From positions 1 through 64,000 of the forward strand of contig MEOF01000065.1 of assembly GCA_001769505.1 (NCBI GenBank): a DNA stretch of 64,000 nt, in the 5' to 3' direction. How positions within the stretch are numbered: the first letter of the stretch is position 1; the number at the start of each line of letters is the position of its first letter. The notes under the pieces are model-generated. The model was not told where the DNA came from, did no database searches, and saw only the letters and a list, made by a program, of their open reading frames with translations. This stretch comes from Bacteroidetes bacterium GWF2_33_38. GTDB lineage: Bacteria > Bacteroidota > Bacteroidia > Bacteroidales > GWF2-33-38. Below, in pieces: positions 1 through 64,000 of the stretch. The position numbers and the translations under genes are program-made.

Positions 1-486
1 TACGAACCGCAGTTTGAGAATCCTGTTGAAAATCCATTAAACAAAACCGATTGGACATTAATTCAAGGTTCATATATTGCCCAAGGTGGCGAAAAGTTTA
101 TTACCATCGGCAACTTTCGAGAAGATAGCAAAACGGATACTGTTTTTGTTGGAGGAGTGAAAAATTATGTTTCAGTTTTTCTTGAAGATGTTTCGGTAGA
201 ATTGGACACAACAGTAGGAATAAGTGAAAAGTTAAAAGATGAAAGTGAAAAGTTGAGAGTTTATCCAAATCCAAGCACTGGCAATATAATAATAGAAAAT
301 ACAGCAGAAGATGAATTTAGTATAGAAATATTCAATTCATTAGGACAGAAAGTTTACAATAAAGATTATAAAGCTTCAAAATCTGCCAATCTACATCTTG
401 ATTTGAATAATGGAGTTTATTATTGTAAATTGCATTCAAAATCAGGAACAGAAGAGGTCAAGAAACTGATAATAAATAAATTTTGA
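1..486 (+). CDS. 3' end of a secreted protein with T9SS type A C-terminal sorting domain (5' end outside window)
   Basis: Frame 1 is open from base 1 (YEPQFENPVENPLNKTDWTLIQGSYIAQGGEKFITIGNF...); ends YPNPSTGNIIIENT...GVYYCKLHSKSGTEEVKKLIINKF, a typical sorting domain. Confidence 0.85.
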   Translation, partial: YEPQFENPVENPLNKTDWTLIQGSYIAQGGEKFITIGNFREDSKTDTVFVGGVKNYVSVFLEDVSVELDTTVGISEKLKDESEKLRVYPNPSTGNIIIENTAEDEFSIEIFNSLGQKVYNKDYKASKSANLHLDLNNGVYYCKLHSKSGTEEVKKLIINKF

Positions 487-496
487 GAGAAATAAA

Positions 497-601
497 ATGA
501 GACTGTTTAATAAAATATTAGCCGTAGTTATTTTAACTACGGCTTTTGTTTATCATTCAAAAGCACAAGATGTTTTTGTTCGTGAGTTGTGGATCATTTA
601 A
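497..601 (+). pseudogene. Truncated secreted-protein gene, signal peptide only
   Basis: MRLFNKILAVVILTTAFVYHSKAQDVFVRELWII*: signal peptide with KAQ-like cleavage site followed by an early stop. Confidence 0.5.
520..544 (+). terminator. Rho-independent-like hairpin after the T9SS cargo gene
   Basis: AGCCGTAGTT-ATTTT-AACTACGGCT, perfect 10-bp stem followed by TTTTGTTT. Confidence 0.55.
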
Positions 602-718
602 AGAAACACAGCCAGAGCATTTTAGAAGTCATGAGTTTTCCTGTAGAATTTTGAATTAATCCTTTCGTGAATTGAAAAAATTGCATAAATTTGTATCCGA
701 ATGAATACAGTGAAATAA

Positions 719-1018
719 ATGTACATAATTGAGAAAACAGACGAGTTTGACAAATGGCTACGAAAATTAAAAGATTTAAGAGCCAAAGCCAAAATATTGT
801 TTCGCATTCAAAAAATTGAGAATGATGAACACTTTGGAGACTGCGAACCTGTTGGCAATGGGATTCGGGAATTAAAAATTGACTACGCTAAAGGTTACAG
901 AGTATATTTTAAAGAATCAGATGGGAAAATCATTATTCTACTCATTGGTGGAGATAAATCATCTCAACACAAAGACATTGAAAAGGCAAAAGAGATTTTA
1001 AAAAAAATTAAAAAATAG
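719..1018 (+). CDS. RelE/HigB-like addiction module toxin
   Basis: About 100 aa; TDEFDKWLRKLKD...GDCEPVGNGIRELKIDYAKGYRVYFKE...LLIGGDKSSQHKDIEKAKEI matches the addiction-module killer protein family. Confidence 0.85.
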   Translation: MYIIEKTDEFDKWLRKLKDLRAKAKILFRIQKIENDEHFGDCEPVGNGIRELKIDYAKGYRVYFKESDGKIIILLIGGDKSSQHKDIEKAKEILKKIKK

Positions 1019-1022
1019 AGAT

Positions 1023-1334
1023 ATGGAAACTTCAAAATTTGATATAGCGGACTATTTAGATAGTAACGAAATGATTGCAGAATATCTTAATGTTGTTTTG
1101 GCAGAAGGAAATGATTCCGATGTAATTACAGCAATCGGACATATTGCAAAATCAATTGGAATGACAAAAATTGCTCAAGAAACTGGATTAAGCAGACCAA
1201 GTTTATACAAAGCTTTATCTGATGGTGCAAAGCCTCAATTTAAGACAATTATGAAAGTATTAAGAGCAATCGGTGGGCAAATACAAATAAATTCCAACAA
1301 CTTAAGAAAAAACGCACCAAAACATGCGGTATAA
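1023..1334 (+). CDS. HigA-like addiction module antidote (HTH)
   Basis: Starts 4 bp after the toxin; DIADYLDSNEMIAEYLN...GMTKIAQETGLSRPSLYKALS...PQFKTIMKVLRAIG HTH antidote signature. Confidence 0.85.
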   Translation: METSKFDIADYLDSNEMIAEYLNVVLAEGNDSDVITAIGHIAKSIGMTKIAQETGLSRPSLYKALSDGAKPQFKTIMKVLRAIGGQIQINSNNLRKNAPKHAV

Positions 1335-1349
1335 AAATTACCTGTACAG

Positions 1350-1384
1350 AAGGTTTATCAAGGGTTGCAACCCACTTCAACCTT
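1350..1384. repeat. Nested inverted repeat downstream of the TA pair
   Basis: AAGGTT-tatcaa-GGGTTGCAACCC-acttc-AACCTT. Confidence 0.5.
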
Positions 1385-1549
1385 TATGTAACTTGATATG
1401 GAATCGCCCACCATCGTTACAATTCCAAACAAAGTTGCCTTACATAGGAACAACATAATCAGATATGCGTTTTTAAATAAAATTCAACCATAGCTAAATA
1501 TTTTTAATCCAAATCGAGTCTTTTTCCGATATTTGCATTTTGAATTACG

Positions 1550-3373
1550 ATGAAAAAACTCGAATTATTAGCTCCCGCCAAAAATCTCGAATCGGGAATT
1601 GCTGCCATTAACGCAGGCGCCGACGCTGTGTATATTGGAGCCGAACAATTTGGAGCAAGAGCTGCCGCCGGAAACTCTGTTGACGATATTGGGAAACTGG
1701 TTGAATACAGTCATTTATTTCACGTAAAAATTTATGTAACATTAAACACGATTTTGTACGATAACGAATTGCCGAATGTTGAAAGTTTGATACAAAAACT
1801 CTACAACATTGGAGTCGATGGGCTTATTATTCAAGATATGGGAATTTTAGAGTTCGACTTACCCAACATCAATATAATTGCAAGTACGCAAACGAATAAC
1901 AGAACGGTCGAAAAAATTAAGTTTCTCGAAAACATTGGATTCAGCCGTGTGATACTTGCTCGCGAATTGTCGATTACAGAAATCAACGAAATAAAAGCAG
2001 CAACAAATATTGAATTGGAATTTTTTATTCATGGTGCTTTGTGCGTTTCGTATAGCGGACAATGCTATTTTAGTCAAGAAATCACAGGCAGAAGTGCCAA
2101 TCGTGGCGAGTGTGCACAACCATGTCGTTCGGCGTACGATTTAATCGATTCAGAAGGAACCGTAATTTTAAAAAACAAACATTTGTTTTCGCTAAAAGAT
2201 TTAAACCTTTCAGAAAAAATATCGGCTTTAGCAAATGCCGGAATTAGCTCGTTTAAAATCGAAGGTCGATTAAAAAACATATCGTACGTAAAAAATGTAA
2301 CCGCCTATTATCGAAACCTAATTGACCAATTGATACTTTCCAATCCTCAACAATACAGCAGAGCCTCATCGGGAAAAACAATCTTGCGTTTTACGCCGAA
2401 TATCGAATCGGTTTTTAATCGAGGTTTTTCGACGTATTTCGTCGATGGGCGACAATCGAATTTGGCTTCGTTTGACACACAAAAATCGTTGGGAGAATAT
2501 ATCGGAAAAGTGCAGAAAATTGTTGAAAATACCATAGTTGTTAAAACCGATAAAATCATTAACAATAACGATGGTTTGTGTTTTTTTAAAAATACCGAAT
2601 TGTTGGGCGTAAAAGTCAATAAAGCAACTGAAAACAAAATTACGGTGGATAATGCCGATGAACTTTTTGTGAATGCCGAACTTTACCGAAACTACAACCA
2701 CAAGCTTACGCAAGAGGTTGAGCGAGAAGACAGTGCGATACGTAAAATAAATATTTCGGTTCAACTTATTGATTCAATAGATGCACTTGCGGTTGTGATT
2801 GTAGATGAAGACCAAATAGAGTCTATTCTTTATATTATCGAAAATCTTCAAGAAGCCAACAATAAAGAAAAAGCGATTGAAACAATCATAAATCAATTCT
2901 CGAAAGAAGGCGATTCGATTTATTCAGTCAACAATGTAGAAATAAAAACAGCAAAATCGTATTTTTTCCCGATTAGCAAATTGAACGAAATTCGGCGACA
3001 AGCTTTTGAAAATCACAATCGAGTAAGGATTGAATTGCATGTTTTCGAAACAAAAACGATTTCAAAAAACAAGGAAAAATACATAAAAACCGAAATATCG
3101 TACAGTGAAAATGTTGCAAATAAAAACGCAATAGCTTTTTACCAAAATCACGGAGTTGGCAAAATAGAGCTTGCATTTGAAAAACTAAAACCACAGCATT
3201 CGGTTCCTATTCTTACAAGTCGGTATTGCTTAAAATTTGAAATGGGAGTTTGTCCAAAATTTAAAAATGTCGCTGCTTATAAATTTGTCGAACCGCTTTA
3301 CATTGTAAACAACAAACGGAAATATCGTTTATCCTTCGACTGTGCAACATGCGAAATGACAATAAACCGTTAA
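1550..3373 (+). CDS. Peptidase U32 family protein (collagenase-like / RNA hydroxylation type)
   Basis: MKKLELLAPAKNLESGIAAINAGADAVYIGAEQFGARA...FIHGALCVSYSGQCYFSQEITGRSANRGECAQPCR U32 signature. Confidence 0.92.
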   Translation: MKKLELLAPAKNLESGIAAINAGADAVYIGAEQFGARAAAGNSVDDIGKLVEYSHLFHVKIYVTLNTILYDNELPNVESLIQKLYNIGVDGLIIQDMGILEFDLPNINIIASTQTNNRTVEKIKFLENIGFSRVILARELSITEINEIKAATNIELEFFIHGALCVSYSGQCYFSQEITGRSANRGECAQPCRSAYDLIDSEGTVILKNKHLFSLKDLNLSEKISALANAGISSFKIEGRLKNISYVKNVTAYYRNLIDQLILSNPQQYSRASSGKTILRFTPNIESVFNRGFSTYFVDGRQSNLASFDTQKSLGEYIGKVQKIVENTIVVKTDKIINNNDGLCFFKNTELLGVKVNKATENKITVDNADELFVNAELYRNYNHKLTQEVEREDSAIRKINISVQLIDSIDALAVVIVDEDQIESILYIIENLQEANNKEKAIETIINQFSKEGDSIYSVNNVEIKTAKSYFFPISKLNEIRRQAFENHNRVRIELHVFETKTISKNKEKYIKTEISYSENVANKNAIAFYQNHGVGKIELAFEKLKPQHSVPILTSRYCLKFEMGVCPKFKNVAAYKFVEPLYIVNNKRKYRLSFDCATCEMTINR

Positions 3374-3469
3374 ACGATTGGACAAATCAAATGATACTGG
3401 GGTTTTCCAGTTGTTTTTGTTGTGAGTTTTAAAGATTTGAAATCATTTGATATTTTAGAACTTAATTTT

Positions 3470-5029
3470 TCATTCGTATCCTAATATTTCTTCATCTATT
3501 AGAATTGTTGTTGAATCATTGCTCAAATAATCAGGAATCACAAGATTCATAGAATTAAAAATTGCAATATTTTTTCCTTTTTCCTTTAAATCTTTATATT
3601 GTTCAATAGAAGGCACAAAATTATATGACGAAAGCCCAGTATAAAACATAGCTTCAATATAATGCCTTCCCTTAACATTGAACAAAACATAATTGTCATT
3701 AAAATTAATAGTTTTAAATATTTTTTTGTTATGTGATAGCATTTCGACGTATAAATTTTCTTTATCTGAAACAGTATGTTTTTCTTGTAAAATTCGAAGA
3801 TCGAATCTTGAAAAAACAATTATCAACATTAAAGCAACGAAGATTAGAATATTGATATTCTTAATTCTGATTCGTTTCTCAATCTGATTTAAAATTTCAT
3901 CAATCAAAGATGCAAAAACTATAAAAATAATCATTGAAACGATAATGGTAAAAGAGGGCATTTTAGATGCTGCCAATGTGAAAAATAAGTAAACAAAAAA
4001 GACCATACTAAACAATGAAAAAAACAATTTTTTATCCTTGATTCGCTTATACAAAACAATGAAGGCTGGAATTATTAAGAGGTACATTGTTAACCCGTAT
4101 ATATATTTAAACTTTTCGAAATGAAACCAAAAGGTTCCACCATGCCCTTCGGTTACCACAGTAAAATGTATTGCGTTAAATTTTTGAATCTGCTCAGCCT
4201 CTATGGGATACCAAATAAACGTAAGTATTTGCCAAGGGACGGCGACAAGAAGCGTAATCAAAAAGGAAATAATAAAATCCTTGCTTTCAGAAAATTTAAA
4301 ATTTCTCTCTAATATTTTTAGAACCAACCAGCCTAAATATATCAATAAACCAACCAACCATTTACATAAAATCGCCATTCCTGAAAATAGACCAATTAAA
4401 TATATCCAAATCTTGTTTTTAGTAAAACAATATTCCAAAAACGACCAAATACTCAACGAAATATATGTAAGAAAAGAAATATCGTTGTGATCAAGTTCTT
4501 GTCTTCCAGCAACCAGTTCGGTAATATAGATTGTTGAAACCATTAATATACTTGAAATGTATCCCACGCGTCCATTAACCAACAATTTTCCAGAGCGGTA
4601 TGTTATTAAAGCTAGAATTGTTGCAAGGATAACGCTTGGTAACCTCAACGTAAATTCAGATATTCCAAACAATTTAAAACTTAAGGATATTTGCCACAAA
4701 AATAAAGGCTGTTTATGAATCCATATAAAACTTCTATCCCATCTATCGTAAGCCATATTCACAATTGGATTCTCATACAACGTCGGCATTAATGGGTGAT
4801 TCATCATGTTTTTTGCAACTAATGCGTGAAATCGTTCATCCCATAGGTTTAGAAAGGGATCTAAAAGAGCACCAAAACTAAAAATGCTGAATGCCATTAA
4901 GCCTACGAATAATAAAGAATGACTTTCTTTTTTGATTAGTTGAAAATAAAGACTTGAAAAGAAAAAAATAGCGGTTAGGACTAATAAGACAACTTGTGTA
5001 GCATCAAAAAAGAATTTATCGAACAACAT
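3470..5029 (-). CDS. ArnT/GT39-like membrane glycosyltransferase
   Basis: Multi-TM protein with LLDPFLNLWDERFHALVAKNM...WIHKQPLFLWQISLSFKLFGISEFTLRLPS motif region. Confidence 0.85.
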   Translation of the reverse strand: MLFDKFFFDATQVVLLVLTAIFFFSSLYFQLIKKESHSLLFVGLMAFSIFSFGALLDPFLNLWDERFHALVAKNMMNHPLMPTLYENPIVNMAYDRWDRSFIWIHKQPLFLWQISLSFKLFGISEFTLRLPSVILATILALITYRSGKLLVNGRVGYISSILMVSTIYITELVAGRQELDHNDISFLTYISLSIWSFLEYCFTKNKIWIYLIGLFSGMAILCKWLVGLLIYLGWLVLKILERNFKFSESKDFIISFLITLLVAVPWQILTFIWYPIEAEQIQKFNAIHFTVVTEGHGGTFWFHFEKFKYIYGLTMYLLIIPAFIVLYKRIKDKKLFFSLFSMVFFVYLFFTLAASKMPSFTIIVSMIIFIVFASLIDEILNQIEKRIRIKNINILIFVALMLIIVFSRFDLRILQEKHTVSDKENLYVEMLSHNKKIFKTINFNDNYVLFNVKGRHYIEAMFYTGLSSYNFVPSIEQYKDLKEKGKNIAIFNSMNLVIPDYLSNDSTTILIDEEILGYE

Positions 5030-5193
5030 AGACCTCTTTTTACAAAAAACAAAATTACAAATTATATTATTGTTTTAATCTACAGTTGAAAAGTAAATCA
5101 TTGTGCCATTTTTATTTTTGTTTGCTTCTTATATATATTTGAATCTTTATTGCATCTCAACAAAAATTCATTTTAGGTTTTAGATAATATAAG

Positions 5194-5201
5194 TATCTTT
5201 G
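5194..5201 (+). promoter_or_regulatory. Bacteroidota -7 box upstream of hisS
   Basis: TATCTTTG matches TAnnTTTG, 25 bp before the ATG. Confidence 0.5.
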
Positions 5202-5225
5202 CACACAGATATTTAATCCAAAGCT

Positions 5226-6731
5226 ATGTCGCAAAAACCAGCTATACCAAAAGGAACAAGAGATTTTATTCCGCAAGAAATGATTCGTCGAAACTATATT
5301 TTTGATACCATAAAATCGGTTTTTCAACAATATGGATTTTTGCCAATCGAAACCCCTGCAATGGAAAATCTTTCAACGCTGATGGGAAAATATGGCGAAG
5401 AAGGCGATAAACTTTTGTTTAAGATTTTGGATAGTGGGGATTATTTGAAAAAAAATACAATTGATGAAATAATAAATGTGCTTCTGAATGAAATTAATTT
5501 TACAAGAGATAAGCTTCAAAATGAAATTCTTAGTAATAAGAATGGTGATATAACTGAAGATAAAAATAAACTTGAAAAATTAACGGAATTTGCAGTTAAA
5601 GGAATTGAACTTTTTAATAATTCAAAAAATATTACATTAAATATTTCCGAAAAAGGTCTCCGTTACGATTTAACCGTTCCGTTTGCACGCTTTGTGGTTC
5701 AGCATCAAAACGAAATTACATTTCCGTTTAAACGCTACCAAATTCAACCCGTTTGGCGAGCCGATAGACCCCAAAAAGGTCGTTATCGTGAGTTTTATCA
5801 ATGCGATGTTGATGTAGTTGGAAGCGACTCGCTAATCAACGAAGTTGAGTTGATTCAAATTGTCGATAATGTTTTTGAAAAACTGAATGTTGAGGTTACG
5901 ATTAAAATAAACAATCGAAAAATATTGTCGGGAATTGCCGAAATAATAGGCGAAGCCGATAAAATAATCGACATTACCGTTGCTATCGACAAATTAGACA
6001 AAATCGGGCTCGAAAAAGTAAACGAAGAACTTTCCGCAAAAGGCATAAGCGAAAAAGCAATAGCACAATTGCAACCCATTATTAATTTATCGGGAACAAA
6101 TGTTGAAAAAATTGCGGATTTAAAAAGTATTTTATCTTCAAGTACTATAGGACAAAAAGGAATAGCGGAGCTTGAACAAGTTTTTAAACTTAGCTCGAAT
6201 TTAAACATTCAATCGAAAATAGAACTCGATTTGACATTGGCTCGCGGATTAAATTACTATACAGGTGCAATTTTCGAGGTTAAAGCCAACCATGTTGAAA
6301 TGGGAAGCATCTGTGGCGGCGGACGTTACGACGATCTTACCGGAATTTTCGGATTAAAAGATGTTTCGGGTGTTGGAATTTCGTTTGGAGCAGACCGAAT
6401 TTATGATGTTTTGCAGCAATTAAATCGATTTCAATCGCAAAATCTGAATAATGTAAAATTAATGTTTGCAAATTTCGGCGAACTCGAAACGGTCTATTGT
6501 ATGAAAATGCTCGAAAAAGTTCGAAAAGCCGGAATAAATGCCGAACTCTATCCCGACGCTGCAAAAATGAAAAAGCAGTTTTCGTACGCCGACAGCAAAG
6601 AAATAAAATTTGTTGCGATTGTGGGCGAAAACGAAATGCAGGTAAATAAAGTTTCGCTTAAAAATATGACTACTGGTGAGCAAAAAACGTTGTCGGTTGA
6701 GGAAATGATTGAAGTGTTAAAGAATAATTAA
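5226..6731 (+). CDS. hisS: Histidyl-tRNA synthetase
   Basis: [81 protein letters not shown] motifs. Confidence 0.97.
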
Positions 6732-7462
6732 TCTCCAAATCTTTTTATCAATCCGTTTTTAAGTTCAAGGATAAACAAATCTCTTTCGTGGGCAGCAGAA
6801 GCTCCTGCCATTGCTCCTACAATCGGACCAAACATAAATGCTTCATTGGTAATTTTCCCTGCAAAAGCATAGAAAATAGCAACAGTTCCTTTTATCGACA
6901 ATTTACTATAATGAACACCTTTTCCAATTTTATAACAATTTATATAAATATTTTCCCCATCGCAAACGCCCCAAAATTCTTTTTTTATTTTATAATACGT
7001 TGCAATTGAATCATTAGGTTTTACTTTATAGTCGTTGCCTCCATTCATGGAAATATCAAAAGAACTTCTTTTTTTAACAATAAAATCACATTGAAATGAT
7101 GGCTCATTATTTATAAATTCTTCAAAATTTTTGTACGCACCAATTTGGGGTTTTTCAAGATTAATAGGATATTCTATTTGTTTCTCTTTTACAATGTTTT
7201 TTTCATAATTTAAGGTGTAATAATCGTAATCTTTTTTTTCAATTAAATGTGTTGCAGTATCAAATGGATTTAGTGAGTTATATTTGAGAAAGACAACCTT
7301 ATCTTCAATAATTTTACATAAAATCGAGTCGGTTTTATCTCTTAAGTAAATAATATCGACTATCATATTTTCTTCAGATTTTTTTACACTTGTAGTTAAG
7401 GTATAAAAATCATAATCAGCTTGATTAATCGTATATAATGAAGTATCCACAGATTCAAACAA
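6728..7462 (-). CDS. Hypothetical protein; the frame is open upstream toward an ATG at 7660, interrupted by a 19-bp repeat expansion
   Basis: ORF track; upstream in-frame sequence (AKAQDLIILKDNSDTIKCKIIEDKITYLSYR...) continues to the repeat array. Confidence 0.6.
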
Positions 7463-7555
7463 TCTATAACTTAAATAAGTAATTTTATCTTCAATAATCT
7501 TACATTTAATCGTATCCGAATTATCTTTTAAGATAATTAAGTCTTGAGCTTTTGC

Positions 7556-7642
7556 AAAACAAAAATTTAGAATTAAAACAAAAATTTAGAATTAAAACAA
7601 AAATTTAGAATTAAAACAAAAATTTAGAATTAAAACAAAAAT
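7556..7642 (-). repeat. 19-bp tandem repeat, 4 copies plus an 11-nt partial, within signal-peptide coding region
   Basis: Unit AAAACAAAAATTTAGAATT at 7556, 7575, 7594, 7613, identical copies. Confidence 0.97.
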
Positions 7643-8040
7643 GACGATCGTTTTTTCCATATCGTAAATGAAGGACACAAATATAGGTAAATTCCATCAT
7701 TTTGTAGAATTCCGCTTTTGGTAAAATTTGATAAAACACACTAATACCAATTGCCAATAGTATAAAGATTAGAAATAAGCCTCTAACTTTGTTTAGCAGT
7801 AAATATGCCGAAAATACAAAATCGCAATCAATTAATTATCAGTCATTTATACTTGAGTTAGATAGATTGTGTTTCAAAATGATTGTTAAAGAAATTTTGG
7901 AACAACAATGGTTAATGCCGATATTAAAGCAAAACAAGCATACAGAACGAAGTGAAAGTATGCGACATTTTGATGTTTAATCGGTATAATTTTTATTTTT
8001 TTGAAGATTATCGAAATTTTGAATAAATCAGTAATTTTCA

Positions 8041-8064
8041 TTTGTTGGTGACAACACCAACAAA
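8041..8064. repeat. Perfect hairpin TTTGTTGGTG-ACAA-CACCAACAAA
   Basis: 10-bp perfect arms, 4-nt loop; related hairpins at 33446 and near 54555. Confidence 0.85.
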
Positions 8065-8235
8065 GGTGGAAAGGGGGAAACCTTTACAACCATTTTGCTT
8101 TATAAACTTTACGAACATGATAAACTTTACGAACTTTAAACTTAAAAGAGGTGCAAAATATAAATTCAGGTTTTGACGATAAATAAAAATAAAATAAATA
8201 CATTTGAATAAAATAAACAAATGGATATATTGAAA

Positions 8236-8256
8236 ATACCCGCAATTTGCGGGTAT
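8236..8256. repeat. Leader hairpin upstream of the lipoprotein gene
   Basis: ATACCCGCA-att-TGCGGGTAT, 9-bp perfect arms, about 20 bp before the ATG. Confidence 0.6.
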
Positions 8257-8276
8257 ACAATTAAAAAGAAGAAATT

Positions 8277-8942
8277 ATGATTAAACAATTGACAATTCTT
8301 ATTACTGCAATATTGCTGCTTTCATGTAAAGGTGAAGCTGAAAAAGAATTTGAAGGAGTGATAACTTATAAAATTGACATTCAGTGTGACAATAAAGAAG
8401 CATTAGCCTATTATAAAAACACTTTTGGCTCAAAGGTAGTTTTCTATTACAAAAATGGTGATTTTAGAAGAGAGTTCTATTCTGTGGATAATAATTTAAT
8501 TAGAACAACTATCTACAAAGAGAATGCTAATAACAATTATCACTTTGGTTTAAATAATGATACAATAACTTTTCAAACAGCAGGTATTGAAAACTGTAAA
8601 ATTGAAACAATAAAATCAAAGAAAGACGAAACAACTATTCTTGATTTAAAATGTGATTACAATACTTTTAAAATAAGCAATGACACAATTGTTTATATGA
8701 ACTATAAAATGGAGTTTTGGACAAATAATGATATAATTCTCAATACAAATAGATTTAAAAAATTTAAGGATGGTAGATATGATTATTTAATAAGAGAAAC
8801 TAAATCACTCCCACTTAAATATTCTATGGATATAGGTATGGCTAAAATAAATTATACTGCAACAAATATTGATTATTCAGAATTAAAAGAAGAATTGTTT
8901 AATATTGATGAAAGCAAACCCCTTAAAGAATGGGATAAATAA
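8277..8942 (+). CDS. Putative lipoprotein of unknown function
   Basis: MIKQLTILITAILLLSCKGEAEKEFEGVITYKI: lipobox and body resembling Bacteroidota lipoproteins. Confidence 0.8.
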   Translation: MIKQLTILITAILLLSCKGEAEKEFEGVITYKIDIQCDNKEALAYYKNTFGSKVVFYYKNGDFRREFYSVDNNLIRTTIYKENANNNYHFGLNNDTITFQTAGIENCKIETIKSKKDETTILDLKCDYNTFKISNDTIVYMNYKMEFWTNNDIILNTNRFKKFKDGRYDYLIRETKSLPLKYSMDIGMAKINYTATNIDYSELKEELFNIDESKPLKEWDK

Positions 8943-8946
8943 AAAA

Positions 8947-9077
8947 GCCTAACAAAAAATATAGTGCATTTGGCAGATAGTGCTATATATGAAGATGATG
9001 GTAATAAATAAACACACTATTAAATTGAAAGATTGGAGCGTTGAAATGCCAAACGCACCATATTAAAAACGTTAGCC
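8947..9077. other. attC-like palindromic element 1
   Basis: GCCTAAC (matches RYYYAAC) ... AATATAGTGCATTTGGCA / TGCCAAACGCACCATATT (16/18 complementary) ... GTTAGCC; total 131 bp. Confidence 0.55.
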
Positions 9078-9092
9078 TCAATAACAATAATT

Positions 9093-10187
9093 ATGGAAAG
9101 AGTACTCGTAAATCCTAAGCATTTATTAATTCTACTTACTCTGATTATTTTTAATGTCAATCTGACCGGACAAGATGTAAAACAAATAGATAATTTTATT
9201 AAAAAAAAGAAAGTAATAACTTTTGATCTTCTTTATTCCAAAGATTCAATTCCAAACAATTTAAATGTCTCTATAATTGGAATCTTGAAATCTCAAAAAG
9301 ATCAGCAAATTATAATCCCTGCTGATTTATTAGCAAAGTACTTTATATCAAATGATGTAAAAGTAACTCCAGCAGGAAAAGTAATGCTATTAAATCGACA
9401 ATTAATCAAAAAGGATACAGCTTTTATCACATTTCAGTTTGCAGGAGACTTATCAATCTCAAAAATATTTGCTATTCCAATAAATTATAAAGGGAATTTG
9501 ATATTGAATTATTCAGGTAAAAACGGATTAAACGGAAATCATGGAGAAAATGGTAAACCAGGAATTATTTCTGGGAGTAGATCAATAGAACCAGGAAGAG
9601 GTGGTGATGGAGAAAATGGACAAGATGGTGGCAGCGCTTCTCAATATCATTTTTATTTTTCAGCTTTCGCTTCACTGGATAATGATCAAAAACAGTTAAT
9701 TAAAATAATTGTGCATGATAAGCATAATATTGCTATTGACAGCATGAAAATGGATGCAAATAGTTCCCAGTTGTTCATTGTATTAAATGGAGGAAATGGT
9801 GGTAATGGAGGAAATGGAGGAGATGGTGGTAATGGATCGGATGGGGATCGGCACTATACGCCCAGTTATGGTCAATTTGGAGCATTTGGAGGAAGAGGAG
9901 GAAATGGAGGGAACGGAGGGAATGGAGGACAAGCTATTTTATATTTCAATAGAGAAACTAGCTCAATACTTGATAGAATAACTGTAATAGAAAATGGAGG
10001 TAAAGAAGGGCATCGGGGTAATCAAGGAAAAATGGGAGCCAGAGGGATCAATTATTTCCTTGGAAAAGAATCCGACGATGCAAGGACTATACGAAATATG
10101 CATAGTGATATGCCTAATTTAAATGGAATTGATGGCCAAGTTGGGTTGAATGGCCAGGAAACTAAAATAATCTATTTTGATAATTAA
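9093..10187 (+). CDS. Secreted glycine-rich/collagen-like repeat protein
   Basis: N-terminal signal peptide; GKNGLNGNHGENGKPG, GGNGGNGGNGGDGGNGSDG, GGRGGNGGNGGNGGQ, GIDGQVGLNGQ. Confidence 0.8.
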   Translation: MERVLVNPKHLLILLTLIIFNVNLTGQDVKQIDNFIKKKKVITFDLLYSKDSIPNNLNVSIIGILKSQKDQQIIIPADLLAKYFISNDVKVTPAGKVMLLNRQLIKKDTAFITFQFAGDLSISKIFAIPINYKGNLILNYSGKNGLNGNHGENGKPGIISGSRSIEPGRGGDGENGQDGGSASQYHFYFSAFASLDNDQKQLIKIIVHDKHNIAIDSMKMDANSSQLFIVLNGGNGGNGGNGGDGGNGSDGDRHYTPSYGQFGAFGGRGGNGGNGGNGGQAILYFNRETSSILDRITVIENGGKEGHRGNQGKMGARGINYFLGKESDDARTIRNMHSDMPNLNGIDGQVGLNGQETKIIYFDN

Positions 10188-10204
10188 ATAATTATTGTTT
10201 CTGA

Positions 10205-10337
10205 GGCTAACGAGCCGTCAGCCGAGCAATGCGGTTAGTTTCCGGAGGCAGGCATTCACCAAACTTATTAATGATAGAGGTAAGCAAAGATAAGAACAAG
10301 TAAACCCCGCACTGCGGCTGCCGGCGGGGCGTTATAA
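10205..10337. other. attC-like palindromic element 2
   Basis: GGCTAACG...GCCGTCAGCCG (10214-10224) pairs with CGGCTGCCGGC (10315-10325), 10/11, then ...CGTTATAA; total 133 bp. Confidence 0.5.
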
Positions 10338-10350
10338 AATTTAACCACTT

Positions 10351-10914
10351 TTACGAACTTGATAAACCCTTAACTTTTTCAGCCAATTTATACAAGCCAA
10401 CCGCAATTAATGTTCCCAGCATTGCTCCCACAAAAATATCAGATGGATAATGAACTCCCAACGCAATACGGCTGTACGAAACAATGCTTGCCCACGCCAA
10501 TATTGAAATCGAAAACCATTTGTTTCGAATAAAAAGCAGGCTCATAACTGCAAATCCAAACGTGTTTGCTGCATGCGAAGAAATAAATCCGAATTTTCCG
10601 CCGCAGTATCCATCAACTGTGTGAACAAGATGTTGAATTTCGGCATTGTGGCAAGGGCGGTATCGTTGAAAAATATTTTTGAATAAATGAACCGAAAGTT
10701 GGTCGGTAGCCACAACCATCAATATTAAAAAGAAAACAACGATTAACGATTTTACTTTATACTTCCGAATAATCAAAATAAGCACAAATAAATACAGCGG
10801 AATCCAAATATATTTGTTGGAAATCCACCACATTACAAAATCTGAAAAATCAGAATGCGGCGAATTTAGAAACAAAAATAGTTCGGTGTCAATTTGTTTA
10901 AGAAATTCTAACAT
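10351..10914 (-). CDS. PAP2-family phosphatase
   Basis: KNIFQRYRPCH...GFISSHAANTFGFA...SRIALGVHYPSDIFVGAMLG PAP2 signature. Confidence 0.93.
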   Translation of the reverse strand: MLEFLKQIDTELFLFLNSPHSDFSDFVMWWISNKYIWIPLYLFVLILIIRKYKVKSLIVVFFLILMVVATDQLSVHLFKNIFQRYRPCHNAEIQHLVHTVDGYCGGKFGFISSHAANTFGFAVMSLLFIRNKWFSISILAWASIVSYSRIALGVHYPSDIFVGAMLGTLIAVGLYKLAEKVKGLSSS

Positions 10915-10989
10915 GTCGATAAATTTATGGTTTTAACTTCCAAATTCCTCAATTAGCACATTAGCATATTATCACATTAGAACATTATC

Positions 10990-11979
10990 TTAAGGGTTTA
11001 GCTCTTTCCAGATATAATCTTTTAAATCGGTCAGTCCTTGATTCGTAATCGACGAAATAAAAACAAATGGAATATTTTTAATGGTTTTCTTTATTTCTCG
11101 TTTCAATTCATCGTCAAGCATATCGGATTTTGAAATAGCAAGAATTCTGCTTTTATCAATCAGTTCGGGATTATATTTTCGAAGTTCTTCTAATAAAATA
11201 TTGTATTCGCCTAAAATATCCTTGCTATCAGCTGGAACCATAAATAGTAAAATCGAATTTCGTTCGATGTGTCTCAAAAAACGTAATCCCAAACCTTTTC
11301 CTTCGCTGGCTCCTTCTATAATTCCAGGAATATCGGCCATTATAAATGATTTATCGTCGCGATAACTAACAATTCCCAAATTCGGGACTAAGGTTGTGAA
11401 AGCGTAATCGGCTATTTTAGGTTTTGCAGCTGAAACTACCGATAACAATGTCGATTTTCCTGCATTTGGAAATCCAACCAATCCAACGTCGGCTAAAATT
11501 TTCAGTTCTAAAATTTTCCATCCTTCTTCGCCCTCTTCGCCAGGTTGTGCATATCGAGGAGTTTGAAATGTTGCCGATTTAAAATTTACATTGCCTAATC
11601 CGCCTCTACCGCCTTTTGCAATAATTTTTTCTTCGCCATGTTTGGTTATTTCAAACAATTGTTCGCCAGTTTCTGCATCTTTTGCAATTGTTCCCAAAGG
11701 AACTTCGACATACACATCTTCGCCACATGCTCCTGTACTTTTAGCAGATGTTCCATTTTTTCCGTCTTGGGCAGTAATATGTTTTCGATATTTTAAATGC
11801 AGCAATGTCCACAATTGTTCATTCCCAACCAAAATAACGTGACCGCCTCGTCCTCCGTCTCCACCATCAGGACCACCTTTTTGAATAAATTTTTCTCTTC
11901 TTAAATGAGCTGAGCCGCCTCCACCATTACCCGAATGACAATGTATCTTAACATAATCAACAAAACTAGTTCCAGCCAT
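10990..11979 (-). CDS. obgE: Obg family GTPase CgtA/ObgE
   Basis: [78 protein letters not shown]. Confidence 0.97.
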
Positions 11980-11981
11980 TA

Positions 11982-12554
11982 TTAAAATTTATCAGTAACA
12001 AAAGTTAATTTTTCGAATATTTCGTCAACGGTTCCAATTCCCTCTACTCCATAAAATTTACCTTGTCTGGCGTAGTACTCTGTTAAAGGAGCTGTTTCGC
12101 TGAGATAAACTTTTATTCGATTTTCGATTATTGAAATGTCTTGGTCGTCGGTTCTTCCAGAGTCTTTTCCTCTGTTTAGCAATCTTTTTACCAACTCGTC
12201 CTTTTCGACTTCAAGAGCAAGCATTACGTTAATTTCAGTACCTTTTTCGGCAAGCAATTTGTCGAGAGCTTCAGCTTGTGGAGTGGTTCTTGGAAAACCG
12301 TCGAAAATGAACCCTTTTGCAGTTTTATTTTCATCGATTTTTTCGCTAATCATACTTATTACCACGCTATCTGGAACAAGTTCGCCTTTATCAATGTTCT
12401 TTTTTGCTTCCAATCCAAGTTTCGATTGTTTTTTAATCTCACCTCTCAAAATGTCTCCAGTAGAGAAGTGAACCAAATTATATTTTTTTATCAATCGGTC
12501 TGACTGTGTTCCTTTTCCTGCCCCGGGGGGGCCAAATAAGATTATGTTAAGCAT
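11982..12554 (-). CDS. adk: Adenylate kinase
   Basis: [50 protein letters not shown]. Confidence 0.97.
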
Positions 12555-12568
12555 ATGTTTTTTTTTAA

Positions 12569-13105
12569 TTATTTAATAAGAGTATAAATATCGGCTAAAT
12601 TTCTGCCATAACCGTCGTAATCTAATCCATAACCAACAATAAAATCGTTAGGAATTTCCATTCCAATATAGTCAATTTTTACATCTTTATCGTAAACGTC
12701 AGGTTTTAAAAACATGGTAGCTACTTTAATTTCCTTAGGTTCGTATCCTTTTAATTGTTTTACGATGTCAACAATGGTGTGTCCGGTGTCAACAATATCT
12801 TCTAAAATTACAACTGTCGCTCCCGAAACGTCTTCGTTTAATCCAATTAATCTTTTGAGTGTCCCCGTTGAGCGAGTTCCTTCATAAGATGCTAATTTTA
12901 AAAACGTAATACGGCAATCTACGTTAATTTTTTTAAACAAATCGGAAGCAAACATAAATGCTCCATTTAAAATTCCTAGAAAAATAATCTCTTTTCCTGC
13001 AAAATCAACATTCATTCTATCAGCAATTTTTTGAATTGCATCTTGAATTTCATCTGATGGAATTGATACTTCGAACTCTTTGTCTAAAATCTTAACCTTT
13101 TTCAT
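12569..13105 (-). CDS. hpt: Hypoxanthine phosphoribosyltransferase
   Basis: FLGILNGAFMFASDL, VVILEDIVDTGHTIVDIV, DFIVGYGLDYDGYGRNLADIY. Confidence 0.95.
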   Translation of the reverse strand: MKKVKILDKEFEVSIPSDEIQDAIQKIADRMNVDFAGKEIIFLGILNGAFMFASDLFKKINVDCRITFLKLASYEGTRSTGTLKRLIGLNEDVSGATVVILEDIVDTGHTIVDIVKQLKGYEPKEIKVATMFLKPDVYDKDVKIDYIGMEIPNDFIVGYGLDYDGYGRNLADIYTLIK

Positions 13106-13266
13106 TTTTAATTATATTTTAATGAGATAATGCTATTCAATATTTTTTGAAATAAAATAAAATAAAGTGATGTTTGTTCCATTAAATTATTTATTTTTAA
13201 ATATCTTTTACGAAAGTACAAATAATAGAACTAATTTTAGTGTTTTACTAAATATTTTTAATTTTA

Positions 13267-13773
13267 ATGAAGCCAAAAGTAAGCATAATAATGGGAAGTA
13301 CATCAGATTGGGCGGTAATGGAAAAGGCCGCTAAATTGTTGAACGACTTTCAAATTCCTTTTGAAGTTAATGCATTGTCAGCTCATAGAACGCCTGAAGC
13401 AGTCGAAAAATTTGCAAAAAATGCCGAGACCAATGGAATAAAAGTTATTATTGCTGCTGCTGGAATGGCCGCTCATCTACCAGGGGTAATTGCTTCAATG
13501 ACTTCGATTCCAGTTATAGGAGTTCCAATTAATGCCTCGCTAAGTGGTCTAGATGCTTTGTTGGCAATTGTACAAATGCCTCCAGGAATTCCGGTCGCAA
13601 CAGTTGGAATTAATGCCGCTGAGAATGCTGGGATTTTAGCTGCTCAGATTCTTTCCGCAACAGACGAGAAAATCATGAAAAAAACAAAAGAATACAAAGA
13701 AAATCTTAAAAGTAAAATTGAGAAGGCAAACGATGAATTCTCGAAAATAAAATTTGATTTTAAAACGAATTAA
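13267..13773 (+). CDS. purE: N5-carboxyaminoimidazole ribonucleotide mutase
   Basis: VSIIMGSTSDWAVMEKA, ALSAHRTPE, IIAAAGMAAHLPGVIAS, VATVGINAAENAGILAAQIL. Confidence 0.97.
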   Translation: MKPKVSIIMGSTSDWAVMEKAAKLLNDFQIPFEVNALSAHRTPEAVEKFAKNAETNGIKVIIAAAGMAAHLPGVIASMTSIPVIGVPINASLSGLDALLAIVQMPPGIPVATVGINAAENAGILAAQILSATDEKIMKKTKEYKENLKSKIEKANDEFSKIKFDFKTN

Positions 13774-13775
13774 GA

Positions 13776-14591
13776 ATGAATAAAATATTTTTTGCTCTTG
13801 TTATGACATTGTTTTCGGCAAATATTTTTGCAGGAAATGATATTAATCTTAATGGAGCTCGTTCGGCAGGAATGGGTTTTTCGTCGGTTATGCTTTCCGA
13901 TGTATGGTCGGTATCAAACAATCAAGCAGGGCTTGCTTTTCTCGAAAACCCGAGTGTTGGATTAAACTATCGAAATAGTTTTATGGTAAATACGCTTGGT
14001 TATCAAGCACTAACAATGGCAATGCCTATTAAAAATACTGGGGCATTTGGATTAAATGTTTCGTATTTTGGATATTCGCAATACAATGAAAGTCAAGTTG
14101 GATTAGCATATGGAAAAAAACTAAGCGAGAATTTTTCGTTTGGCTTGAAGGTTAATTATGTACAAACAAAATTAGCAGAAGATTATGGCAAAATAGGTCG
14201 TGCAGTTGCCGAAGCGGGAATATTAGCAAAACCAACTGAAAATATGTTTGTAGCAGCTCATTTATACAATATTTCACGCACCAAAATAGCTGATTACACG
14301 AACGAAACCATACCTACAATTTTTAGAATAGGAATTGGCTATACTTTTTCTGAAAAAGTTTTGGTTACAACAGAAGTAGAAAAAGATTTAAAATACAGTC
14401 CAATATTCAAAGTTGGGATTGAATATCAATTGGTTGAAGGTTTTTTCTTGCGAACAGGTATTTCGACAAACCCAACGATGAATTCTTTTGGAATAGGATA
14501 CAAACACAAACGAATTGTAGCGGATTTGGCATTTGTTACTCATGCAACGCTAGGATTATCGTCTCAAATTTCCATTAATTTTTTATTCTAA
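13776..14591 (+). CDS. PorV/PorQ-like outer-membrane beta-barrel protein
   Basis: Signal peptide; GARSAGMGFSSVMLSDVWSVSNNQAGLAF typical of this barrel family. Confidence 0.7.
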   Translation: MNKIFFALVMTLFSANIFAGNDINLNGARSAGMGFSSVMLSDVWSVSNNQAGLAFLENPSVGLNYRNSFMVNTLGYQALTMAMPIKNTGAFGLNVSYFGYSQYNESQVGLAYGKKLSENFSFGLKVNYVQTKLAEDYGKIGRAVAEAGILAKPTENMFVAAHLYNISRTKIADYTNETIPTIFRIGIGYTFSEKVLVTTEVEKDLKYSPIFKVGIEYQLVEGFFLRTGISTNPTMNSFGIGYKHKRIVADLAFVTHATLGLSSQISINFLF

Positions 14592-14601
14592 ATAATCATT
14601 A

Positions 14602-16722
14602 ATGAATTACAAACATTACATATTATCCTTCGTTTTTGTTTTATGTTGGTCATTCGTTTTTTCACAATCGACAAAAACCGACAGAGAAACAATCGAAGAT
14701 ATTATTGAAGAGATTGCAAGTAGTACTGACGAGGAACTCGATTATACAACTTTGTTTGACGATTTGAATTATTTCATTACTAATCCCTTGAATTTGAATA
14801 CTGCAACAAAGGACCAACTTGAAAAACTTCATATTTTAAATGATTTTCAAATGAATAGTTTAAAGGCTTATATCGAAAAAAACGGTCAGCTTTTAAGCGT
14901 TTACGAATTGCAATTGGTTTATGGTTATTCGGTTGACGATATTCAAAAATTGTTTCCTTTTATAACAGTTGCAGTAGGAGAGGCCGATAATAAATTTTCA
15001 CTTGCCAAAGCTCTTAAATATGGGAATCATCAATTATTTATCAGAACTCAGGTTGTAACGGAAGAACAAACCGGGTATTCAGAAATTTCCGATTCGTTAA
15101 TAAATGCTAAGCCCGATTCAAGATATTTAGGATCGAATCAAAAAATTTATGCAAAGTATAAATACAATTATAAAAATTTTCTAGCATTTGGCATTACCGC
15201 AGAAAAAGACGCAGGAGAAGCTTTCTTAAAAAGTAGCATTCATGATTCGCTGAAAGATGAGCCTTTTTATGACAAATTGCACAATGGATTTGATTTTTAT
15301 TCGGCACACTTGCAAATTAATGATTTTGGTGTTGTGAAAAATTTGTGCTTGGGAGATTATCAGGTTCAATTCGGACAAGGCTTGGTAATTTGGTCTGGAT
15401 TGGGATATGGAAAGTCGCCATATGTTTTGACAGTTAAAAAACAGTCGCCCGGAATAAAAAAATTCTCATCAACCGATGAAAATAAATTTATGCGAGGAGT
15501 AGGAACAACACTTAGATATAAGAATTTTGATGTTTCGGCTTTTTACTCTCGAAAAAATGTTGATGCAAATATAGCCGAAATAGATTCGCTTGATGAAGAA
15601 GTTGTTGCGGTTTCGGCTCTTCAAATTACAGGCTTGCATGCAACTCCGTCAGACATTGAGAACAAACATGCGATTAGCGAGAGTGTAATGGGCGGAAATA
15701 TTACGTATAACCATCAAAAATTCAAAGTGGGAATGACCGCCGTGAATTACTTGTTTGGGGCTGATTTGGAAAAAAATGTGTCGCCTTACAACCAATTTGA
15801 ATTTAATAGTTCTCAAAATTCAAATTTCGGGTTTGATTATCAATTCACGCTGCACGACATTAATTTCTTTGGAGAAGCGGCCTTGAGTCAAAATATGGGA
15901 ATGGCTTTTATTAATGGGGCAATTATGCCAATAGCACCCCAAGTTTCGATAGCAATCGTTCATCGAAATTATCAACGCGATTATCAATCGTATTATGGTG
16001 GAGCTTTTGGCGAATCGTCTAAAATATCGAATGAACAAGGTTTTTATATAGGAGCCGAAATTTTACCCTATCGCAAATGGAAAATATCAACATATTTCGA
16101 TACCTATACTTTTCCTTGGTTGAAGTTTGGAGTTGATGCTCCTTCTTATGGTTACGATTATTTGGTGCAAGTTGATTATAGCTTATCGCGGTATGTAAAT
16201 ATGTATTTCAAAGTAAAGCAAGAAATCAAACCTGAGAATGGAAGCTCAGAAGTTACATCAATCGACCCATTGATTGATGTCGATAATTTTAAGTTACGTT
16301 ACCATATTTCATATGACGTTTCTAAAAATTTGTCGTTTAAAAATAGAGTCGAATATGCATTTTACGAAAAAGGAGCTGAAAAATCGAATGGTTATTTGAT
16401 ATATCAGGACATAAATTATCGTCCTAACAAAATTCCGATGACTCTATCGTTTCGATATGCTATTTTTGATACAGAATCGTACGATTCAAAAATATATGCT
16501 TATGAAAATGATGTGCTTTATGCATTCTCTGTTCCTGCTCATTATTCAAAAGGAACACGATATTATCTAACGCTGAAATACTCGTTAACTGGACGTATTG
16601 ATTTGTGGTTGCGTTATGCACGCACAACCTACGACGATAAAGAAACATTAGGGAGTGGCTTAGATGAGATTTTAGGAAATCACAAATCGGAAGTGAAAGC
16701 TCAAATCAGGATTAAATTCTAA
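14602..16722 (+). CDS. Helix-hairpin-helix domain outer-membrane-type protein
   Basis: Signal peptide; NPLNLNTATKDQLEKLHILNDFQMNSLKAYIEKNGQLLSVYELQLV HhH motif followed by beta-rich C-terminus. Confidence 0.8.
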   Translation: MNYKHYILSFVFVLCWSFVFSQSTKTDRETIEDIIEEIASSTDEELDYTTLFDDLNYFITNPLNLNTATKDQLEKLHILNDFQMNSLKAYIEKNGQLLSVYELQLVYGYSVDDIQKLFPFITVAVGEADNKFSLAKALKYGNHQLFIRTQVVTEEQTGYSEISDSLINAKPDSRYLGSNQKIYAKYKYNYKNFLAFGITAEKDAGEAFLKSSIHDSLKDEPFYDKLHNGFDFYSAHLQINDFGVVKNLCLGDYQVQFGQGLVIWSGLGYGKSPYVLTVKKQSPGIKKFSSTDENKFMRGVGTTLRYKNFDVSAFYSRKNVDANIAEIDSLDEEVVAVSALQITGLHATPSDIENKHAISESVMGGNITYNHQKFKVGMTAVNYLFGADLEKNVSPYNQFEFNSSQNSNFGFDYQFTLHDINFFGEAALSQNMGMAFINGAIMPIAPQVSIAIVHRNYQRDYQSYYGGAFGESSKISNEQGFYIGAEILPYRKWKISTYFDTYTFPWLKFGVDAPSYGYDYLVQVDYSLSRYVNMYFKVKQEIKPENGSSEVTSIDPLIDVDNFKLRYHISYDVSKNLSFKNRVEYAFYEKGAEKSNGYLIYQDINYRPNKIPMTLSFRYAIFDTESYDSKIYAYENDVLYAFSVPAHYSKGTRYYLTLKYSLTGRIDLWLRYARTTYDDKETLGSGLDEILGNHKSEVKAQIRIKF

Positions 16723-16727
16723 GAACG

Positions 16728-17555
16728 CTATTTCCAATTTACGTTTTTTAAATCGGTTCGAGGGTTTACACACATGATTGGAATCCCATATTCGTTCGTA
16801 ATCATGTCTTGTTCTTTTGATCCGAAAAGCAAACTTCCAAAACCTAAATCTTTTGGCAACATCATAATGATTAAATCGGCATCTTTTTTATGAGCAAAAT
16901 CAATAAATGTTTTCCCAAAATCGTCGTTTTGAGAAATACTGATATCGTATTTTACACCTTTTTCTTCGAGAAGATTTCGAGCGAAGGATACATTGTTTTT
17001 AATGTATTTTAATTTCTTGCCATCAATGGTTTTTGGGGTAATAATATGAACAAAAGGTTGACAAAACCTTGCAAAATAAACTAACCACAATAATTTTTCC
17101 TTAGTTTCAACAGTATGATCAATTGGTAAAACAATTCGTTCAATGGTATCTCGTTTAGGCGGATTTTGAACAACAATATATGGAACCATAGAACCAGCAA
17201 TAATTTTTAAAGATTTACTGCCTGTAATTTTTTCCATTCCGCTGATATCTCGATTGATGTGTTTAATAATTAAATTACTGCCATGTTCCTCGGCTAATTG
17301 TGTAAATCGTTTATAAACACTACCTTCAGTAACAATAACCTCTGGTTTAATTCCATATTTTTTTTCGAGGTCAACGGCAACTTGCCCCAAATCTTCCTCT
17401 ATTTCTTTTATTAAATTTTGATTGGTCGCTAAACGAACCAATGCAATTCCTGTATTAGCTGCTTTTGCAATACCAACTGCATGTTGAAATGCAATTTCAG
17501 ACATTAGGGTTAAGCCCCAAGGGACTATGATTGGTTTCGTTTTTTTTGTTTCCAT
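16728..17555 (-). CDS. Universal stress protein family protein
   Basis: PIIVPWGLTLMSEIAFQHAVGIAKA...ADLIIMMLPKD, tandem Usp-like fold sequence. Confidence 0.7.
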   Translation of the reverse strand: METKKTKPIIVPWGLTLMSEIAFQHAVGIAKAANTGIALVRLATNQNLIKEIEEDLGQVAVDLEKKYGIKPEVIVTEGSVYKRFTQLAEEHGSNLIIKHINRDISGMEKITGSKSLKIIAGSMVPYIVVQNPPKRDTIERIVLPIDHTVETKEKLLWLVYFARFCQPFVHIITPKTIDGKKLKYIKNNVSFARNLLEEKGVKYDISISQNDDFGKTFIDFAHKKDADLIIMMLPKDLGFGSLLFGSKEQDMITNEYGIPIMCVNPRTDLKNVNWK

Positions 17556-17797
17556 TGTTTTAATTGATAAATTAAATCTAAAACTTAATTTTTCTCTTTT
17601 TATTTCTAAACTAGCTATAAATATACGTCAATTGATTTTTCCAAATCGTGTCTATGATAATTTTTATTAACGGTTTTATTAACTTAATCATAGAATTTAA
17701 GCTTTTCATGCCGTTTAAGTTTTTGATTATCATATTTTTGTTTTTTTGATGATTTACACGTAACGATATACAAACATAATTATTTACTATATAAAAG

Positions 17798-17827
17798 AAT
17801 AGCTCTGAATCATGATTCAGAGCTATT
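17798..17827 (-). terminator. 30-bp perfect palindrome at the 3' side of the SprB gene, probable terminator
   Basis: AATAGCTCTGAATCATGATTCAGAGCTATT. Confidence 0.7.
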
Positions 17828-17839
17828 TCTATATTTAAT

Positions 17840-20800
17840 TTATGATGATTTTATTATTTTTTTCAGATAAATTAAATTATCAATATTAAACTCGATAAAA
17901 TATATTCCTTGTTTTAGTTCTGTTCCTGCTTTTTCGATTTCAATAACATGTTTCCCCATGTTTTGAGTTTGATTATTGACAAGTCTTTCAATTAATCTTC
18001 CGCTAACATCAAATAAATTAATTGTTACGTCTGCCGATTTTGTGAGATTATATTCAATGTTAATCTCTTGAGCAAAAGGATTTGGATATACATTTAACGA
18101 CACATTATCATTTTCGTAAATAGTTAAAGAACTACTTTCATCGATATAAATACCTGATAGCATAATTGTAGTATCAACAATAAAGTTCATCCCTGAAAAC
18201 AAAGTGTCAACACTAGATACGCTAATAGTGTGAGTTTCAAATTGAGGTAAGCCAGGAACATCAACCGATAAAGAATATATTCCATCAGGAACTTCGTCAA
18301 ATTCGTATTGTCCGCTTACATCGGTAAGAACTTCTGCCATAGGCTCATCGTCAGGTTCTTGTTCAAGTGTAATTTCTGCTCCCGGAACAGGTTCGCCTAA
18401 AATTGATTTGTTTAACGAAGCCCAAGTTATAATCCCTGAAATTGTACCAGTTCCTATTGCCGGAGGTGTGATTTCTAACATCGAAAGAGTTATTATTGCA
18501 GTTGTGTCGCAGCCAACATGAATTTGTTCGGCATTGAACCATTTGTATGCTGATTCGTAATAAGTTGATAGTAGATTTGGATATGTAACGTCGTCAATTA
18601 TTTGTGCTTTCAAATAATAAATACCTACTGGAATATTTAAAAGCTCAAAAGCTCCATTTTCTGTATTTATTGCCGATGTAACGAGTTCAAAATCAATTAT
18701 TGAGTTTGCCGAATGCTTATATAACTTAACTTCTGTTGCATTCGCATTTAATGCTCCATTTCCATCAGATAATACTCCCTGAATTATTGCTAATGCTTTG
18801 CTTTCAACAAGTACAGTATCTATAATTTGGCAATTATTTGCATCAAAAATGCTTACAAAGTATGTTCCCCCTGAAACATCTTCTAATAATTCTGTCGTTT
18901 GTCCATTCGACCATGTATAGCTATATGGAGATGTTCCGCCCATTGTAGTTACAATTGCCGAGCCTTCGCCTCCAATACAAGAAGCGATGCTTGATTCTAT
19001 TGTTGACTGTAAAATCTCAGGGTCCGAAATCGTAATTGTTAATTCGTCAATACAGCCATTTTCATCGGTAACAGTTGCTATATAATCTCCTGCTGCTAAT
19101 CCAGATACCGATGACGTTGTTGTCGAATTTGGCCATAAATATGAATATGGAGATATTCCTCCTGTTGCAGAAACCGATGCAGAACCATCAGCCACTCCAA
19201 AACAGCTGGTTAAAGAACTTGATGCTAAGGATAGAATTGGGAAACCATCATCACCAATAGTAATAGTTTGATTTTCAGTACAACCCATTGCATCAATCAC
19301 TGTTACAGAGTAATTTCCTGAAGCTAAGTTTGAAGCTGAAGCCGTTGTTTGTCCGTCTGTCCACAAATAAGTATATGGGCTTGTTCCTCCAGTTGCAGTT
19401 ACAATTGCAGAGCCATTTGATAATCCGCAAGAGGTATTTATGATTGAATTAGACAATATTATTGCAGTTGGTTCGCTAACATTTCCTGAGGTTGTTTTAG
19501 TACAATTGTTTGCATCGCTTACTATAACTGAATAACTGCCTGCTGATAAACTATTTATTGAATTTGTACTTGCTCCATTTGACCATTCGAATGAATATGG
19601 AGAAACGCCTCCAATTGCAGAAGCTGAAATTGAACCATTATTTCCTCCAAAACAAGATGCATTGCTAATTGTAAGTGGATTAATTACAAGATTGGAGGGT
19701 TGAGTTAAAGTCGTGTTAAAGGTATCTCTACATCCCATTGCATCAATAACTGTAATATTATAATCTCCTGCTGCTAATGAACTTTGATTTGTTCCAACAC
19801 CTCCATTTGACCAAAAATAATTTAACGATCCAGTTCCTCCAGTTCCAATTACAGAAATACTTCCTGTATTATTTCCATAGCAGAGTATGTCAAAAGAATT
19901 TATTAAAGACAAGGAGGGAGTTGGATAATTTGTAATTGAAAAAAATGTATCTACGGTACAATTATTTGCATCGCTTACTGTAACACCGTATACTCCTGCA
20001 TTCAATCCCGAGTTTGTTGCTGTTGTTTGACTATTTGTCCAATTGTAAACATACGGTAACGAGCCACCAAATACTGAAAGAGAAATTTCTCCTAACGAAT
20101 TATTACAAGTTTCATTTGTTACTGTTGAAACCAAATTAATCGTTGTTTGAATAGATGATAATGTTATTATTGTATCTTCGTTACAATTGTTTGCATCTGT
20201 AACAGTAAATCCATATGTTCCGGCAACTAAGCTATTAATATCATTTGTTGTTTCTCCATTACTCCACGCATATGAATATGGACTTGTGCCACCAAAAATT
20301 GAAGTAGAAATCGAGCCAAATGAGTTTGAACATATTTCATCAATTACAGTCGATAATACATTAATTTTTGAAGGCTGCAAAATTGTGTATGACAATATTT
20401 TTTGACAAGATTGAGAGTCTGTTAAAGTTAAGCCATAAGTTCCATGTGTTAGGGCAGAGATGTTTTGTGTTGTTGCTCCATTCGACCAAGAATATGTGTA
20501 TGGAGCAGTTCCTCCGACAGTTGAAATATAAATACTTCCATCAGTCATTCCAGAACAACTTACATTGGATAACGTTTCTGTAATAGAAATATCGTCGGGT
20601 TGATTGATGGTTAGAGAATAAGTTGTATCGCAGCCGGCGTAGTCAGATATGACGACCGAATAGTTTCCTGCTGGAACATTTTCGATATAATCATAAACAT
20701 CTGATGTTGACCAAAGATATGAATATCCCTCACCGGTACTTCCTTCTACTGACAAATATGCGCTTCCGTTGCTTTCTCCGAAACAAGTTGCATCGGAAAC

Positions 20801-22798
20801 ACTTTCATAAATAATAAATTCGCCATATTCGGAAATTTCACCCACATTTTCTCTTACACAACCATTGTAGTCGGTTGCTGTAACAGAATAGTATCCGGCA
20901 GATAAATTAAATGCAGTATCGCCTATTTGAGTTAATTCATCGTCCCAAATATAGGAGTATGGGGCATTTCCTCCAGTTGGTTCTACAAATAATTTTCCAT
21001 CATTAGCTCCGTAGCAAATTGTATTTTCGGAATAAACCGAAATGTAGAATTGTTCGGGTTCTCCGATAATTATTTCTTCTCCTTCGCCGCCGTTTATTCC
21101 ACATCCATTATTGTCGTTAATAGTTAAAAAATATGGCATTGCACTTAATCCGGTAAATAGTGTGTCAGAAGTTCTTGATGAATTTATGTTTTCTCTAACA
21201 TTTGGATAAAAATCAATATAATAAGGATGAATTCCTCCTGAAATAGATACATTTAATGTTTTATTTGATTCTCCATAACAACCAAGTCTGAGGTCTTTAA
21301 CATAAGACAATGAATCTGGTTGACCAACAATAATTGTATCATACACTTCGCAATATGTATCGCTATTTGTTATGGTTAGATAATAAGTTCCGGCTGAAAT
21401 ATTTCCATATATATCGGTATTTGCCCCATAACTATTTGTTGTGGTACCATATACATATGGACTAGATAATGTTGAGTCCAACAAATCATAATCAAGACTT
21501 GTCCAAAAGTTACCTGGTATTTGTGCTCCAGGAATCATTTCGCCATTTTCTTCTCCATAACAATATGGTTCAGAAACAATAATATCTAATGGAAATGCAG
21601 GAACATTTCGATTCATTGCAAATATATCGTTTCCTTTTGTTCCTGTTAGTGTATATGAACAGCCATAGTGAATGACTCCAGTTGCTTCTTCATCAACCCC
21701 AATTTCGCCTACAATATCAGTCCATAAAGTGTCTCCAGTATTTCCGTTAATTTCTGCAATTAGAATATCTTTGTCTCCATATCGGTATGTATAGCCAGAA
21801 ATAATATATTTAACATCGTACATATCTCCTCCTAAACTAATCGATAATATTTCGTCGTCGCCATCCCAGCCAAAAGTTTTAGTCCAAAGAGTGTCGCCAT
21901 ATCCGTCAATTTTTGCAATAAAAGCTTGTTTTCCTACTAATCCTAAAGCTGTTGTGTATCCTGCAACAATGTATTCGCCAGAGTATGGTATAGCACTAAT
22001 AACATTTGCTTCATCGTCGCCTTCACCGCCAATAAAAATTGAATCAGTAAACTGATATTGCATCAAATCGAAATATGTTATAAAAATATCTTTGTCGCCA
22101 CCAGTATTCGATGTAGTATATCCAACGATACAAAGTTTGTTATAATCTCCATCGAATGTTTTTGCAACATCATCACCTGAGCCACTCAATACATATGAAT
22201 CAGAGTATTCTAAATCAGACATATATACTTCTGAATATTTGAGTAAAAGTAAATCCTTGTTGTTAAATTCATTGGTTTGATAACCAACGGCGAACATATT
22301 GTAGCTATCTCCATCAACAGTTTTCATCTTAAAAATCTCATCGTCTCCAAAACCATTGTCGAAAATAATTCCCGGATAAGCTCCTCCGTTTTCGTCAACA
22401 TAATAAAAATTTCCATCTTTATCAGTTCCGTTGAACGAACTTCCCGCAACAATGCCTGAATAACCATTGAAATTATAGCCCATATTGTAAGCGTAAATTG
22501 AGTTTGCAAAATCGTTTTCGCTTGTTCCAAAAACAGAAGTCCAAACAGTATCACCAAATTCGTCAATATTTATCAAATACATATCGGAGCCTCCGTTTCC
22601 AAAACTTTCGGTATAGCCACAAATGATATTTTGACTCAAAAAAGATTGTTTTGCCATAGGGTTCGCAACTCCTGCATTAAGTATATTAGTTGCTCTTTCG
22701 ACAGAAGCTCCTCCATAGGTTTGTTGCCAAGTTTGAGAAATTGAAAAATAAGGCAACAAGGTTGCAATTAATAAAATAATAAAATAATTTGTTTTCAT
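17840..22798 (-). CDS. Giant SprB-repeat surface protein with T9SS type A sorting domain
   Basis: 1652 aa; about 12 repeats of the type CxGxxDGSIxxxxxGGTxPYxYxWSNGxTTxxISxLxAGxYxVTVxDxxxC; C-terminal NVYPNPFAQEINIEYNL...GIYFIEFNIDNLIYLKKIIKSS. Confidence 0.93.
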   Translation of the reverse strand: MKTNYFIILLIATLLPYFSISQTWQQTYGGASVERATNILNAGVANPMAKQSFLSQNIICGYTESFGNGGSDMYLINIDEFGDTVWTSVFGTSENDFANSIYAYNMGYNFNGYSGIVAGSSFNGTDKDGNFYYVDENGGAYPGIIFDNGFGDDEIFKMKTVDGDSYNMFAVGYQTNEFNNKDLLLLKYSEVYMSDLEYSDSYVLSGSGDDVAKTFDGDYNKLCIVGYTTSNTGGDKDIFITYFDLMQYQFTDSIFIGGEGDDEANVISAIPYSGEYIVAGYTTALGLVGKQAFIAKIDGYGDTLWTKTFGWDGDDEILSISLGGDMYDVKYIISGYTYRYGDKDILIAEINGNTGDTLWTDIVGEIGVDEEATGVIHYGCSYTLTGTKGNDIFAMNRNVPAFPLDIIVSEPYCYGEENGEMIPGAQIPGNFWTSLDYDLLDSTLSSPYVYGTTTNSYGANTDIYGNISAGTYYLTITNSDTYCEVYDTIIVGQPDSLSYVKDLRLGCYGESNKTLNVSISGGIHPYYIDFYPNVRENINSSRTSDTLFTGLSAMPYFLTINDNNGCGINGGEGEEIIIGEPEQFYISVYSENTICYGANDGKLFVEPTGGNAPYSYIWDDELTQIGDTAFNLSAGYYSVTATDYNGCVRENVGEISEYGEFIIYESVSDATCFGESNGSAYLSVEGSTGEGYSYLWSTSDVYDYIENVPAGNYSVVISDYAGCDTTYSLTINQPDDISITETLSNVSCSGMTDGSIYISTVGGTAPYTYSWSNGATTQNISALTHGTYGLTLTDSQSCQKILSYTILQPSKINVLSTVIDEICSNSFGSISTSIFGGTSPYSYAWSNGETTNDINSLVAGTYGFTVTDANNCNEDTIITLSSIQTTINLVSTVTNETCNNSLGEISLSVFGGSLPYVYNWTNSQTTATNSGLNAGVYGVTVSDANNCTVDTFFSITNYPTPSLSLINSFDILCYGNNTGSISVIGTGGTGSLNYFWSNGGVGTNQSSLAAGDYNITVIDAMGCRDTFNTTLTQPSNLVINPLTISNASCFGGNNGSISASAIGGVSPYSFEWSNGASTNSINSLSAGSYSVIVSDANNCTKTTSGNVSEPTAIILSNSIINTSCGLSNGSAIVTATGGTSPYTYLWTDGQTTASASNLASGNYSVTVIDAMGCTENQTITIGDDGFPILSLASSSLTSCFGVADGSASVSATGGISPYSYLWPNSTTTSSVSGLAAGDYIATVTDENGCIDELTITISDPEILQSTIESSIASCIGGEGSAIVTTMGGTSPYSYTWSNGQTTELLEDVSGGTYFVSIFDANNCQIIDTVLVESKALAIIQGVLSDGNGALNANATEVKLYKHSANSIIDFELVTSAINTENGAFELLNIPVGIYYLKAQIIDDVTYPNLLSTYYESAYKWFNAEQIHVGCDTTAIITLSMLEITPPAIGTGTISGIITWASLNKSILGEPVPGAEITLEQEPDDEPMAEVLTDVSGQYEFDEVPDGIYSLSVDVPGLPQFETHTISVSSVDTLFSGMNFIVDTTIMLSGIYIDESSSLTIYENDNVSLNVYPNPFAQEINIEYNLTKSADVTINLFDVSGRLIERLVNNQTQNMGKHVIEIEKAGTELKQGIYFIEFNIDNLIYLKKIIKSS

Positions 22799-22979
22799 TT
22801 TAAGGTATTTTGATTCTCAATAATTTATATTCTTTCTTCAAGACTTATTTAAATAGAAAAGGTTGTCTATTTATTAAAAACAAACTTACACATTTTTTTT
22901 ATCATTATCGATTTTATAACCAATAAGTTAATATGTTTTAAAGCGAAAAATAAATTTAATTTTAGGAAAGCTTTTTCTC

Positions 22980-24335
22980 TTATTTAAAGAGCAGTTGTAG
23001 GATTTCTGTTATCTTGCTTACAAAGACAACATTGATATTAACTTTTTTTAAGTTCAGGCTTTTTTTATTTTGAGAGGATACAAAAATTCTGGTAAATCCA
23101 AGTTTTTCGGCTTCAATTATTCGTTGTTCAATTTTATTTACGGGTCGAATTTCTCCAGTTAATCCAACTTCGCCTGCAACACAAGTTTGCCTATCTATGG
23201 GGAGGTTAAGGGTTGAAGAAACAATAGAACAAACTACAGCTAGATCAATGGCGGGGTCGTTTATTTTTATGCCACCAACAACATTCAAAAATACATCTTT
23301 GATGGATAATTTTAGCCCACCTATTTTTTCCAATACTGCTAACAACATCGATAATCGTCGCAAGTCGTAACCTGTAGCTGAGCGTTGGGGATTTCCATAA
23401 GCTGAATGGCTTACGAGTGCCTGAATTTCGATTAACAATGGACGCAAGCCCTCAATGGTTGCTGCAACTGCTGTTCCGCTCACGGAGCTGTTGTTATCAG
23501 AAAGCATCAATTCCGAAGGATTTGAAACTTCTCGTAAACCATTATTTTGCATTTCGAAAATTCCAAGTTCTGAGGTTGAGCCAAACCTATTTTTAAGGGT
23601 TCGAAGAATTCTATAGTTATAATTATTGTCTCCTTCAAACTGAAGTACTGTATCAACCATGTGTTCCATCACTTTCGGCCCGGCAAGATTTCCGTCTTTA
23701 TTGATGTGTCCAACAATGAATATTGACGTATTAGATTCTTTTGCAAGTTTCATTATTTGAGATGTGCATTCTCTGACTTGCGAAACGCTTCCAGGAGAAG
23801 ATTCAATCATCTCGGTTTGAACCGTTTGGATAGAATCGATGATAACAATTTCCGGTTTTATTTCTTTAATATGTTGAATTATTGATTCGAGCGAAGTTTC
23901 GTTTAAAACCAAGGTGTTTTTGTTTTGTTTGGTAGAGATTCGTTCGGCTCTTAATTTAATCTGTTGCAAACTTTCTTCTCCCGAAATGTATAAAATATTA
24001 TTTTCGAGCAAAAGAGATATTTGAAGCATCAGTGTTGACTTCCCAATTCCGGGTTCGCCGCCAACTAAAACGATTGAGCCTTGAACCAAGCCTCCTCCGA
24101 GCACTCTATTTAGCTCATCATTTTTTAAATCAATCCGCATAGCTTCACTCGCCGATATTTCAGAAAACAAAACCGGTTTTGCAACGCTAACTCTTAATTG
24201 TGTCGATTTGGGTTGGGTTGATACTATTTCTTCAACAAATGTATTCCATTCGTTGCATGCAGTACAACGACCAACCCACTTAGGTGACTGGGTTCCGCAA
24301 TTTTGACAAATGTAAATAGTTTTGGATTTTGCCAC
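22980..24335 (-). CDS. radA: DNA repair protein RadA/Sms
   Basis: CQNCGTQSPKWVGRCTACNEW zinc finger, GGEPGIGKSTLMLQ, KNRFGSTSELGIFEM. Confidence 0.97.
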   Translation of the reverse strand: MAKSKTIYICQNCGTQSPKWVGRCTACNEWNTFVEEIVSTQPKSTQLRVSVAKPVLFSEISASEAMRIDLKNDELNRVLGGGLVQGSIVLVGGEPGIGKSTLMLQISLLLENNILYISGEESLQQIKLRAERISTKQNKNTLVLNETSLESIIQHIKEIKPEIVIIDSIQTVQTEMIESSPGSVSQVRECTSQIMKLAKESNTSIFIVGHINKDGNLAGPKVMEHMVDTVLQFEGDNNYNYRILRTLKNRFGSTSELGIFEMQNNGLREVSNPSELMLSDNNSSVSGTAVAATIEGLRPLLIEIQALVSHSAYGNPQRSATGYDLRRLSMLLAVLEKIGGLKLSIKDVFLNVVGGIKINDPAIDLAVVCSIVSSTLNLPIDRQTCVAGEVGLTGEIRPVNKIEQRIIEAEKLGFTRIFVSSQNKKSLNLKKVNINVVFVSKITEILQLLFK

Positions 24336-24340
24336 TTCGA

Positions 24341-24754
24341 TTATTCGATTCTAGTAAACTCTAATCTTCTGAAAGCATAGTTTCCATGAGTATCGAAAAC
24401 TTGTTGTATGGCTAAAATTTCATCGTTTAGTTCAATAATTCGATATTTCCCATTATACGTCAAAGACGTTTTATTAAATAATTCATAGATATTGATGTAA
24501 AAAACATCAAATCCATTTTTTTCAACAAAATAGTATCCTTTTTCTTCTGTAATAGAGCCATCATCACCAGTATTTGTTTCAATAATGGCAGAGCCGTCGG
24601 TTATTGTCCAAATTTTTTTAATCTCGGGATTTTCATTTTTCTCAAGCCATGCCAATTCCCATTTTCCAACTAATTTGTTTTCAGTCTTTTTTCTACACGA
24701 AGCAAAAGAAATTACGAAAGCAAGGAATAAAATATATAAAATGTATTTTTTCAT
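24341..24754 (-). CDS. Putative lipoprotein (lipocalin-like)
   Basis: MKKYILYILFLAFVISFASC lipobox; KLVGKWELAWLEK. Confidence 0.75.
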   Translation of the reverse strand: MKKYILYILFLAFVISFASCRKKTENKLVGKWELAWLEKNENPEIKKIWTITDGSAIIETNTGDDGSITEEKGYYFVEKNGFDVFYINIYELFNKTSLTYNGKYRIIELNDEILAIQQVFDTHGNYAFRRLEFTRIE

Positions 24755-24762
24755 AAAATGAC

Positions 24763-25161
24763 TTATTCAGATGATTTAATGAATTCTCGAAGAACATACT
24801 CGCTATTTCCTTCCCCATCTAAAATTCTTAGAATCTTCAATTGTTTATTGGTAACTTTTTTAATTCGATACTTTCCATTGGTATATTTATCAATATCAAA
24901 AACTTCAACATATCCCGATAAGCCTTCGGCTTTTATGTGAAAAGTGCCGGTATCGTGAGTTGTTGTTATACTTGAATTATATATTCTTTTAACAATTAAC
25001 TCATCATTCTCGGTAAATGTCCAAAATTCATCAACCGATGCATCGTAAGTCAGAGGAATGTATTCCCAAGTTCCTTCTATTCTACTTTCTCTGATTTTGG
25101 TACAAGAGAAAACAAACATCAGCACGAAAAAAACTAAAATATATAGTGATTTATGTTTCAT
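24763..25161 (-). CDS. Putative lipoprotein (lipocalin-like), paralogue of its neighbour
   Basis: MKHKSLYILVFFVLMFVFSC lipobox; RIEGTWEYIPL; shares the NGKYRI...D..GN.....EF pattern. Confidence 0.75.
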   Translation of the reverse strand: MKHKSLYILVFFVLMFVFSCTKIRESRIEGTWEYIPLTYDASVDEFWTFTENDELIVKRIYNSSITTTHDTGTFHIKAEGLSGYVEVFDIDKYTNGKYRIKKVTNKQLKILRILDGEGNSEYVLREFIKSSE

Positions 25162-25216
25162 AATTCATTCAAAAATAGTTAAGATGAATTTAAAAAGCAA
25201 ATGTGAAAAACAAATT

Positions 25217-25705
25217 CTACAAAGAATCAATAATTTTTGAGGAAGAAAATCCATCAACAAAAGGAATTGTAATTACTTTTCCCCCATTGTTTGTCACAAA
25301 TTCAGCTCCAACAATGTTTTTTAGTTCATAATCTCCACCTTTTACCAAAACTGACGGAGAGACCTTCTGAATTAAATTAATAGGAGTTTCTTCGTTAAAA
25401 ATTACGACTAAACTTACAAATTGTAGGGAGGCTAAAATTAAAGTTCTTGAGTGTTGATCTTGAATAGGTCTTGTTTCTCCTTTTAATTTTTTTACCGATA
25501 AATCGGAGTTTACACCAATCACTAAAATATCACCCAAATCGGCGGCTTGTGCTAGATATTCAATGTGTCCACGATGTATTATGTCGAAACATCCGTTTGT
25601 AAAAACAATCTTTTTACCTTCTGATTTCCAATGAGCGATTTGTTGCAAAAAATCATTTTCTTGATTCGAAATTTTCTTTGTAATCAAGCTCATTTGACTT
25701 TGCAT
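25217..25705 (-). CDS. rfaE2: D-glycero-beta-D-manno-heptose 1-phosphate adenylyltransferase-like cytidylyltransferase
   Basis: KIVFTNGCFDIIHRGHIEYLAQAADLGDILVIGVNSDLSVKKLKGETRPIQD...VLVKGGDYELKNIVGAEFV. Confidence 0.92.
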   Translation of the reverse strand: MQSQMSLITKKISNQENDFLQQIAHWKSEGKKIVFTNGCFDIIHRGHIEYLAQAADLGDILVIGVNSDLSVKKLKGETRPIQDQHSRTLILASLQFVSLVVIFNEETPINLIQKVSPSVLVKGGDYELKNIVGAEFVTNNGGKVITIPFVDGFSSSKIIDSL

Positions 25706-25711
25706 AGAGAT

Positions 25712-26065
25712 TTATTTTACAAGTTTATTGGTTGAAGTATCGGGAAAAATAAGCGTTGGTTTGAATGTTTTTGCTTTTTCAAAATCCATTGTTGCATACG
25801 ACATAATAATAACTACATCGCCAACTACCACTTTTCTAGCTGCTGGTCCGTTAAGGCAAATATTGCCCGAACCACGTTCGCCTTTTATAACATAGGTCTC
25901 AAGACGCTCGCCATTATTTAGGTTCACAACTTGAACTTTTTCGTTTTCAATAATATTTGCAGCCACCATCAAGTCTTCATCAATAGTGATGCTTCCTACA
26001 TAATGAAGGTCAGCTTGTGTGATTGTAACCTTATGTATTTTTGACTTTAAAACTTCAATATTCAT
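25712..26065 (-). CDS. panD: Aspartate 1-decarboxylase
   Basis: [28 protein letters not shown]...[17 protein letters not shown]. Confidence 0.97.
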
Positions 26066-26074
26066 GATGCAAAT

Positions 26075-26920
26075 TTAATAAATATATCTAATATTATCTA
26101 TTAATCTTACTTCGCCAACAAAAACGGCTATGCAAGCCCTGATATTTTGCGAATGAATGATTTCTGAAATATCTTCAAATGTATCTTCGTTTATAATGTT
26201 AAGATATTCAACTTTCATTTTATTAAAACTATTTAGATGGTTTGTTGCCCAATTTATAGTTTCTGTAACAGAATGATTTTTGAGATATTCTTTAGATAGA
26301 AACAATATGCGTGAAATATTTGCCACTTGAATTCTTTCGTCGGGCTGTAAGCGAACATTTCTCGAACTCATTGCTAATCCGTCGGATTCACGAATTGTTG
26401 GGCATGCCTTAATAATGATGTGATAATTATAATCTTTCACTAGTTTTTTTATCACGGCGAGTTGTTGAAAATCTTTTTCGCCAAAAAAAGCAAGGTCGGG
26501 TGTTACAATATCGAACAAAATGCTTACAATTTGTGCAACTCCTTTAAAATGCCCGGGACGAAATTGTCCTTCCATTACGGTTTCTAACAATCCAAAATCG
26601 AAATTATTTGTAGTCGTGTTATTGTAAATTTCTTTTTCGCTGGGACAAAAAAGAATATCAACGCCTGCCTTGTCGAGCATAATTGTGTCGGAGTCAATCG
26701 TGCGGGGATATTTTTTGTAATCGTCGCTGTTGTTAAACTGAGTAGGATTTACAAAAATGCTTACAATCGTTATGTCTGAATGTTTTTTCGATTCTTCGAT
26801 TAAAGAAATATGCCCTTTGTGAAGAGCTCCCATGGTTGGAACAAAACCAAGCTTTAGCTTTTTCGCTTTCAAAAAACTCAATTCTGTTTGAAGTTCAGCT
26901 GTTGTTGAAAATATCTTCAT
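26075..26920 (-). CDS. panC: Pantoate--beta-alanine ligase
   Basis: LGFVPTMGALHKGHISLIEES, VSIFVNPTQFN, FFGEKDFQQLAVI, RESDGLAMSSRN. Confidence 0.97.
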   Translation of the reverse strand: MKIFSTTAELQTELSFLKAKKLKLGFVPTMGALHKGHISLIEESKKHSDITIVSIFVNPTQFNNSDDYKKYPRTIDSDTIMLDKAGVDILFCPSEKEIYNNTTTNNFDFGLLETVMEGQFRPGHFKGVAQIVSILFDIVTPDLAFFGEKDFQQLAVIKKLVKDYNYHIIIKACPTIRESDGLAMSSRNVRLQPDERIQVANISRILFLSKEYLKNHSVTETINWATNHLNSFNKMKVEYLNIINEDTFEDISEIIHSQNIRACIAVFVGEVRLIDNIRYIY

Positions 26921-27108
26921 TTCTAATAATTTCGAGGCACAAAAGTATAAAATTATGGAATCGGAATGCGATAAACAGCAAAATAATTTACAATTGTTTC
27001 ATCGAAAATCAGCCCTCTCGCTTCTGCTTATCTCCAATTGTAACAAAAAAATGTTTGTTTTGAATCTTAATTTTTTGTAATTTGTAAAATTATATTTAAA
27101 CACAAAAA

Positions 27109-27885
27109 TTGAAAAAACTAATTTTCTCCTCAGTTATCATAGCAATGCTTGCTATGAGTGCTAATGCTCAAATTATTTATACCGATGTTGACCCCGACAC
27201 TACTATTATTTGCCCTGCTCAAGTACCTTGTACGGGTTGCGATAGCTCGCAAATTTTTTATTTAGGCTTAAATCATGACAATATACTTGACTTTAGGCTA
27301 GTTGCACAGATTTATCAATTTGAAGAAGGCAATTGGTATGATGCTTACGATTTAAGGATTGAGATAATGGCACCCTTAAGCCCTAACCGTACGGGTTGGA
27401 GTAAAATGAATTATGGTGATGAAATAGGACCAGATTATTTTTGGCAAACAGGCTCCACATTTAACTCATGGATTAATAACGATGAATATTATATGGGTTT
27501 AAGATTATTTAAAGACAATCAATATTACTATGGTTGGGTGCTTGTTAAATTAGTTGTTACATATAATCGGGGATTAACAATTAAAGAATATGCGTATAAT
27601 ACGATTCCTCAGTTGCCCATTAAAGCAGGAGAAGGAACAGTAGGAATAGACAATATTGAAATAACCGACAACAATATTTACATTACAAATAAAACACTAA
27701 ATATAGTAAATCTATCGCCCGATTGCATAATTGATTTGTATAACATGAGTGGTCAAAAAATGAATACATATAACATTACGGGCAATCACAATTCTTTCGA
27801 TTTATCGGCTTACAGCGAGGGTGTTTATGTGCTTAAGGTGCAATGCAACAAATCAGTATATTCAAAAACTATAATTGTCAACTAG
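27109..27885 (+). CDS. Secreted T9SS type A cargo protein
   Basis: TTG start; signal peptide MKKLIFSSVIIAMLAMSANAQ; C-terminal ...YNMSGQKMNTYNITGNHNSFDLSAYSEGVYVLKVQCNKSVYSKTIIVN. Confidence 0.75.
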   Translation: MKKLIFSSVIIAMLAMSANAQIIYTDVDPDTTIICPAQVPCTGCDSSQIFYLGLNHDNILDFRLVAQIYQFEEGNWYDAYDLRIEIMAPLSPNRTGWSKMNYGDEIGPDYFWQTGSTFNSWINNDEYYMGLRLFKDNQYYYGWVLVKLVVTYNRGLTIKEYAYNTIPQLPIKAGEGTVGIDNIEITDNNIYITNKTLNIVNLSPDCIIDLYNMSGQKMNTYNITGNHNSFDLSAYSEGVYVLKVQCNKSVYSKTIIVN

Positions 27886-28119
27886 CGTGTTTATTTCTAT
27901 TTCATGCGTTTTCAACGGATATAATTTAAAAAACATAGTGGGGTTAAGAGCTATCTGTATAGTAAGAAAACGGCTGGCGGAGGCAAAATAATTAACAATT
28001 TATTTCGTTAAAATAACTAGATTTTTAGCACATTGGTAAAAGAAGTCGAAAACATATTTTGAAATATACCGATTTTTTTATTTATTTTTGTATAATAATC
28101 TGTAAAGGAAAAATTTTAC

Positions 28120-28944
28120 ATGGAAAAGACAAAGGTTTTATATATCTCTCAAGAAATTACACCCTATTTACCAGAATCAAAAATGTCGATAATCGGAAGG
28201 CAACTTCCACAAGGAATACAAGAAAAAGGAAAAGAAATACGAACCTTCATGCCTCGATACGGCTGTATAAACGAACGCAGAAATCAACTTCACGAAGTAA
28301 TTCGCTTGTCTGGAATGAACTTGATTATCAACGATACCGATCATCCGCTTATTATAAAAGTTGCATCGATTCAAGCTGCAAGAATGCAGGTATATTTTAT
28401 CGATAACGAAGATTTTTTTCAACGCAAACACATTTTACACGACGCCAAAAAGAAATATTTCGAAGATAATGACGAAAGAGCTATTTTTTTTGCAAGAGGC
28501 GTGTTGGAAACAATAAAGAAATTACGTTGGTCGCCCGATGTTATTCATTGCCATGGCTGGATTACAAGTCTTATTCCCTTATATGTAAAACGAGCATATA
28601 AAGACGATCCGATGTTTTCCGATGCAAAAATTGTTTATTCAGTTTACAACGACGGATTTAGCAATGTATTTGACCCAAATTTTAGCGAAAAATTACGATT
28701 GGAAGGCATTAGAGATAAAGATGTTGATGTAGTTAAAAATATTCCCGACTTTGTTAATTTATCGAAAATGGCAATCAATTTATCCGATGCAGTTATTGTC
28801 GGAAGCGAAGCAATAAATTCTGATATTTCGAGTTACTTAAATACAATTGAAAAACCTGTCTTAGGATTTCAAGCAGAAAACTATATTGATGCATATTCAG
28901 ATTTTTATGACAAAATTCTATCAGAAACGTACGCCGAATTTTAG
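28120..28944 (+). CDS. Short glycogen/starch synthase catalytic (GT5 N-terminal) domain protein
   Basis: KVLYISQEITPYLPES..IGRQLPQGIQEKGKEIRTFMPRYGCINERRNQLHEVIRLSGMN...DVIHCHGWITSLIPLYVK. Confidence 0.88.
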   Translation: MEKTKVLYISQEITPYLPESKMSIIGRQLPQGIQEKGKEIRTFMPRYGCINERRNQLHEVIRLSGMNLIINDTDHPLIIKVASIQAARMQVYFIDNEDFFQRKHILHDAKKKYFEDNDERAIFFARGVLETIKKLRWSPDVIHCHGWITSLIPLYVKRAYKDDPMFSDAKIVYSVYNDGFSNVFDPNFSEKLRLEGIRDKDVDVVKNIPDFVNLSKMAINLSDAVIVGSEAINSDISSYLNTIEKPVLGFQAENYIDAYSDFYDKILSETYAEF

Positions 28945-30199
28945 TTCGATTTACAAACTAGCCTTATTCGCATTCTTCGTTTTTACAATTTTTTCGTGCA
29001 ACAAGGAAGATGAAATTGGTTTAGATTTGATTCCGCAAAAAGAAATGTTAAATCTTGAATTTTGCGATACCCTGTTGTTAAAATCTTATACCGTTTACAA
29101 CGATACATTTTCTACTAAAAACAAAACCTTAAGTTTAGTTGGAAGTTATCATGACCCTATTTTTGGAAAAACAGCCGCAGGATTTTTGACTGAATTTCGC
29201 TTGTCGTCAACCGATGTTGAGTTTGACGAAACAAGTTATGTAAATAGTTTTACATTAAATATGGTTGTTGATGATTATTATGGCGACATTTCAACTCCAA
29301 TGACCATTAATGTTTATAATATTTCGCGTGAAATTAATACAGAAACCGAATTTACAGAATTTGATAAAAACCAGTACGTTACCGAAGATTCTCTAATCAC
29401 ATCGTTTACGTTTACGCCATCGCAAAATGGACAGGATACCTTAATTAAAATTAATTTACCAATTGAATTTGCAAATAGATTTTTGGGGTATAGCGACCAA
29501 GAATTTATCGATAACGCAAAAGGATTGTATGTTACAATCAACGAAAATGAGACAAGCGAATCAATATTATACATTGATCTAGTTTCTTCTAAATCGAATT
29601 TGGATTTAGAATATACTTATTTTGATGGAGAAGACTCGGTTACCACTAATTTTTTGTATTTGATTAATAGTGCTTGCGAAAGGCAAAATATTTTTACCCA
29701 TAATTACGAAGGAACCGAAATATCATCAGAAATAACACTTGGCGAAAATAGCATAAACGAAGTAAATTATATACAAGCAATGCGAGGTGTTAACACCATT
29801 ATTGAGTTTCCTGATTTGAAAAGCATAGTGCAAGACCAAAAAATTGCTATTATGAAAGCCGAACTTGTAATTACTGAAAGCGAAGATTATGTTTCGAGCG
29901 ATTATCAGGCTTGTGAAAAGTTAAACATTATTGTTTTGAACGATAGTTTGGAATACCTAAACGCTCCCGACTACGATATATTAGGGTCAGAACATTTTAA
30001 TAGCGAATACATTAATAATTCGTATGTTTTTAATATGACTGCTTACACTCAAGGTCTTATTACCAGTGATGTGTACGATAATTCTAAACTTATTGTCAGT
30101 GCTTTTGCAAATACAATTAGTGCCAATCGAGTCGTTGTAAATTCGGGAAATTCTGCTACAAATCGAATTAAATTAAAATTGTATTACCTAAAATTATAA
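28886..30199 (+). CDS. DUF4270 family lipoprotein (true start may lie slightly downstream)
   Basis: FAFFVFTIFSCNKEDEIGLDLIPQ lipobox and family start; overlaps the GT5 gene. Confidence 0.85.
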   Translation: MMHIQIFMTKFYQKRTPNFSSIYKLALFAFFVFTIFSCNKEDEIGLDLIPQKEMLNLEFCDTLLLKSYTVYNDTFSTKNKTLSLVGSYHDPIFGKTAAGFLTEFRLSSTDVEFDETSYVNSFTLNMVVDDYYGDISTPMTINVYNISREINTETEFTEFDKNQYVTEDSLITSFTFTPSQNGQDTLIKINLPIEFANRFLGYSDQEFIDNAKGLYVTINENETSESILYIDLVSSKSNLDLEYTYFDGEDSVTTNFLYLINSACERQNIFTHNYEGTEISSEITLGENSINEVNYIQAMRGVNTIIEFPDLKSIVQDQKIAIMKAELVITESEDYVSSDYQACEKLNIIVLNDSLEYLNAPDYDILGSEHFNSEYINNSYVFNMTAYTQGLITSDVYDNSKLIVSAFANTISANRVVVNSGNSATNRIKLKLYYLKL

Positions 30200-30205
30200 T
30201 ATTTT

Positions 30206-32041
30206 ATGTGTGGAATAGTTGCTTATATTGGAAGCAAACCAGCTTACCCAATTTTAATAAATGGATTAAAACGACTCGAATATAGAGGCTATGACTCAGC
30301 CGGAATTGCTTTGCTCGACAAAAATATCAGCACATATAAAAGAAAAGGAAAAGTTTCTGATTTAGAGGCTTTTGTTGAAGATAAAAACACAAATGGCTTT
30401 ATTGGAATTGGTCATACACGCTGGGCTACACACGGAGCTCCAAACGATGTTAACGCACACCCACACGTTTCACAACACGGACATTTTGTGATTATTCACA
30501 ATGGTATAATCGAAAATTATGGAAGACTAAAAAAGCGACTTGAAGACCGTGGTTACAAATTTCAAAGCGAAACCGATACCGAAGTTTTATCAAATCTTAT
30601 CGAATATATTTATCTCAAAGGAAACGTTTCTGCCGAGATAGCTGTTCGACTTGCATTAACAAAGGTTATAGGAGCGTACGGATTGGTTATTATGTGTAAA
30701 GACGAACCCGATAAACTCATTGCAGCTCGAAAAGGAAGCCCATTGGTAATTGGAATTGGAAAGGAAGAATATTATTTAGCTTCTGATGCAACACCGATTG
30801 TTGAATACACAAAAAGCGTAATTTATTTGAACGAAAATGATATTGCGATAATCAAAAAAGATGAATTAAGTTTAAAATCGCTTACAAACGAAAAGTTGAC
30901 GCCCGAAATTCATACATTGGACTTAGATGTTGATGAAATTGAAAAAGGTGGCTACGAGCATTACATGCTCAAGGAAATATTTGAACAACCTCGCTCAATT
31001 TTAGATACTTTTCGTGGACGCGTAGTGCCCGATATGTCGGCTATTCATTTAGGCGGACTTTTAGAGGTACTTCCTCGCTTGAAAGAAGCCAAAAGAATTA
31101 TTATAATTGGTTGCGGAACATCATGGCACGCTGGGCTTGTTGGCGAATATTTACTTGAAGATTTGGCCAGAATTCCAGTTGAGGTCGAGTATGCGTCTGA
31201 ATTCAGATATCGAAATCCAATCATAAACAAAGACGATGTTATTATTGCGATAAGTCAAAGCGGAGAAACCGCCGATACATTAGCTGCAATTCAACTTGCC
31301 AAAGAAAATGGAGCAATGGTTCTCGGAATTTGTAATGTTGTTGGCTCTAGTATTCCTCGTTTAACCGATGGTGGCGTTTATACTCATGCAGGTCCTGAAA
31401 TAGGAGTTGCTTCGACCAAAGCATTTACCGCTCAAGTTACAGTTTTAACTATGATGGCGATTTTGCTAGGCAGAGAACGAAACATTATTTCGGACGAAAA
31501 TTATAAAAAACTGATTCTAGAACTTGTTTCGATTCCTGAGAAAATCGAAAAAATATTAACGTATAGTGCGGTTTTTGAAAAAATAGCAGCTCTTTACAAA
31601 AATGCCAATAATTTTCTTTATTTAGGTCGTGGATATTTTTTTCCTGTGGCTTTAGAAGGAGCATTGAAGCTTAAAGAAATTTCATACATTCATGCCGAAG
31701 GTTATCCTGCAGCCGAAATGAAACATGGTCCAATTGCATTGATTGACGAAAAAATGCCAATCGTTGTTATTGCAGCAAAGGACAAATCGTACGAAAAAGT
31801 TGTAAGCAATATTCAAGAAGTTAAAGCAAGAAAAGGAATCGTAATTGCCATTGTAACCGAAGGCGATACCATAATTAAAGAAATGGCAGACCATGTGTTG
31901 GAAATTCCTTATACTCACGAAGCTTTAGGTCCATTGCTTGCAGTAATTCCGTTGCAATTATTGTCGTATTATATTGCAGTAATGAGAGGTTGTAATGTTG
32001 ATCAACCAAGAAATTTGGCTAAATCGGTCACGGTAGAGTAA
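30206..32041 (+). CDS. glmS: Glutamine--fructose-6-phosphate transaminase (isomerizing)
   Basis: MCGIVAYIGSKPAYPILINGLKRLEYRGYDSAGIAL ... AEMKHGPIALID ... QPRNLAKSVTVE. Confidence 0.98.
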   Translation: MCGIVAYIGSKPAYPILINGLKRLEYRGYDSAGIALLDKNISTYKRKGKVSDLEAFVEDKNTNGFIGIGHTRWATHGAPNDVNAHPHVSQHGHFVIIHNGIIENYGRLKKRLEDRGYKFQSETDTEVLSNLIEYIYLKGNVSAEIAVRLALTKVIGAYGLVIMCKDEPDKLIAARKGSPLVIGIGKEEYYLASDATPIVEYTKSVIYLNENDIAIIKKDELSLKSLTNEKLTPEIHTLDLDVDEIEKGGYEHYMLKEIFEQPRSILDTFRGRVVPDMSAIHLGGLLEVLPRLKEAKRIIIIGCGTSWHAGLVGEYLLEDLARIPVEVEYASEFRYRNPIINKDDVIIAISQSGETADTLAAIQLAKENGAMVLGICNVVGSSIPRLTDGGVYTHAGPEIGVASTKAFTAQVTVLTMMAILLGRERNIISDENYKKLILELVSIPEKIEKILTYSAVFEKIAALYKNANNFLYLGRGYFFPVALEGALKLKEISYIHAEGYPAAEMKHGPIALIDEKMPIVVIAAKDKSYEKVVSNIQEVKARKGIVIAIVTEGDTIIKEMADHVLEIPYTHEALGPLLAVIPLQLLSYYIAVMRGCNVDQPRNLAKSVTVE

Positions 32042-32105
32042 ATAGTTTGATTAATTAATCGGTTTTTGAATACTAAAATGAGTATATAAAATCGAAACTA
32101 ATTTG

Positions 32106-32250
32106 CTATAATAATCTTTTTAATGCTGTCCCTTTATCTGTCTGAACCCTTAAAAAGTAAATGCCCGATTCCATTTTCGAAACATCAATAAGCCACATTT
32201 TATAATCTTGAAGATGTTGTAAATTTTGATTAAATTTGTATAGAATGCTT
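32106..32250 (-). pseudogene. Remnant of a T9SS type A sorting domain
   Basis: Minus-strand translation LYKFNQNLQHLQDYKMWLIDVSKMESGIYFLRVQTDKGTALKRLL* with no N-terminal gene body. Confidence 0.65.
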
Positions 32251-32441
32251 GTTTGTGATAACAGCAACAAGGGCGAAAAAGTTCCTTTATTGGTTGAAAT
32301 GAATAATGGGGAGAATTGGATGGAAGCTCATTAGAAAAGTCTGAACCATTGATTTGATTAATAAATAAATTTTGTTGAAAATTAAATTAAATAAATTGAT
32401 TGATCTTAAAAAAATCTTTGAGTTTTAATATCAAATAATTG

Positions 32442-32449
32442 TACCTTTG
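32442..32449 (+). promoter_or_regulatory. -7 box upstream of the DinD-like gene
   Basis: TACCTTTG, with TTG at 32418-32420 about 21 bp upstream. Confidence 0.5.
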
Positions 32450-32474
32450 TAAATAGATAATAATAATTCAAAAA

Positions 32475-33296
32475 ATGAGTGAAATAATAAAATCAGAAGG
32501 AGAAAAGTTAACTTTTGAAGATTTCAAAAATGAGAATGGGATAACTTATTGGTGGGCTTCAGATTTAATGCAAATGCTTGGATACCCAAACATGAAGTCA
32601 TTTCAAAAAGTTATAGATAGAGCAACAAAAGCTTTTGTTTCTTTAAATATTTCTCATTATGAAAATATTGTAATAACAAATAGAATTATTGATGGTCAAA
32701 GCGTTCAAGACTTTAAACTAACTAGATTTGCTTGTTATATAACTGTAATGAATGGCGACCCTAAAAAATCAGAAGTTGCTGAAGCTCAAGCATATTTTGC
32801 ACAACAAACAAGAAAATTTGAATTATATATAGAAAACAATAACGAAATAGATAGGCTTTTAATACGTGAAGAACTAACCGAAGGAAATAAATCATTATTT
32901 TCGACTATAAAAAAAGCAGGTATTACTGATTATGCAAAGTTTACAAATGCTGGTTATTTAGGGATGTATAATATGGAAAATTGGAAATTAGCACAAAAAC
33001 GAAATGTTAATAAAGAGAAGCTAATGGACAGTATGGGAAGAACTGAACTTGCTGCAAATTTATTTAGAATAACTCAAACCGAAGAAAGAATAAAAAATAA
33101 GGGAGTAACAGGTCAGAATGCTTTAGAACAAACTCATTTCCAAGTTGGTCGTGAAGTAAGAAATATTATAGTGGAAAATTCTGGAAAAACACCTGAAAAT
33201 TTACCACAAGAAAAAGAACTTCCAAATGTAAAAAAAGAATTAAAAGAAGGCTATAAAAAAATGCTAAAGGAAGATAACAAAAAAAAGAAGAAATAG
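32475..33296 (+). CDS. DNA-damage-inducible protein D (BRO-N domain) family
   Basis: WWASDLMQMLGYPNMKSFQKVIDRA...LTRFACYITVMNGDPKKSEVAEAQAYFAQQTRKFE...GRTELAANLFRITQTEERI. Confidence 0.9.
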   Translation: MSEIIKSEGEKLTFEDFKNENGITYWWASDLMQMLGYPNMKSFQKVIDRATKAFVSLNISHYENIVITNRIIDGQSVQDFKLTRFACYITVMNGDPKKSEVAEAQAYFAQQTRKFELYIENNNEIDRLLIREELTEGNKSLFSTIKKAGITDYAKFTNAGYLGMYNMENWKLAQKRNVNKEKLMDSMGRTELAANLFRITQTEERIKNKGVTGQNALEQTHFQVGREVRNIIVENSGKTPENLPQEKELPNVKKELKEGYKKMLKEDNKKKKK

Positions 33297-33363
33297 TTTT
33301 TTTCAGTTGTTGTTTCCTCAACAAAATTCAAATCACCGAATAATTGTTTCACAACCACCCCGT

Positions 33364-33396
33364 CAGTCTTGCGACTGCCACCCCTCCATTGAGGGG
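33364..33396. repeat. Double-hairpin repeat (CAGTC-ttgc-GACTG then CCCCTC-catt-GAGGGG)
   Basis: CCCCGTCAGTCTTGCGACTGCCACCCCTCCATTGAGGGGAATTTT, two perfect adjacent stems. Confidence 0.75.
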
Positions 33397-33445
33397 AATT
33401 TTGATTTGCATTTCAAATTTGAACTTCAATGAAGTTTTTCCGCCG

Positions 33446-33467
33446 TTGTTGGAATCCTGTCCAACAA
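33446..33467. repeat. Hairpin TTGTTGGA-atcctg-TCCAACAA
   Basis: 8-bp perfect arms; same family as 8041. Confidence 0.8.
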
Positions 33468-33497
33468 TTATAATTTTTCACCATATTTATAACGTAA

Positions 33498-33517
33498 CTC
33501 GTACATTCTTGTCCGAG
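33498..33517 (-). repeat. 20-bp dispersed repeat, copy A
   Basis: Reverse complement CTCGGACAAGAATGTACGAG, 19/20 identical to 54523-54542. Confidence 0.85.
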
Positions 33518-33537
33518 AAAAGAAACACAAAACAATC

Positions 33538-34323
33538 TTAACCCATTTTAAATCTCACAAATCCCTCAAACACAAAACTTACAGAGCCTTGCAACCAAAC
33601 GTTTGTAAATGTTGAATTGGTTTTGGTAAAACTTGTTTTTAAGATTCCTCCTTTGGTTTCGATTTCAAAATCTTCACAAGAGTTTAAACACGAATATGCA
33701 ATTGAAGCGGCAGTAACACCTGTTCCACAAGATAAGGTTTCGTTTTCAACTCCGCGTTCGTAGGTCCTTACATAAATTTTACGTTCACTTAGTTTTTGAA
33801 CAAAATTCACGTTTATTCCATTTGGAGAAAATTGTTTACTGTACCGAATTTGTTTTCCGAGTTCAAAAACATTCAAGTCATTTGCGTTTTCAACAAATTT
33901 AACAATGTGTGGAGAACCTGTATTTAGAATAAAATCACCATTTTGTTCTTTTATTTCAAATACGTCGTTCATTTTTAGCTTTACCGTTTTCGCATCAATT
34001 ATTTCAGCAATATGAATTCCGTCAATAGCCTCAAAAGTTGTTGTGTCGCCAATTATTTGAAGCGATTTTGCAAAAGCAACAATACAACGCCCACCATTTC
34101 CACACATCGTACTTTCACGTCCGTCGGAATTAAAATATTTCATTCCAAAATCGTACGAATCAGAAGAATTTAATAGCATTAACCCGTCGGCACCAACTCC
34201 AAAATGTCGATGACATAAAAACTCAATGCTTTGTTGGTTTAAACCATTATATGTATTTTTTCTATTATCTAAAATAATAAAATCGTTTCCGGCACCATGA
34301 TATTTATAAAATTTTATAAGCAT
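33538..34323 (-). CDS. dapF: Diaminopimelate epimerase
   Basis: KYHGAGNDFIILDN, STMCGNGGRCIVAFA, ETLSCGTGVTAAS. Confidence 0.97.
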   Translation of the reverse strand: MLIKFYKYHGAGNDFIILDNRKNTYNGLNQQSIEFLCHRHFGVGADGLMLLNSSDSYDFGMKYFNSDGRESTMCGNGGRCIVAFAKSLQIIGDTTTFEAIDGIHIAEIIDAKTVKLKMNDVFEIKEQNGDFILNTGSPHIVKFVENANDLNVFELGKQIRYSKQFSPNGINVNFVQKLSERKIYVRTYERGVENETLSCGTGVTAASIAYSCLNSCEDFEIETKGGILKTSFTKTNSTFTNVWLQGSVSFVFEGFVRFKMG

Positions 34324-34449
34324 GTTAAATACTGTTAAATATTTGAAAATGACAGAAGACGCATTGTAATTTTGCGTTATAATTACGGTAAAAATAATAA
34401 ATATTTAAACGATAAAAATAATTTTGTTAAATTGTAAAAAAATAAAGCT

Positions 34450-35874
34450 ATGAAAACAAAACAAATCCTTTTAGCCTCGTTTATTGCGATATTAAGTGGA
34501 ATTGTATCAGTCGCCCTTTATTCAAATATTATTCAATCACGCTTGGTTGGAAATTTAAATTCCTTGGACGAACCGCAAATTAAACTTGCAAGTTTACTCT
34601 CTGCGACTTCATCTGAAAGTATGAATTTTATTGTAGCTGCTAACCAAACCGTTCATTCGGTTGTTCATGTCAAAACTCAGCAATATCAGCAGCAAGCTAC
34701 TGTTTATGATTTCTTTTTCGGACAAAGTTATAATAGAATGCAACCTATTGTGGGTTCGGGCTCGGGTGTTATTATTTCCGATGATGGCTACATTGTTACC
34801 AATAATCATGTAATAAGCAATGCAAATAATATCGAAGTTGTTTTAAACGACAAACGTACTTATACAGCAAAGTTAGTTGGAGCCGACCCATATACTGACA
34901 TTGCCTTATTGAAAATTGAAGAGTCGGGATTAACTCGCATCGAATATGGAAACTCTGACGATTTACTTGTTGGCGAGTGGGTGCTGGCGGTTGGCAATCC
35001 GTTTAATTTGACTTCAACCGTAACGGTCGGAATTGTTAGTGCCAAAGCAAGAAACATAAATGTTTCAGCAAATCAATTTGCCATCGAATCGTTTATTCAA
35101 ACCGATGCCGCAGTTAACCCAGGAAATAGTGGGGGAGCTTTGGTAAACACGAAAGGCGAGCTGGTGGGAATTAATACGGCTATTGCTTCAAATACTGGAG
35201 CATATACCGGATATTCTTTTGCTGTACCTGTTAACATTGTAAAAAAAATAGTATCCGACTTAGTTGAGTTTGGCGAAGTTCAACGAGCATATTTAGGCGT
35301 TTCGATTGCGAACATTGATGCTTCGTTGGCAGCAGAGCTTAAATTGGATAAAATAGAAGGCGTTTATGTTGCCGGAGTTACAAACGATGGAGCTGCCGCT
35401 GATGCTGGATTTGAAAAAGGAGATATTATAGTTAAAATTGAAAACATGAATATCAACGCTGTATCAGAGTTACACGAACAAATAAGCAAATATCGTCCAG
35501 GCGATAAAATAATTATTCTTGTAAAAAGAAATGGAAAATTGAAACCATTTGATATAACCTTGCGTAATAAGCTCGGAAATACGGAATTAGTTAAGAATGA
35601 GACAAATTCAGTTTTGGGAGGAACTTTTGAAGATTTGAGTTCTGAAGAAAAGAGTATGCTTAGAATATCAAATGGTGTAAAAATTAGAAGTTTAGGCGAC
35701 GGAAAATTGAAAACATCAGGAATTAAAGAAGGATTTATTGTAACAAGCGTTAATCGAAAACAGATTAACTCTGTTGAGGAAATTTATGATATACTAAGTA
35801 ACATTGAAGGAGCGGTACTCGTTGAAGGAATTTATCCAAACGGAATGGTTGCGTATTACGCTTTTGGAATGTAA
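34450..35874 (+). CDS. Deg/HtrA family periplasmic serine protease with PDZ domain
   Basis: GSGSGVIISDDGYIVTNNHVI, DIALLKI, QTDAAVNPGNSGGALVNTKGELVGINTAI, PDZ GVYVAGVTNDGAAADAGFEKGDIIV. Confidence 0.95.
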   Translation: MKTKQILLASFIAILSGIVSVALYSNIIQSRLVGNLNSLDEPQIKLASLLSATSSESMNFIVAANQTVHSVVHVKTQQYQQQATVYDFFFGQSYNRMQPIVGSGSGVIISDDGYIVTNNHVISNANNIEVVLNDKRTYTAKLVGADPYTDIALLKIEESGLTRIEYGNSDDLLVGEWVLAVGNPFNLTSTVTVGIVSAKARNINVSANQFAIESFIQTDAAVNPGNSGGALVNTKGELVGINTAIASNTGAYTGYSFAVPVNIVKKIVSDLVEFGEVQRAYLGVSIANIDASLAAELKLDKIEGVYVAGVTNDGAAADAGFEKGDIIVKIENMNINAVSELHEQISKYRPGDKIIILVKRNGKLKPFDITLRNKLGNTELVKNETNSVLGGTFEDLSSEEKSMLRISNGVKIRSLGDGKLKTSGIKEGFIVTSVNRKQINSVEEIYDILSNIEGAVLVEGIYPNGMVAYYAFGM

Positions 35875-35919
35875 ACAAAGATTTAGCTTATTTATATTGA
35901 CTTTAAATTATAAATAGTC

Positions 35920-35927
35920 TAATTTTG
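35920..35927 (+). promoter_or_regulatory. -7 box upstream of rpoD
   Basis: TAATTTTG with TTGAC at 35897, 20-bp spacing. Confidence 0.6.
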
Positions 35928-35946
35928 CATAAATTTAAAAATATAT

Positions 35947-36807
35947 ATGAGGCAATTAAAAATTACCAAGTCGATTACAAATCGAGAGAGTGCTTCTCTT
36001 GATAAGTACTTACAAGAAATTGGTAAAGAAGAATTAATTACGGTTGAAGAAGAAGTAGATTTGGCACAGCGAATTCGAAAAGGCGATAGACTTGCTTTAG
36101 AGAAATTAACGCGGGCAAATTTGCGTTTCGTGGTGTCGGTAGCTAAACAGTACCAAAATCAAGGATTAAGTCTACCAGACTTAATCAATGAAGGTAATCT
36201 TGGATTAATAAAAGCAGCTGAAAAATTTGATGAAACACGTGGATTTAAATTTATTTCGTATGCGGTATGGTGGATTCGACAATCAATTTTACAAGCCTTA
36301 GCTGAACAATCAAGAATAGTTCGATTACCGCTGAATCAAGTTGGTTCACTAAATAAAATTAATAAAGCATTTTCGAAATTTGAACAAGAAAACGAAAGAA
36401 CTCCTTCGCCAGAAGAGTTAGCTGATTTGTTAGAATTACCAAAAGAAAAAGTTGTTGATACACTCAGAGTTTCTGGACGACACGTATCGGTTGATGCTCC
36501 TTTTGTTGAAGGAGAAGACAACAGCTTGCTTGATGTTATCGAAAATCCTGATTCACCAATTGCTGACGGAAAACTTATGAGCGAATCTCTAAGTCGCGAA
36601 ATAGATAGAGCATTAGCAACCTTAACGTCAAGAGAAAGAGATATTATAAAGTTATTCTTTGGCATTGGACTTCAAGAAATGACCCTCGAAGAAATTGGCG
36701 ATAAATTTGGATTGACTCGAGAACGTGTGCGACAAATAAAAGAAAAAGCAATAAGAAGATTGAGGCATACTTCAAGAAGTAAACTCTTAAAATCGTATTT
36801 AGGATAG
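35947..36807 (+). CDS. rpoD: Primary sigma factor RpoD/SigA
   Basis: [30 protein letters not shown]...[30 protein letters not shown]...[28 protein letters not shown]. Confidence 0.97.
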
Positions 36808-36809
36808 AA

Positions 36810-36838
36810 AAAAAAGCCCTCTATGGAGGGCTTTTTTT
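36810..36838 (+). terminator. Rho-independent terminator after rpoD
   Basis: AAAAAAGCCCTCTATGGAGGGCTTTTTTTT. Confidence 0.9.
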
Positions 36839-37001
36839 TGCTCAAAATTTAAAAACAATCTCAGAACAATCGTTAAAACTAATTTTTATTTCTGTATCAA
36901 AATTTATTCTTTGGCATAAAACGCTGAAATCTATTTACAAAAATTGTCCGTTTTCTTGCAATTTAGAATTATTATTTATTTTTTTATTTCATAAATAGAC
37001 T

Positions 37002-37009
37002 TACATTTG
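37002..37009 (+). promoter_or_regulatory. Putative -7 box of the TonB-receptor operon
   Basis: TACATTTG matches TAnnTTTG and abuts the dyad at 37009. Confidence 0.45.
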
Positions 37010-37076
37010 TGCTACGATATTAAATATAGTAGCACGAATTACTGTGTGTGGTGTTACTATATTTTAAATTTAACAC
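37009..37076 (+). promoter_or_regulatory. Two related operator-like dyads before the TonB receptor
   Basis: GTGCTACgATATT-A-AATATaGTAGCAC (37009-37035) and GTGTTACTATATT...TAACAC (37051-37076); left halves match 11/13, offset 42 bp. Confidence 0.6.
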
Positions 37077-37085
37077 GATACGAAA

Positions 37086-38921
37086 ATGAAAAAACTATTC
37101 AGAAAATTTGCTTTTATTGTTTTATTTATTCAGTTTTTAACTGTAAACAATACATTTTCACAAACAAATTTGAGTGATACAATTAAACTTCAAGAAGTAA
37201 TAGTTACAGGTTCAAAAATTGAAACTTCGCGAAAGCTTGTACCAATATCTGTTTCACAAATTTCACGTCAAAATATTGAAAATAGCGGACAAATAAATAT
37301 TTTACCTGCATTGAATTCTTACGCTCCTGGAATTTTCGTAACCGAAAGAAATTTGCTTGGTTTTGGAGTTTCAACTGGTGGTTCTGGCTCAATTAGTATT
37401 CGTGGAGTTGGCGGTTCGCCAAACACCGATGTTTTGGTTTTAATTGATGGTCATCCACAATATCAAGGAATTTTTGGTCATCCGCTTCCTGATGCTTATG
37501 TTGCTTCCGATGTCGAAAAAGTTGAAATTATTCGCGGTCCGGCATCAATTCTTTATGGTTCAAATGCAATGGCTGGCGTAATAAATATTATTACTAAAAA
37601 ACAAAAGGAAGATGGTTTGAATGTGAATTTAGGAGCTTCTTATGGTTCGTATAACACGCAAAAATATTATGGAACAATTGGTTACAAAAAAAATAAGTTC
37701 AGCATTTTTGCTTCAGTAAATCACGATTATACCGATGGAATTCGTGATAGCACCGATTTTGAAATTTCAAATGCTTACACAAAAGTTGGTTACGAAATAA
37801 ATAAACATTTTGATGTTTTTGCAGATTTTAGCATTGCAAAATTCAACGCAAACGACAATGGTCCGGAATTTAAACCCGCTTCTTTTAATATTGATATTAC
37901 TCGAGGAAAAACCTCATTTTCACTTGATAATAAATTCGAAAAATCGGAAGGTTCGTTTAAATTTTATCACAATTTTGGAACTCACGATTTGTCAGATGGT
38001 TGGCATTCTACCGACAGAAATAGCGGTTTAATGCTTTATCAAACTTACAAATTATTTAAAAATAATAACATCACAATTGGTTCAGATTTTAAACAATATG
38101 GAGGAATTGCAAATGGAGGAAAAGCAAAAGATACTTTGTTAACTATTAATGAATTAGCATTTTATGCTTATGCTCAACAAACATTTTTCAAAAAACTAAC
38201 TTTTAGTACTGGTTTGCGATTAGAAAATAATACAAATTATGGAAACGAACTTATTCCTTTGGCTGGAATTTCATACAATCCAACAAAAAACACAACTCTA
38301 AAAACTTCAATTTCAAAAGGTTTCAGAAGTCCAACAATTATGGAAATGTATTTATATGCACCAAATCCTGACTTAAAACCTGAAGAAATGATAAGTTACG
38401 AAATTAGTTGTTTGCAAACATTTTTCGATTATAAATTGAGTTTAGAATTAACTGCTTATAGAGCCGAAGGCAAAAATTTAATTCAAGTTGCGGGTCAATA
38501 TCCAAACGTAAAAAGAGAAAATGTTGGAAGTTTTACAAATCAAGGAATTGAATTTTCGGCAAAATATAGAATTACAAAAGATTTATATGTAAATGCAAAT
38601 TATTCATATCTAAATACCGAAAAACCTATAATTGCAGCTCCAAAACAACAAATAAATTTAAGCGTAAATTACACTTATAAAATTTGTAATATTAATGTTT
38701 CGGTTCAACATATTGATAAACTTTACACTTCAGTAAGTCCCGAAATTTCACAAAATTACACATTATTAAATGCAAGATTTAATGTAAAACCATTGAAAAA
38801 AATGAAAGATTTTCAAGTTTTTGTTGTTGGAAATAATTTATTGAACCAAAAATATGAAATAAATTATGGCTATCCAATGGCTGGATTTAACTTAGCAGGC
38901 GGTTTCAATATTAAATTTTAA
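37086..38921 (+). CDS. TonB-dependent outer-membrane receptor
   Basis: LQEVIVTGSKIETSRKLVPISVSQISRQNIE plug, GPASILYGSNAMAGVINIITKK, C-terminal barrel NLAGGFNIKF. Confidence 0.95.
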   Translation: MKKLFRKFAFIVLFIQFLTVNNTFSQTNLSDTIKLQEVIVTGSKIETSRKLVPISVSQISRQNIENSGQINILPALNSYAPGIFVTERNLLGFGVSTGGSGSISIRGVGGSPNTDVLVLIDGHPQYQGIFGHPLPDAYVASDVEKVEIIRGPASILYGSNAMAGVINIITKKQKEDGLNVNLGASYGSYNTQKYYGTIGYKKNKFSIFASVNHDYTDGIRDSTDFEISNAYTKVGYEINKHFDVFADFSIAKFNANDNGPEFKPASFNIDITRGKTSFSLDNKFEKSEGSFKFYHNFGTHDLSDGWHSTDRNSGLMLYQTYKLFKNNNITIGSDFKQYGGIANGGKAKDTLLTINELAFYAYAQQTFFKKLTFSTGLRLENNTNYGNELIPLAGISYNPTKNTTLKTSISKGFRSPTIMEMYLYAPNPDLKPEEMISYEISCLQTFFDYKLSLELTAYRAEGKNLIQVAGQYPNVKRENVGSFTNQGIEFSAKYRITKDLYVNANYSYLNTEKPIIAAPKQQINLSVNYTYKICNINVSVQHIDKLYTSVSPEISQNYTLLNARFNVKPLKKMKDFQVFVVGNNLLNQKYEINYGYPMAGFNLAGGFNIKF

Positions 38922-38924
38922 ATT

Positions 38925-40367
38925 ATGCGAAAAATTATTTTACTTCTAATTGTAATTGTTTTATTATTTCAAAATCAAACATTTGCACATTCGGGAAAAC
39001 CTCAATATAATATAATTATTGATACTGATGGAGCAATTGACGATTTTAGAGCAATTTCAATGTTGCTTGCTAGCGACGAGATTCGTGTTTTGGCAATAAC
39101 TTGTTCGCAAGGAAGTTTAGAACCAATTTCAAATGCGAATAAAGTAAAATCCTTATTGTCTGCATTTTACAACGAAGGAATTCCTTTAGGAATTGGCGAA
39201 AAAACAAATTATCCTTTGCCTGAATGGAATAAATTTTCAGAAAAAATAATTTGGGGAAATGAAATTGAAAATTCGCAAAATTTTGAAAATTCAACCGATT
39301 TATTAAATCGAATTTCAAAAAATTATCCTTCAAAAATTACTTTAATTGCTTTAGGCTCGTTGAAAACTTATGCCGATTGGGTTAAGAATAATCCTGAAAA
39401 TTTGCAAAAAATTGATCATATAATTTGGTACAATAATCACGAAAAAGAAAAAGGTTTTAATTATATTATTGATACTGCGAGTTACAATTTTATTGTAAAA
39501 TCGAATATTGAAATGGATATTGTTTCCGAAAATCGTAACGATTTGATTTGCAATGCGGAATATTTGAATTATTTAAAAAATTCAAGCTCAATTTATGCAA
39601 AACAAATTTATAAAGTTCACCATCAAACCGCTGTTTCAGAAAAAGTTAATGAAAATCATTTAACACTTTGGGACGATTTAATCCCCTTGTCTCTTTCGGT
39701 AAATTTATTTTTCATTACAGAGCAACGTGGTAATTTACATTATGTTACTGTGGATAATTCAATACCCAAAACTCTAATTTACGAAAGCATTTCAACACTT
39801 TTAGCATCTGGAATTTCAACAAATAATAGAATTTTTAGTTCGTTCCCAATTGATACAACTTTATACAAAAAAGAATTCGCAGAAATGCTAAAACCCACAA
39901 TTGAAAAATTTGGCGAAATTGAATGGAAAGCCATAACAATGACAAACGAAATTCACGGACACACAGGAATTTACTCAATTATTGGAGCAAAAATGGGCGT
40001 TCGTGCTTGCGAATATTTTAATGTTGGAGTTAATAATTTAAATGTTACAACTTTTTCGGGAAATAAACCTCCCTTAAGTTGCTTAAACGATGGAATTCAA
40101 ATTAGTACAGGTGCAACAATCGGACAAGGATTAATCACAATTTCGGATAGTTTAATTCAAATTCCGACTGTAATTTTTGAGTTTAACAATCAAAAAGTAA
40201 AAATTTCACTCAAATCTGAAATTTCAAAACAAATGCAAGCAGATATAATATTTGGTGTGAAAACATACGGAATGACCGAAGAATATTGGAAATATATTGA
40301 AGTCTTAGCAATAAAATATTGGTGCAATTTTGATCGACACGAAATATTTGATATTGAACGTGTTTAA
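38925..40367 (+). CDS. Secreted fusion: nucleoside-hydrolase-like domain + FmdE-like domain
   Basis: Signal peptide; YNIIIDTDGAIDDFRAISMLLAS (IunH-type Asp motif); C-terminal EIHGHTGIYSIIGAKMGVRACEYF...LSCLNDGIQISTGATIGQGLI (FmdE-like). Confidence 0.75.
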   Translation: MRKIILLLIVIVLLFQNQTFAHSGKPQYNIIIDTDGAIDDFRAISMLLASDEIRVLAITCSQGSLEPISNANKVKSLLSAFYNEGIPLGIGEKTNYPLPEWNKFSEKIIWGNEIENSQNFENSTDLLNRISKNYPSKITLIALGSLKTYADWVKNNPENLQKIDHIIWYNNHEKEKGFNYIIDTASYNFIVKSNIEMDIVSENRNDLICNAEYLNYLKNSSSIYAKQIYKVHHQTAVSEKVNENHLTLWDDLIPLSLSVNLFFITEQRGNLHYVTVDNSIPKTLIYESISTLLASGISTNNRIFSSFPIDTTLYKKEFAEMLKPTIEKFGEIEWKAITMTNEIHGHTGIYSIIGAKMGVRACEYFNVGVNNLNVTTFSGNKPPLSCLNDGIQISTGATIGQGLITISDSLIQIPTVIFEFNNQKVKISLKSEISKQMQADIIFGVKTYGMTEEYWKYIEVLAIKYWCNFDRHEIFDIERV

Positions 40368-40687
40368 AGTTCTAAAGATAAGTGATTTAGGTTTTTCGTT
40401 GTTATAAATCATCATCAAATAATTTTTACTACCATAATTTTATTTTTGACATTTGTATTTCCCCTTTTGACAACTTAAATAATATATTCAGCTACTTTCA
40501 AAAACCCTCAAAATAAGTACATATACTTAGCATTTTTAGTATAAAAACTAAAACGAATCATGTTTTTATAAAATATTTTTGTCATCGTTAAAATGATTTA
40601 TTGTGAAACTCAAAATTACCACTCTTTGTGGGTATATAAATTTCGCTAATTTCATTTATATATGATAACCTTTTCAAAATATTAATA

Positions 40688-41953
40688 ATGAATAAAAATA
40701 TAAGAAACATAATTGCACTTTCAATTATTATTTTGATTAGCAATACATTAAAAGCACAATTTAAAATTGATGCACAGTTAAGAAACCGAGCTGAATTTTA
40801 CGATGGATACAAGAAATTGGCTGTTGAAGATTCAAAACCAGTAATTTACAACACTCAACGCACACGATTAACATTATCATATGAAACTAAAAATTTGAAA
40901 TTAAAATTCACGCCACAAGATGTGAGAATTTGGGGCGACGAAAAAACAAATACGTTTTCGGGAAATAATGGCGATGATGCTTCGATAGATTTTTACGAAG
41001 CTTTTGCTGAAATTAAATTGAATCATTTTTCTTGGCTTTCGGTTGGTCGTCAAGAATTGGTGTTCGATAATCAAAGCTTGTTTTCAAACGCAAATTGGAA
41101 TCAAAGTGGAAATTCATCCGACGCAATCATTTATAAACTCGACACAGCAGGGTGGAATATCCAAGTTGTTGGTTCGTGGAATACTTTAACTACGGCAAAT
41201 AATTTATACAGCACAACAAAATATAAATCCTTAAATATCTTTTGGTTAAACCGAAAATTTAACGATAATTTGAGTGCATCCATCATTCATACAGCATCGG
41301 GAGTTACCGAGACAGATACAACTGAAAATATAAAATTCCGTCAAACCACAGGATTTTATGTTGGCTACAAAAAAGATAACATAACAGCTTTTGTTGATGC
41401 GTATTATCAATTTGGAAAAAGTCAAAAAGATTTGCCCGTTAGTGCAATTATGTTTGATGTAGAATTTGCATATAAAATTAAATTTTTCACACCATCAATT
41501 GGTTTAAGTTACCTTTCGGGGAATACAAAAGCAGGAACAGATTTAAAATCCGATAATTTATTCGATCCGTTGTATCGATCTCGTCACGGATATTTTGGCG
41601 GAATGGATTATTTTACAAAATTCGCATCTGAAACCAAACAAGGTGGTTTAGATAATTCGTATATTGGTTTAGATTTTAAATTGAACAAAAAACTAAGTGT
41701 GAAAAATACATTTCATTATTTTCTCTTAGCTCAAACCAATGCCAACACTCCAACAGAGAAGTTCTTGGGTTACGAAAACGATTTGGTTTGCAAATATAAA
41801 TTCAACGATTGGGGCGTTTTTGAAGTTGGATATTTATTTTACATTCCAAGCGAAAGTTTGAAAACAATTCAAGCTGTTACTAACGATAAATTTTCGCAAT
41901 TTGCTTATTTACAGTTAACGTTAACGCCTAATTTGTTCAAACAATCGAAATAA
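40688..41953 (+). CDS. Alginate-export-type outer-membrane porin
   Basis: Signal peptide; RNRAEFYDGYKKL...NTQRTRLTLSYETKNLKLKFTPQDVRIWGDE...SVGRQELVFDNQSLFSNANWNQSG. Confidence 0.8.
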   Translation: MNKNIRNIIALSIIILISNTLKAQFKIDAQLRNRAEFYDGYKKLAVEDSKPVIYNTQRTRLTLSYETKNLKLKFTPQDVRIWGDEKTNTFSGNNGDDASIDFYEAFAEIKLNHFSWLSVGRQELVFDNQSLFSNANWNQSGNSSDAIIYKLDTAGWNIQVVGSWNTLTTANNLYSTTKYKSLNIFWLNRKFNDNLSASIIHTASGVTETDTTENIKFRQTTGFYVGYKKDNITAFVDAYYQFGKSQKDLPVSAIMFDVEFAYKIKFFTPSIGLSYLSGNTKAGTDLKSDNLFDPLYRSRHGYFGGMDYFTKFASETKQGGLDNSYIGLDFKLNKKLSVKNTFHYFLLAQTNANTPTEKFLGYENDLVCKYKFNDWGVFEVGYLFYIPSESLKTIQAVTNDKFSQFAYLQLTLTPNLFKQSK

Positions 41954-42082
41954 CATAAAGTCTACAAACTACTCGACATTGCCAATTTTCGTTATATCGT
42001 AATTTTATTCTTTTTAATATTTAATTATCTTTACTCGCAAATTACAATAGTTGAATGAAGTAGGTTTAAAAAAATTTATAAG

Positions 42083-42691
42083 ATGAAAAAAGGTTTAATT
42101 ATTTTGAATGTGGTTTTGTTAATTGCAGTTGCAGTATTGTTTTATTTTCATTTTTCTTCGCATTCGTGTGGAAAACCAAGTGAGAAGCCTAACAATACGT
42201 TGAATGCAGAAAATACAAGTGAGCAAATAGCTTATATTAACACCGATTCGTTGCTATTGAAATACAATTATTACAATTTTCTGAAAGATAGTATTTTAGG
42301 CGTTCAAAAAAATCTTGAAAATGAATTGCAAAAGAAAAATTCAAAGTTTGAACAAGATGTAGCTGAATTTCAACGTAAAGTGCAGTTGAATAGCTTTATT
42401 TCGCAAGAAAGTGCTCAACAGCAAGAACAGGAGATATATCGCAAACAGCAAGAATTGATGACATTAAAAGAGAATATGACAATGCAGTTGGCTGTTTTAG
42501 AGCAGAATATGAATTTGCAGCTTTACGATTCTGTGGTAAATTTTTTAAAAATTTATAATGCCGACAATAAGTATAAATATATTTTAAACAATACCTATGG
42601 AGGAACTCTATTGTATGCAGCACAAGCCGATAATATTACCGATACAGTTTCTTCAATGTTGAACGAACGCTACAAAAAAAATCAGGAGTAG
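42083..42691 (+). CDS. OmpH/Skp-family periplasmic chaperone-like protein
   Basis: IAYINTDSLLLKYNYYNFLKDSILGVQKNLENELQKKNSKFEQDVAEFQRKVQLN. Confidence 0.85.
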   Translation: MKKGLIILNVVLLIAVAVLFYFHFSSHSCGKPSEKPNNTLNAENTSEQIAYINTDSLLLKYNYYNFLKDSILGVQKNLENELQKKNSKFEQDVAEFQRKVQLNSFISQESAQQQEQEIYRKQQELMTLKENMTMQLAVLEQNMNLQLYDSVVNFLKIYNADNKYKYILNNTYGGTLLYAAQADNITDTVSSMLNERYKKNQE

Positions 42692-42694
42692 CAC

Positions 42695-43963
42695 ATGAGT
42701 TTTGCTGATTTTTACCTCGAAAGGTATTCAACGAAACCTCAATACATAAAATCCAAACCGAATGACGATTTAAAAATAATCGTTATTATTCCGTGCTTCA
42801 ACGAAGCAGACTTACTTCGCAGTTTAGATTCTTTGTTCTGTTGCATTCGAATAACTTCATCAGTTGAGGTTATCGTTCATGTAAATTCGGGGGAACATTC
42901 AGGTGTTGATATTAAACGTCAGAATATCAAGAGTTTTAATGATGCTCAGCAATGGATTTCGGAACACGAAGACGAATTATTGAAATATCATTTGATTTTT
43001 ACCGATGATTTACCACTAAAAGATGCAGGTGTTGGTTTAGCTCGAAAAATAGCAATGGACGAGGCTGTTCGTCGTTTTAATGAACGAGATAAGCCCAATG
43101 GAATAATTGTTTCTTTCGATGCAGACGCTCTAGTTGCTGAAAATTATTTGATTGAAATTGAAAAGGCTTTTGACGAAAAAAAAGTTATTGCTGGAGCAAT
43201 ATATTTTCAACATCCAATTGCTGGCGATGATTTCGATGAATTTACATACTCAAAAATTATTCAATACGAGTTGTATTTGAGATATTATTATCAGGCGTTA
43301 AAATACATTGGATACCCAAATGTTATTCACACGGTTGGGTCGTCGTTTGCCGTAAATGCCGAAACGTATTGCAAACTGGGAGGAATGAATCGGAAAAAAG
43401 CAGGTGAGGATTTTTATTTTTTGCAAAAAGTAGTAGGAGTGGGTAGGGTTGTCGAAATAAATACTACATGTGTAATTCCTTCGCCAAGACCTTCTGATAG
43501 AGTCCCTTTTGGAACCGGTGCTGCCATTATGAAATGGACAGACGAGTCTGAATCGAATTATTTTACCTACAATCTTCAATCGTTTTTAGAATTAAAAAAA
43601 TTAATTAATTGTGTCGATAAGTTGTATCGGATTGAGGAAATCGAAATACAAAAGATTCTAAATACTTTTCATGTTGGATTAAGAGATTTTTTAATATTAA
43701 ATCAATTTCTTGAAAATATAAAAGAAATCAATACGAATTCAGCGGATTTGGTTTCGTTTACAAAGCGATTTTTTAATTGGTTTAACATGTTTAAAGTGTT
43801 GAAATTTATGAATTATTTGGCACAAGAACATCTTAAACACGAAGCTGTTGCAAATTCTGCAATAGAATTGTTAAAACTTAAAGGATGTGATACAAAGGGG
43901 CTTAATTCAAATAAAGGTGTTTTGGATTTTTATCGAAAGTTGGAAATAAACGGAGTAAATTAA
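42695..43963 (+). CDS. Glycosyltransferase family 2
   Basis: LKIIVIIPCFNEADLLRSLDSL...IIVSFDADALVAENYLIEIEKAF...GEDFYFLQKV. Confidence 0.88.
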   Translation: MSFADFYLERYSTKPQYIKSKPNDDLKIIVIIPCFNEADLLRSLDSLFCCIRITSSVEVIVHVNSGEHSGVDIKRQNIKSFNDAQQWISEHEDELLKYHLIFTDDLPLKDAGVGLARKIAMDEAVRRFNERDKPNGIIVSFDADALVAENYLIEIEKAFDEKKVIAGAIYFQHPIAGDDFDEFTYSKIIQYELYLRYYYQALKYIGYPNVIHTVGSSFAVNAETYCKLGGMNRKKAGEDFYFLQKVVGVGRVVEINTTCVIPSPRPSDRVPFGTGAAIMKWTDESESNYFTYNLQSFLELKKLINCVDKLYRIEEIEIQKILNTFHVGLRDFLILNQFLENIKEINTNSADLVSFTKRFFNWFNMFKVLKFMNYLAQEHLKHEAVANSAIELLKLKGCDTKGLNSNKGVLDFYRKLEINGVN

Positions 43964-46900
43964 ATCTCAAAGCCAACAATCAACACATCGTCAACTTGTT
44001 CGTGAACCATGCCAGCATCGTTGTGATACGACATCCAATCAACGAGCGTTTTATCTAATATTTCTTTTTGCTCAGTCATGGTTTTATTCGATGATTTCAG
44101 TAATAATTCTTTCAAGTTGTGATACTTAAATTTTTTACCTTTTTCTCCGCCAAATTGGTCAGCAAAACCATCGGAGAACGCATAAAATCGATCTCCTGAT
44201 TCTACATTTATGATGTGATTTGTAAATTCTGCATTTTCTGAATAATGGATGCCAATTGGCATTTTATCTCCTTTGATTTCGTGGAGCTGAAAGTTAAAAG
44301 TAGAAAGTTCATCAAGTTTAGTATTTTCTTCATTTTTAACTTTTCTCTTTTCTTTTTTCACTATGTAAATAGGGTTGTTTGCTCCTGCAAAATGAATCAC
44401 TTTTTGTTCTTTATCATAAACGCACAAAGCTATATCCATTCCATCTTTCGATGAGCCTGAAGCATCGGTTTGGTGAAGCGATTTTATAACCAGATTTCTT
44501 AAATCGTTGAGCAAATTGGCAGCATTGCTAATACTGTTGTTTGAAACAATTTCGGTTAAAAATGCAATTCCAAGCATGCTCATAAAACCTCCGGGCACAC
44601 CATGTCCGGTACAATCTACAGCGGCAACAATGGTTTTGTTATCTTTTTCAAAAAACCAATAAAAATCACCACTTACGATGTCTTTAGGTTTAAATAATAT
44701 AAAATTGTCGGAATAAACTTTTGAAATAATACTCACTGGTGGCAAAATTGCTTGTTGAATCAAACTTGCATAATTGATGCTGTCAACAATTTCTTGTTTT
44801 TGTTCAACAATCATATCTCGTTGAGCTTCAATCTCATCTCGCTGAGCTTCGATTTCTTCATTTTGTTGTAAAATCGACTCATTTTGACGTAAAACTTGAT
44901 CTCGTTGTGCTTCAATTTCGTCTCGTTGAGCAGAGATTTCTTCTTTTTGTTGCATTATTTCCTCGTTGCGTTGACGAAGTTCTTTGGTTCTTTGTGTAAC
45001 GATGGATTCTAGTTTCAAGTTTGCCACTCTAAGTCTATACGAATTTAATCGCATTGCAACATAAAGTGTTAAGCTAAAACCAATAATATAAAGAGCATAA
45101 GCCCAATATGTTCGATACCATGGCGGAAGAATCGTAAATTTATACTCGGCAATTTTACTTTCGTTGCCATACACGTCAAGACCTTTTACTTTAAAAATAT
45201 ACTCCCCTTCAGGAAGGTTTGTGAATTCTTTTTTGTTTTCATACGTCCAATCTGACCACTCGCTGTCGTATCCATATAAATAGAACTTAAACATATTGAG
45301 TTCTTCGTTGTTGAACGATGCTAACGCAAAATCGAAAATAAATGCATTGTGATAATACTCAAATTCGTTTATCAATTTTAGTGGCTGTGCATATGAAACA
45401 TACATGCTATCGTCGTAATATGCTCCATAAAAGATGGTATCTTTCAACGCTGAAATGCTTGTTATTATAGCAAATAAACTATCTTGTGCTACGGTTTTTT
45501 TAGTTTCGTCGTAGTGAAAAATTCCATCGGTTCCTCCAATCCAGCAAGCATTTTCTGTCGAAAATATTCTGTAAATATCATTAACATTCATTTTTCTAAA
45601 AGGATAATCGAACCAGATTGCAGAATCTGATGTTTGGTAAGAGTATCCTACCGTTTTCCCTTGTAATGCCCAAAGTCTTTGTTGTTTGTCAAATGAAATT
45701 ACATAAGTATTTTTTTGACCATTATGAAGAGTGTTTGCAAAATCAGTGGCAGGAATAAAACAATCGGTTTTATTATCGTATTTTTTTAAGCCCTTTCTTG
45801 TTCCGACAATAATTTCTCCATTTATATTTGTTATTTCAGTTATCCCTGTCGGAATTCCTTTTGTTGAGTCGTAATAAGCTAAAGTTGCCTCAAAAGTTTT
45901 AGAATTAATAATTTCAAATCGCATGATTCCGCTATTTACGGTACTTGTCCAAATTGTATTTGAATCTTGTTCAGCAATGTAATACACATCTTCAATTCCG
46001 CCTTCATAAATTTTATGCCAATTCCATTTTCCATTTTCTTTTACAATTGCATAAAGTAAGCCAGAGCCACCTACAAATGCCGTGTTTTTATGAAAAACTG
46101 AAGCTTCAACACACATTTCATTTTTGTTATAAAAAACATGATTTTTTTTATCCCCATCCCAAGAGTAAACGCCTCCGGCTCCAACAACTAATATTTCATT
46201 ATTTACTTTTGTCATTCCATAATACTGTTCGTTAAAACCCGTAACAAGTTCAAATTTTGCAGGTTCGAAAGACATATTTTTAAATTCAGCATTTTTAAAA
46301 CGATAAACACCCCCGATTACTGCGGCATAAAGTACAGAATCGATTAATTCAATGTCTTGGACAATTCCGGCTAATCCGGTTCTTTTATCGAATTGAGTTA
46401 AGGGACTGGAAAAATCAACTCTGCTCAATCCATTACCCAGCATACTCCAAACGCCTCCTTGTTGGTCTTCAAACAATGCATACACATTGTTTCCAAGCAA
46501 GCCCGACTGCTCACTTACAACATTTTTAATATTCCCTTTTTTATCAATTAAAATAATGCCTCCCGCAAGAGTTGCAAAAGCATATGTGCTATCTTTAAGC
46601 ATAATCCCCTTGTAAAACTGTAAATCTCGTAATAGTGATTCTGCTTGGGTTTCAAAATGCTGAGCTGGATTTTTGTGATCAAATAAAAAGCAACCACGTT
46701 CTCGAGTTACAAAGAGCAAATGATTATTATCATATGGAAATATGCCACGTAAATCGCCAAACGAATTTCCTTTAGGTGGAAGATTTAAGGTGTCGTTATC
46801 TTCAATTAGAAGCCCTAGGTCGAAGTCTTGAACAAAAAATTGGTTGTCAACCATAAATGCAGTAAAAAAACTTGATTTGGGATAATAAACCCTAACCGTT

Positions 46901-47364
46901 TTATTTTTGATCCGAATTATTTTCTCAGGGGTAACAAAATAAATACCATTGGAACTTGTATATACATGCCAAACATAGGTAAATCCTTTGTGTTTTTCGG
47001 GTATTAAATAAGTAAGGTCGTAAAAACGAGTTAGTCCCATCGAATCAGCTGCAATATATCCAATTTCGTTTTCGCCTCCAACATAAATTCGTCCTTTATT
47101 ATCTTTTCCCAGCGACAAAATAGTCGAACCATTATCGGTATAAAAACGTCGCCATGTTTTCCCGTTGTATTCTAAAATTCCTTTCCCATTTCCAAAATAC
47201 ATGACTCCGCGATTATCTTGCTCCGCAGTCCAATTTTGTGAGTAACCTTTATATTTTTCGGGCGGATAATTCTGAATAAAGGGAATTCCTTGTTGTTGTG
47301 CTTCTGCAACAATAGAAAAAAGGGAAAATATAATAAATATGACTTCTATGCGAATTCTCATCAT
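43960..47364 (-). CDS. Two-component-regulator propeller / Y_Y_Y domain sensor with SpoIIE phosphatase
   Basis: Propeller blades, YYY domain (FAYGYDSEWSDWTYENKKEFTNLPEGEYIFKVKG-like), coiled coil QRDEIEAQRD repeats, SGDFYWFFEKDNKTIVAAVDCTGHGVPGGFMSMLG. Confidence 0.92.
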   Translation of the reverse strand: MMRIRIEVIFIIFSLFSIVAEAQQQGIPFIQNYPPEKYKGYSQNWTAEQDNRGVMYFGNGKGILEYNGKTWRRFYTDNGSTILSLGKDNKGRIYVGGENEIGYIAADSMGLTRFYDLTYLIPEKHKGFTYVWHVYTSSNGIYFVTPEKIIRIKNKTVRVYYPKSSFFTAFMVDNQFFVQDFDLGLLIEDNDTLNLPPKGNSFGDLRGIFPYDNNHLLFVTRERGCFLFDHKNPAQHFETQAESLLRDLQFYKGIMLKDSTYAFATLAGGIILIDKKGNIKNVVSEQSGLLGNNVYALFEDQQGGVWSMLGNGLSRVDFSSPLTQFDKRTGLAGIVQDIELIDSVLYAAVIGGVYRFKNAEFKNMSFEPAKFELVTGFNEQYYGMTKVNNEILVVGAGGVYSWDGDKKNHVFYNKNEMCVEASVFHKNTAFVGGSGLLYAIVKENGKWNWHKIYEGGIEDVYYIAEQDSNTIWTSTVNSGIMRFEIINSKTFEATLAYYDSTKGIPTGITEITNINGEIIVGTRKGLKKYDNKTDCFIPATDFANTLHNGQKNTYVISFDKQQRLWALQGKTVGYSYQTSDSAIWFDYPFRKMNVNDIYRIFSTENACWIGGTDGIFHYDETKKTVAQDSLFAIITSISALKDTIFYGAYYDDSMYVSYAQPLKLINEFEYYHNAFIFDFALASFNNEELNMFKFYLYGYDSEWSDWTYENKKEFTNLPEGEYIFKVKGLDVYGNESKIAEYKFTILPPWYRTYWAYALYIIGFSLTLYVAMRLNSYRLRVANLKLESIVTQRTKELRQRNEEIMQQKEEISAQRDEIEAQRDQVLRQNESILQQNEEIEAQRDEIEAQRDMIVEQKQEIVDSINYASLIQQAILPPVSIISKVYSDNFILFKPKDIVSGDFYWFFEKDNKTIVAAVDCTGHGVPGGFMSMLGIAFLTEIVSNNSISNAANLLNDLRNLVIKSLHQTDASGSSKDGMDIALCVYDKEQKVIHFAGANNPIYIVKKEKRKVKNEENTKLDELSTFNFQLHEIKGDKMPIGIHYSENAEFTNHIINVESGDRFYAFSDGFADQFGGEKGKKFKYHNLKELLLKSSNKTMTEQKEILDKTLVDWMSYHNDAGMVHEQVDDVLIVGFEI

Positions 47365-47394
47365 TACATAAAGGTAATTGTTTTTTTATAGAAT

Positions 47395-48393
47395 TTAAAA
47401 ACGTTTCGTCAACGAAATCAGCAAATATATGATTGTGAAAATGATTATAAAAATTAATATAGCTGATTTACTGGGATTTGAGATTGTTTTAAATAGATAA
47501 TTTTCGGGCGAAATACTAGACCATTTGTTGTAATAGTTTAAAAATGTTTTTTCATGGGTAATTTTGTAGAATTCTTTTAAAAAATCTACATGAATTTGGT
47601 GATAATATTCATCGGCAACCTTCCCCTTTAAATCATAAAATGAACGTTCATTTACATTGTCGTATATTGGAATATTTGATTTTAATGAATTAATTCCCTT
47701 ATTAAAAAATTCTAAGGCACACTCGTTTTTTGTATGCTGATAATTGTAATACAGACCATGTAAAGCGTACATCATCCCATTTAATACGTGGGGCTTTGAA
47801 CTATTCTTGCATGAGTATTCTTCGTACCACCATTTGTTTATCGATTCTTTATATGTGATTCCTCCGCTATCAACTTCCAATAAAAAGGAATTCAATATTG
47901 AATCGATTTTTTGAAGGTAAACAGAGTCTCTGAAAATTTGAAATGCTTGGGTAAATGTTTTTATGGCAAGTCCTTGAGCCATTGCCGACCTCCACGGTGC
48001 TTTTGTATGGTAAACCCAATCAAAATTATATTCGTAAAATAAGCAGGAATCTTTTCTGATACCATTTTTGAGGAGCCAATTTACGCAGTTGGTAAATTTT
48101 GTTTTGTTTTCATTTTTTTCAATATCGTTGAAATATTTATCGGCAGCAAAGCAAATCGAAGTTGGGTTCCGCTGAACGCCAATGTGTTTTCCGGTAATCG
48201 AAAAGTAATTAATGAACGGAACTCCTAACGAGTCATTAAATTCTTTAAATCGAAGCGTGTCGCAATTGCAAATTTTTTCTCGGTAAAAATGCCGAATGCT
48301 TTTCTCTGTAGTATCTCCAACGAAATGTAGCAATATAAAAGTTGCGATGATTGATATGAGAATTTTTACAAGAATTGTTTTCTTTTTCGACAT
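47395..48393 (-). CDS. D-glucuronyl C5-epimerase-like membrane protein
   Basis: GVQRNPTSICFAADKYFN...YNFDWVYHTKAPWRSAMAQGLAIKTFTQAFQ...HVLNGMMYALHGLY; N- and C-terminal TM segments. Confidence 0.75.
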   Translation of the reverse strand: MSKKKTILVKILISIIATFILLHFVGDTTEKSIRHFYREKICNCDTLRFKEFNDSLGVPFINYFSITGKHIGVQRNPTSICFAADKYFNDIEKNENKTKFTNCVNWLLKNGIRKDSCLFYEYNFDWVYHTKAPWRSAMAQGLAIKTFTQAFQIFRDSVYLQKIDSILNSFLLEVDSGGITYKESINKWWYEEYSCKNSSKPHVLNGMMYALHGLYYNYQHTKNECALEFFNKGINSLKSNIPIYDNVNERSFYDLKGKVADEYYHQIHVDFLKEFYKITHEKTFLNYYNKWSSISPENYLFKTISNPSKSAILIFIIIFTIIYLLISLTKRF

Positions 48394-48488
48394 AGTTGAA
48401 TTATTCTAGTACGCCAAGTTCGTTAATTGACTTTTCATTTGCAAATACTTCCGCCATTATTTACTTTTGATTTTTAAAATGATAAAAA

Positions 48489-49247
48489 ATGAACAAAATT
48501 GCATTAATAACTGGAGCAACATCGGGAATAGGAAAAGCAACTGCATTTAAATTGGCTGAAATCGGCTATAGCGTTATAATTACAGGTAGAAGAACCGAGC
48601 GATTGATGGAGTTGGAGCATAAAATAAAAACGGAATATAAGGTAATGGCTCTTTCGCTAAACTTTGATATTAGTAAACGAATTGAAGTCGAAAAAGCATT
48701 TGAAAAATTACCTAATGAATGGAAAAATATTGATGTTTTGGTTAATAATGCTGGTCTGGCAGCAGGATTAGGTCCGCTTCAAACAGGAAGCATTGATGAT
48801 TGGGAGCGAATGATTGATACAAACTTAAAAGGATTGCTATACATAACGAGAAAAGTTTCCCCGATTATGGTTTCACGTAAGTCAGGACACATCATAAACA
48901 TTGGCTCTATTGCAGGAAAAGAAGTGTATGCCAACGGAAATGTATATTGTGGAACCAAACATGCTGTTGATGCTCTTTCAAAAGCAATGCGAATCGATAT
49001 GTTACAATATGGAGTTAAGGTTACAGCCATTCATCCGGGTATGGTTGAAACAGAATTTTCGATTGTTCGCTTTGCAGGAGATAAATCTGCCGCTGATAAA
49101 GTTTACGAAGGATTAACTCCTCTTTATGCTAACGATATTGCCGACGCAGTTGTATTTTCGGTAACACGTCCGCCACATGTGAATATTAACGATATGATAA
49201 TAACGCCAACCATTCAAGCAAATACGGTTCATACAATTAGAAAATAG
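48489..49247 (+). CDS. SDR-family NAD(P)-dependent oxidoreductase
   Basis: ALITGATSGIGKATAFKLAE...VNNAGLA...GSIAGKEVYANGNVYCGTKHAVDALSKAMR. Confidence 0.95.
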   Translation: MNKIALITGATSGIGKATAFKLAEIGYSVIITGRRTERLMELEHKIKTEYKVMALSLNFDISKRIEVEKAFEKLPNEWKNIDVLVNNAGLAAGLGPLQTGSIDDWERMIDTNLKGLLYITRKVSPIMVSRKSGHIINIGSIAGKEVYANGNVYCGTKHAVDALSKAMRIDMLQYGVKVTAIHPGMVETEFSIVRFAGDKSAADKVYEGLTPLYANDIADAVVFSVTRPPHVNINDMIITPTIQANTVHTIRK

Positions 49248-49279
49248 TTTTTTTCCTTGAATTTTAAATTGAAACAAAA

Positions 49280-50350
49280 ATGTACGAAGTAGAAAAAGTA
49301 TCGAAATTTATAATATCAGTTTTTGAAAAAATTGGTTGTTCAAGCAATGATGCAAATGTAGTAGCAGAAGTTTTGTTAGCTGCTGAACTCAGAGGAATTC
49401 CTTCGCACGGACTCATCAGAATTATGGATTACGTGGGAATGTGGGAAAAAAACAGAATAAATCTTAATCCTTCGGTGAAAATTATTCACGAAACACCAAG
49501 CACAGCCGTAGTTGATGGCGATAATTGTTATGGAATGATTGCCGGAAAGAAATCAATGCAAATTGCCATCGAAAAGGCAAAAAATGTCGGGACTGGATGG
49601 GTTGCAACCAATAATTCGAATCATTTTGGAATAGCTGGATTTTATTCGCTAATGGCAACTGAAGAGGATATGATTGGAATCGCTATGACTAATGCAAATC
49701 CATTAATTGCTCCTACGTTTTCAACCTCTCGATTGCTTGGAACAAATCCGATTGCGGTGGCAATTCCAACCAAAAACCAGCCTACGTTTATTGCCGATTT
49801 TGCTACAACCCCAATCGCTCGAGGAAAGCTAGCTTTAATGGAGAAAAAAGGTGAAAAAGCTCCGCTTGGATTCGTACAAGACAAATATGGAAATCCATCA
49901 ACTGACCCTGCGATTATAACTCAAGGCGGAGCTATTCTTCCACTGGGTGGTGATTATGAGCATAGCAGTCACAAAGGTTATTGTATGGCAGCAATTGTTG
50001 ATATTTTTTCGGCAGTTTTTTCGGGAGCCAATTTTGGTCCATTTGTCCCGCCTCAGGTTCCGTATTTACCACTATTAGATAAATCAGTAGGTAAAGGCTT
50101 AGGTCATTTTTTTGGTGCGATGCGAATTGACGCTTTTCAAAAAGCCGACGAATTTAAAGCGAAAATGGACGAATGGATTGAAACCTTCAGAAATGCTGAA
50201 AGTATAAAGGGAATGCCGAAAGTTGTTATTCCAGGGGATCCAGAGCGTGAAAGTGAAATAAAAGTTAGAAAAGAGGGAATAAAGGTTAACGATAAAGTTT
50301 TAGCTGAATTAAAAACATTGTCGGAAAAATATGAGATAAGTATGTTTTGA
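49280..50350 (+). CDS. Malate/L-lactate dehydrogenase (Ldh family) oxidoreductase
   Basis: ELRGIPSHGLIRI...ATNNSNHFGIAGFYSLMA...LLGTNPIAVAIPTK...HKGYCMAAIVDI. Confidence 0.93.
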   Translation: MYEVEKVSKFIISVFEKIGCSSNDANVVAEVLLAAELRGIPSHGLIRIMDYVGMWEKNRINLNPSVKIIHETPSTAVVDGDNCYGMIAGKKSMQIAIEKAKNVGTGWVATNNSNHFGIAGFYSLMATEEDMIGIAMTNANPLIAPTFSTSRLLGTNPIAVAIPTKNQPTFIADFATTPIARGKLALMEKKGEKAPLGFVQDKYGNPSTDPAIITQGGAILPLGGDYEHSSHKGYCMAAIVDIFSAVFSGANFGPFVPPQVPYLPLLDKSVGKGLGHFFGAMRIDAFQKADEFKAKMDEWIETFRNAESIKGMPKVVIPGDPERESEIKVRKEGIKVNDKVLAELKTLSEKYEISMF

Positions 50351-50507
50351 CAAGATAATATTCTTTTCACATCATTTCGAAAATTGAAATTTTGAAGCAA
50401 TTTCAAATAAAATCGAGTTTGTTTTAAATCAAAAAATAATCAACGAACTTAAATAATTTTAACGAAAAATATGTAGGTTTGTTTAATGCTTTATTAAAAT
50501 TGAAAAT

Positions 50508-51380
50508 ATGCAAAAATCAATGACCGGTTACGGTAAAAATATTTGTGAATTAGAAAACAAAAAAATCACCGTAGAAATTCGTACACTAAACAGCAAAGGC
50601 TTTGATTTAAACACTAGAATTCCGTCAATATACAAGGAAAAAGAAATTTGTTTACGAAACGAAATTTTGAATAAACTTGAACGCGGAAAAATCGATTTTT
50701 CGATATATGTAGAGCATACAGGAACAGATAAGTGCAATATCATCAACAAGGAAGTGGTAAGCGATTATTTCAAACAGTTGAACACAATTGTTAATGAACA
50801 CAAAATTCAAAATTCAGATATTTTATCCACCATTATGCGCTTGCCCGACACCTTAAAAACCGAAATCAAAGAATTAGACGAAACCGAATGGGCTAAAATT
50901 TTGAAAACAATTCAAAAAACCATCGACGATACAAACAGATACAGAACTCAGGAAGGCGAAGTGCTACTAGCAGATATTATTAGCCGAATTAATTTGATAC
51001 ATAATCTTTTGGTAGAAATTGAACCTTTCGAAAAAGAACGAATAAACAAGATTAAAAAGAGAATCGAAAGTAATTTGTTCGACGTGGTATCGAAAGAAAG
51101 CATCGATAATAATCGTTTGGAACAAGAACTTATTTTTTATATCGAAAAAATAGATATTACAGAAGAAAAAACCCGATTAACAAATCATTGTAAATATTTT
51201 ACCGAGACAGCCAAAAAAGAAAACGCAGCAGGGAAAAAACTAGGATTTATTTCGCAGGAGATTGGTCGCGAAATAAATACAATTGGGTCTAAAGCAAACG
51301 ATTACGATATTCAAAACCGAGTGGTTCAAATGAAGGACGAACTCGAAAAAATTAAAGAACAATTATTGAATATACTATAA
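50508..51380 (+). CDS. yicC: YicC-family endoribonuclease-like protein
   Basis: MQKSMTGYGKN...VEIRTLNSKGFDLNTRIPS...TIGSKANDYDIQNRVVQMKDELEKIKEQLLNI. Confidence 0.95.
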   Translation: MQKSMTGYGKNICELENKKITVEIRTLNSKGFDLNTRIPSIYKEKEICLRNEILNKLERGKIDFSIYVEHTGTDKCNIINKEVVSDYFKQLNTIVNEHKIQNSDILSTIMRLPDTLKTEIKELDETEWAKILKTIQKTIDDTNRYRTQEGEVLLADIISRINLIHNLLVEIEPFEKERINKIKKRIESNLFDVVSKESIDNNRLEQELIFYIEKIDITEEKTRLTNHCKYFTETAKKENAAGKKLGFISQEIGREINTIGSKANDYDIQNRVVQMKDELEKIKEQLLNIL

Positions 51381-51381
51381 T

Positions 51382-51951
51382 ATGAGCGGAAAACTTATTA
51401 TTGTATCGGCTCCATCAGGTGCCGGAAAAACAACAATAGTTAAACATTTATTGCAAAAAAAGGAATACAAGCTCGAGTTCTCGATTTCTGCTGCAAGTCG
51501 AAAAAAGAGAGAACAAGAAATCGATGGAAAAGATTATTATTTTTTATCGGTTGATGAGTTTAAAAAGAAAATTTCGGAGAGCGCCTTTATTGAGTGGGAA
51601 GAAGTGTACAAAGACCATTTTTACGGAACACTTAAAAGCGAAATTCAACGAATTACAGCAAAAGGAAGCAATGTTTTGTTTGATGTTGATGTAAAAGGAG
51701 GCGTAAGTATTAAACGATTATTTCCCGAAAATTCTTTGTCAATTTTTGTTAAGCCACCATCTATCGAAGCATTGGAACAACGTCTTATTAATCGGCATAC
51801 AAATGATGCTACTGATATAAAAAAACGTGTTGATAAAGCGAAGGAAGAACTTACTTATATCAATAAATTCGACAAAGTACTTTTAAACGATAAACTCGAC
51901 GAAGCCCTTGTAAATGCTGAGTCGATGTTAAATGAATTTCTAATCGGATAA
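51382..51951 (+). CDS. gmk: Guanylate kinase
   Basis: LIIVSAPSGAGKTTIVKHLL...SISAASRKKREQEIDGKDYYFLS...VLFDVDVKGGVSIK. Confidence 0.97.
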   Translation: MSGKLIIVSAPSGAGKTTIVKHLLQKKEYKLEFSISAASRKKREQEIDGKDYYFLSVDEFKKKISESAFIEWEEVYKDHFYGTLKSEIQRITAKGSNVLFDVDVKGGVSIKRLFPENSLSIFVKPPSIEALEQRLINRHTNDATDIKKRVDKAKEELTYINKFDKVLLNDKLDEALVNAESMLNEFLIG

Positions 51952-51952
51952 C

Positions 51953-52531
51953 ATGCAAGTAGGATTGTTTTTCGGGTCGTTTAATCCAATTCATATTGGT
52001 CACATGGTTATTGCAAACTATATGATTGAGTTTACCGAAATACAACAATTATGGTTTGTTGTTAGTCCTCAAAGTCCGTTTAAACAAAAAGCTTCGCTAC
52101 TCGACGGTTATCAGCGAATAGAACTTATAAACAGAGCAATAGGAAACGATTACACCCGGTTTAAAGTTTCTGATATTGAGTTTAATCTTCCTATTCCTTC
52201 GTACACAATAAATACACTTACATATTTATCGGAAAAATATCCGCATCACACATTTTCGATTATAATGGGAGAAGACAACCTTCAGCATTTTAAAAAGTGG
52301 AAAAATTGGGAGCAAATCATCGAAAAATACGAAATTTATGTTTATCGTCGCTTAAATTCAATATCAAGCGATTTGATTGAAAACGATAAAATTAAAATTG
52401 TTTCGGCTCCGATTATCGAAATTTCTTCATCATTTATTAGAAAAGCGATACACGAAAAGAAAGACCTTCGATATTTTTTACCCGAAAAGGTGTATTCATA
52501 CATCGACGAAATGAATTATTATAAGAAATAA
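51953..52531 (+). CDS. nadD: Nicotinate-nucleotide adenylyltransferase
   Basis: VGLFFGSFNPIHIGHMVIANYM...VVSPQSPFKQK...IMGEDNLQHFKKWKNWEQI...EISSSFIRKAI. Confidence 0.96.
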   Translation: MQVGLFFGSFNPIHIGHMVIANYMIEFTEIQQLWFVVSPQSPFKQKASLLDGYQRIELINRAIGNDYTRFKVSDIEFNLPIPSYTINTLTYLSEKYPHHTFSIIMGEDNLQHFKKWKNWEQIIEKYEIYVYRRLNSISSDLIENDKIKIVSAPIIEISSSFIRKAIHEKKDLRYFLPEKVYSYIDEMNYYKK

Positions 52532-52655
52532 TAAGAACGAACCCAATATGTCTATAATTGCATCATTGCCTTTTATCGTTTACCTAGTAATAATTTAAAA
52601 ACTTTCTAACCGTCATTTTTGTCGCATAGTCTTCTAATAAATTTGAAGACCTTCC

Positions 52656-53705
52656 TTAACTATGTAAAAAACTAACGGCATAATAAATAATTGCAGCGAC
52701 TGCTGCTGAAATAGGAATAGTCAGAATCCAAGCCCACATTAAATTTACCGTAACGCCCCAACGCACACTTCCAGTACCTTTGGTAACACCAACGCCAATT
52801 ATCGAACCTGTGATTGTGTGAGTAGTTGAAACTGGAATTTTCAAAAACTCGGTCAAATATAAAGTAATTGCACCGCCAGTTTCTGCGGCGACACCTTCTA
52901 GAGGTGTTATTTTTGTGATTTTTGTTCCCATCGTTTTAACGATTCTCCAACCGCCCGACATTGTTCCCAAAGCAATAGCCGTGTAGCAAGCCAATGGAAC
53001 CCAAGTAGGAACTGATAAATGCTTTTTGCCTTCAACCACCGTCATCGATACTCTAAGCCATTCAGGAACATCCTCCATATTTAAACCACTTGTATTCAAA
53101 TATACCAATACTGCTGCTCCAATAATACCCATTACTTTTTGTGCGTCGTTACCTCCGTGTCCAATGCTAAATAATGCCGAAGAAACCAGCTGCCCTTTTC
53201 GAAACCATTTTTCAGCTTTATGAGGGTTTGTTCTCTTCATAGTCCAAAGAATAATCAACGTTATGCTATATGATATGAGCATACCAATCATAGGAGCTAA
53301 AAGAATAAAAGCGGCGATTTTAGCAATGATTTGAAAATTAACCACACTAAGACCTCCATGTGCGATTGCTGCTCCAGCAAATCCCCCTATCAGCGTGTGT
53401 GATGAACTAGATGGAATACCGAAATACCAAGTCAATAAATTCCAAAGAATTGCAGCAATTAAACCTGAAAAAACGACCCATAAATTAATCATATCCGAAT
53501 CTACGGTCTTTGAAATGGTATCGGCAATATTCAAATCAAAAATCAGATATGCAACAAAGTTAAAAAAAGCTGCCCAAAGTACAGCTACAAAAGGCGATAA
53601 AACCTTTGTAGATACAATGGTAGCAATAGAGTTTGCGGCATCGTGAAATCCGTTTATAAAGTCGAACGCCAGAGCTAAAACTATTATCGTTATAAGTAAA
53701 GTCAT
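52656..53705 (-). CDS. PiT-family inorganic phosphate transporter
   Basis: DFINGFHDAANSIATIVSTKVLSP...GIPSSSSHTLIGG...GGNDAQKVMGII...PVSTTHTITGSIIGVG. Confidence 0.96.
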   Translation of the reverse strand: MTLLITIIVLALAFDFINGFHDAANSIATIVSTKVLSPFVAVLWAAFFNFVAYLIFDLNIADTISKTVDSDMINLWVVFSGLIAAILWNLLTWYFGIPSSSSHTLIGGFAGAAIAHGGLSVVNFQIIAKIAAFILLAPMIGMLISYSITLIILWTMKRTNPHKAEKWFRKGQLVSSALFSIGHGGNDAQKVMGIIGAAVLVYLNTSGLNMEDVPEWLRVSMTVVEGKKHLSVPTWVPLACYTAIALGTMSGGWRIVKTMGTKITKITPLEGVAAETGGAITLYLTEFLKIPVSTTHTITGSIIGVGVTKGTGSVRWGVTVNLMWAWILTIPISAAVAAIIYYAVSFLHS

Positions 53706-53708
53706 AAA

Positions 53709-54356
53709 TTATGCATTTTTTACTATTATAGACTTCAAAACATCGGCAACATCTTCAGCTTTGTCAGTAGCTTCTTCCATTGACAATAAAATTTCTTTCT
53801 TTTTTATAATTTCAATAGGATCGGTCTCATTTTCGTACATTTTCGAAATCGAGTGATAAAATATATCATCAGCATTATTTTCGATTTCATTTATTCGTAC
53901 ACAAGCATCTTTGATTTTGAAAGTATGTTTCAAGTCTCTTAATTCGCTAATTGCTTTGTGAATTTCTCTACTTGCTTGAAGTACCAATTCAGAAAGTTCA
54001 ACAAACTCCTCGCCTAAATGTTTTGGTTTGTAGTATCGAATGCGCTGGCTTGAACTATTTATAAAATCAAGCACATCGTCCATCGAAGAGGCTAGTTCGT
54101 GAATATCTTCTCTATCGAAAGGTGTGATAAAAGATTTGTTCAGCTCTTCAAATATTCTGTGAGTTACTTCGTCTCCCTTTTGCTCTACTTCTTTAATTCT
54201 AATCATTAAAGACGATTTTTCGGCAAGGTCGGTAACTAGAAACAATTTATTGAATAAAACTGCACCTTCAACCATTAATTTTGCATTTTCCTCGAAGAGA
54301 GGGATAAAAGTTTTGTCCTTTGGAGTAAGGAACTTGAAAATAGATGAAAAACTCAT
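53709..54356 (-). CDS. DUF47 (PhoU-like) phosphate transport regulator
   Basis: KEVEQKGDEVTHRIFEELNKSFITPFDREDIHELASSMDDVLDFI; adjacent to PiT. Confidence 0.95.
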   Translation of the reverse strand: MSFSSIFKFLTPKDKTFIPLFEENAKLMVEGAVLFNKLFLVTDLAEKSSLMIRIKEVEQKGDEVTHRIFEELNKSFITPFDREDIHELASSMDDVLDFINSSSQRIRYYKPKHLGEEFVELSELVLQASREIHKAISELRDLKHTFKIKDACVRINEIENNADDIFYHSISKMYENETDPIEIIKKKEILLSMEEATDKAEDVADVLKSIIVKNA

Positions 54357-54522
54357 ATAATTTTTGTTTTAAATTTTAGGCTAAGGTAAATATTTCCATA
54401 CCATACTTTGTGCATATAAATATTAAGTTTATGTTAAGTTTATGTTAAGAATTAATGACAGCAAAGAAGATGATAACAATTGATTGGAATGTTGAGAATG
54501 AAGGAAAAATATTACACAAAAA

Positions 54523-54542
54523 CTCGGACAAGAATGTTCGAG
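54523..54542 (+). repeat. 20-bp dispersed repeat, copy B
   Basis: CTCGGACAAGAATGTTCGAG, 19/20 to reverse complement of 33498-33517. Confidence 0.85.
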
Positions 54543-54690
54543 CTATTTTTTTGCCAATGTTGGAATCCCCTCCAAATTTATTTTTCTAAATTTCCCCATT
54601 GCAAAAAAATATTCAAGTCGATTAAACCTTTTTCTTTTTTGTTACTCTAAACGATGAAAACAAATTATAAATCATTTTAAATTTAATATT

Positions 54691-55212
54691 ATGAAAACAA
54701 CAAAAATCACATCGTTTGCAACTTTTATGTTAGTTGTATTATTTAGTTTAAGTTCATTAGCTCAACCCGGATTAGGAAAAGGTATGTGCAACATTCCCGA
54801 CTTAAGCGAAGAGCAACAAAAAAAGATTGATGAATTAATGGTTCCTCATCAAAAAGAAATGTTGATGTTAAGAAATCAGATTCAGGAAAAGAAAGCACAT
54901 TTGCAAACCTTGACATCGGCAGATAATGCAGATATGGCTTCAATAAACAAAACAATTGATGAAATGGGAGCAATGAAAATCGACAAAATGAAAAAAGTAG
55001 AAGCTCACAAACAAGCGGTTCGCAAAATTTTAACTCCTGAGCAACGTTTATTTTTCGACTTACACCACAATAAAGGTGCAAATAGTCACGGTGCAATGGG
55101 ACACGGAAAAGGTATGAAAAACGGGCATGGTGCAGGTTGTCAAGGTGGACAAAATGGAGAATTTCATGGTAAACACGATGGAACTGGTCCAAGAGGCATG
55201 ATGAATGAATAA
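54691..55212 (+). CDS. Spy/CpxP-like periplasmic metal-resistance protein with His/Met-rich tail
   Basis: Signal peptide; LSEEQQKKIDELMVPHQKEMLMLRNQIQEKKAHLQTL...HKQAVRKILTPEQRLFFD; tail NSHGAMGHGKGMKNGHGAGCQGGQNGEFHGKHDG. Confidence 0.85.
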   Translation: MKTTKITSFATFMLVVLFSLSSLAQPGLGKGMCNIPDLSEEQQKKIDELMVPHQKEMLMLRNQIQEKKAHLQTLTSADNADMASINKTIDEMGAMKIDKMKKVEAHKQAVRKILTPEQRLFFDLHHNKGANSHGAMGHGKGMKNGHGAGCQGGQNGEFHGKHDGTGPRGMMNE

Positions 55213-55231
55213 ATTAAAAAATATCGAAATG

Positions 55232-55257
55232 AAGGGACTTTTTAAGTCCCTTTTTTT
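55232..55257 (+). terminator. Rho-independent terminator
   Basis: AAGGGACTT-TTT-AAGTCCCTTTTTTT. Confidence 0.85.
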
Positions 55258-55278
55258 ATTTTTATAAAAAATTTCATC

Positions 55279-55872
55279 GTGAACGAGCAGATTAAATATA
55301 TTACTGAAAAAATTCAAATCAAAAATATGGTCTGCGATAGCTGTAAAAAAGTTATCAAGTCTAGTTTCGAAAAAAATAACATACATGTTCAACAAATAGA
55401 ATTAGGTTTTGCTGAAATTACTTACGATTCAAATATTCTAAAACAAAACGAAATCAGAGAAATTTTATTGACCGAAGGTTTTGATTTAATCACAAGCAAA
55501 GAGAAACAATTTGTAGAAGAAATAAAACATGCTGTTATCGATTTAATTCACCATATGAATAACATTGATTCGATTGTCAGAAAATCAGAATATTTAGTAG
55601 AAAAATTAGGACATAGTTATCAAACCATTTCAAAAATATTTTCGAAACACGGAGCCATTACACTTGAAAAATACATCATTCTTCAAAAAATTGAACGAAT
55701 AAAAGAACTAATTGCGGGCGATGAATATACCTTAAGCGAAATAGCGTATATGATGGATTATAGTAGCGTTCAGCACTTGTCGAGTCAATTTAAAAGTATA
55801 ACAAACTATACTGTTTCTGAATACAAAAATTTGGATATAAATATTAGAAAATCAATCGAAAAACTTTGTTGA
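55279..55872 (+). CDS. HMA-domain + AraC-type HTH fusion regulator
   Basis: GTG start; N-terminal IKNMVCDSCKKVI (HMA CxxC); C-terminal ITLEKYIILQKIERIKELIAGDEYTLSEIAYMMDYSSVQHLSSQFKSITNYTVSEYK AraC HTH. Confidence 0.85.
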   Translation: MNEQIKYITEKIQIKNMVCDSCKKVIKSSFEKNNIHVQQIELGFAEITYDSNILKQNEIREILLTEGFDLITSKEKQFVEEIKHAVIDLIHHMNNIDSIVRKSEYLVEKLGHSYQTISKIFSKHGAITLEKYIILQKIERIKELIAGDEYTLSEIAYMMDYSSVQHLSSQFKSITNYTVSEYKNLDINIRKSIEKLC

Positions 55873-55996
55873 ATTATCGAAAAAATAAGCAATAAAAAGC
55901 AATTTTTGTTTAAGATTTAACGAAAAATTCCTTTTAACATTTTTTTAACACTCCTTTACTTTTTTATACTATATATTTGTTGTTTAATTCAAAAAA

Positions 55997-56419
55997 ATGA
56001 TGAATAAAAAGAATATAAGCATATTTTTTATACTTTTTGCAAATATAATTTTATTTGCTCATTCATTTATTCCACATCATCATGATAATTTTCAAGTTTC
56101 TTTTGAATTTTCACATATTGAAACTGATGAATGTTCAAAAGAACACAATCACGAACACGATGGCAAAAATCATTCAGGAAATTGTGTTTTAAAACAAACC
56201 GTTTTTATAACTTCAAATCTTGCAAAACAAGAAAGCAAATGTTTGGATTGTAGCAATAATTATTTTCCAACAGACGATTTTCAGGCAATTTTGGTTTCAA
56301 ACGAATTGAATTCAATTCTTTCAAAAAACATTTCAAATTCACAATTTTCATCCGAAACCTTTTCTTACAAGACTTCTTCAAAGTCTGCAATTGGTTTACG
56401 AGCTCCCCCAACAGTTTAA
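55997..56419 (+). CDS. His/Cys-rich secreted hypothetical protein of the metal cluster
   Basis: N-terminal hydrophobic segment; HSFIPHHHDN, CSKEHNHEHDGKNHSGNC. Confidence 0.7.
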   Translation: MMNKKNISIFFILFANIILFAHSFIPHHHDNFQVSFEFSHIETDECSKEHNHEHDGKNHSGNCVLKQTVFITSNLAKQESKCLDCSNNYFPTDDFQAILVSNELNSILSKNISNSQFSSETFSYKTSSKSAIGLRAPPTV

Positions 56420-56511
56420 TTTTCCATTTATATGAATGAAAGCAATAGTTAAAATATTGCTTTGAATTTCTATGCATTGAACAATCAATAATTTATTAAA
56501 AAATATTCTCA

Positions 56512-58014
56512 ATGAAAAACAATTTATTTTTAGTTGTTTTATTTGCTTTAATTATAGCAAGTTGCAACAATAATCAAGAAACAGAAAATCACGAAGAACA
56601 CGAAGAAGCAAAAGTTCAATTTACAGCATATAGTGAAGAATTTGAGGTTTTTGCCGAAGCCGATGTTTTTGTTGTTGGAGACACATCAAATGTTTTATCG
56701 CATTTTTCGCATTTACCAAGTTTCAAAGCTTTAGAAAACGGAAGTATGACTATTCGTTTAATTGTTAATGGAAAAGAAGTTAATCAAACATTAGATAAAC
56801 CAACACGAAAAGGAATTTATAGTTTTGATATAAAACCCGAAACCATTGGAACAGGAAATATAATTTATAGTATTCAAACTGAAGTTGGAAAATTTCAAGT
56901 AATTGTTCCTCAAGTTACTGTTTATGCTTCAAAAGAAGAAGCCGAAGAAGCATCAAAAAAAGTTGTAATTTCAAAAACAAACACTGCGGTTTTTACCAAA
57001 GAACAATCGTGGAAAATTGATTTTGCAACTGATTTTCCTAAAACAGAAGCATTCGGACAAGTTATTAAAACTACCGCACAAATTCAATCATCACAAGCCG
57101 ACGAAATTATTCTTTCGGCAAAAACAAATGGAATTGTAATGTTTTCAAACTCTTCGGTTTTAGAAGGAAAAGACGTTTCAAATGGTTCGGTTTTATTTTC
57201 AATTTCGAGTAGCGATTTAGCTGATAATAATATTTCGGTTCGATACAATGAAGCAAAAAATAATTTTGAAAAAGCAAAATCAGAATACGAACGAGCAAAA
57301 GAACTTGCAAAAGAAAAAATTGTGTCAGAAAAAGATTTGATTTCGGCAAAAAATCAATTCGATAATTCAAAAGCAATTTATGACAATTTGAATAAGAATT
57401 TCAGTTCAAATGGACAAAATATTTCAAGTCCAATGTCAGGTTTTGTGAAACAAATATTTGTAAAAAATGGAGCATATGTTGAAGCAGGACAACCAATTGT
57501 AAGCATTTCGCAAAACAAAACGCTAATTTTAAATGCCGAAGTTCAACAAAAATATTCGTCAATATTGGGTACTGTAATTTCAGCAAATATTCGCACATTG
57601 GAAGATAACAAAACCTATTCTCTTGAAGAATTGAACGGAAAAGTTTTATCCTTCGGAAAATCAACAAATGCTGACAATTATTTAATTCCAATCACATTGC
57701 AAATCGACAATAAAGGAAGTTTTACTTCGGGCGGATTTGTTGAAATTTATTTAAAAACATTAACCAATTCAGAAGCTTTAACCGTTCCAACAAGTTCATT
57801 GCTCGAAGACCAAGGAACTTACTTTGTTTATGTTCAAATTACACCTGAACTTTTTGAAAAACGAGAAGTTAAAATCGGCGTAAACGATGGTTTACGAACT
57901 GAAATCAAAAATGGAATTAAAGAAAACGAAAGAATTGTAACTATGGGAGCAATTCTCATAAAACTTGCTCAAGCAACAGGAACTTTAGACGCTCATTCGG
58001 GACACGTTCATTAA
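56512..58014 (+). CDS. CusB-type RND efflux periplasmic adaptor
   Basis: Lipobox IIASC; HlyD-like core ISSPMSGFVKQIFVKNGAYVEAGQPIVSIS; upstream of CusA-type permease. Confidence 0.9.
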   Translation: MKNNLFLVVLFALIIASCNNNQETENHEEHEEAKVQFTAYSEEFEVFAEADVFVVGDTSNVLSHFSHLPSFKALENGSMTIRLIVNGKEVNQTLDKPTRKGIYSFDIKPETIGTGNIIYSIQTEVGKFQVIVPQVTVYASKEEAEEASKKVVISKTNTAVFTKEQSWKIDFATDFPKTEAFGQVIKTTAQIQSSQADEIILSAKTNGIVMFSNSSVLEGKDVSNGSVLFSISSSDLADNNISVRYNEAKNNFEKAKSEYERAKELAKEKIVSEKDLISAKNQFDNSKAIYDNLNKNFSSNGQNISSPMSGFVKQIFVKNGAYVEAGQPIVSISQNKTLILNAEVQQKYSSILGTVISANIRTLEDNKTYSLEELNGKVLSFGKSTNADNYLIPITLQIDNKGSFTSGGFVEIYLKTLTNSEALTVPTSSLLEDQGTYFVYVQITPELFEKREVKIGVNDGLRTEIKNGIKENERIVTMGAILIKLAQATGTLDAHSGHVH

Positions 58015-58036
58015 TTCACAATTTAAAATTTCATTT

Positions 58037-61000
58037 ATGTTAAATAATATTATAAAATTTTCACTGAACAATAAGTATTTCATTTTACTTTCTTCGGTGG
58101 TTTTGGTGGTTTTCGGGATGAGAACGGCCTCAAATATGGACGTTGATGTGTTTCCCGACCTCACTGCACCAACAGTTGTTGTAATGACAGATGCACACGG
58201 AATGGCTTCAGAAGAAGTTGAAAAATTGGTAACTTTTCCAATTGAAACTGCAGTAAATGGAGCAACCGATGTTCGTAGAGTTCGTTCAGCATCTTCACAA
58301 GGTTTTTCATTTGTTTGGGTTGAATTTGATTGGGGAACCGACATTTTCAAAGCTCGACAAATTGTAAGCGAAAAACTTATCAGCGTTAGCTCGCAAATGC
58401 CTTTGGGTGTTGGTCAACCTGCACTTGCTCCACAATCGAGTGTGATGGGCGAAATTTTCTTTATCGGAATGCAAGCTGACAGCACAAGTATGATGGATTT
58501 TCGAACAATTGCCGAATGGAATGTGAAACCGCTAATTCTCGCAACAGGCGGAGTTTCGCAAGTTACAATCATTGGTGGCGATTACAAACAATATCAAGTT
58601 TTGGCAAATCCTCAAAAAATGAAATTTTACAAAGTTTCTATGAGCCAATTAGCCGAAGTTTGTAAAGGAATTAGTCAAAATTCAACAGGTGGAGTTGTTC
58701 GTCAATTTGGTAATGAATATGTTGTTCGAGGAATTGCACGAACTTCAGATTTAGAAGCTTTGGGAAATTCTTACGTAACATCAAACAACAATAAACCAAT
58801 TAAAATTAATGATGTTGCCGATGTAATTATTGGAAGTGCTCCAAAAATGGGTTACGCTTCCGAAAATGCAAAACCTGCAATTATTGTTTCAATTTCTAAA
58901 CAACCAAATGCAAACACGTTGGATGTTACGCAAAGAATAGAAAAAAATCTAACAGAATTAAGAAAAACTTTACCAAAAGATGTGGTTGTTGATACAAAAA
59001 TATTCCGTCAAGCGGATTTTATAGAAACATCGGTTAATAATGTGCAAGGAGCACTAATGGAAGGCGGAATTTTTGTAATCATAGTTTTATTTGTATTTCT
59101 TGGAAGTTTTCGAACAACCATTATTTCTCTTTTAGCAATTCCACTTTCGTTGCTTGGAGCAATTTTGGTTATGAAAATGTTCGGAATGACAATAAACACA
59201 ATGAGTTTAGGCGGAATGGCAATTGCAATTGGTTCTTTGGTTGACGATGCAATTATTGATGTTGAAAATGTGTATAAACGATTGAGACAAAATCGTTTAA
59301 AACCCGAAAATGAAAGAGAAACATCGTTTACTGTTGTTTTTGAAGCATCAAAAGAAATTAGAGCATCCATTTTAAATGCAACATTAATAATTATGGTTGC
59401 TTTTTTACCGTTATTTTTCCTTTCGGGAATGGAAGGTAGAATGTTGCAACCACTTGGAATTTCATTCGTAGTTTCATTATTTGTATCGTTAATTGTCGCG
59501 ATGACGTTAACTCCGTTATTGTCAAAAATGTTACTTTCAAACGAAAAATATCTTGCAAAAAATGAAAAAGAAAAATGGTTGGTTCGCAAACTTTCATTCT
59601 ACTACGAAAAATCACTTGAGTGGACTTTAAATCGCAAAAAATTAGTAATATTTTCAACTCTTGGATTATTTATAATTTCGTTAATTGCCTTTTCAACTTT
59701 TGGAAGAAGTTTTTTGCCCGAATTTAACGAAGGAGCATTAACACTTTCAGTTATCTGTAAACCAGGAACTTCGCTCGAAGAAAGCAATCGATTAGGAAAT
59801 TTGGTTGAAACCGAACTTTTATCAATTCCTGAAATTTCAAGCACAGCTCGAAGAACAGGACGAGGCGAACTTGACGAACATTCGCAAACTACAAATAGTG
59901 CCGAAATTGATGTGAATTTTCAATTAAAAGAACGAAGTCAACAAGAATTTTTAGCAGAAGTTCGTGAAAATTTAGCTCGAATTCCAGGAATTGCAGTTAC
60001 CGTTGGTCAACCGCTTGGACACAGAATTGACCACATGTTATCGGGAACTCGTGCAAATATTGCAATAAAACTTTTTGGAACCGATTTGAACAAAATGTTT
60101 TCGGTTGGAAACGAAATTAAAAGTTCAATTGTTGATATTGAAGGTTTGGTTGATGTAAATGTTGACCAACAAGTTGAAATTCCGCAAATTCAAATTCGAG
60201 CAAATCGTGATATGTTGGCTCAATATGGAATTACAATTGAACAATTTAACGAATTTGTTGATATTTCGTTTGGTGGCGAAAAACTTTCGGATATTTACGA
60301 AGGTCAACGAAGTTTCGATTTGGTTTTGCGTTTAAACAAAGATTATACTGAAACTATGGATGGAATTCGTTCGGCTTTAATTGAAACGCAAGATGGAAAA
60401 AAAGTTCCGTTGGAACAAGTTGCCGATATTGTTTCGGTTTCGGGACCAAGTTCAATTAGTAGAGAAAATGTTCAACGTAAAATTGTGATTTCGGCAAACG
60501 TTGCTGAACGCGATTTGAGAAGCGTTGTAAAAGATATTCAGAACAATATCAATACAAAAATTAATTTGCCCGAAGGTTACAGAATTGAATACGGCGGACA
60601 ATTTGAAAGCGAAGCAAAAGCATCTCAAACATTGATGTTAACATCAATTATTGCGTTGATAATCATCTTTTTATTGTTGTTTCAAGAATTTAAAGATTTC
60701 AAATTGGCAGGAATTATTTTGTTGAATTTACCTTTGGCTTTAATTGGAGGAGTTTTTTCAATTTGTGTAACATCGGGTATTTTAAGCATTCCTGCAATCA
60801 TTGGTTTTATTACACTTTTTGGAATTGCAACTCGAAACGGAATACTTCTAATTTCCAATTATCAACGATTGCAAATGACAGGAATTTCATTGTATGAAAC
60901 CGTTACAAAAGGTTCGTCAGACCGTTTAAATGCAATTTTAATGACCGCTTTAACAGCTGCACTCGCATTAATTCCATTGGCATTAAAAGGCGATTTGGCA

Positions 61001-61138
61001 GGAAACGAAATTCAAAGTCCGATGGCAAAAGTAATTTTGGGAGGTTTGCTAACATCAACATTGTTAAACATTTACATTGTTCCAATAGTTTATAGCATTT
61101 TATTTAATCGTGGAATAATTAAAAAAGAAAAAATATGA
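58037..61138 (+). CDS. CusA/CzcA-type heavy-metal RND efflux permease
   Basis: MDVDVFPDLTAPTVVVMTDAHGMASEEVEKLVTFPIE...GSLVDDAIIDVENVYKRLR, 1033 aa. Confidence 0.96.
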   Translation: MLNNIIKFSLNNKYFILLSSVVLVVFGMRTASNMDVDVFPDLTAPTVVVMTDAHGMASEEVEKLVTFPIETAVNGATDVRRVRSASSQGFSFVWVEFDWGTDIFKARQIVSEKLISVSSQMPLGVGQPALAPQSSVMGEIFFIGMQADSTSMMDFRTIAEWNVKPLILATGGVSQVTIIGGDYKQYQVLANPQKMKFYKVSMSQLAEVCKGISQNSTGGVVRQFGNEYVVRGIARTSDLEALGNSYVTSNNNKPIKINDVADVIIGSAPKMGYASENAKPAIIVSISKQPNANTLDVTQRIEKNLTELRKTLPKDVVVDTKIFRQADFIETSVNNVQGALMEGGIFVIIVLFVFLGSFRTTIISLLAIPLSLLGAILVMKMFGMTINTMSLGGMAIAIGSLVDDAIIDVENVYKRLRQNRLKPENERETSFTVVFEASKEIRASILNATLIIMVAFLPLFFLSGMEGRMLQPLGISFVVSLFVSLIVAMTLTPLLSKMLLSNEKYLAKNEKEKWLVRKLSFYYEKSLEWTLNRKKLVIFSTLGLFIISLIAFSTFGRSFLPEFNEGALTLSVICKPGTSLEESNRLGNLVETELLSIPEISSTARRTGRGELDEHSQTTNSAEIDVNFQLKERSQQEFLAEVRENLARIPGIAVTVGQPLGHRIDHMLSGTRANIAIKLFGTDLNKMFSVGNEIKSSIVDIEGLVDVNVDQQVEIPQIQIRANRDMLAQYGITIEQFNEFVDISFGGEKLSDIYEGQRSFDLVLRLNKDYTETMDGIRSALIETQDGKKVPLEQVADIVSVSGPSSISRENVQRKIVISANVAERDLRSVVKDIQNNINTKINLPEGYRIEYGGQFESEAKASQTLMLTSIIALIIIFLLLFQEFKDFKLAGIILLNLPLALIGGVFSICVTSGILSIPAIIGFITLFGIATRNGILLISNYQRLQMTGISLYETVTKGSSDRLNAILMTALTAALALIPLALKGDLAGNEIQSPMAKVILGGLLTSTLLNIYIVPIVYSILFNRGIIKKEKI

Positions 61139-62310
61139 AAACTTTAATATTAATAATCAGCATAACAGCATTCAGTTTAAGTTTATTTTCACAAAGCAAT
61201 ATTGATAAAGTTTTGGCAGAAATTGAACAAAACAACACTTCGCTTCAAGCATTTAGAAAAAGCGTAGATGCTGAAAAAATCGGAAATAAAACCGATATTT
61301 ATTTACAAAATCCCCAAATTGCATTTAATTATTTGTGGGGAAGTCCGTCGAATATTGGAAATAGAAAAGATTTAAACATAACTCAAACTATTGATTTTCC
61401 AACGGTTTATGCATATAAAAATCAAATTTCGGATTTAAAAAACGAGCAAAGCGAACTCGAATATCAAAAACAATTGAAGTCAATAAAACTGAACGCAAGT
61501 TTAATTTGTGCCGATTTAATTTACTCAAATGCTTTGTATTTTGAACTTTCAAAACAAATGAAAAATGCCGAAAGCATTGCAAATTCATACAAAATTAAGT
61601 TTGAAAAAGGCGAAATAAACATTTTAGAATTCAACAAATCGCAATTGAATTTATTAAATCTAAACAAAGAACTTCAATCGATTGAAATTGAACGAAATAC
61701 ATTACTTGCAGAATTAACACAAATTAATGGGGGAAAAGCAATTGATTTTTCTGAAAAAGAGTTTCAAACTGCCGAAATTCCTGCCGATTTTGAACAATGG
61801 TATGTTTTGGCTGAACAGAATAATCCAACATTTAGTTGGTTGAAAAAAGAAATGGAAATTAGTCAAAAACAAGTTGGATTGAACCGAGCAATGAGTTTTC
61901 CAAAATTTCAAACAGGATATATGAGCGAAAATGTTGTTGGTCAGCAATTTAATGGCGTTACAATTGGTTTGACAGTTCCTTTGTGGGAAAATAAAAACAA
62001 AGTGAAATTTGCAAAAGCAAACATATTGGCTTTAGAAAGTATTGAATTGGACAATAAAACTCAATTCTATAATCATCTTAAAGCATTGCATACCAAAACA
62101 ATAGCTTTACAAAAAAATGTGAATGATTTTCGTTCAAACATTAAAACTTTCGATAATTCGGAATTATTGAAAAAAGCTTTAGATGCTGGTGAAATTTCGT
62201 TGATTGATTACATTTTTGAACTTTCATATTATTACGAAAGTTTAACAAAATTGCTTGAATTAGAAAAAGATATGAATAAAACTTGGGTTGAATTAAATCA
62301 ATATAAATAA
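61135..62310 (+). CDS. TolC/CusC-type outer-membrane efflux protein
   Basis: Overlaps the permease stop; NPQIAFNYLWGSPSNIGNRKDLNITQTIDFPTVYAYK...SFPKFQTGYMSE. Confidence 0.9.
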   Translation: MKTLILIISITAFSLSLFSQSNIDKVLAEIEQNNTSLQAFRKSVDAEKIGNKTDIYLQNPQIAFNYLWGSPSNIGNRKDLNITQTIDFPTVYAYKNQISDLKNEQSELEYQKQLKSIKLNASLICADLIYSNALYFELSKQMKNAESIANSYKIKFEKGEINILEFNKSQLNLLNLNKELQSIEIERNTLLAELTQINGGKAIDFSEKEFQTAEIPADFEQWYVLAEQNNPTFSWLKKEMEISQKQVGLNRAMSFPKFQTGYMSENVVGQQFNGVTIGLTVPLWENKNKVKFAKANILALESIELDNKTQFYNHLKALHTKTIALQKNVNDFRSNIKTFDNSELLKKALDAGEISLIDYIFELSYYYESLTKLLELEKDMNKTWVELNQYK

Positions 62311-62318
62311 TTAACATT

Positions 62319-62447
62319 ATGGCTATAAAAATTTATATATTATCGTTTCTTATAATCTATTTTTTGGTAGTATTTTTACTCCCATCAACTCGTGTAAAAC
62401 GTAGAACAGGTATTAATCCATATGTTAAAAAAAACACTTTTGTGTGA
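62319..62447 (+). pseudogene. N-terminal remnant of an isoprenylcysteine-carboxylmethyltransferase-like membrane protein
   Basis: MAIKIYILSFLIIYFLVVFLLPSTRVKRRTGINPYVKKNTFV*: TM segment + R-x-x-TGINP motif, then stop. Confidence 0.45.
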
Positions 62448-62538
62448 ATGTCTCATAAATTTTTTGAAACTTTAAAAATGAAATGAAAATAAAAAATGCA
62501 ACATGTATTTTTATAACATATTGCATTTTTATAATCTG

Positions 62539-62612
62539 TGGAGAATAGCGGAATCGAACCGCTGACCTTTTGACTGCCAGTCAAACGCTCTAGCCAACTG
62601 AGCTAATTCCCC
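62539..62612 (-). tRNA. tRNA-Ala (anticodon GGC)
   Basis: Minus strand GGGGAATTAGCTCAGTTGGCTAGAGCGTTTGACTGGCAGTCAAAAGGTCAGCGGTTCGATTCCGCTATTCTCCA; stems and T-loop GTTCGATTC intact; CCA not encoded. Confidence 0.93.
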
Positions 62613-62686
62613 AAACTTAAAAAGAGCGAGTCAAAGATAATAAAAATTCGATTCTGTAAAACAGTCTTTTTACGCAAACACAAAAA

Positions 62687-63373
62687 TTAATCGTCGTCTT
62701 CTTGAATCGTAGCTCTATCGGTAGAATTCATTACCGTATTTTTTTCGTAAAAAAACACATTGATTTTTGCTGTATCTTTCAAAAAGTTGATTTTTCCAAT
62801 TTGAATACGGCTTACTTTTTGACCAATTCGTTTTTCCAAATCGGCAATTAATTCGTTCCGCTTTTCAGGTACAATCAAATCAATTTTTTCGTATATTATT
62901 TCGCGGCTTGATTCATGGTTTAATAACCAAACCTTTTCTAATATCCAAGTAATAGCAATAATTGCTGCGTTTGTGAATACGATTTCCGAAATGCTTATTT
63001 TTTTATTAGCAAGAGCATTAATTACCGAAACGCCAATTATTATGAATAAATAGGTCATTTCTTTTATTGGCATGGTGTCGGTTCGGTAACGAATAATACC
63101 AAAAATAGCGAACAATCCTAAGGCAAAGCCCAGTTGTAATTTAACATTGTCGAGCAAGAAGCAAAGTAAAAATACAGTAGTGCTTATTAAAATGTAAGTA
63201 AACAAATAATCTTTTCGCTTTGCTACCGAATAGTATAAAACACGCACAATGATAAATGTTACTAAAAAGTTGAACGAAAATCGTAAAACGAGTTTGATAA
63301 AATCTTCTGAATTTACTAAATCCATTCCGAAAAAGTCGAAGTTGGCGAATAAAGGCGTAATAGTACTAAGCAT
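62687..63373 (-). CDS. DUF4956 family membrane protein
   Basis: Multi-TM; LGLFAIFGIIRYRTDTMPIKEMTYLFIIIGVSVINAL. Confidence 0.92.
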   Translation of the reverse strand: MLSTITPLFANFDFFGMDLVNSEDFIKLVLRFSFNFLVTFIIVRVLYYSVAKRKDYLFTYILISTTVFLLCFLLDNVKLQLGFALGLFAIFGIIRYRTDTMPIKEMTYLFIIIGVSVINALANKKISISEIVFTNAAIIAITWILEKVWLLNHESSREIIYEKIDLIVPEKRNELIADLEKRIGQKVSRIQIGKINFLKDTAKINVFFYEKNTVMNSTDRATIQEDDD

Positions 63374-63998
63374 TTTCTATTTTATTTATGGTTAATAATC
63401 TTGGTTTAAAACTGTTTTTCTTAATGTCTGGATTTAAATATACCATTCCTAAACAGTATTTACTTAAGCCTGACGGATATATTCGTAAGTTTTTTAAAAT
63501 CTCGGTGATTTTTGATTCGGTCGAAAATTTATCTCGTTTAATTTCGATAATAGCTAAATTCGAGCCCGCATGCTGTAAATCGAAACCCGAAAATGAAATT
63601 TTTGAGTCAATTGTTAAACGCTGGTCAAGTTTTTTGTTTACCAATGTAATTCGCGAGAATACATTTGAAACCGAAACTTTTAATTCGTCGGCATTAAAAG
63701 GAGTTCTTTCTTTTATGAAGGCTTTTCCGGCTTCAGAATATATTTCGTTAACCGAGTTTTGTGGAATTCGTTTTTTGATTGTACGACCTTTGTTTGATTT
63801 AAATTTTACCTCAAGAAAGCCAACATTATCATTTTTGTAAAATCGATGACGAATTTTATATCGGTTTTGTTTTCCGTTGTGATGCGAAATATACATATTA
63901 AAATCACTCGTGTCGAAATACGAAGTAATATATTCTTGAATTCGTTTATTTTTTATTTCGAGAACAAAAAAACTATCCTTAATACTTTCGAGAATCAA
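63366..63998 (-). CDS. VTC-domain polyphosphate polymerase-like protein (may extend past window end)
   Basis: YFDTSDFNMYISHHNGKQNRYKIRHRFYKNDNVGFLEVKFKSNKGRTIKKRI, paired with DUF4956. Confidence 0.88.
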   Translation of the reverse strand: MILESIKDSFFVLEIKNKRIQEYITSYFDTSDFNMYISHHNGKQNRYKIRHRFYKNDNVGFLEVKFKSNKGRTIKKRIPQNSVNEIYSEAGKAFIKERTPFNADELKVSVSNVFSRITLVNKKLDQRLTIDSKISFSGFDLQHAGSNLAIIEIKRDKFSTESKITEILKNLRIYPSGLSKYCLGMVYLNPDIKKNSFKPRLLTINKIENA

Positions 63999-64000
63999 AG

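Follow-up and report, generated by a model that had tools for sequence, protein, structure and literature searches.

A small satellite array of a chromosomal integron-type system of Bacteroidota very probably lies in the window, the 64,000-nucleotide stretch of the Bacteroidetes bacterium GWF2_33_38 genome analysed here. The array consists of an attI-like site followed by two cassettes, termed 1 and 2. Two attC-type hairpins and cognate cassette ends cut at G/TT accompany the attI-like site, and the same genome encodes a tyrosine recombinase that is followed by the same attI and a cassette. Judged from these sequences, the functional class is that of an integron, while the integrase and the site rules are other than those of the classical IntI kind. 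The system probably represents an undescribed, phylum-wide integron class, characterized by an integrase without the IntI-specific domain, HARP-like fork-binding modules, several attI sites per genome, private cassette arms of about 15 bp, a circular form that folds far better, and a bias towards capture.

Cassette 2 is the best-defined part of the window. An earlier note on this DNA had described two palindromes around a single gene as a possible integron cassette without an integrase. Both palindromes are present on the forward strand, E1 with 131 bp (8947–9077) and E2 with 133 bp (10205–10337). Their stems contain 24 and 22 paired bases, respectively, and their hairpin scores are high among all YAAC..GTTR candidates of the window. 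E1 runs from the R'' box GCCTAAC to the R' box GTTAGCC, and E2 from GGCTAAC to GTTATAA, the latter box beginning at 10331. The cut after G proposed in the note, applied at both ends (G^TT), yields a predicted mobile unit of exactly 9072–10331. The arms of the anticipated circle junction, CGTTAGCCTCA (9070–9080) and TGAGGCTAACG (10202–10212), are indeed exact reverse complements. Pairing continues between the left arm, GTTAGCCTCA-A-TAACAATAATTAT (9071–9094, forward strand), and the right arm, ATAATTATTGTTTCTGAGGCTAACG (10188–10212, forward strand). Ten exact bases are followed by looser pairing up to 25 nt (92%), such that 22 of the first 24 positions match; position 11, an A in the left arm, is mismatched, following the rule of the 61 array cassettes described below. 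Further CGTTA+6 pairs spaced 0.3–3 kb apart were absent from the window and from about 90 kb of other sequence. The cassette 2 ORF (9093–10187, forward strand) encodes a 364-aa secreted glycine-rich protein. The label 'collagen-like' fits it loosely: NGG repeats and a signal peptide are recognizable in the translation, for which Pfam gave no family.

E1 folds as the bottom strand, where its G.T pairs correspond to A.C mismatches on the top strand, and this asymmetry probably marks the bottom strand. Because a naive R''/R' hairpin scan returned many chance matches in this AT-rich genome, it was dropped in favor of covariance models. Strict-box pattern searches across the genome gave 0 matches, and an Rfam scan of the window returned a tRNA as its sole match. 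Model R2 was built from 27 recombinase-linked array sites and model R1 from six E2-family elements. E1, absent from the R2 training set, is recovered by R2 in the 64-kb window at 44.2 bits (E 2.2e-9), and E2 is missed by R2 in the same search. E2 scores 152 bits with R1, its own family model, which was built partly from E2. Copies of E2 that are 78–86% identical occur in other families of the order, partly behind other genes with matching ends, for example a GNAT acetyltransferase; R1 detected such elements in 13 of 295 genomes, one of which (G284) has nine sites. R1 also recognizes array sites at recombinase-linked loci (E 2e-5 to 1e-3). Since R1 recognizes array sites and R2 recognizes E1, both window hairpins are assigned to one system.

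In three E2-family elements, sequence resembling the 5' end of a group II intron takes the place of the R'' box, at CGT/T of the bottom strand (L046 from 1163 onward, in G165; L070 and L072, in G284). In L046, the intron appears to be interrupted by a further insertion, beyond which lie matches to group II intron domains D1–D4 and a reverse transcriptase gene. The sequence preceding these three sites had first been read as an IS end, and Rfam identified it as group II intron-like instead. Group IIC-attC introns insert by a TTGT/T rule (PMC7923331), with which the CGT/T position of the intron-like ends agrees. Another intron-like copy (L043/L069) sits at a non-attC place.

The cassette ends carry a common signature. 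From 73 array cassettes at 17 loci, 61 were kept, selected for ends matching over at least nine positions. The signature comprises 9–10 complementary bases, a mismatch at position 11 and then 3–4 further pairs. Position 11 is matched in none of the 61 cassettes, and in 59 of them the left base is A, giving A.C on the top strand and T.G on the bottom strand. Positions 12–14 are matched in 84–93% of these cassettes, compared to 32–40% for arms taken from different cassettes. The window cassette and cassettes of four other genomes (G200, G217, G095 and G284) also obey the position-11 rule. Five pairings of class 1/3 cassettes, a small sample, match over 7–12 positions without this rule. GTTR is present in all 61 array cassettes and the full GTTRRRY in 4, which resolves the earlier caveat that the window boxes deviate from GTTRRRY. 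Predicted folds are more stable for the bottom strand than for the top strand. The bottom strand of the window cassette folds at −35.0 kcal/mol in circular form versus −19.8 kcal/mol as an integrated site; the corresponding means at L169 are −33.9 and −24.8 kcal/mol (n = 10).

The window holds more than the one cassette first proposed, as an attI-like site and cassette 1 (an ORF plus E1) precede cassette 2. The attI-like site (8204–8259, forward strand, with the inverted repeat ATACCCGCAATTTGCGGGTAT at 8236–8256) was identified by its similarity to the site just 3' of the recombinase gene on contig C56 of the same genome (86% over 57 nt, E 1e-11). The cassette 1 ORF (8277–8942, forward strand), located between the attI-like site and E1, encodes a 221-aa putative lipoprotein for which no Pfam match was obtained. 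The window array is partly decayed, because the G/TT junction expected after the attI-like site is eroded (TATACAATTAAAAAG) and cassette 1 is without a cognate left end. Elsewhere in the window, at 7556–7650, tandem 19-bp repeats (AAAACAAAAATTTAGAATT) occupy the N-terminal part of a DUF6563 gene on the minus strand; given the repeats and the stops in frame, this gene is likely disrupted.

At many loci, the first cassette is preceded by the same attI pattern, an inverted repeat followed by TATAnaCnn|GTT. The genome of the window has at least seven attI copies, including those on C56, behind the recombinase, and at 8204–8259 of the window, together with at least 14 attC-like sites. Six attI copies run directly, at ..ATAT|GTT, into the starts of six different cassettes, each with A at position 11. 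The earlier note had suggested searching related genomes for the same flanks with a different gene; within this genome itself, that check came out in favor of the cassette reading, the joins lying at G/TT. Of 13 scored positions, the cognate right end agrees in all 13 on C56 (at 0.8 kb), C70 (7.7 kb) and C14 (8.9 kb), in 12 on C36 and in 10 on C29, and the cassette on C19 reaches the contig end. As the attI module occurs at several places, each with a different cassette, several arrays, that of the window included, appear to share one integrase. The 7.7-kb cassette on C70 (L277) encodes a 1650-aa helicase-like protein, and a large cassette at L169 (9202–11753) carries a BsuBI/PstI-type restriction-modification pair. 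An empty site was sought in relatives, none of which was close enough, and the region left of PAP2 was without synteny.

The recombinase of this genome is a 536-aa tyrosine recombinase (C56:2156–3766, minus strand), behind which lie the attI-like sequence shared with the window and then a cassette. The description 'integrase-less' thus holds for the window and not for the genome, which encodes an enzyme of a type different from IntI. The geometry, the G/TT cut and the Bacteroidota-specific analogue suggested in the earlier note are all supported. Pfam assigns Phage_integrase and SAM-like domains to the recombinase, with weak HARP signals in homologues, the best HARP score (PF07443) of 22.5 bits lying under the gathering threshold of 25. 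A HARP-like module is seen in the alignment and adopts a beta-beta-alpha-beta-beta-alpha arrangement in a structure model. HARP is a domain type linked to the recognition of forks and single-stranded DNA. An alignment of 17 homologues shows the catalytic set R, K, H, R, H and Y to be invariant. In genomes with E2-family elements, the recombinase often aligns to the IntI profile in two halves around a missing middle, and 64 residues separate the catalytic Lys from the HxxR box, compared to 106 in IntI1 and IntI3. The IntI-specific domain of about 40 residues is, by this spacing, absent. This additional domain, around patch III, is needed for IntI activity (Messier and Roy 2001, as cited in PMC9668308).

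Six homologues score 191–236 bits against TIGR02249, under the curated cut-off of 265. For a homologue modeled with AlphaFold2 (mean pLDDT 88), the closest fold is the Vibrio cholerae integrase solved on attC (2A3V, E 1.5e-17). In a phylogenetic tree, the HARP-type enzyme falls with IntI, IS91-linked and other recombinases and away from Xer; the IntI sequences form a clade of their own (100/100), and the finer branching is weakly supported. NCBIfam NF040815, named 'site-specific tyrosine recombinase/integron integrase', covers the core, which scores near or just over its cut-off, and NCBI applies this name to homologues on Bacteroidota plasmids. Fusions of HARP-like modules with tyrosine recombinases also occur in records that carry no Bacteroidota assignment, namely L227, L246 (an Undinarchaeales MAG) and L251 (a Spirochaetota MAG). 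These could be real or reflect MAG contamination, and the model found no site at the three loci.

Homologues of the recombinase (E ≤ 1e-40, some IS91-linked enzymes among them) are present in 111 of 295 genomes of the order. For 25 of 49 minus-strand matches, the contig ends within 600 bp of the 3' end of the match, as would be expected with repeats following the gene. Where contigs are long enough, arrays of hairpins of about 131 bp begin behind the recombinase gene, with 10–14 sites at L169 and L170 and, in a closed genome, 14 sites across 33 kb. The consensus array hairpin shows compensatory changes in 18 of 19 pairs, and the R' of each site matches the R'' of the next. R2 sites were detected in 174 of the 295 genomes of the order (59%, E ≤ 1e-4) and in 122 of 396 genomes of a phylum sample (31%, E ≤ 1e-12); the system thus appears to be present in roughly a third or more of the sampled Bacteroidota genomes. 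R2 was also run on 80 named loci that form an independent set, from Flavobacterium, Algoriphagus, Arundinibacter, Winogradskyella and other genera. Of its 76 matches there, 72 fall within the 347 kb downstream of the recombinases, at 23 loci and always in cassette orientation; the 607 kb upstream yielded the other four, all at L249. Among the 39 named loci whose downstream sequence extends to 2 kb or more, R2 found no site at 20, and some of these 20 encode other recombinases.

Sites and recombinase also co-occur: 80 of 89 genomes with the recombinase have sites versus 94 of 206 without it, an odds ratio of 10.6 with kinship ignored. In these 94 genomes, sites are present yet no recombinase scores above threshold. 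The proposed link between recombinase and arrays is one of position and co-occurrence. Behind the same recombinase type, a plasmid of Chryseobacterium sp. SNU WT5 (L308, 16001–31000) carries an array that also contains a group II intron gene and an IS110 transposase, possibly a mobile integron of Bacteroidota. Among the retrieved loci, a small sample, no cassette recurred in different contexts.

We considered whether the window is instead a CALIN/SALIN remnant left after a classical integron had lost its IntI, with cassette movement due to a canonical IntI acting in trans or in the distant past. The same G/TT geometry and bottom-strand hairpins would fit such a remnant, and canonical IntI does occur in the order, in 2 of 198 genomes. 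Yet none was found in the genome of the window, and no attC array was detected beside the two canonical genes (L017 in G009 and L016 in G187). The two genes agree with earlier reports of integrase-only elements in Bacteroidetes (PMC9024848). Moreover, dozens of genomes have their model matches behind a recombinase of the HARP type, only 4 of 61 ends obey GTTRRRY, and neither R1 nor R2 has matches in class 1/3 attC regions. A classical remnant is thus very unlikely.

It is less likely still that Xer or another tyrosine recombinase, for example an IS91-linked one, moves the cassettes, with the HARP-type enzyme a mere neighbor. Such enzymes are also present, and Xer can act on hairpin-bearing sites in some phages. 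However, the arrays adjoin the HARP type, and the few non-HARP loci in the same scan are without sites, except L249. This locus, from Ichthyenterobacterium magnum, encodes a recombinase without the N-terminal module, and its four upstream sites are on the opposite strand, unlike those of other loci. At L110 (G217), L108 (8011–8847, G270) and L111 (G095), a tyrosine recombinase accompanies a transposase gene of the IS91 type, with several copies in G217; the IS91-linked tyrosine recombinases of relatives were set aside as transposon genes.

Least likely of all, the hairpins could be terminators or REP-like repeats with ends matching by chance or as a transcript-end stem, since they lie directly 3' of stop codons and palindromes are common in genomes, but the complementary ends flank a gene about 1.1 kb apart, unlike a single hairpin, the position-11 rule and cognate pairing extend over 61 cassettes, R' matches the R'' of the next site in arrays, six different genes follow one and the same attI, and matches are concentrated behind one recombinase.

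For the integron-type system favored here, we infer recombination itself at these sites and propose the following course. The HARP-type recombinase, with its intact catalytic set, would bind the folded bottom strand of attC and join its G/TT to that of attI, so that circular cassettes could be inserted next to each of the attI copies, on its downstream side. Circularization would bring together both ends of a single cassette, which would form a stem of about 15 bp that includes, at position 11, a G.T wobble on the bottom strand. Each site in an array would consist of half-arms from two different cassettes, and its outer stem would therefore be shorter and its fold weaker. The longer stem of the circle should then favor insertion over excision, giving stable arrays.

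If this reading is correct, the system would be a major route of gene exchange in a phylum dominant in soil, sea and gut, and one also found on a Chryseobacterium plasmid. It would imply that the IntI-specific domain is dispensable for using folded single-stranded sites and would provide a second enzyme family for comparison with IntI. The origin and upkeep of cassettes would become testable, because each cassette carries co-varying ends. Bacteroidota are considered almost free of integrons: a 2022 IntegronFinder survey reported one complete integron in the phylum, from Salinibacter, and only integrases without cassettes had been reported earlier (PMC9024848). A search of openly accessible literature yielded no account of the system, although the name that NCBI gives to the family of the recombinase core, NF040815, includes 'integron integrase'.

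Two features of a functional integron are found here: attC sites, as imperfect inverted repeats that are bounded by R'' and R' boxes (AAC...GTT) and fold as the bottom strand, and an array beside an integrase gene with attI (on C56 and in many other genomes). Of a third, recombination of attI with attC and of attC with attC by the integrase through single-stranded attC, the intact catalytic residues are seen. The classical attC definition of R' GTTRRRY and R'' RYYYAAC does not hold for these sites. Compared to IntI chromosomal integrons such as the V. cholerae superintegron, the system shares attI, the G/TT cut, a gene for a tyrosine integrase and arrays whose cassettes hold one gene each, as well as attC hairpins of about 130 nt, a folded bottom strand (inferred here) and, in some sites, an extrahelical base. 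It differs in an integrase that lacks the IntI-specific domain and has HARP-like N-terminal modules, in an array located downstream of the integrase stop codon and in the same direction, in the loss of GTTRRRY, in an end complementarity of about 15 bp with a fixed mismatch, and in several attI sites per genome. Like CALIN and SALIN elements, the window carries attC cassettes without a neighboring integrase; unlike them, its array has an attI-like site of its own and the genome a matching recombinase. The XerA-like family NF040815 shares the catalytic core, at scores near or just over its cut-off, but that family is defined on the core, and HARP modules and cassette arrays lie outside its definition. 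Sequences resembling group II intron 5' ends occupy the bottom-strand CGT/T of E2-family sites, in the manner of group IIC-attC introns; they are visitors, whereas the system that mobilizes the cassettes is another.
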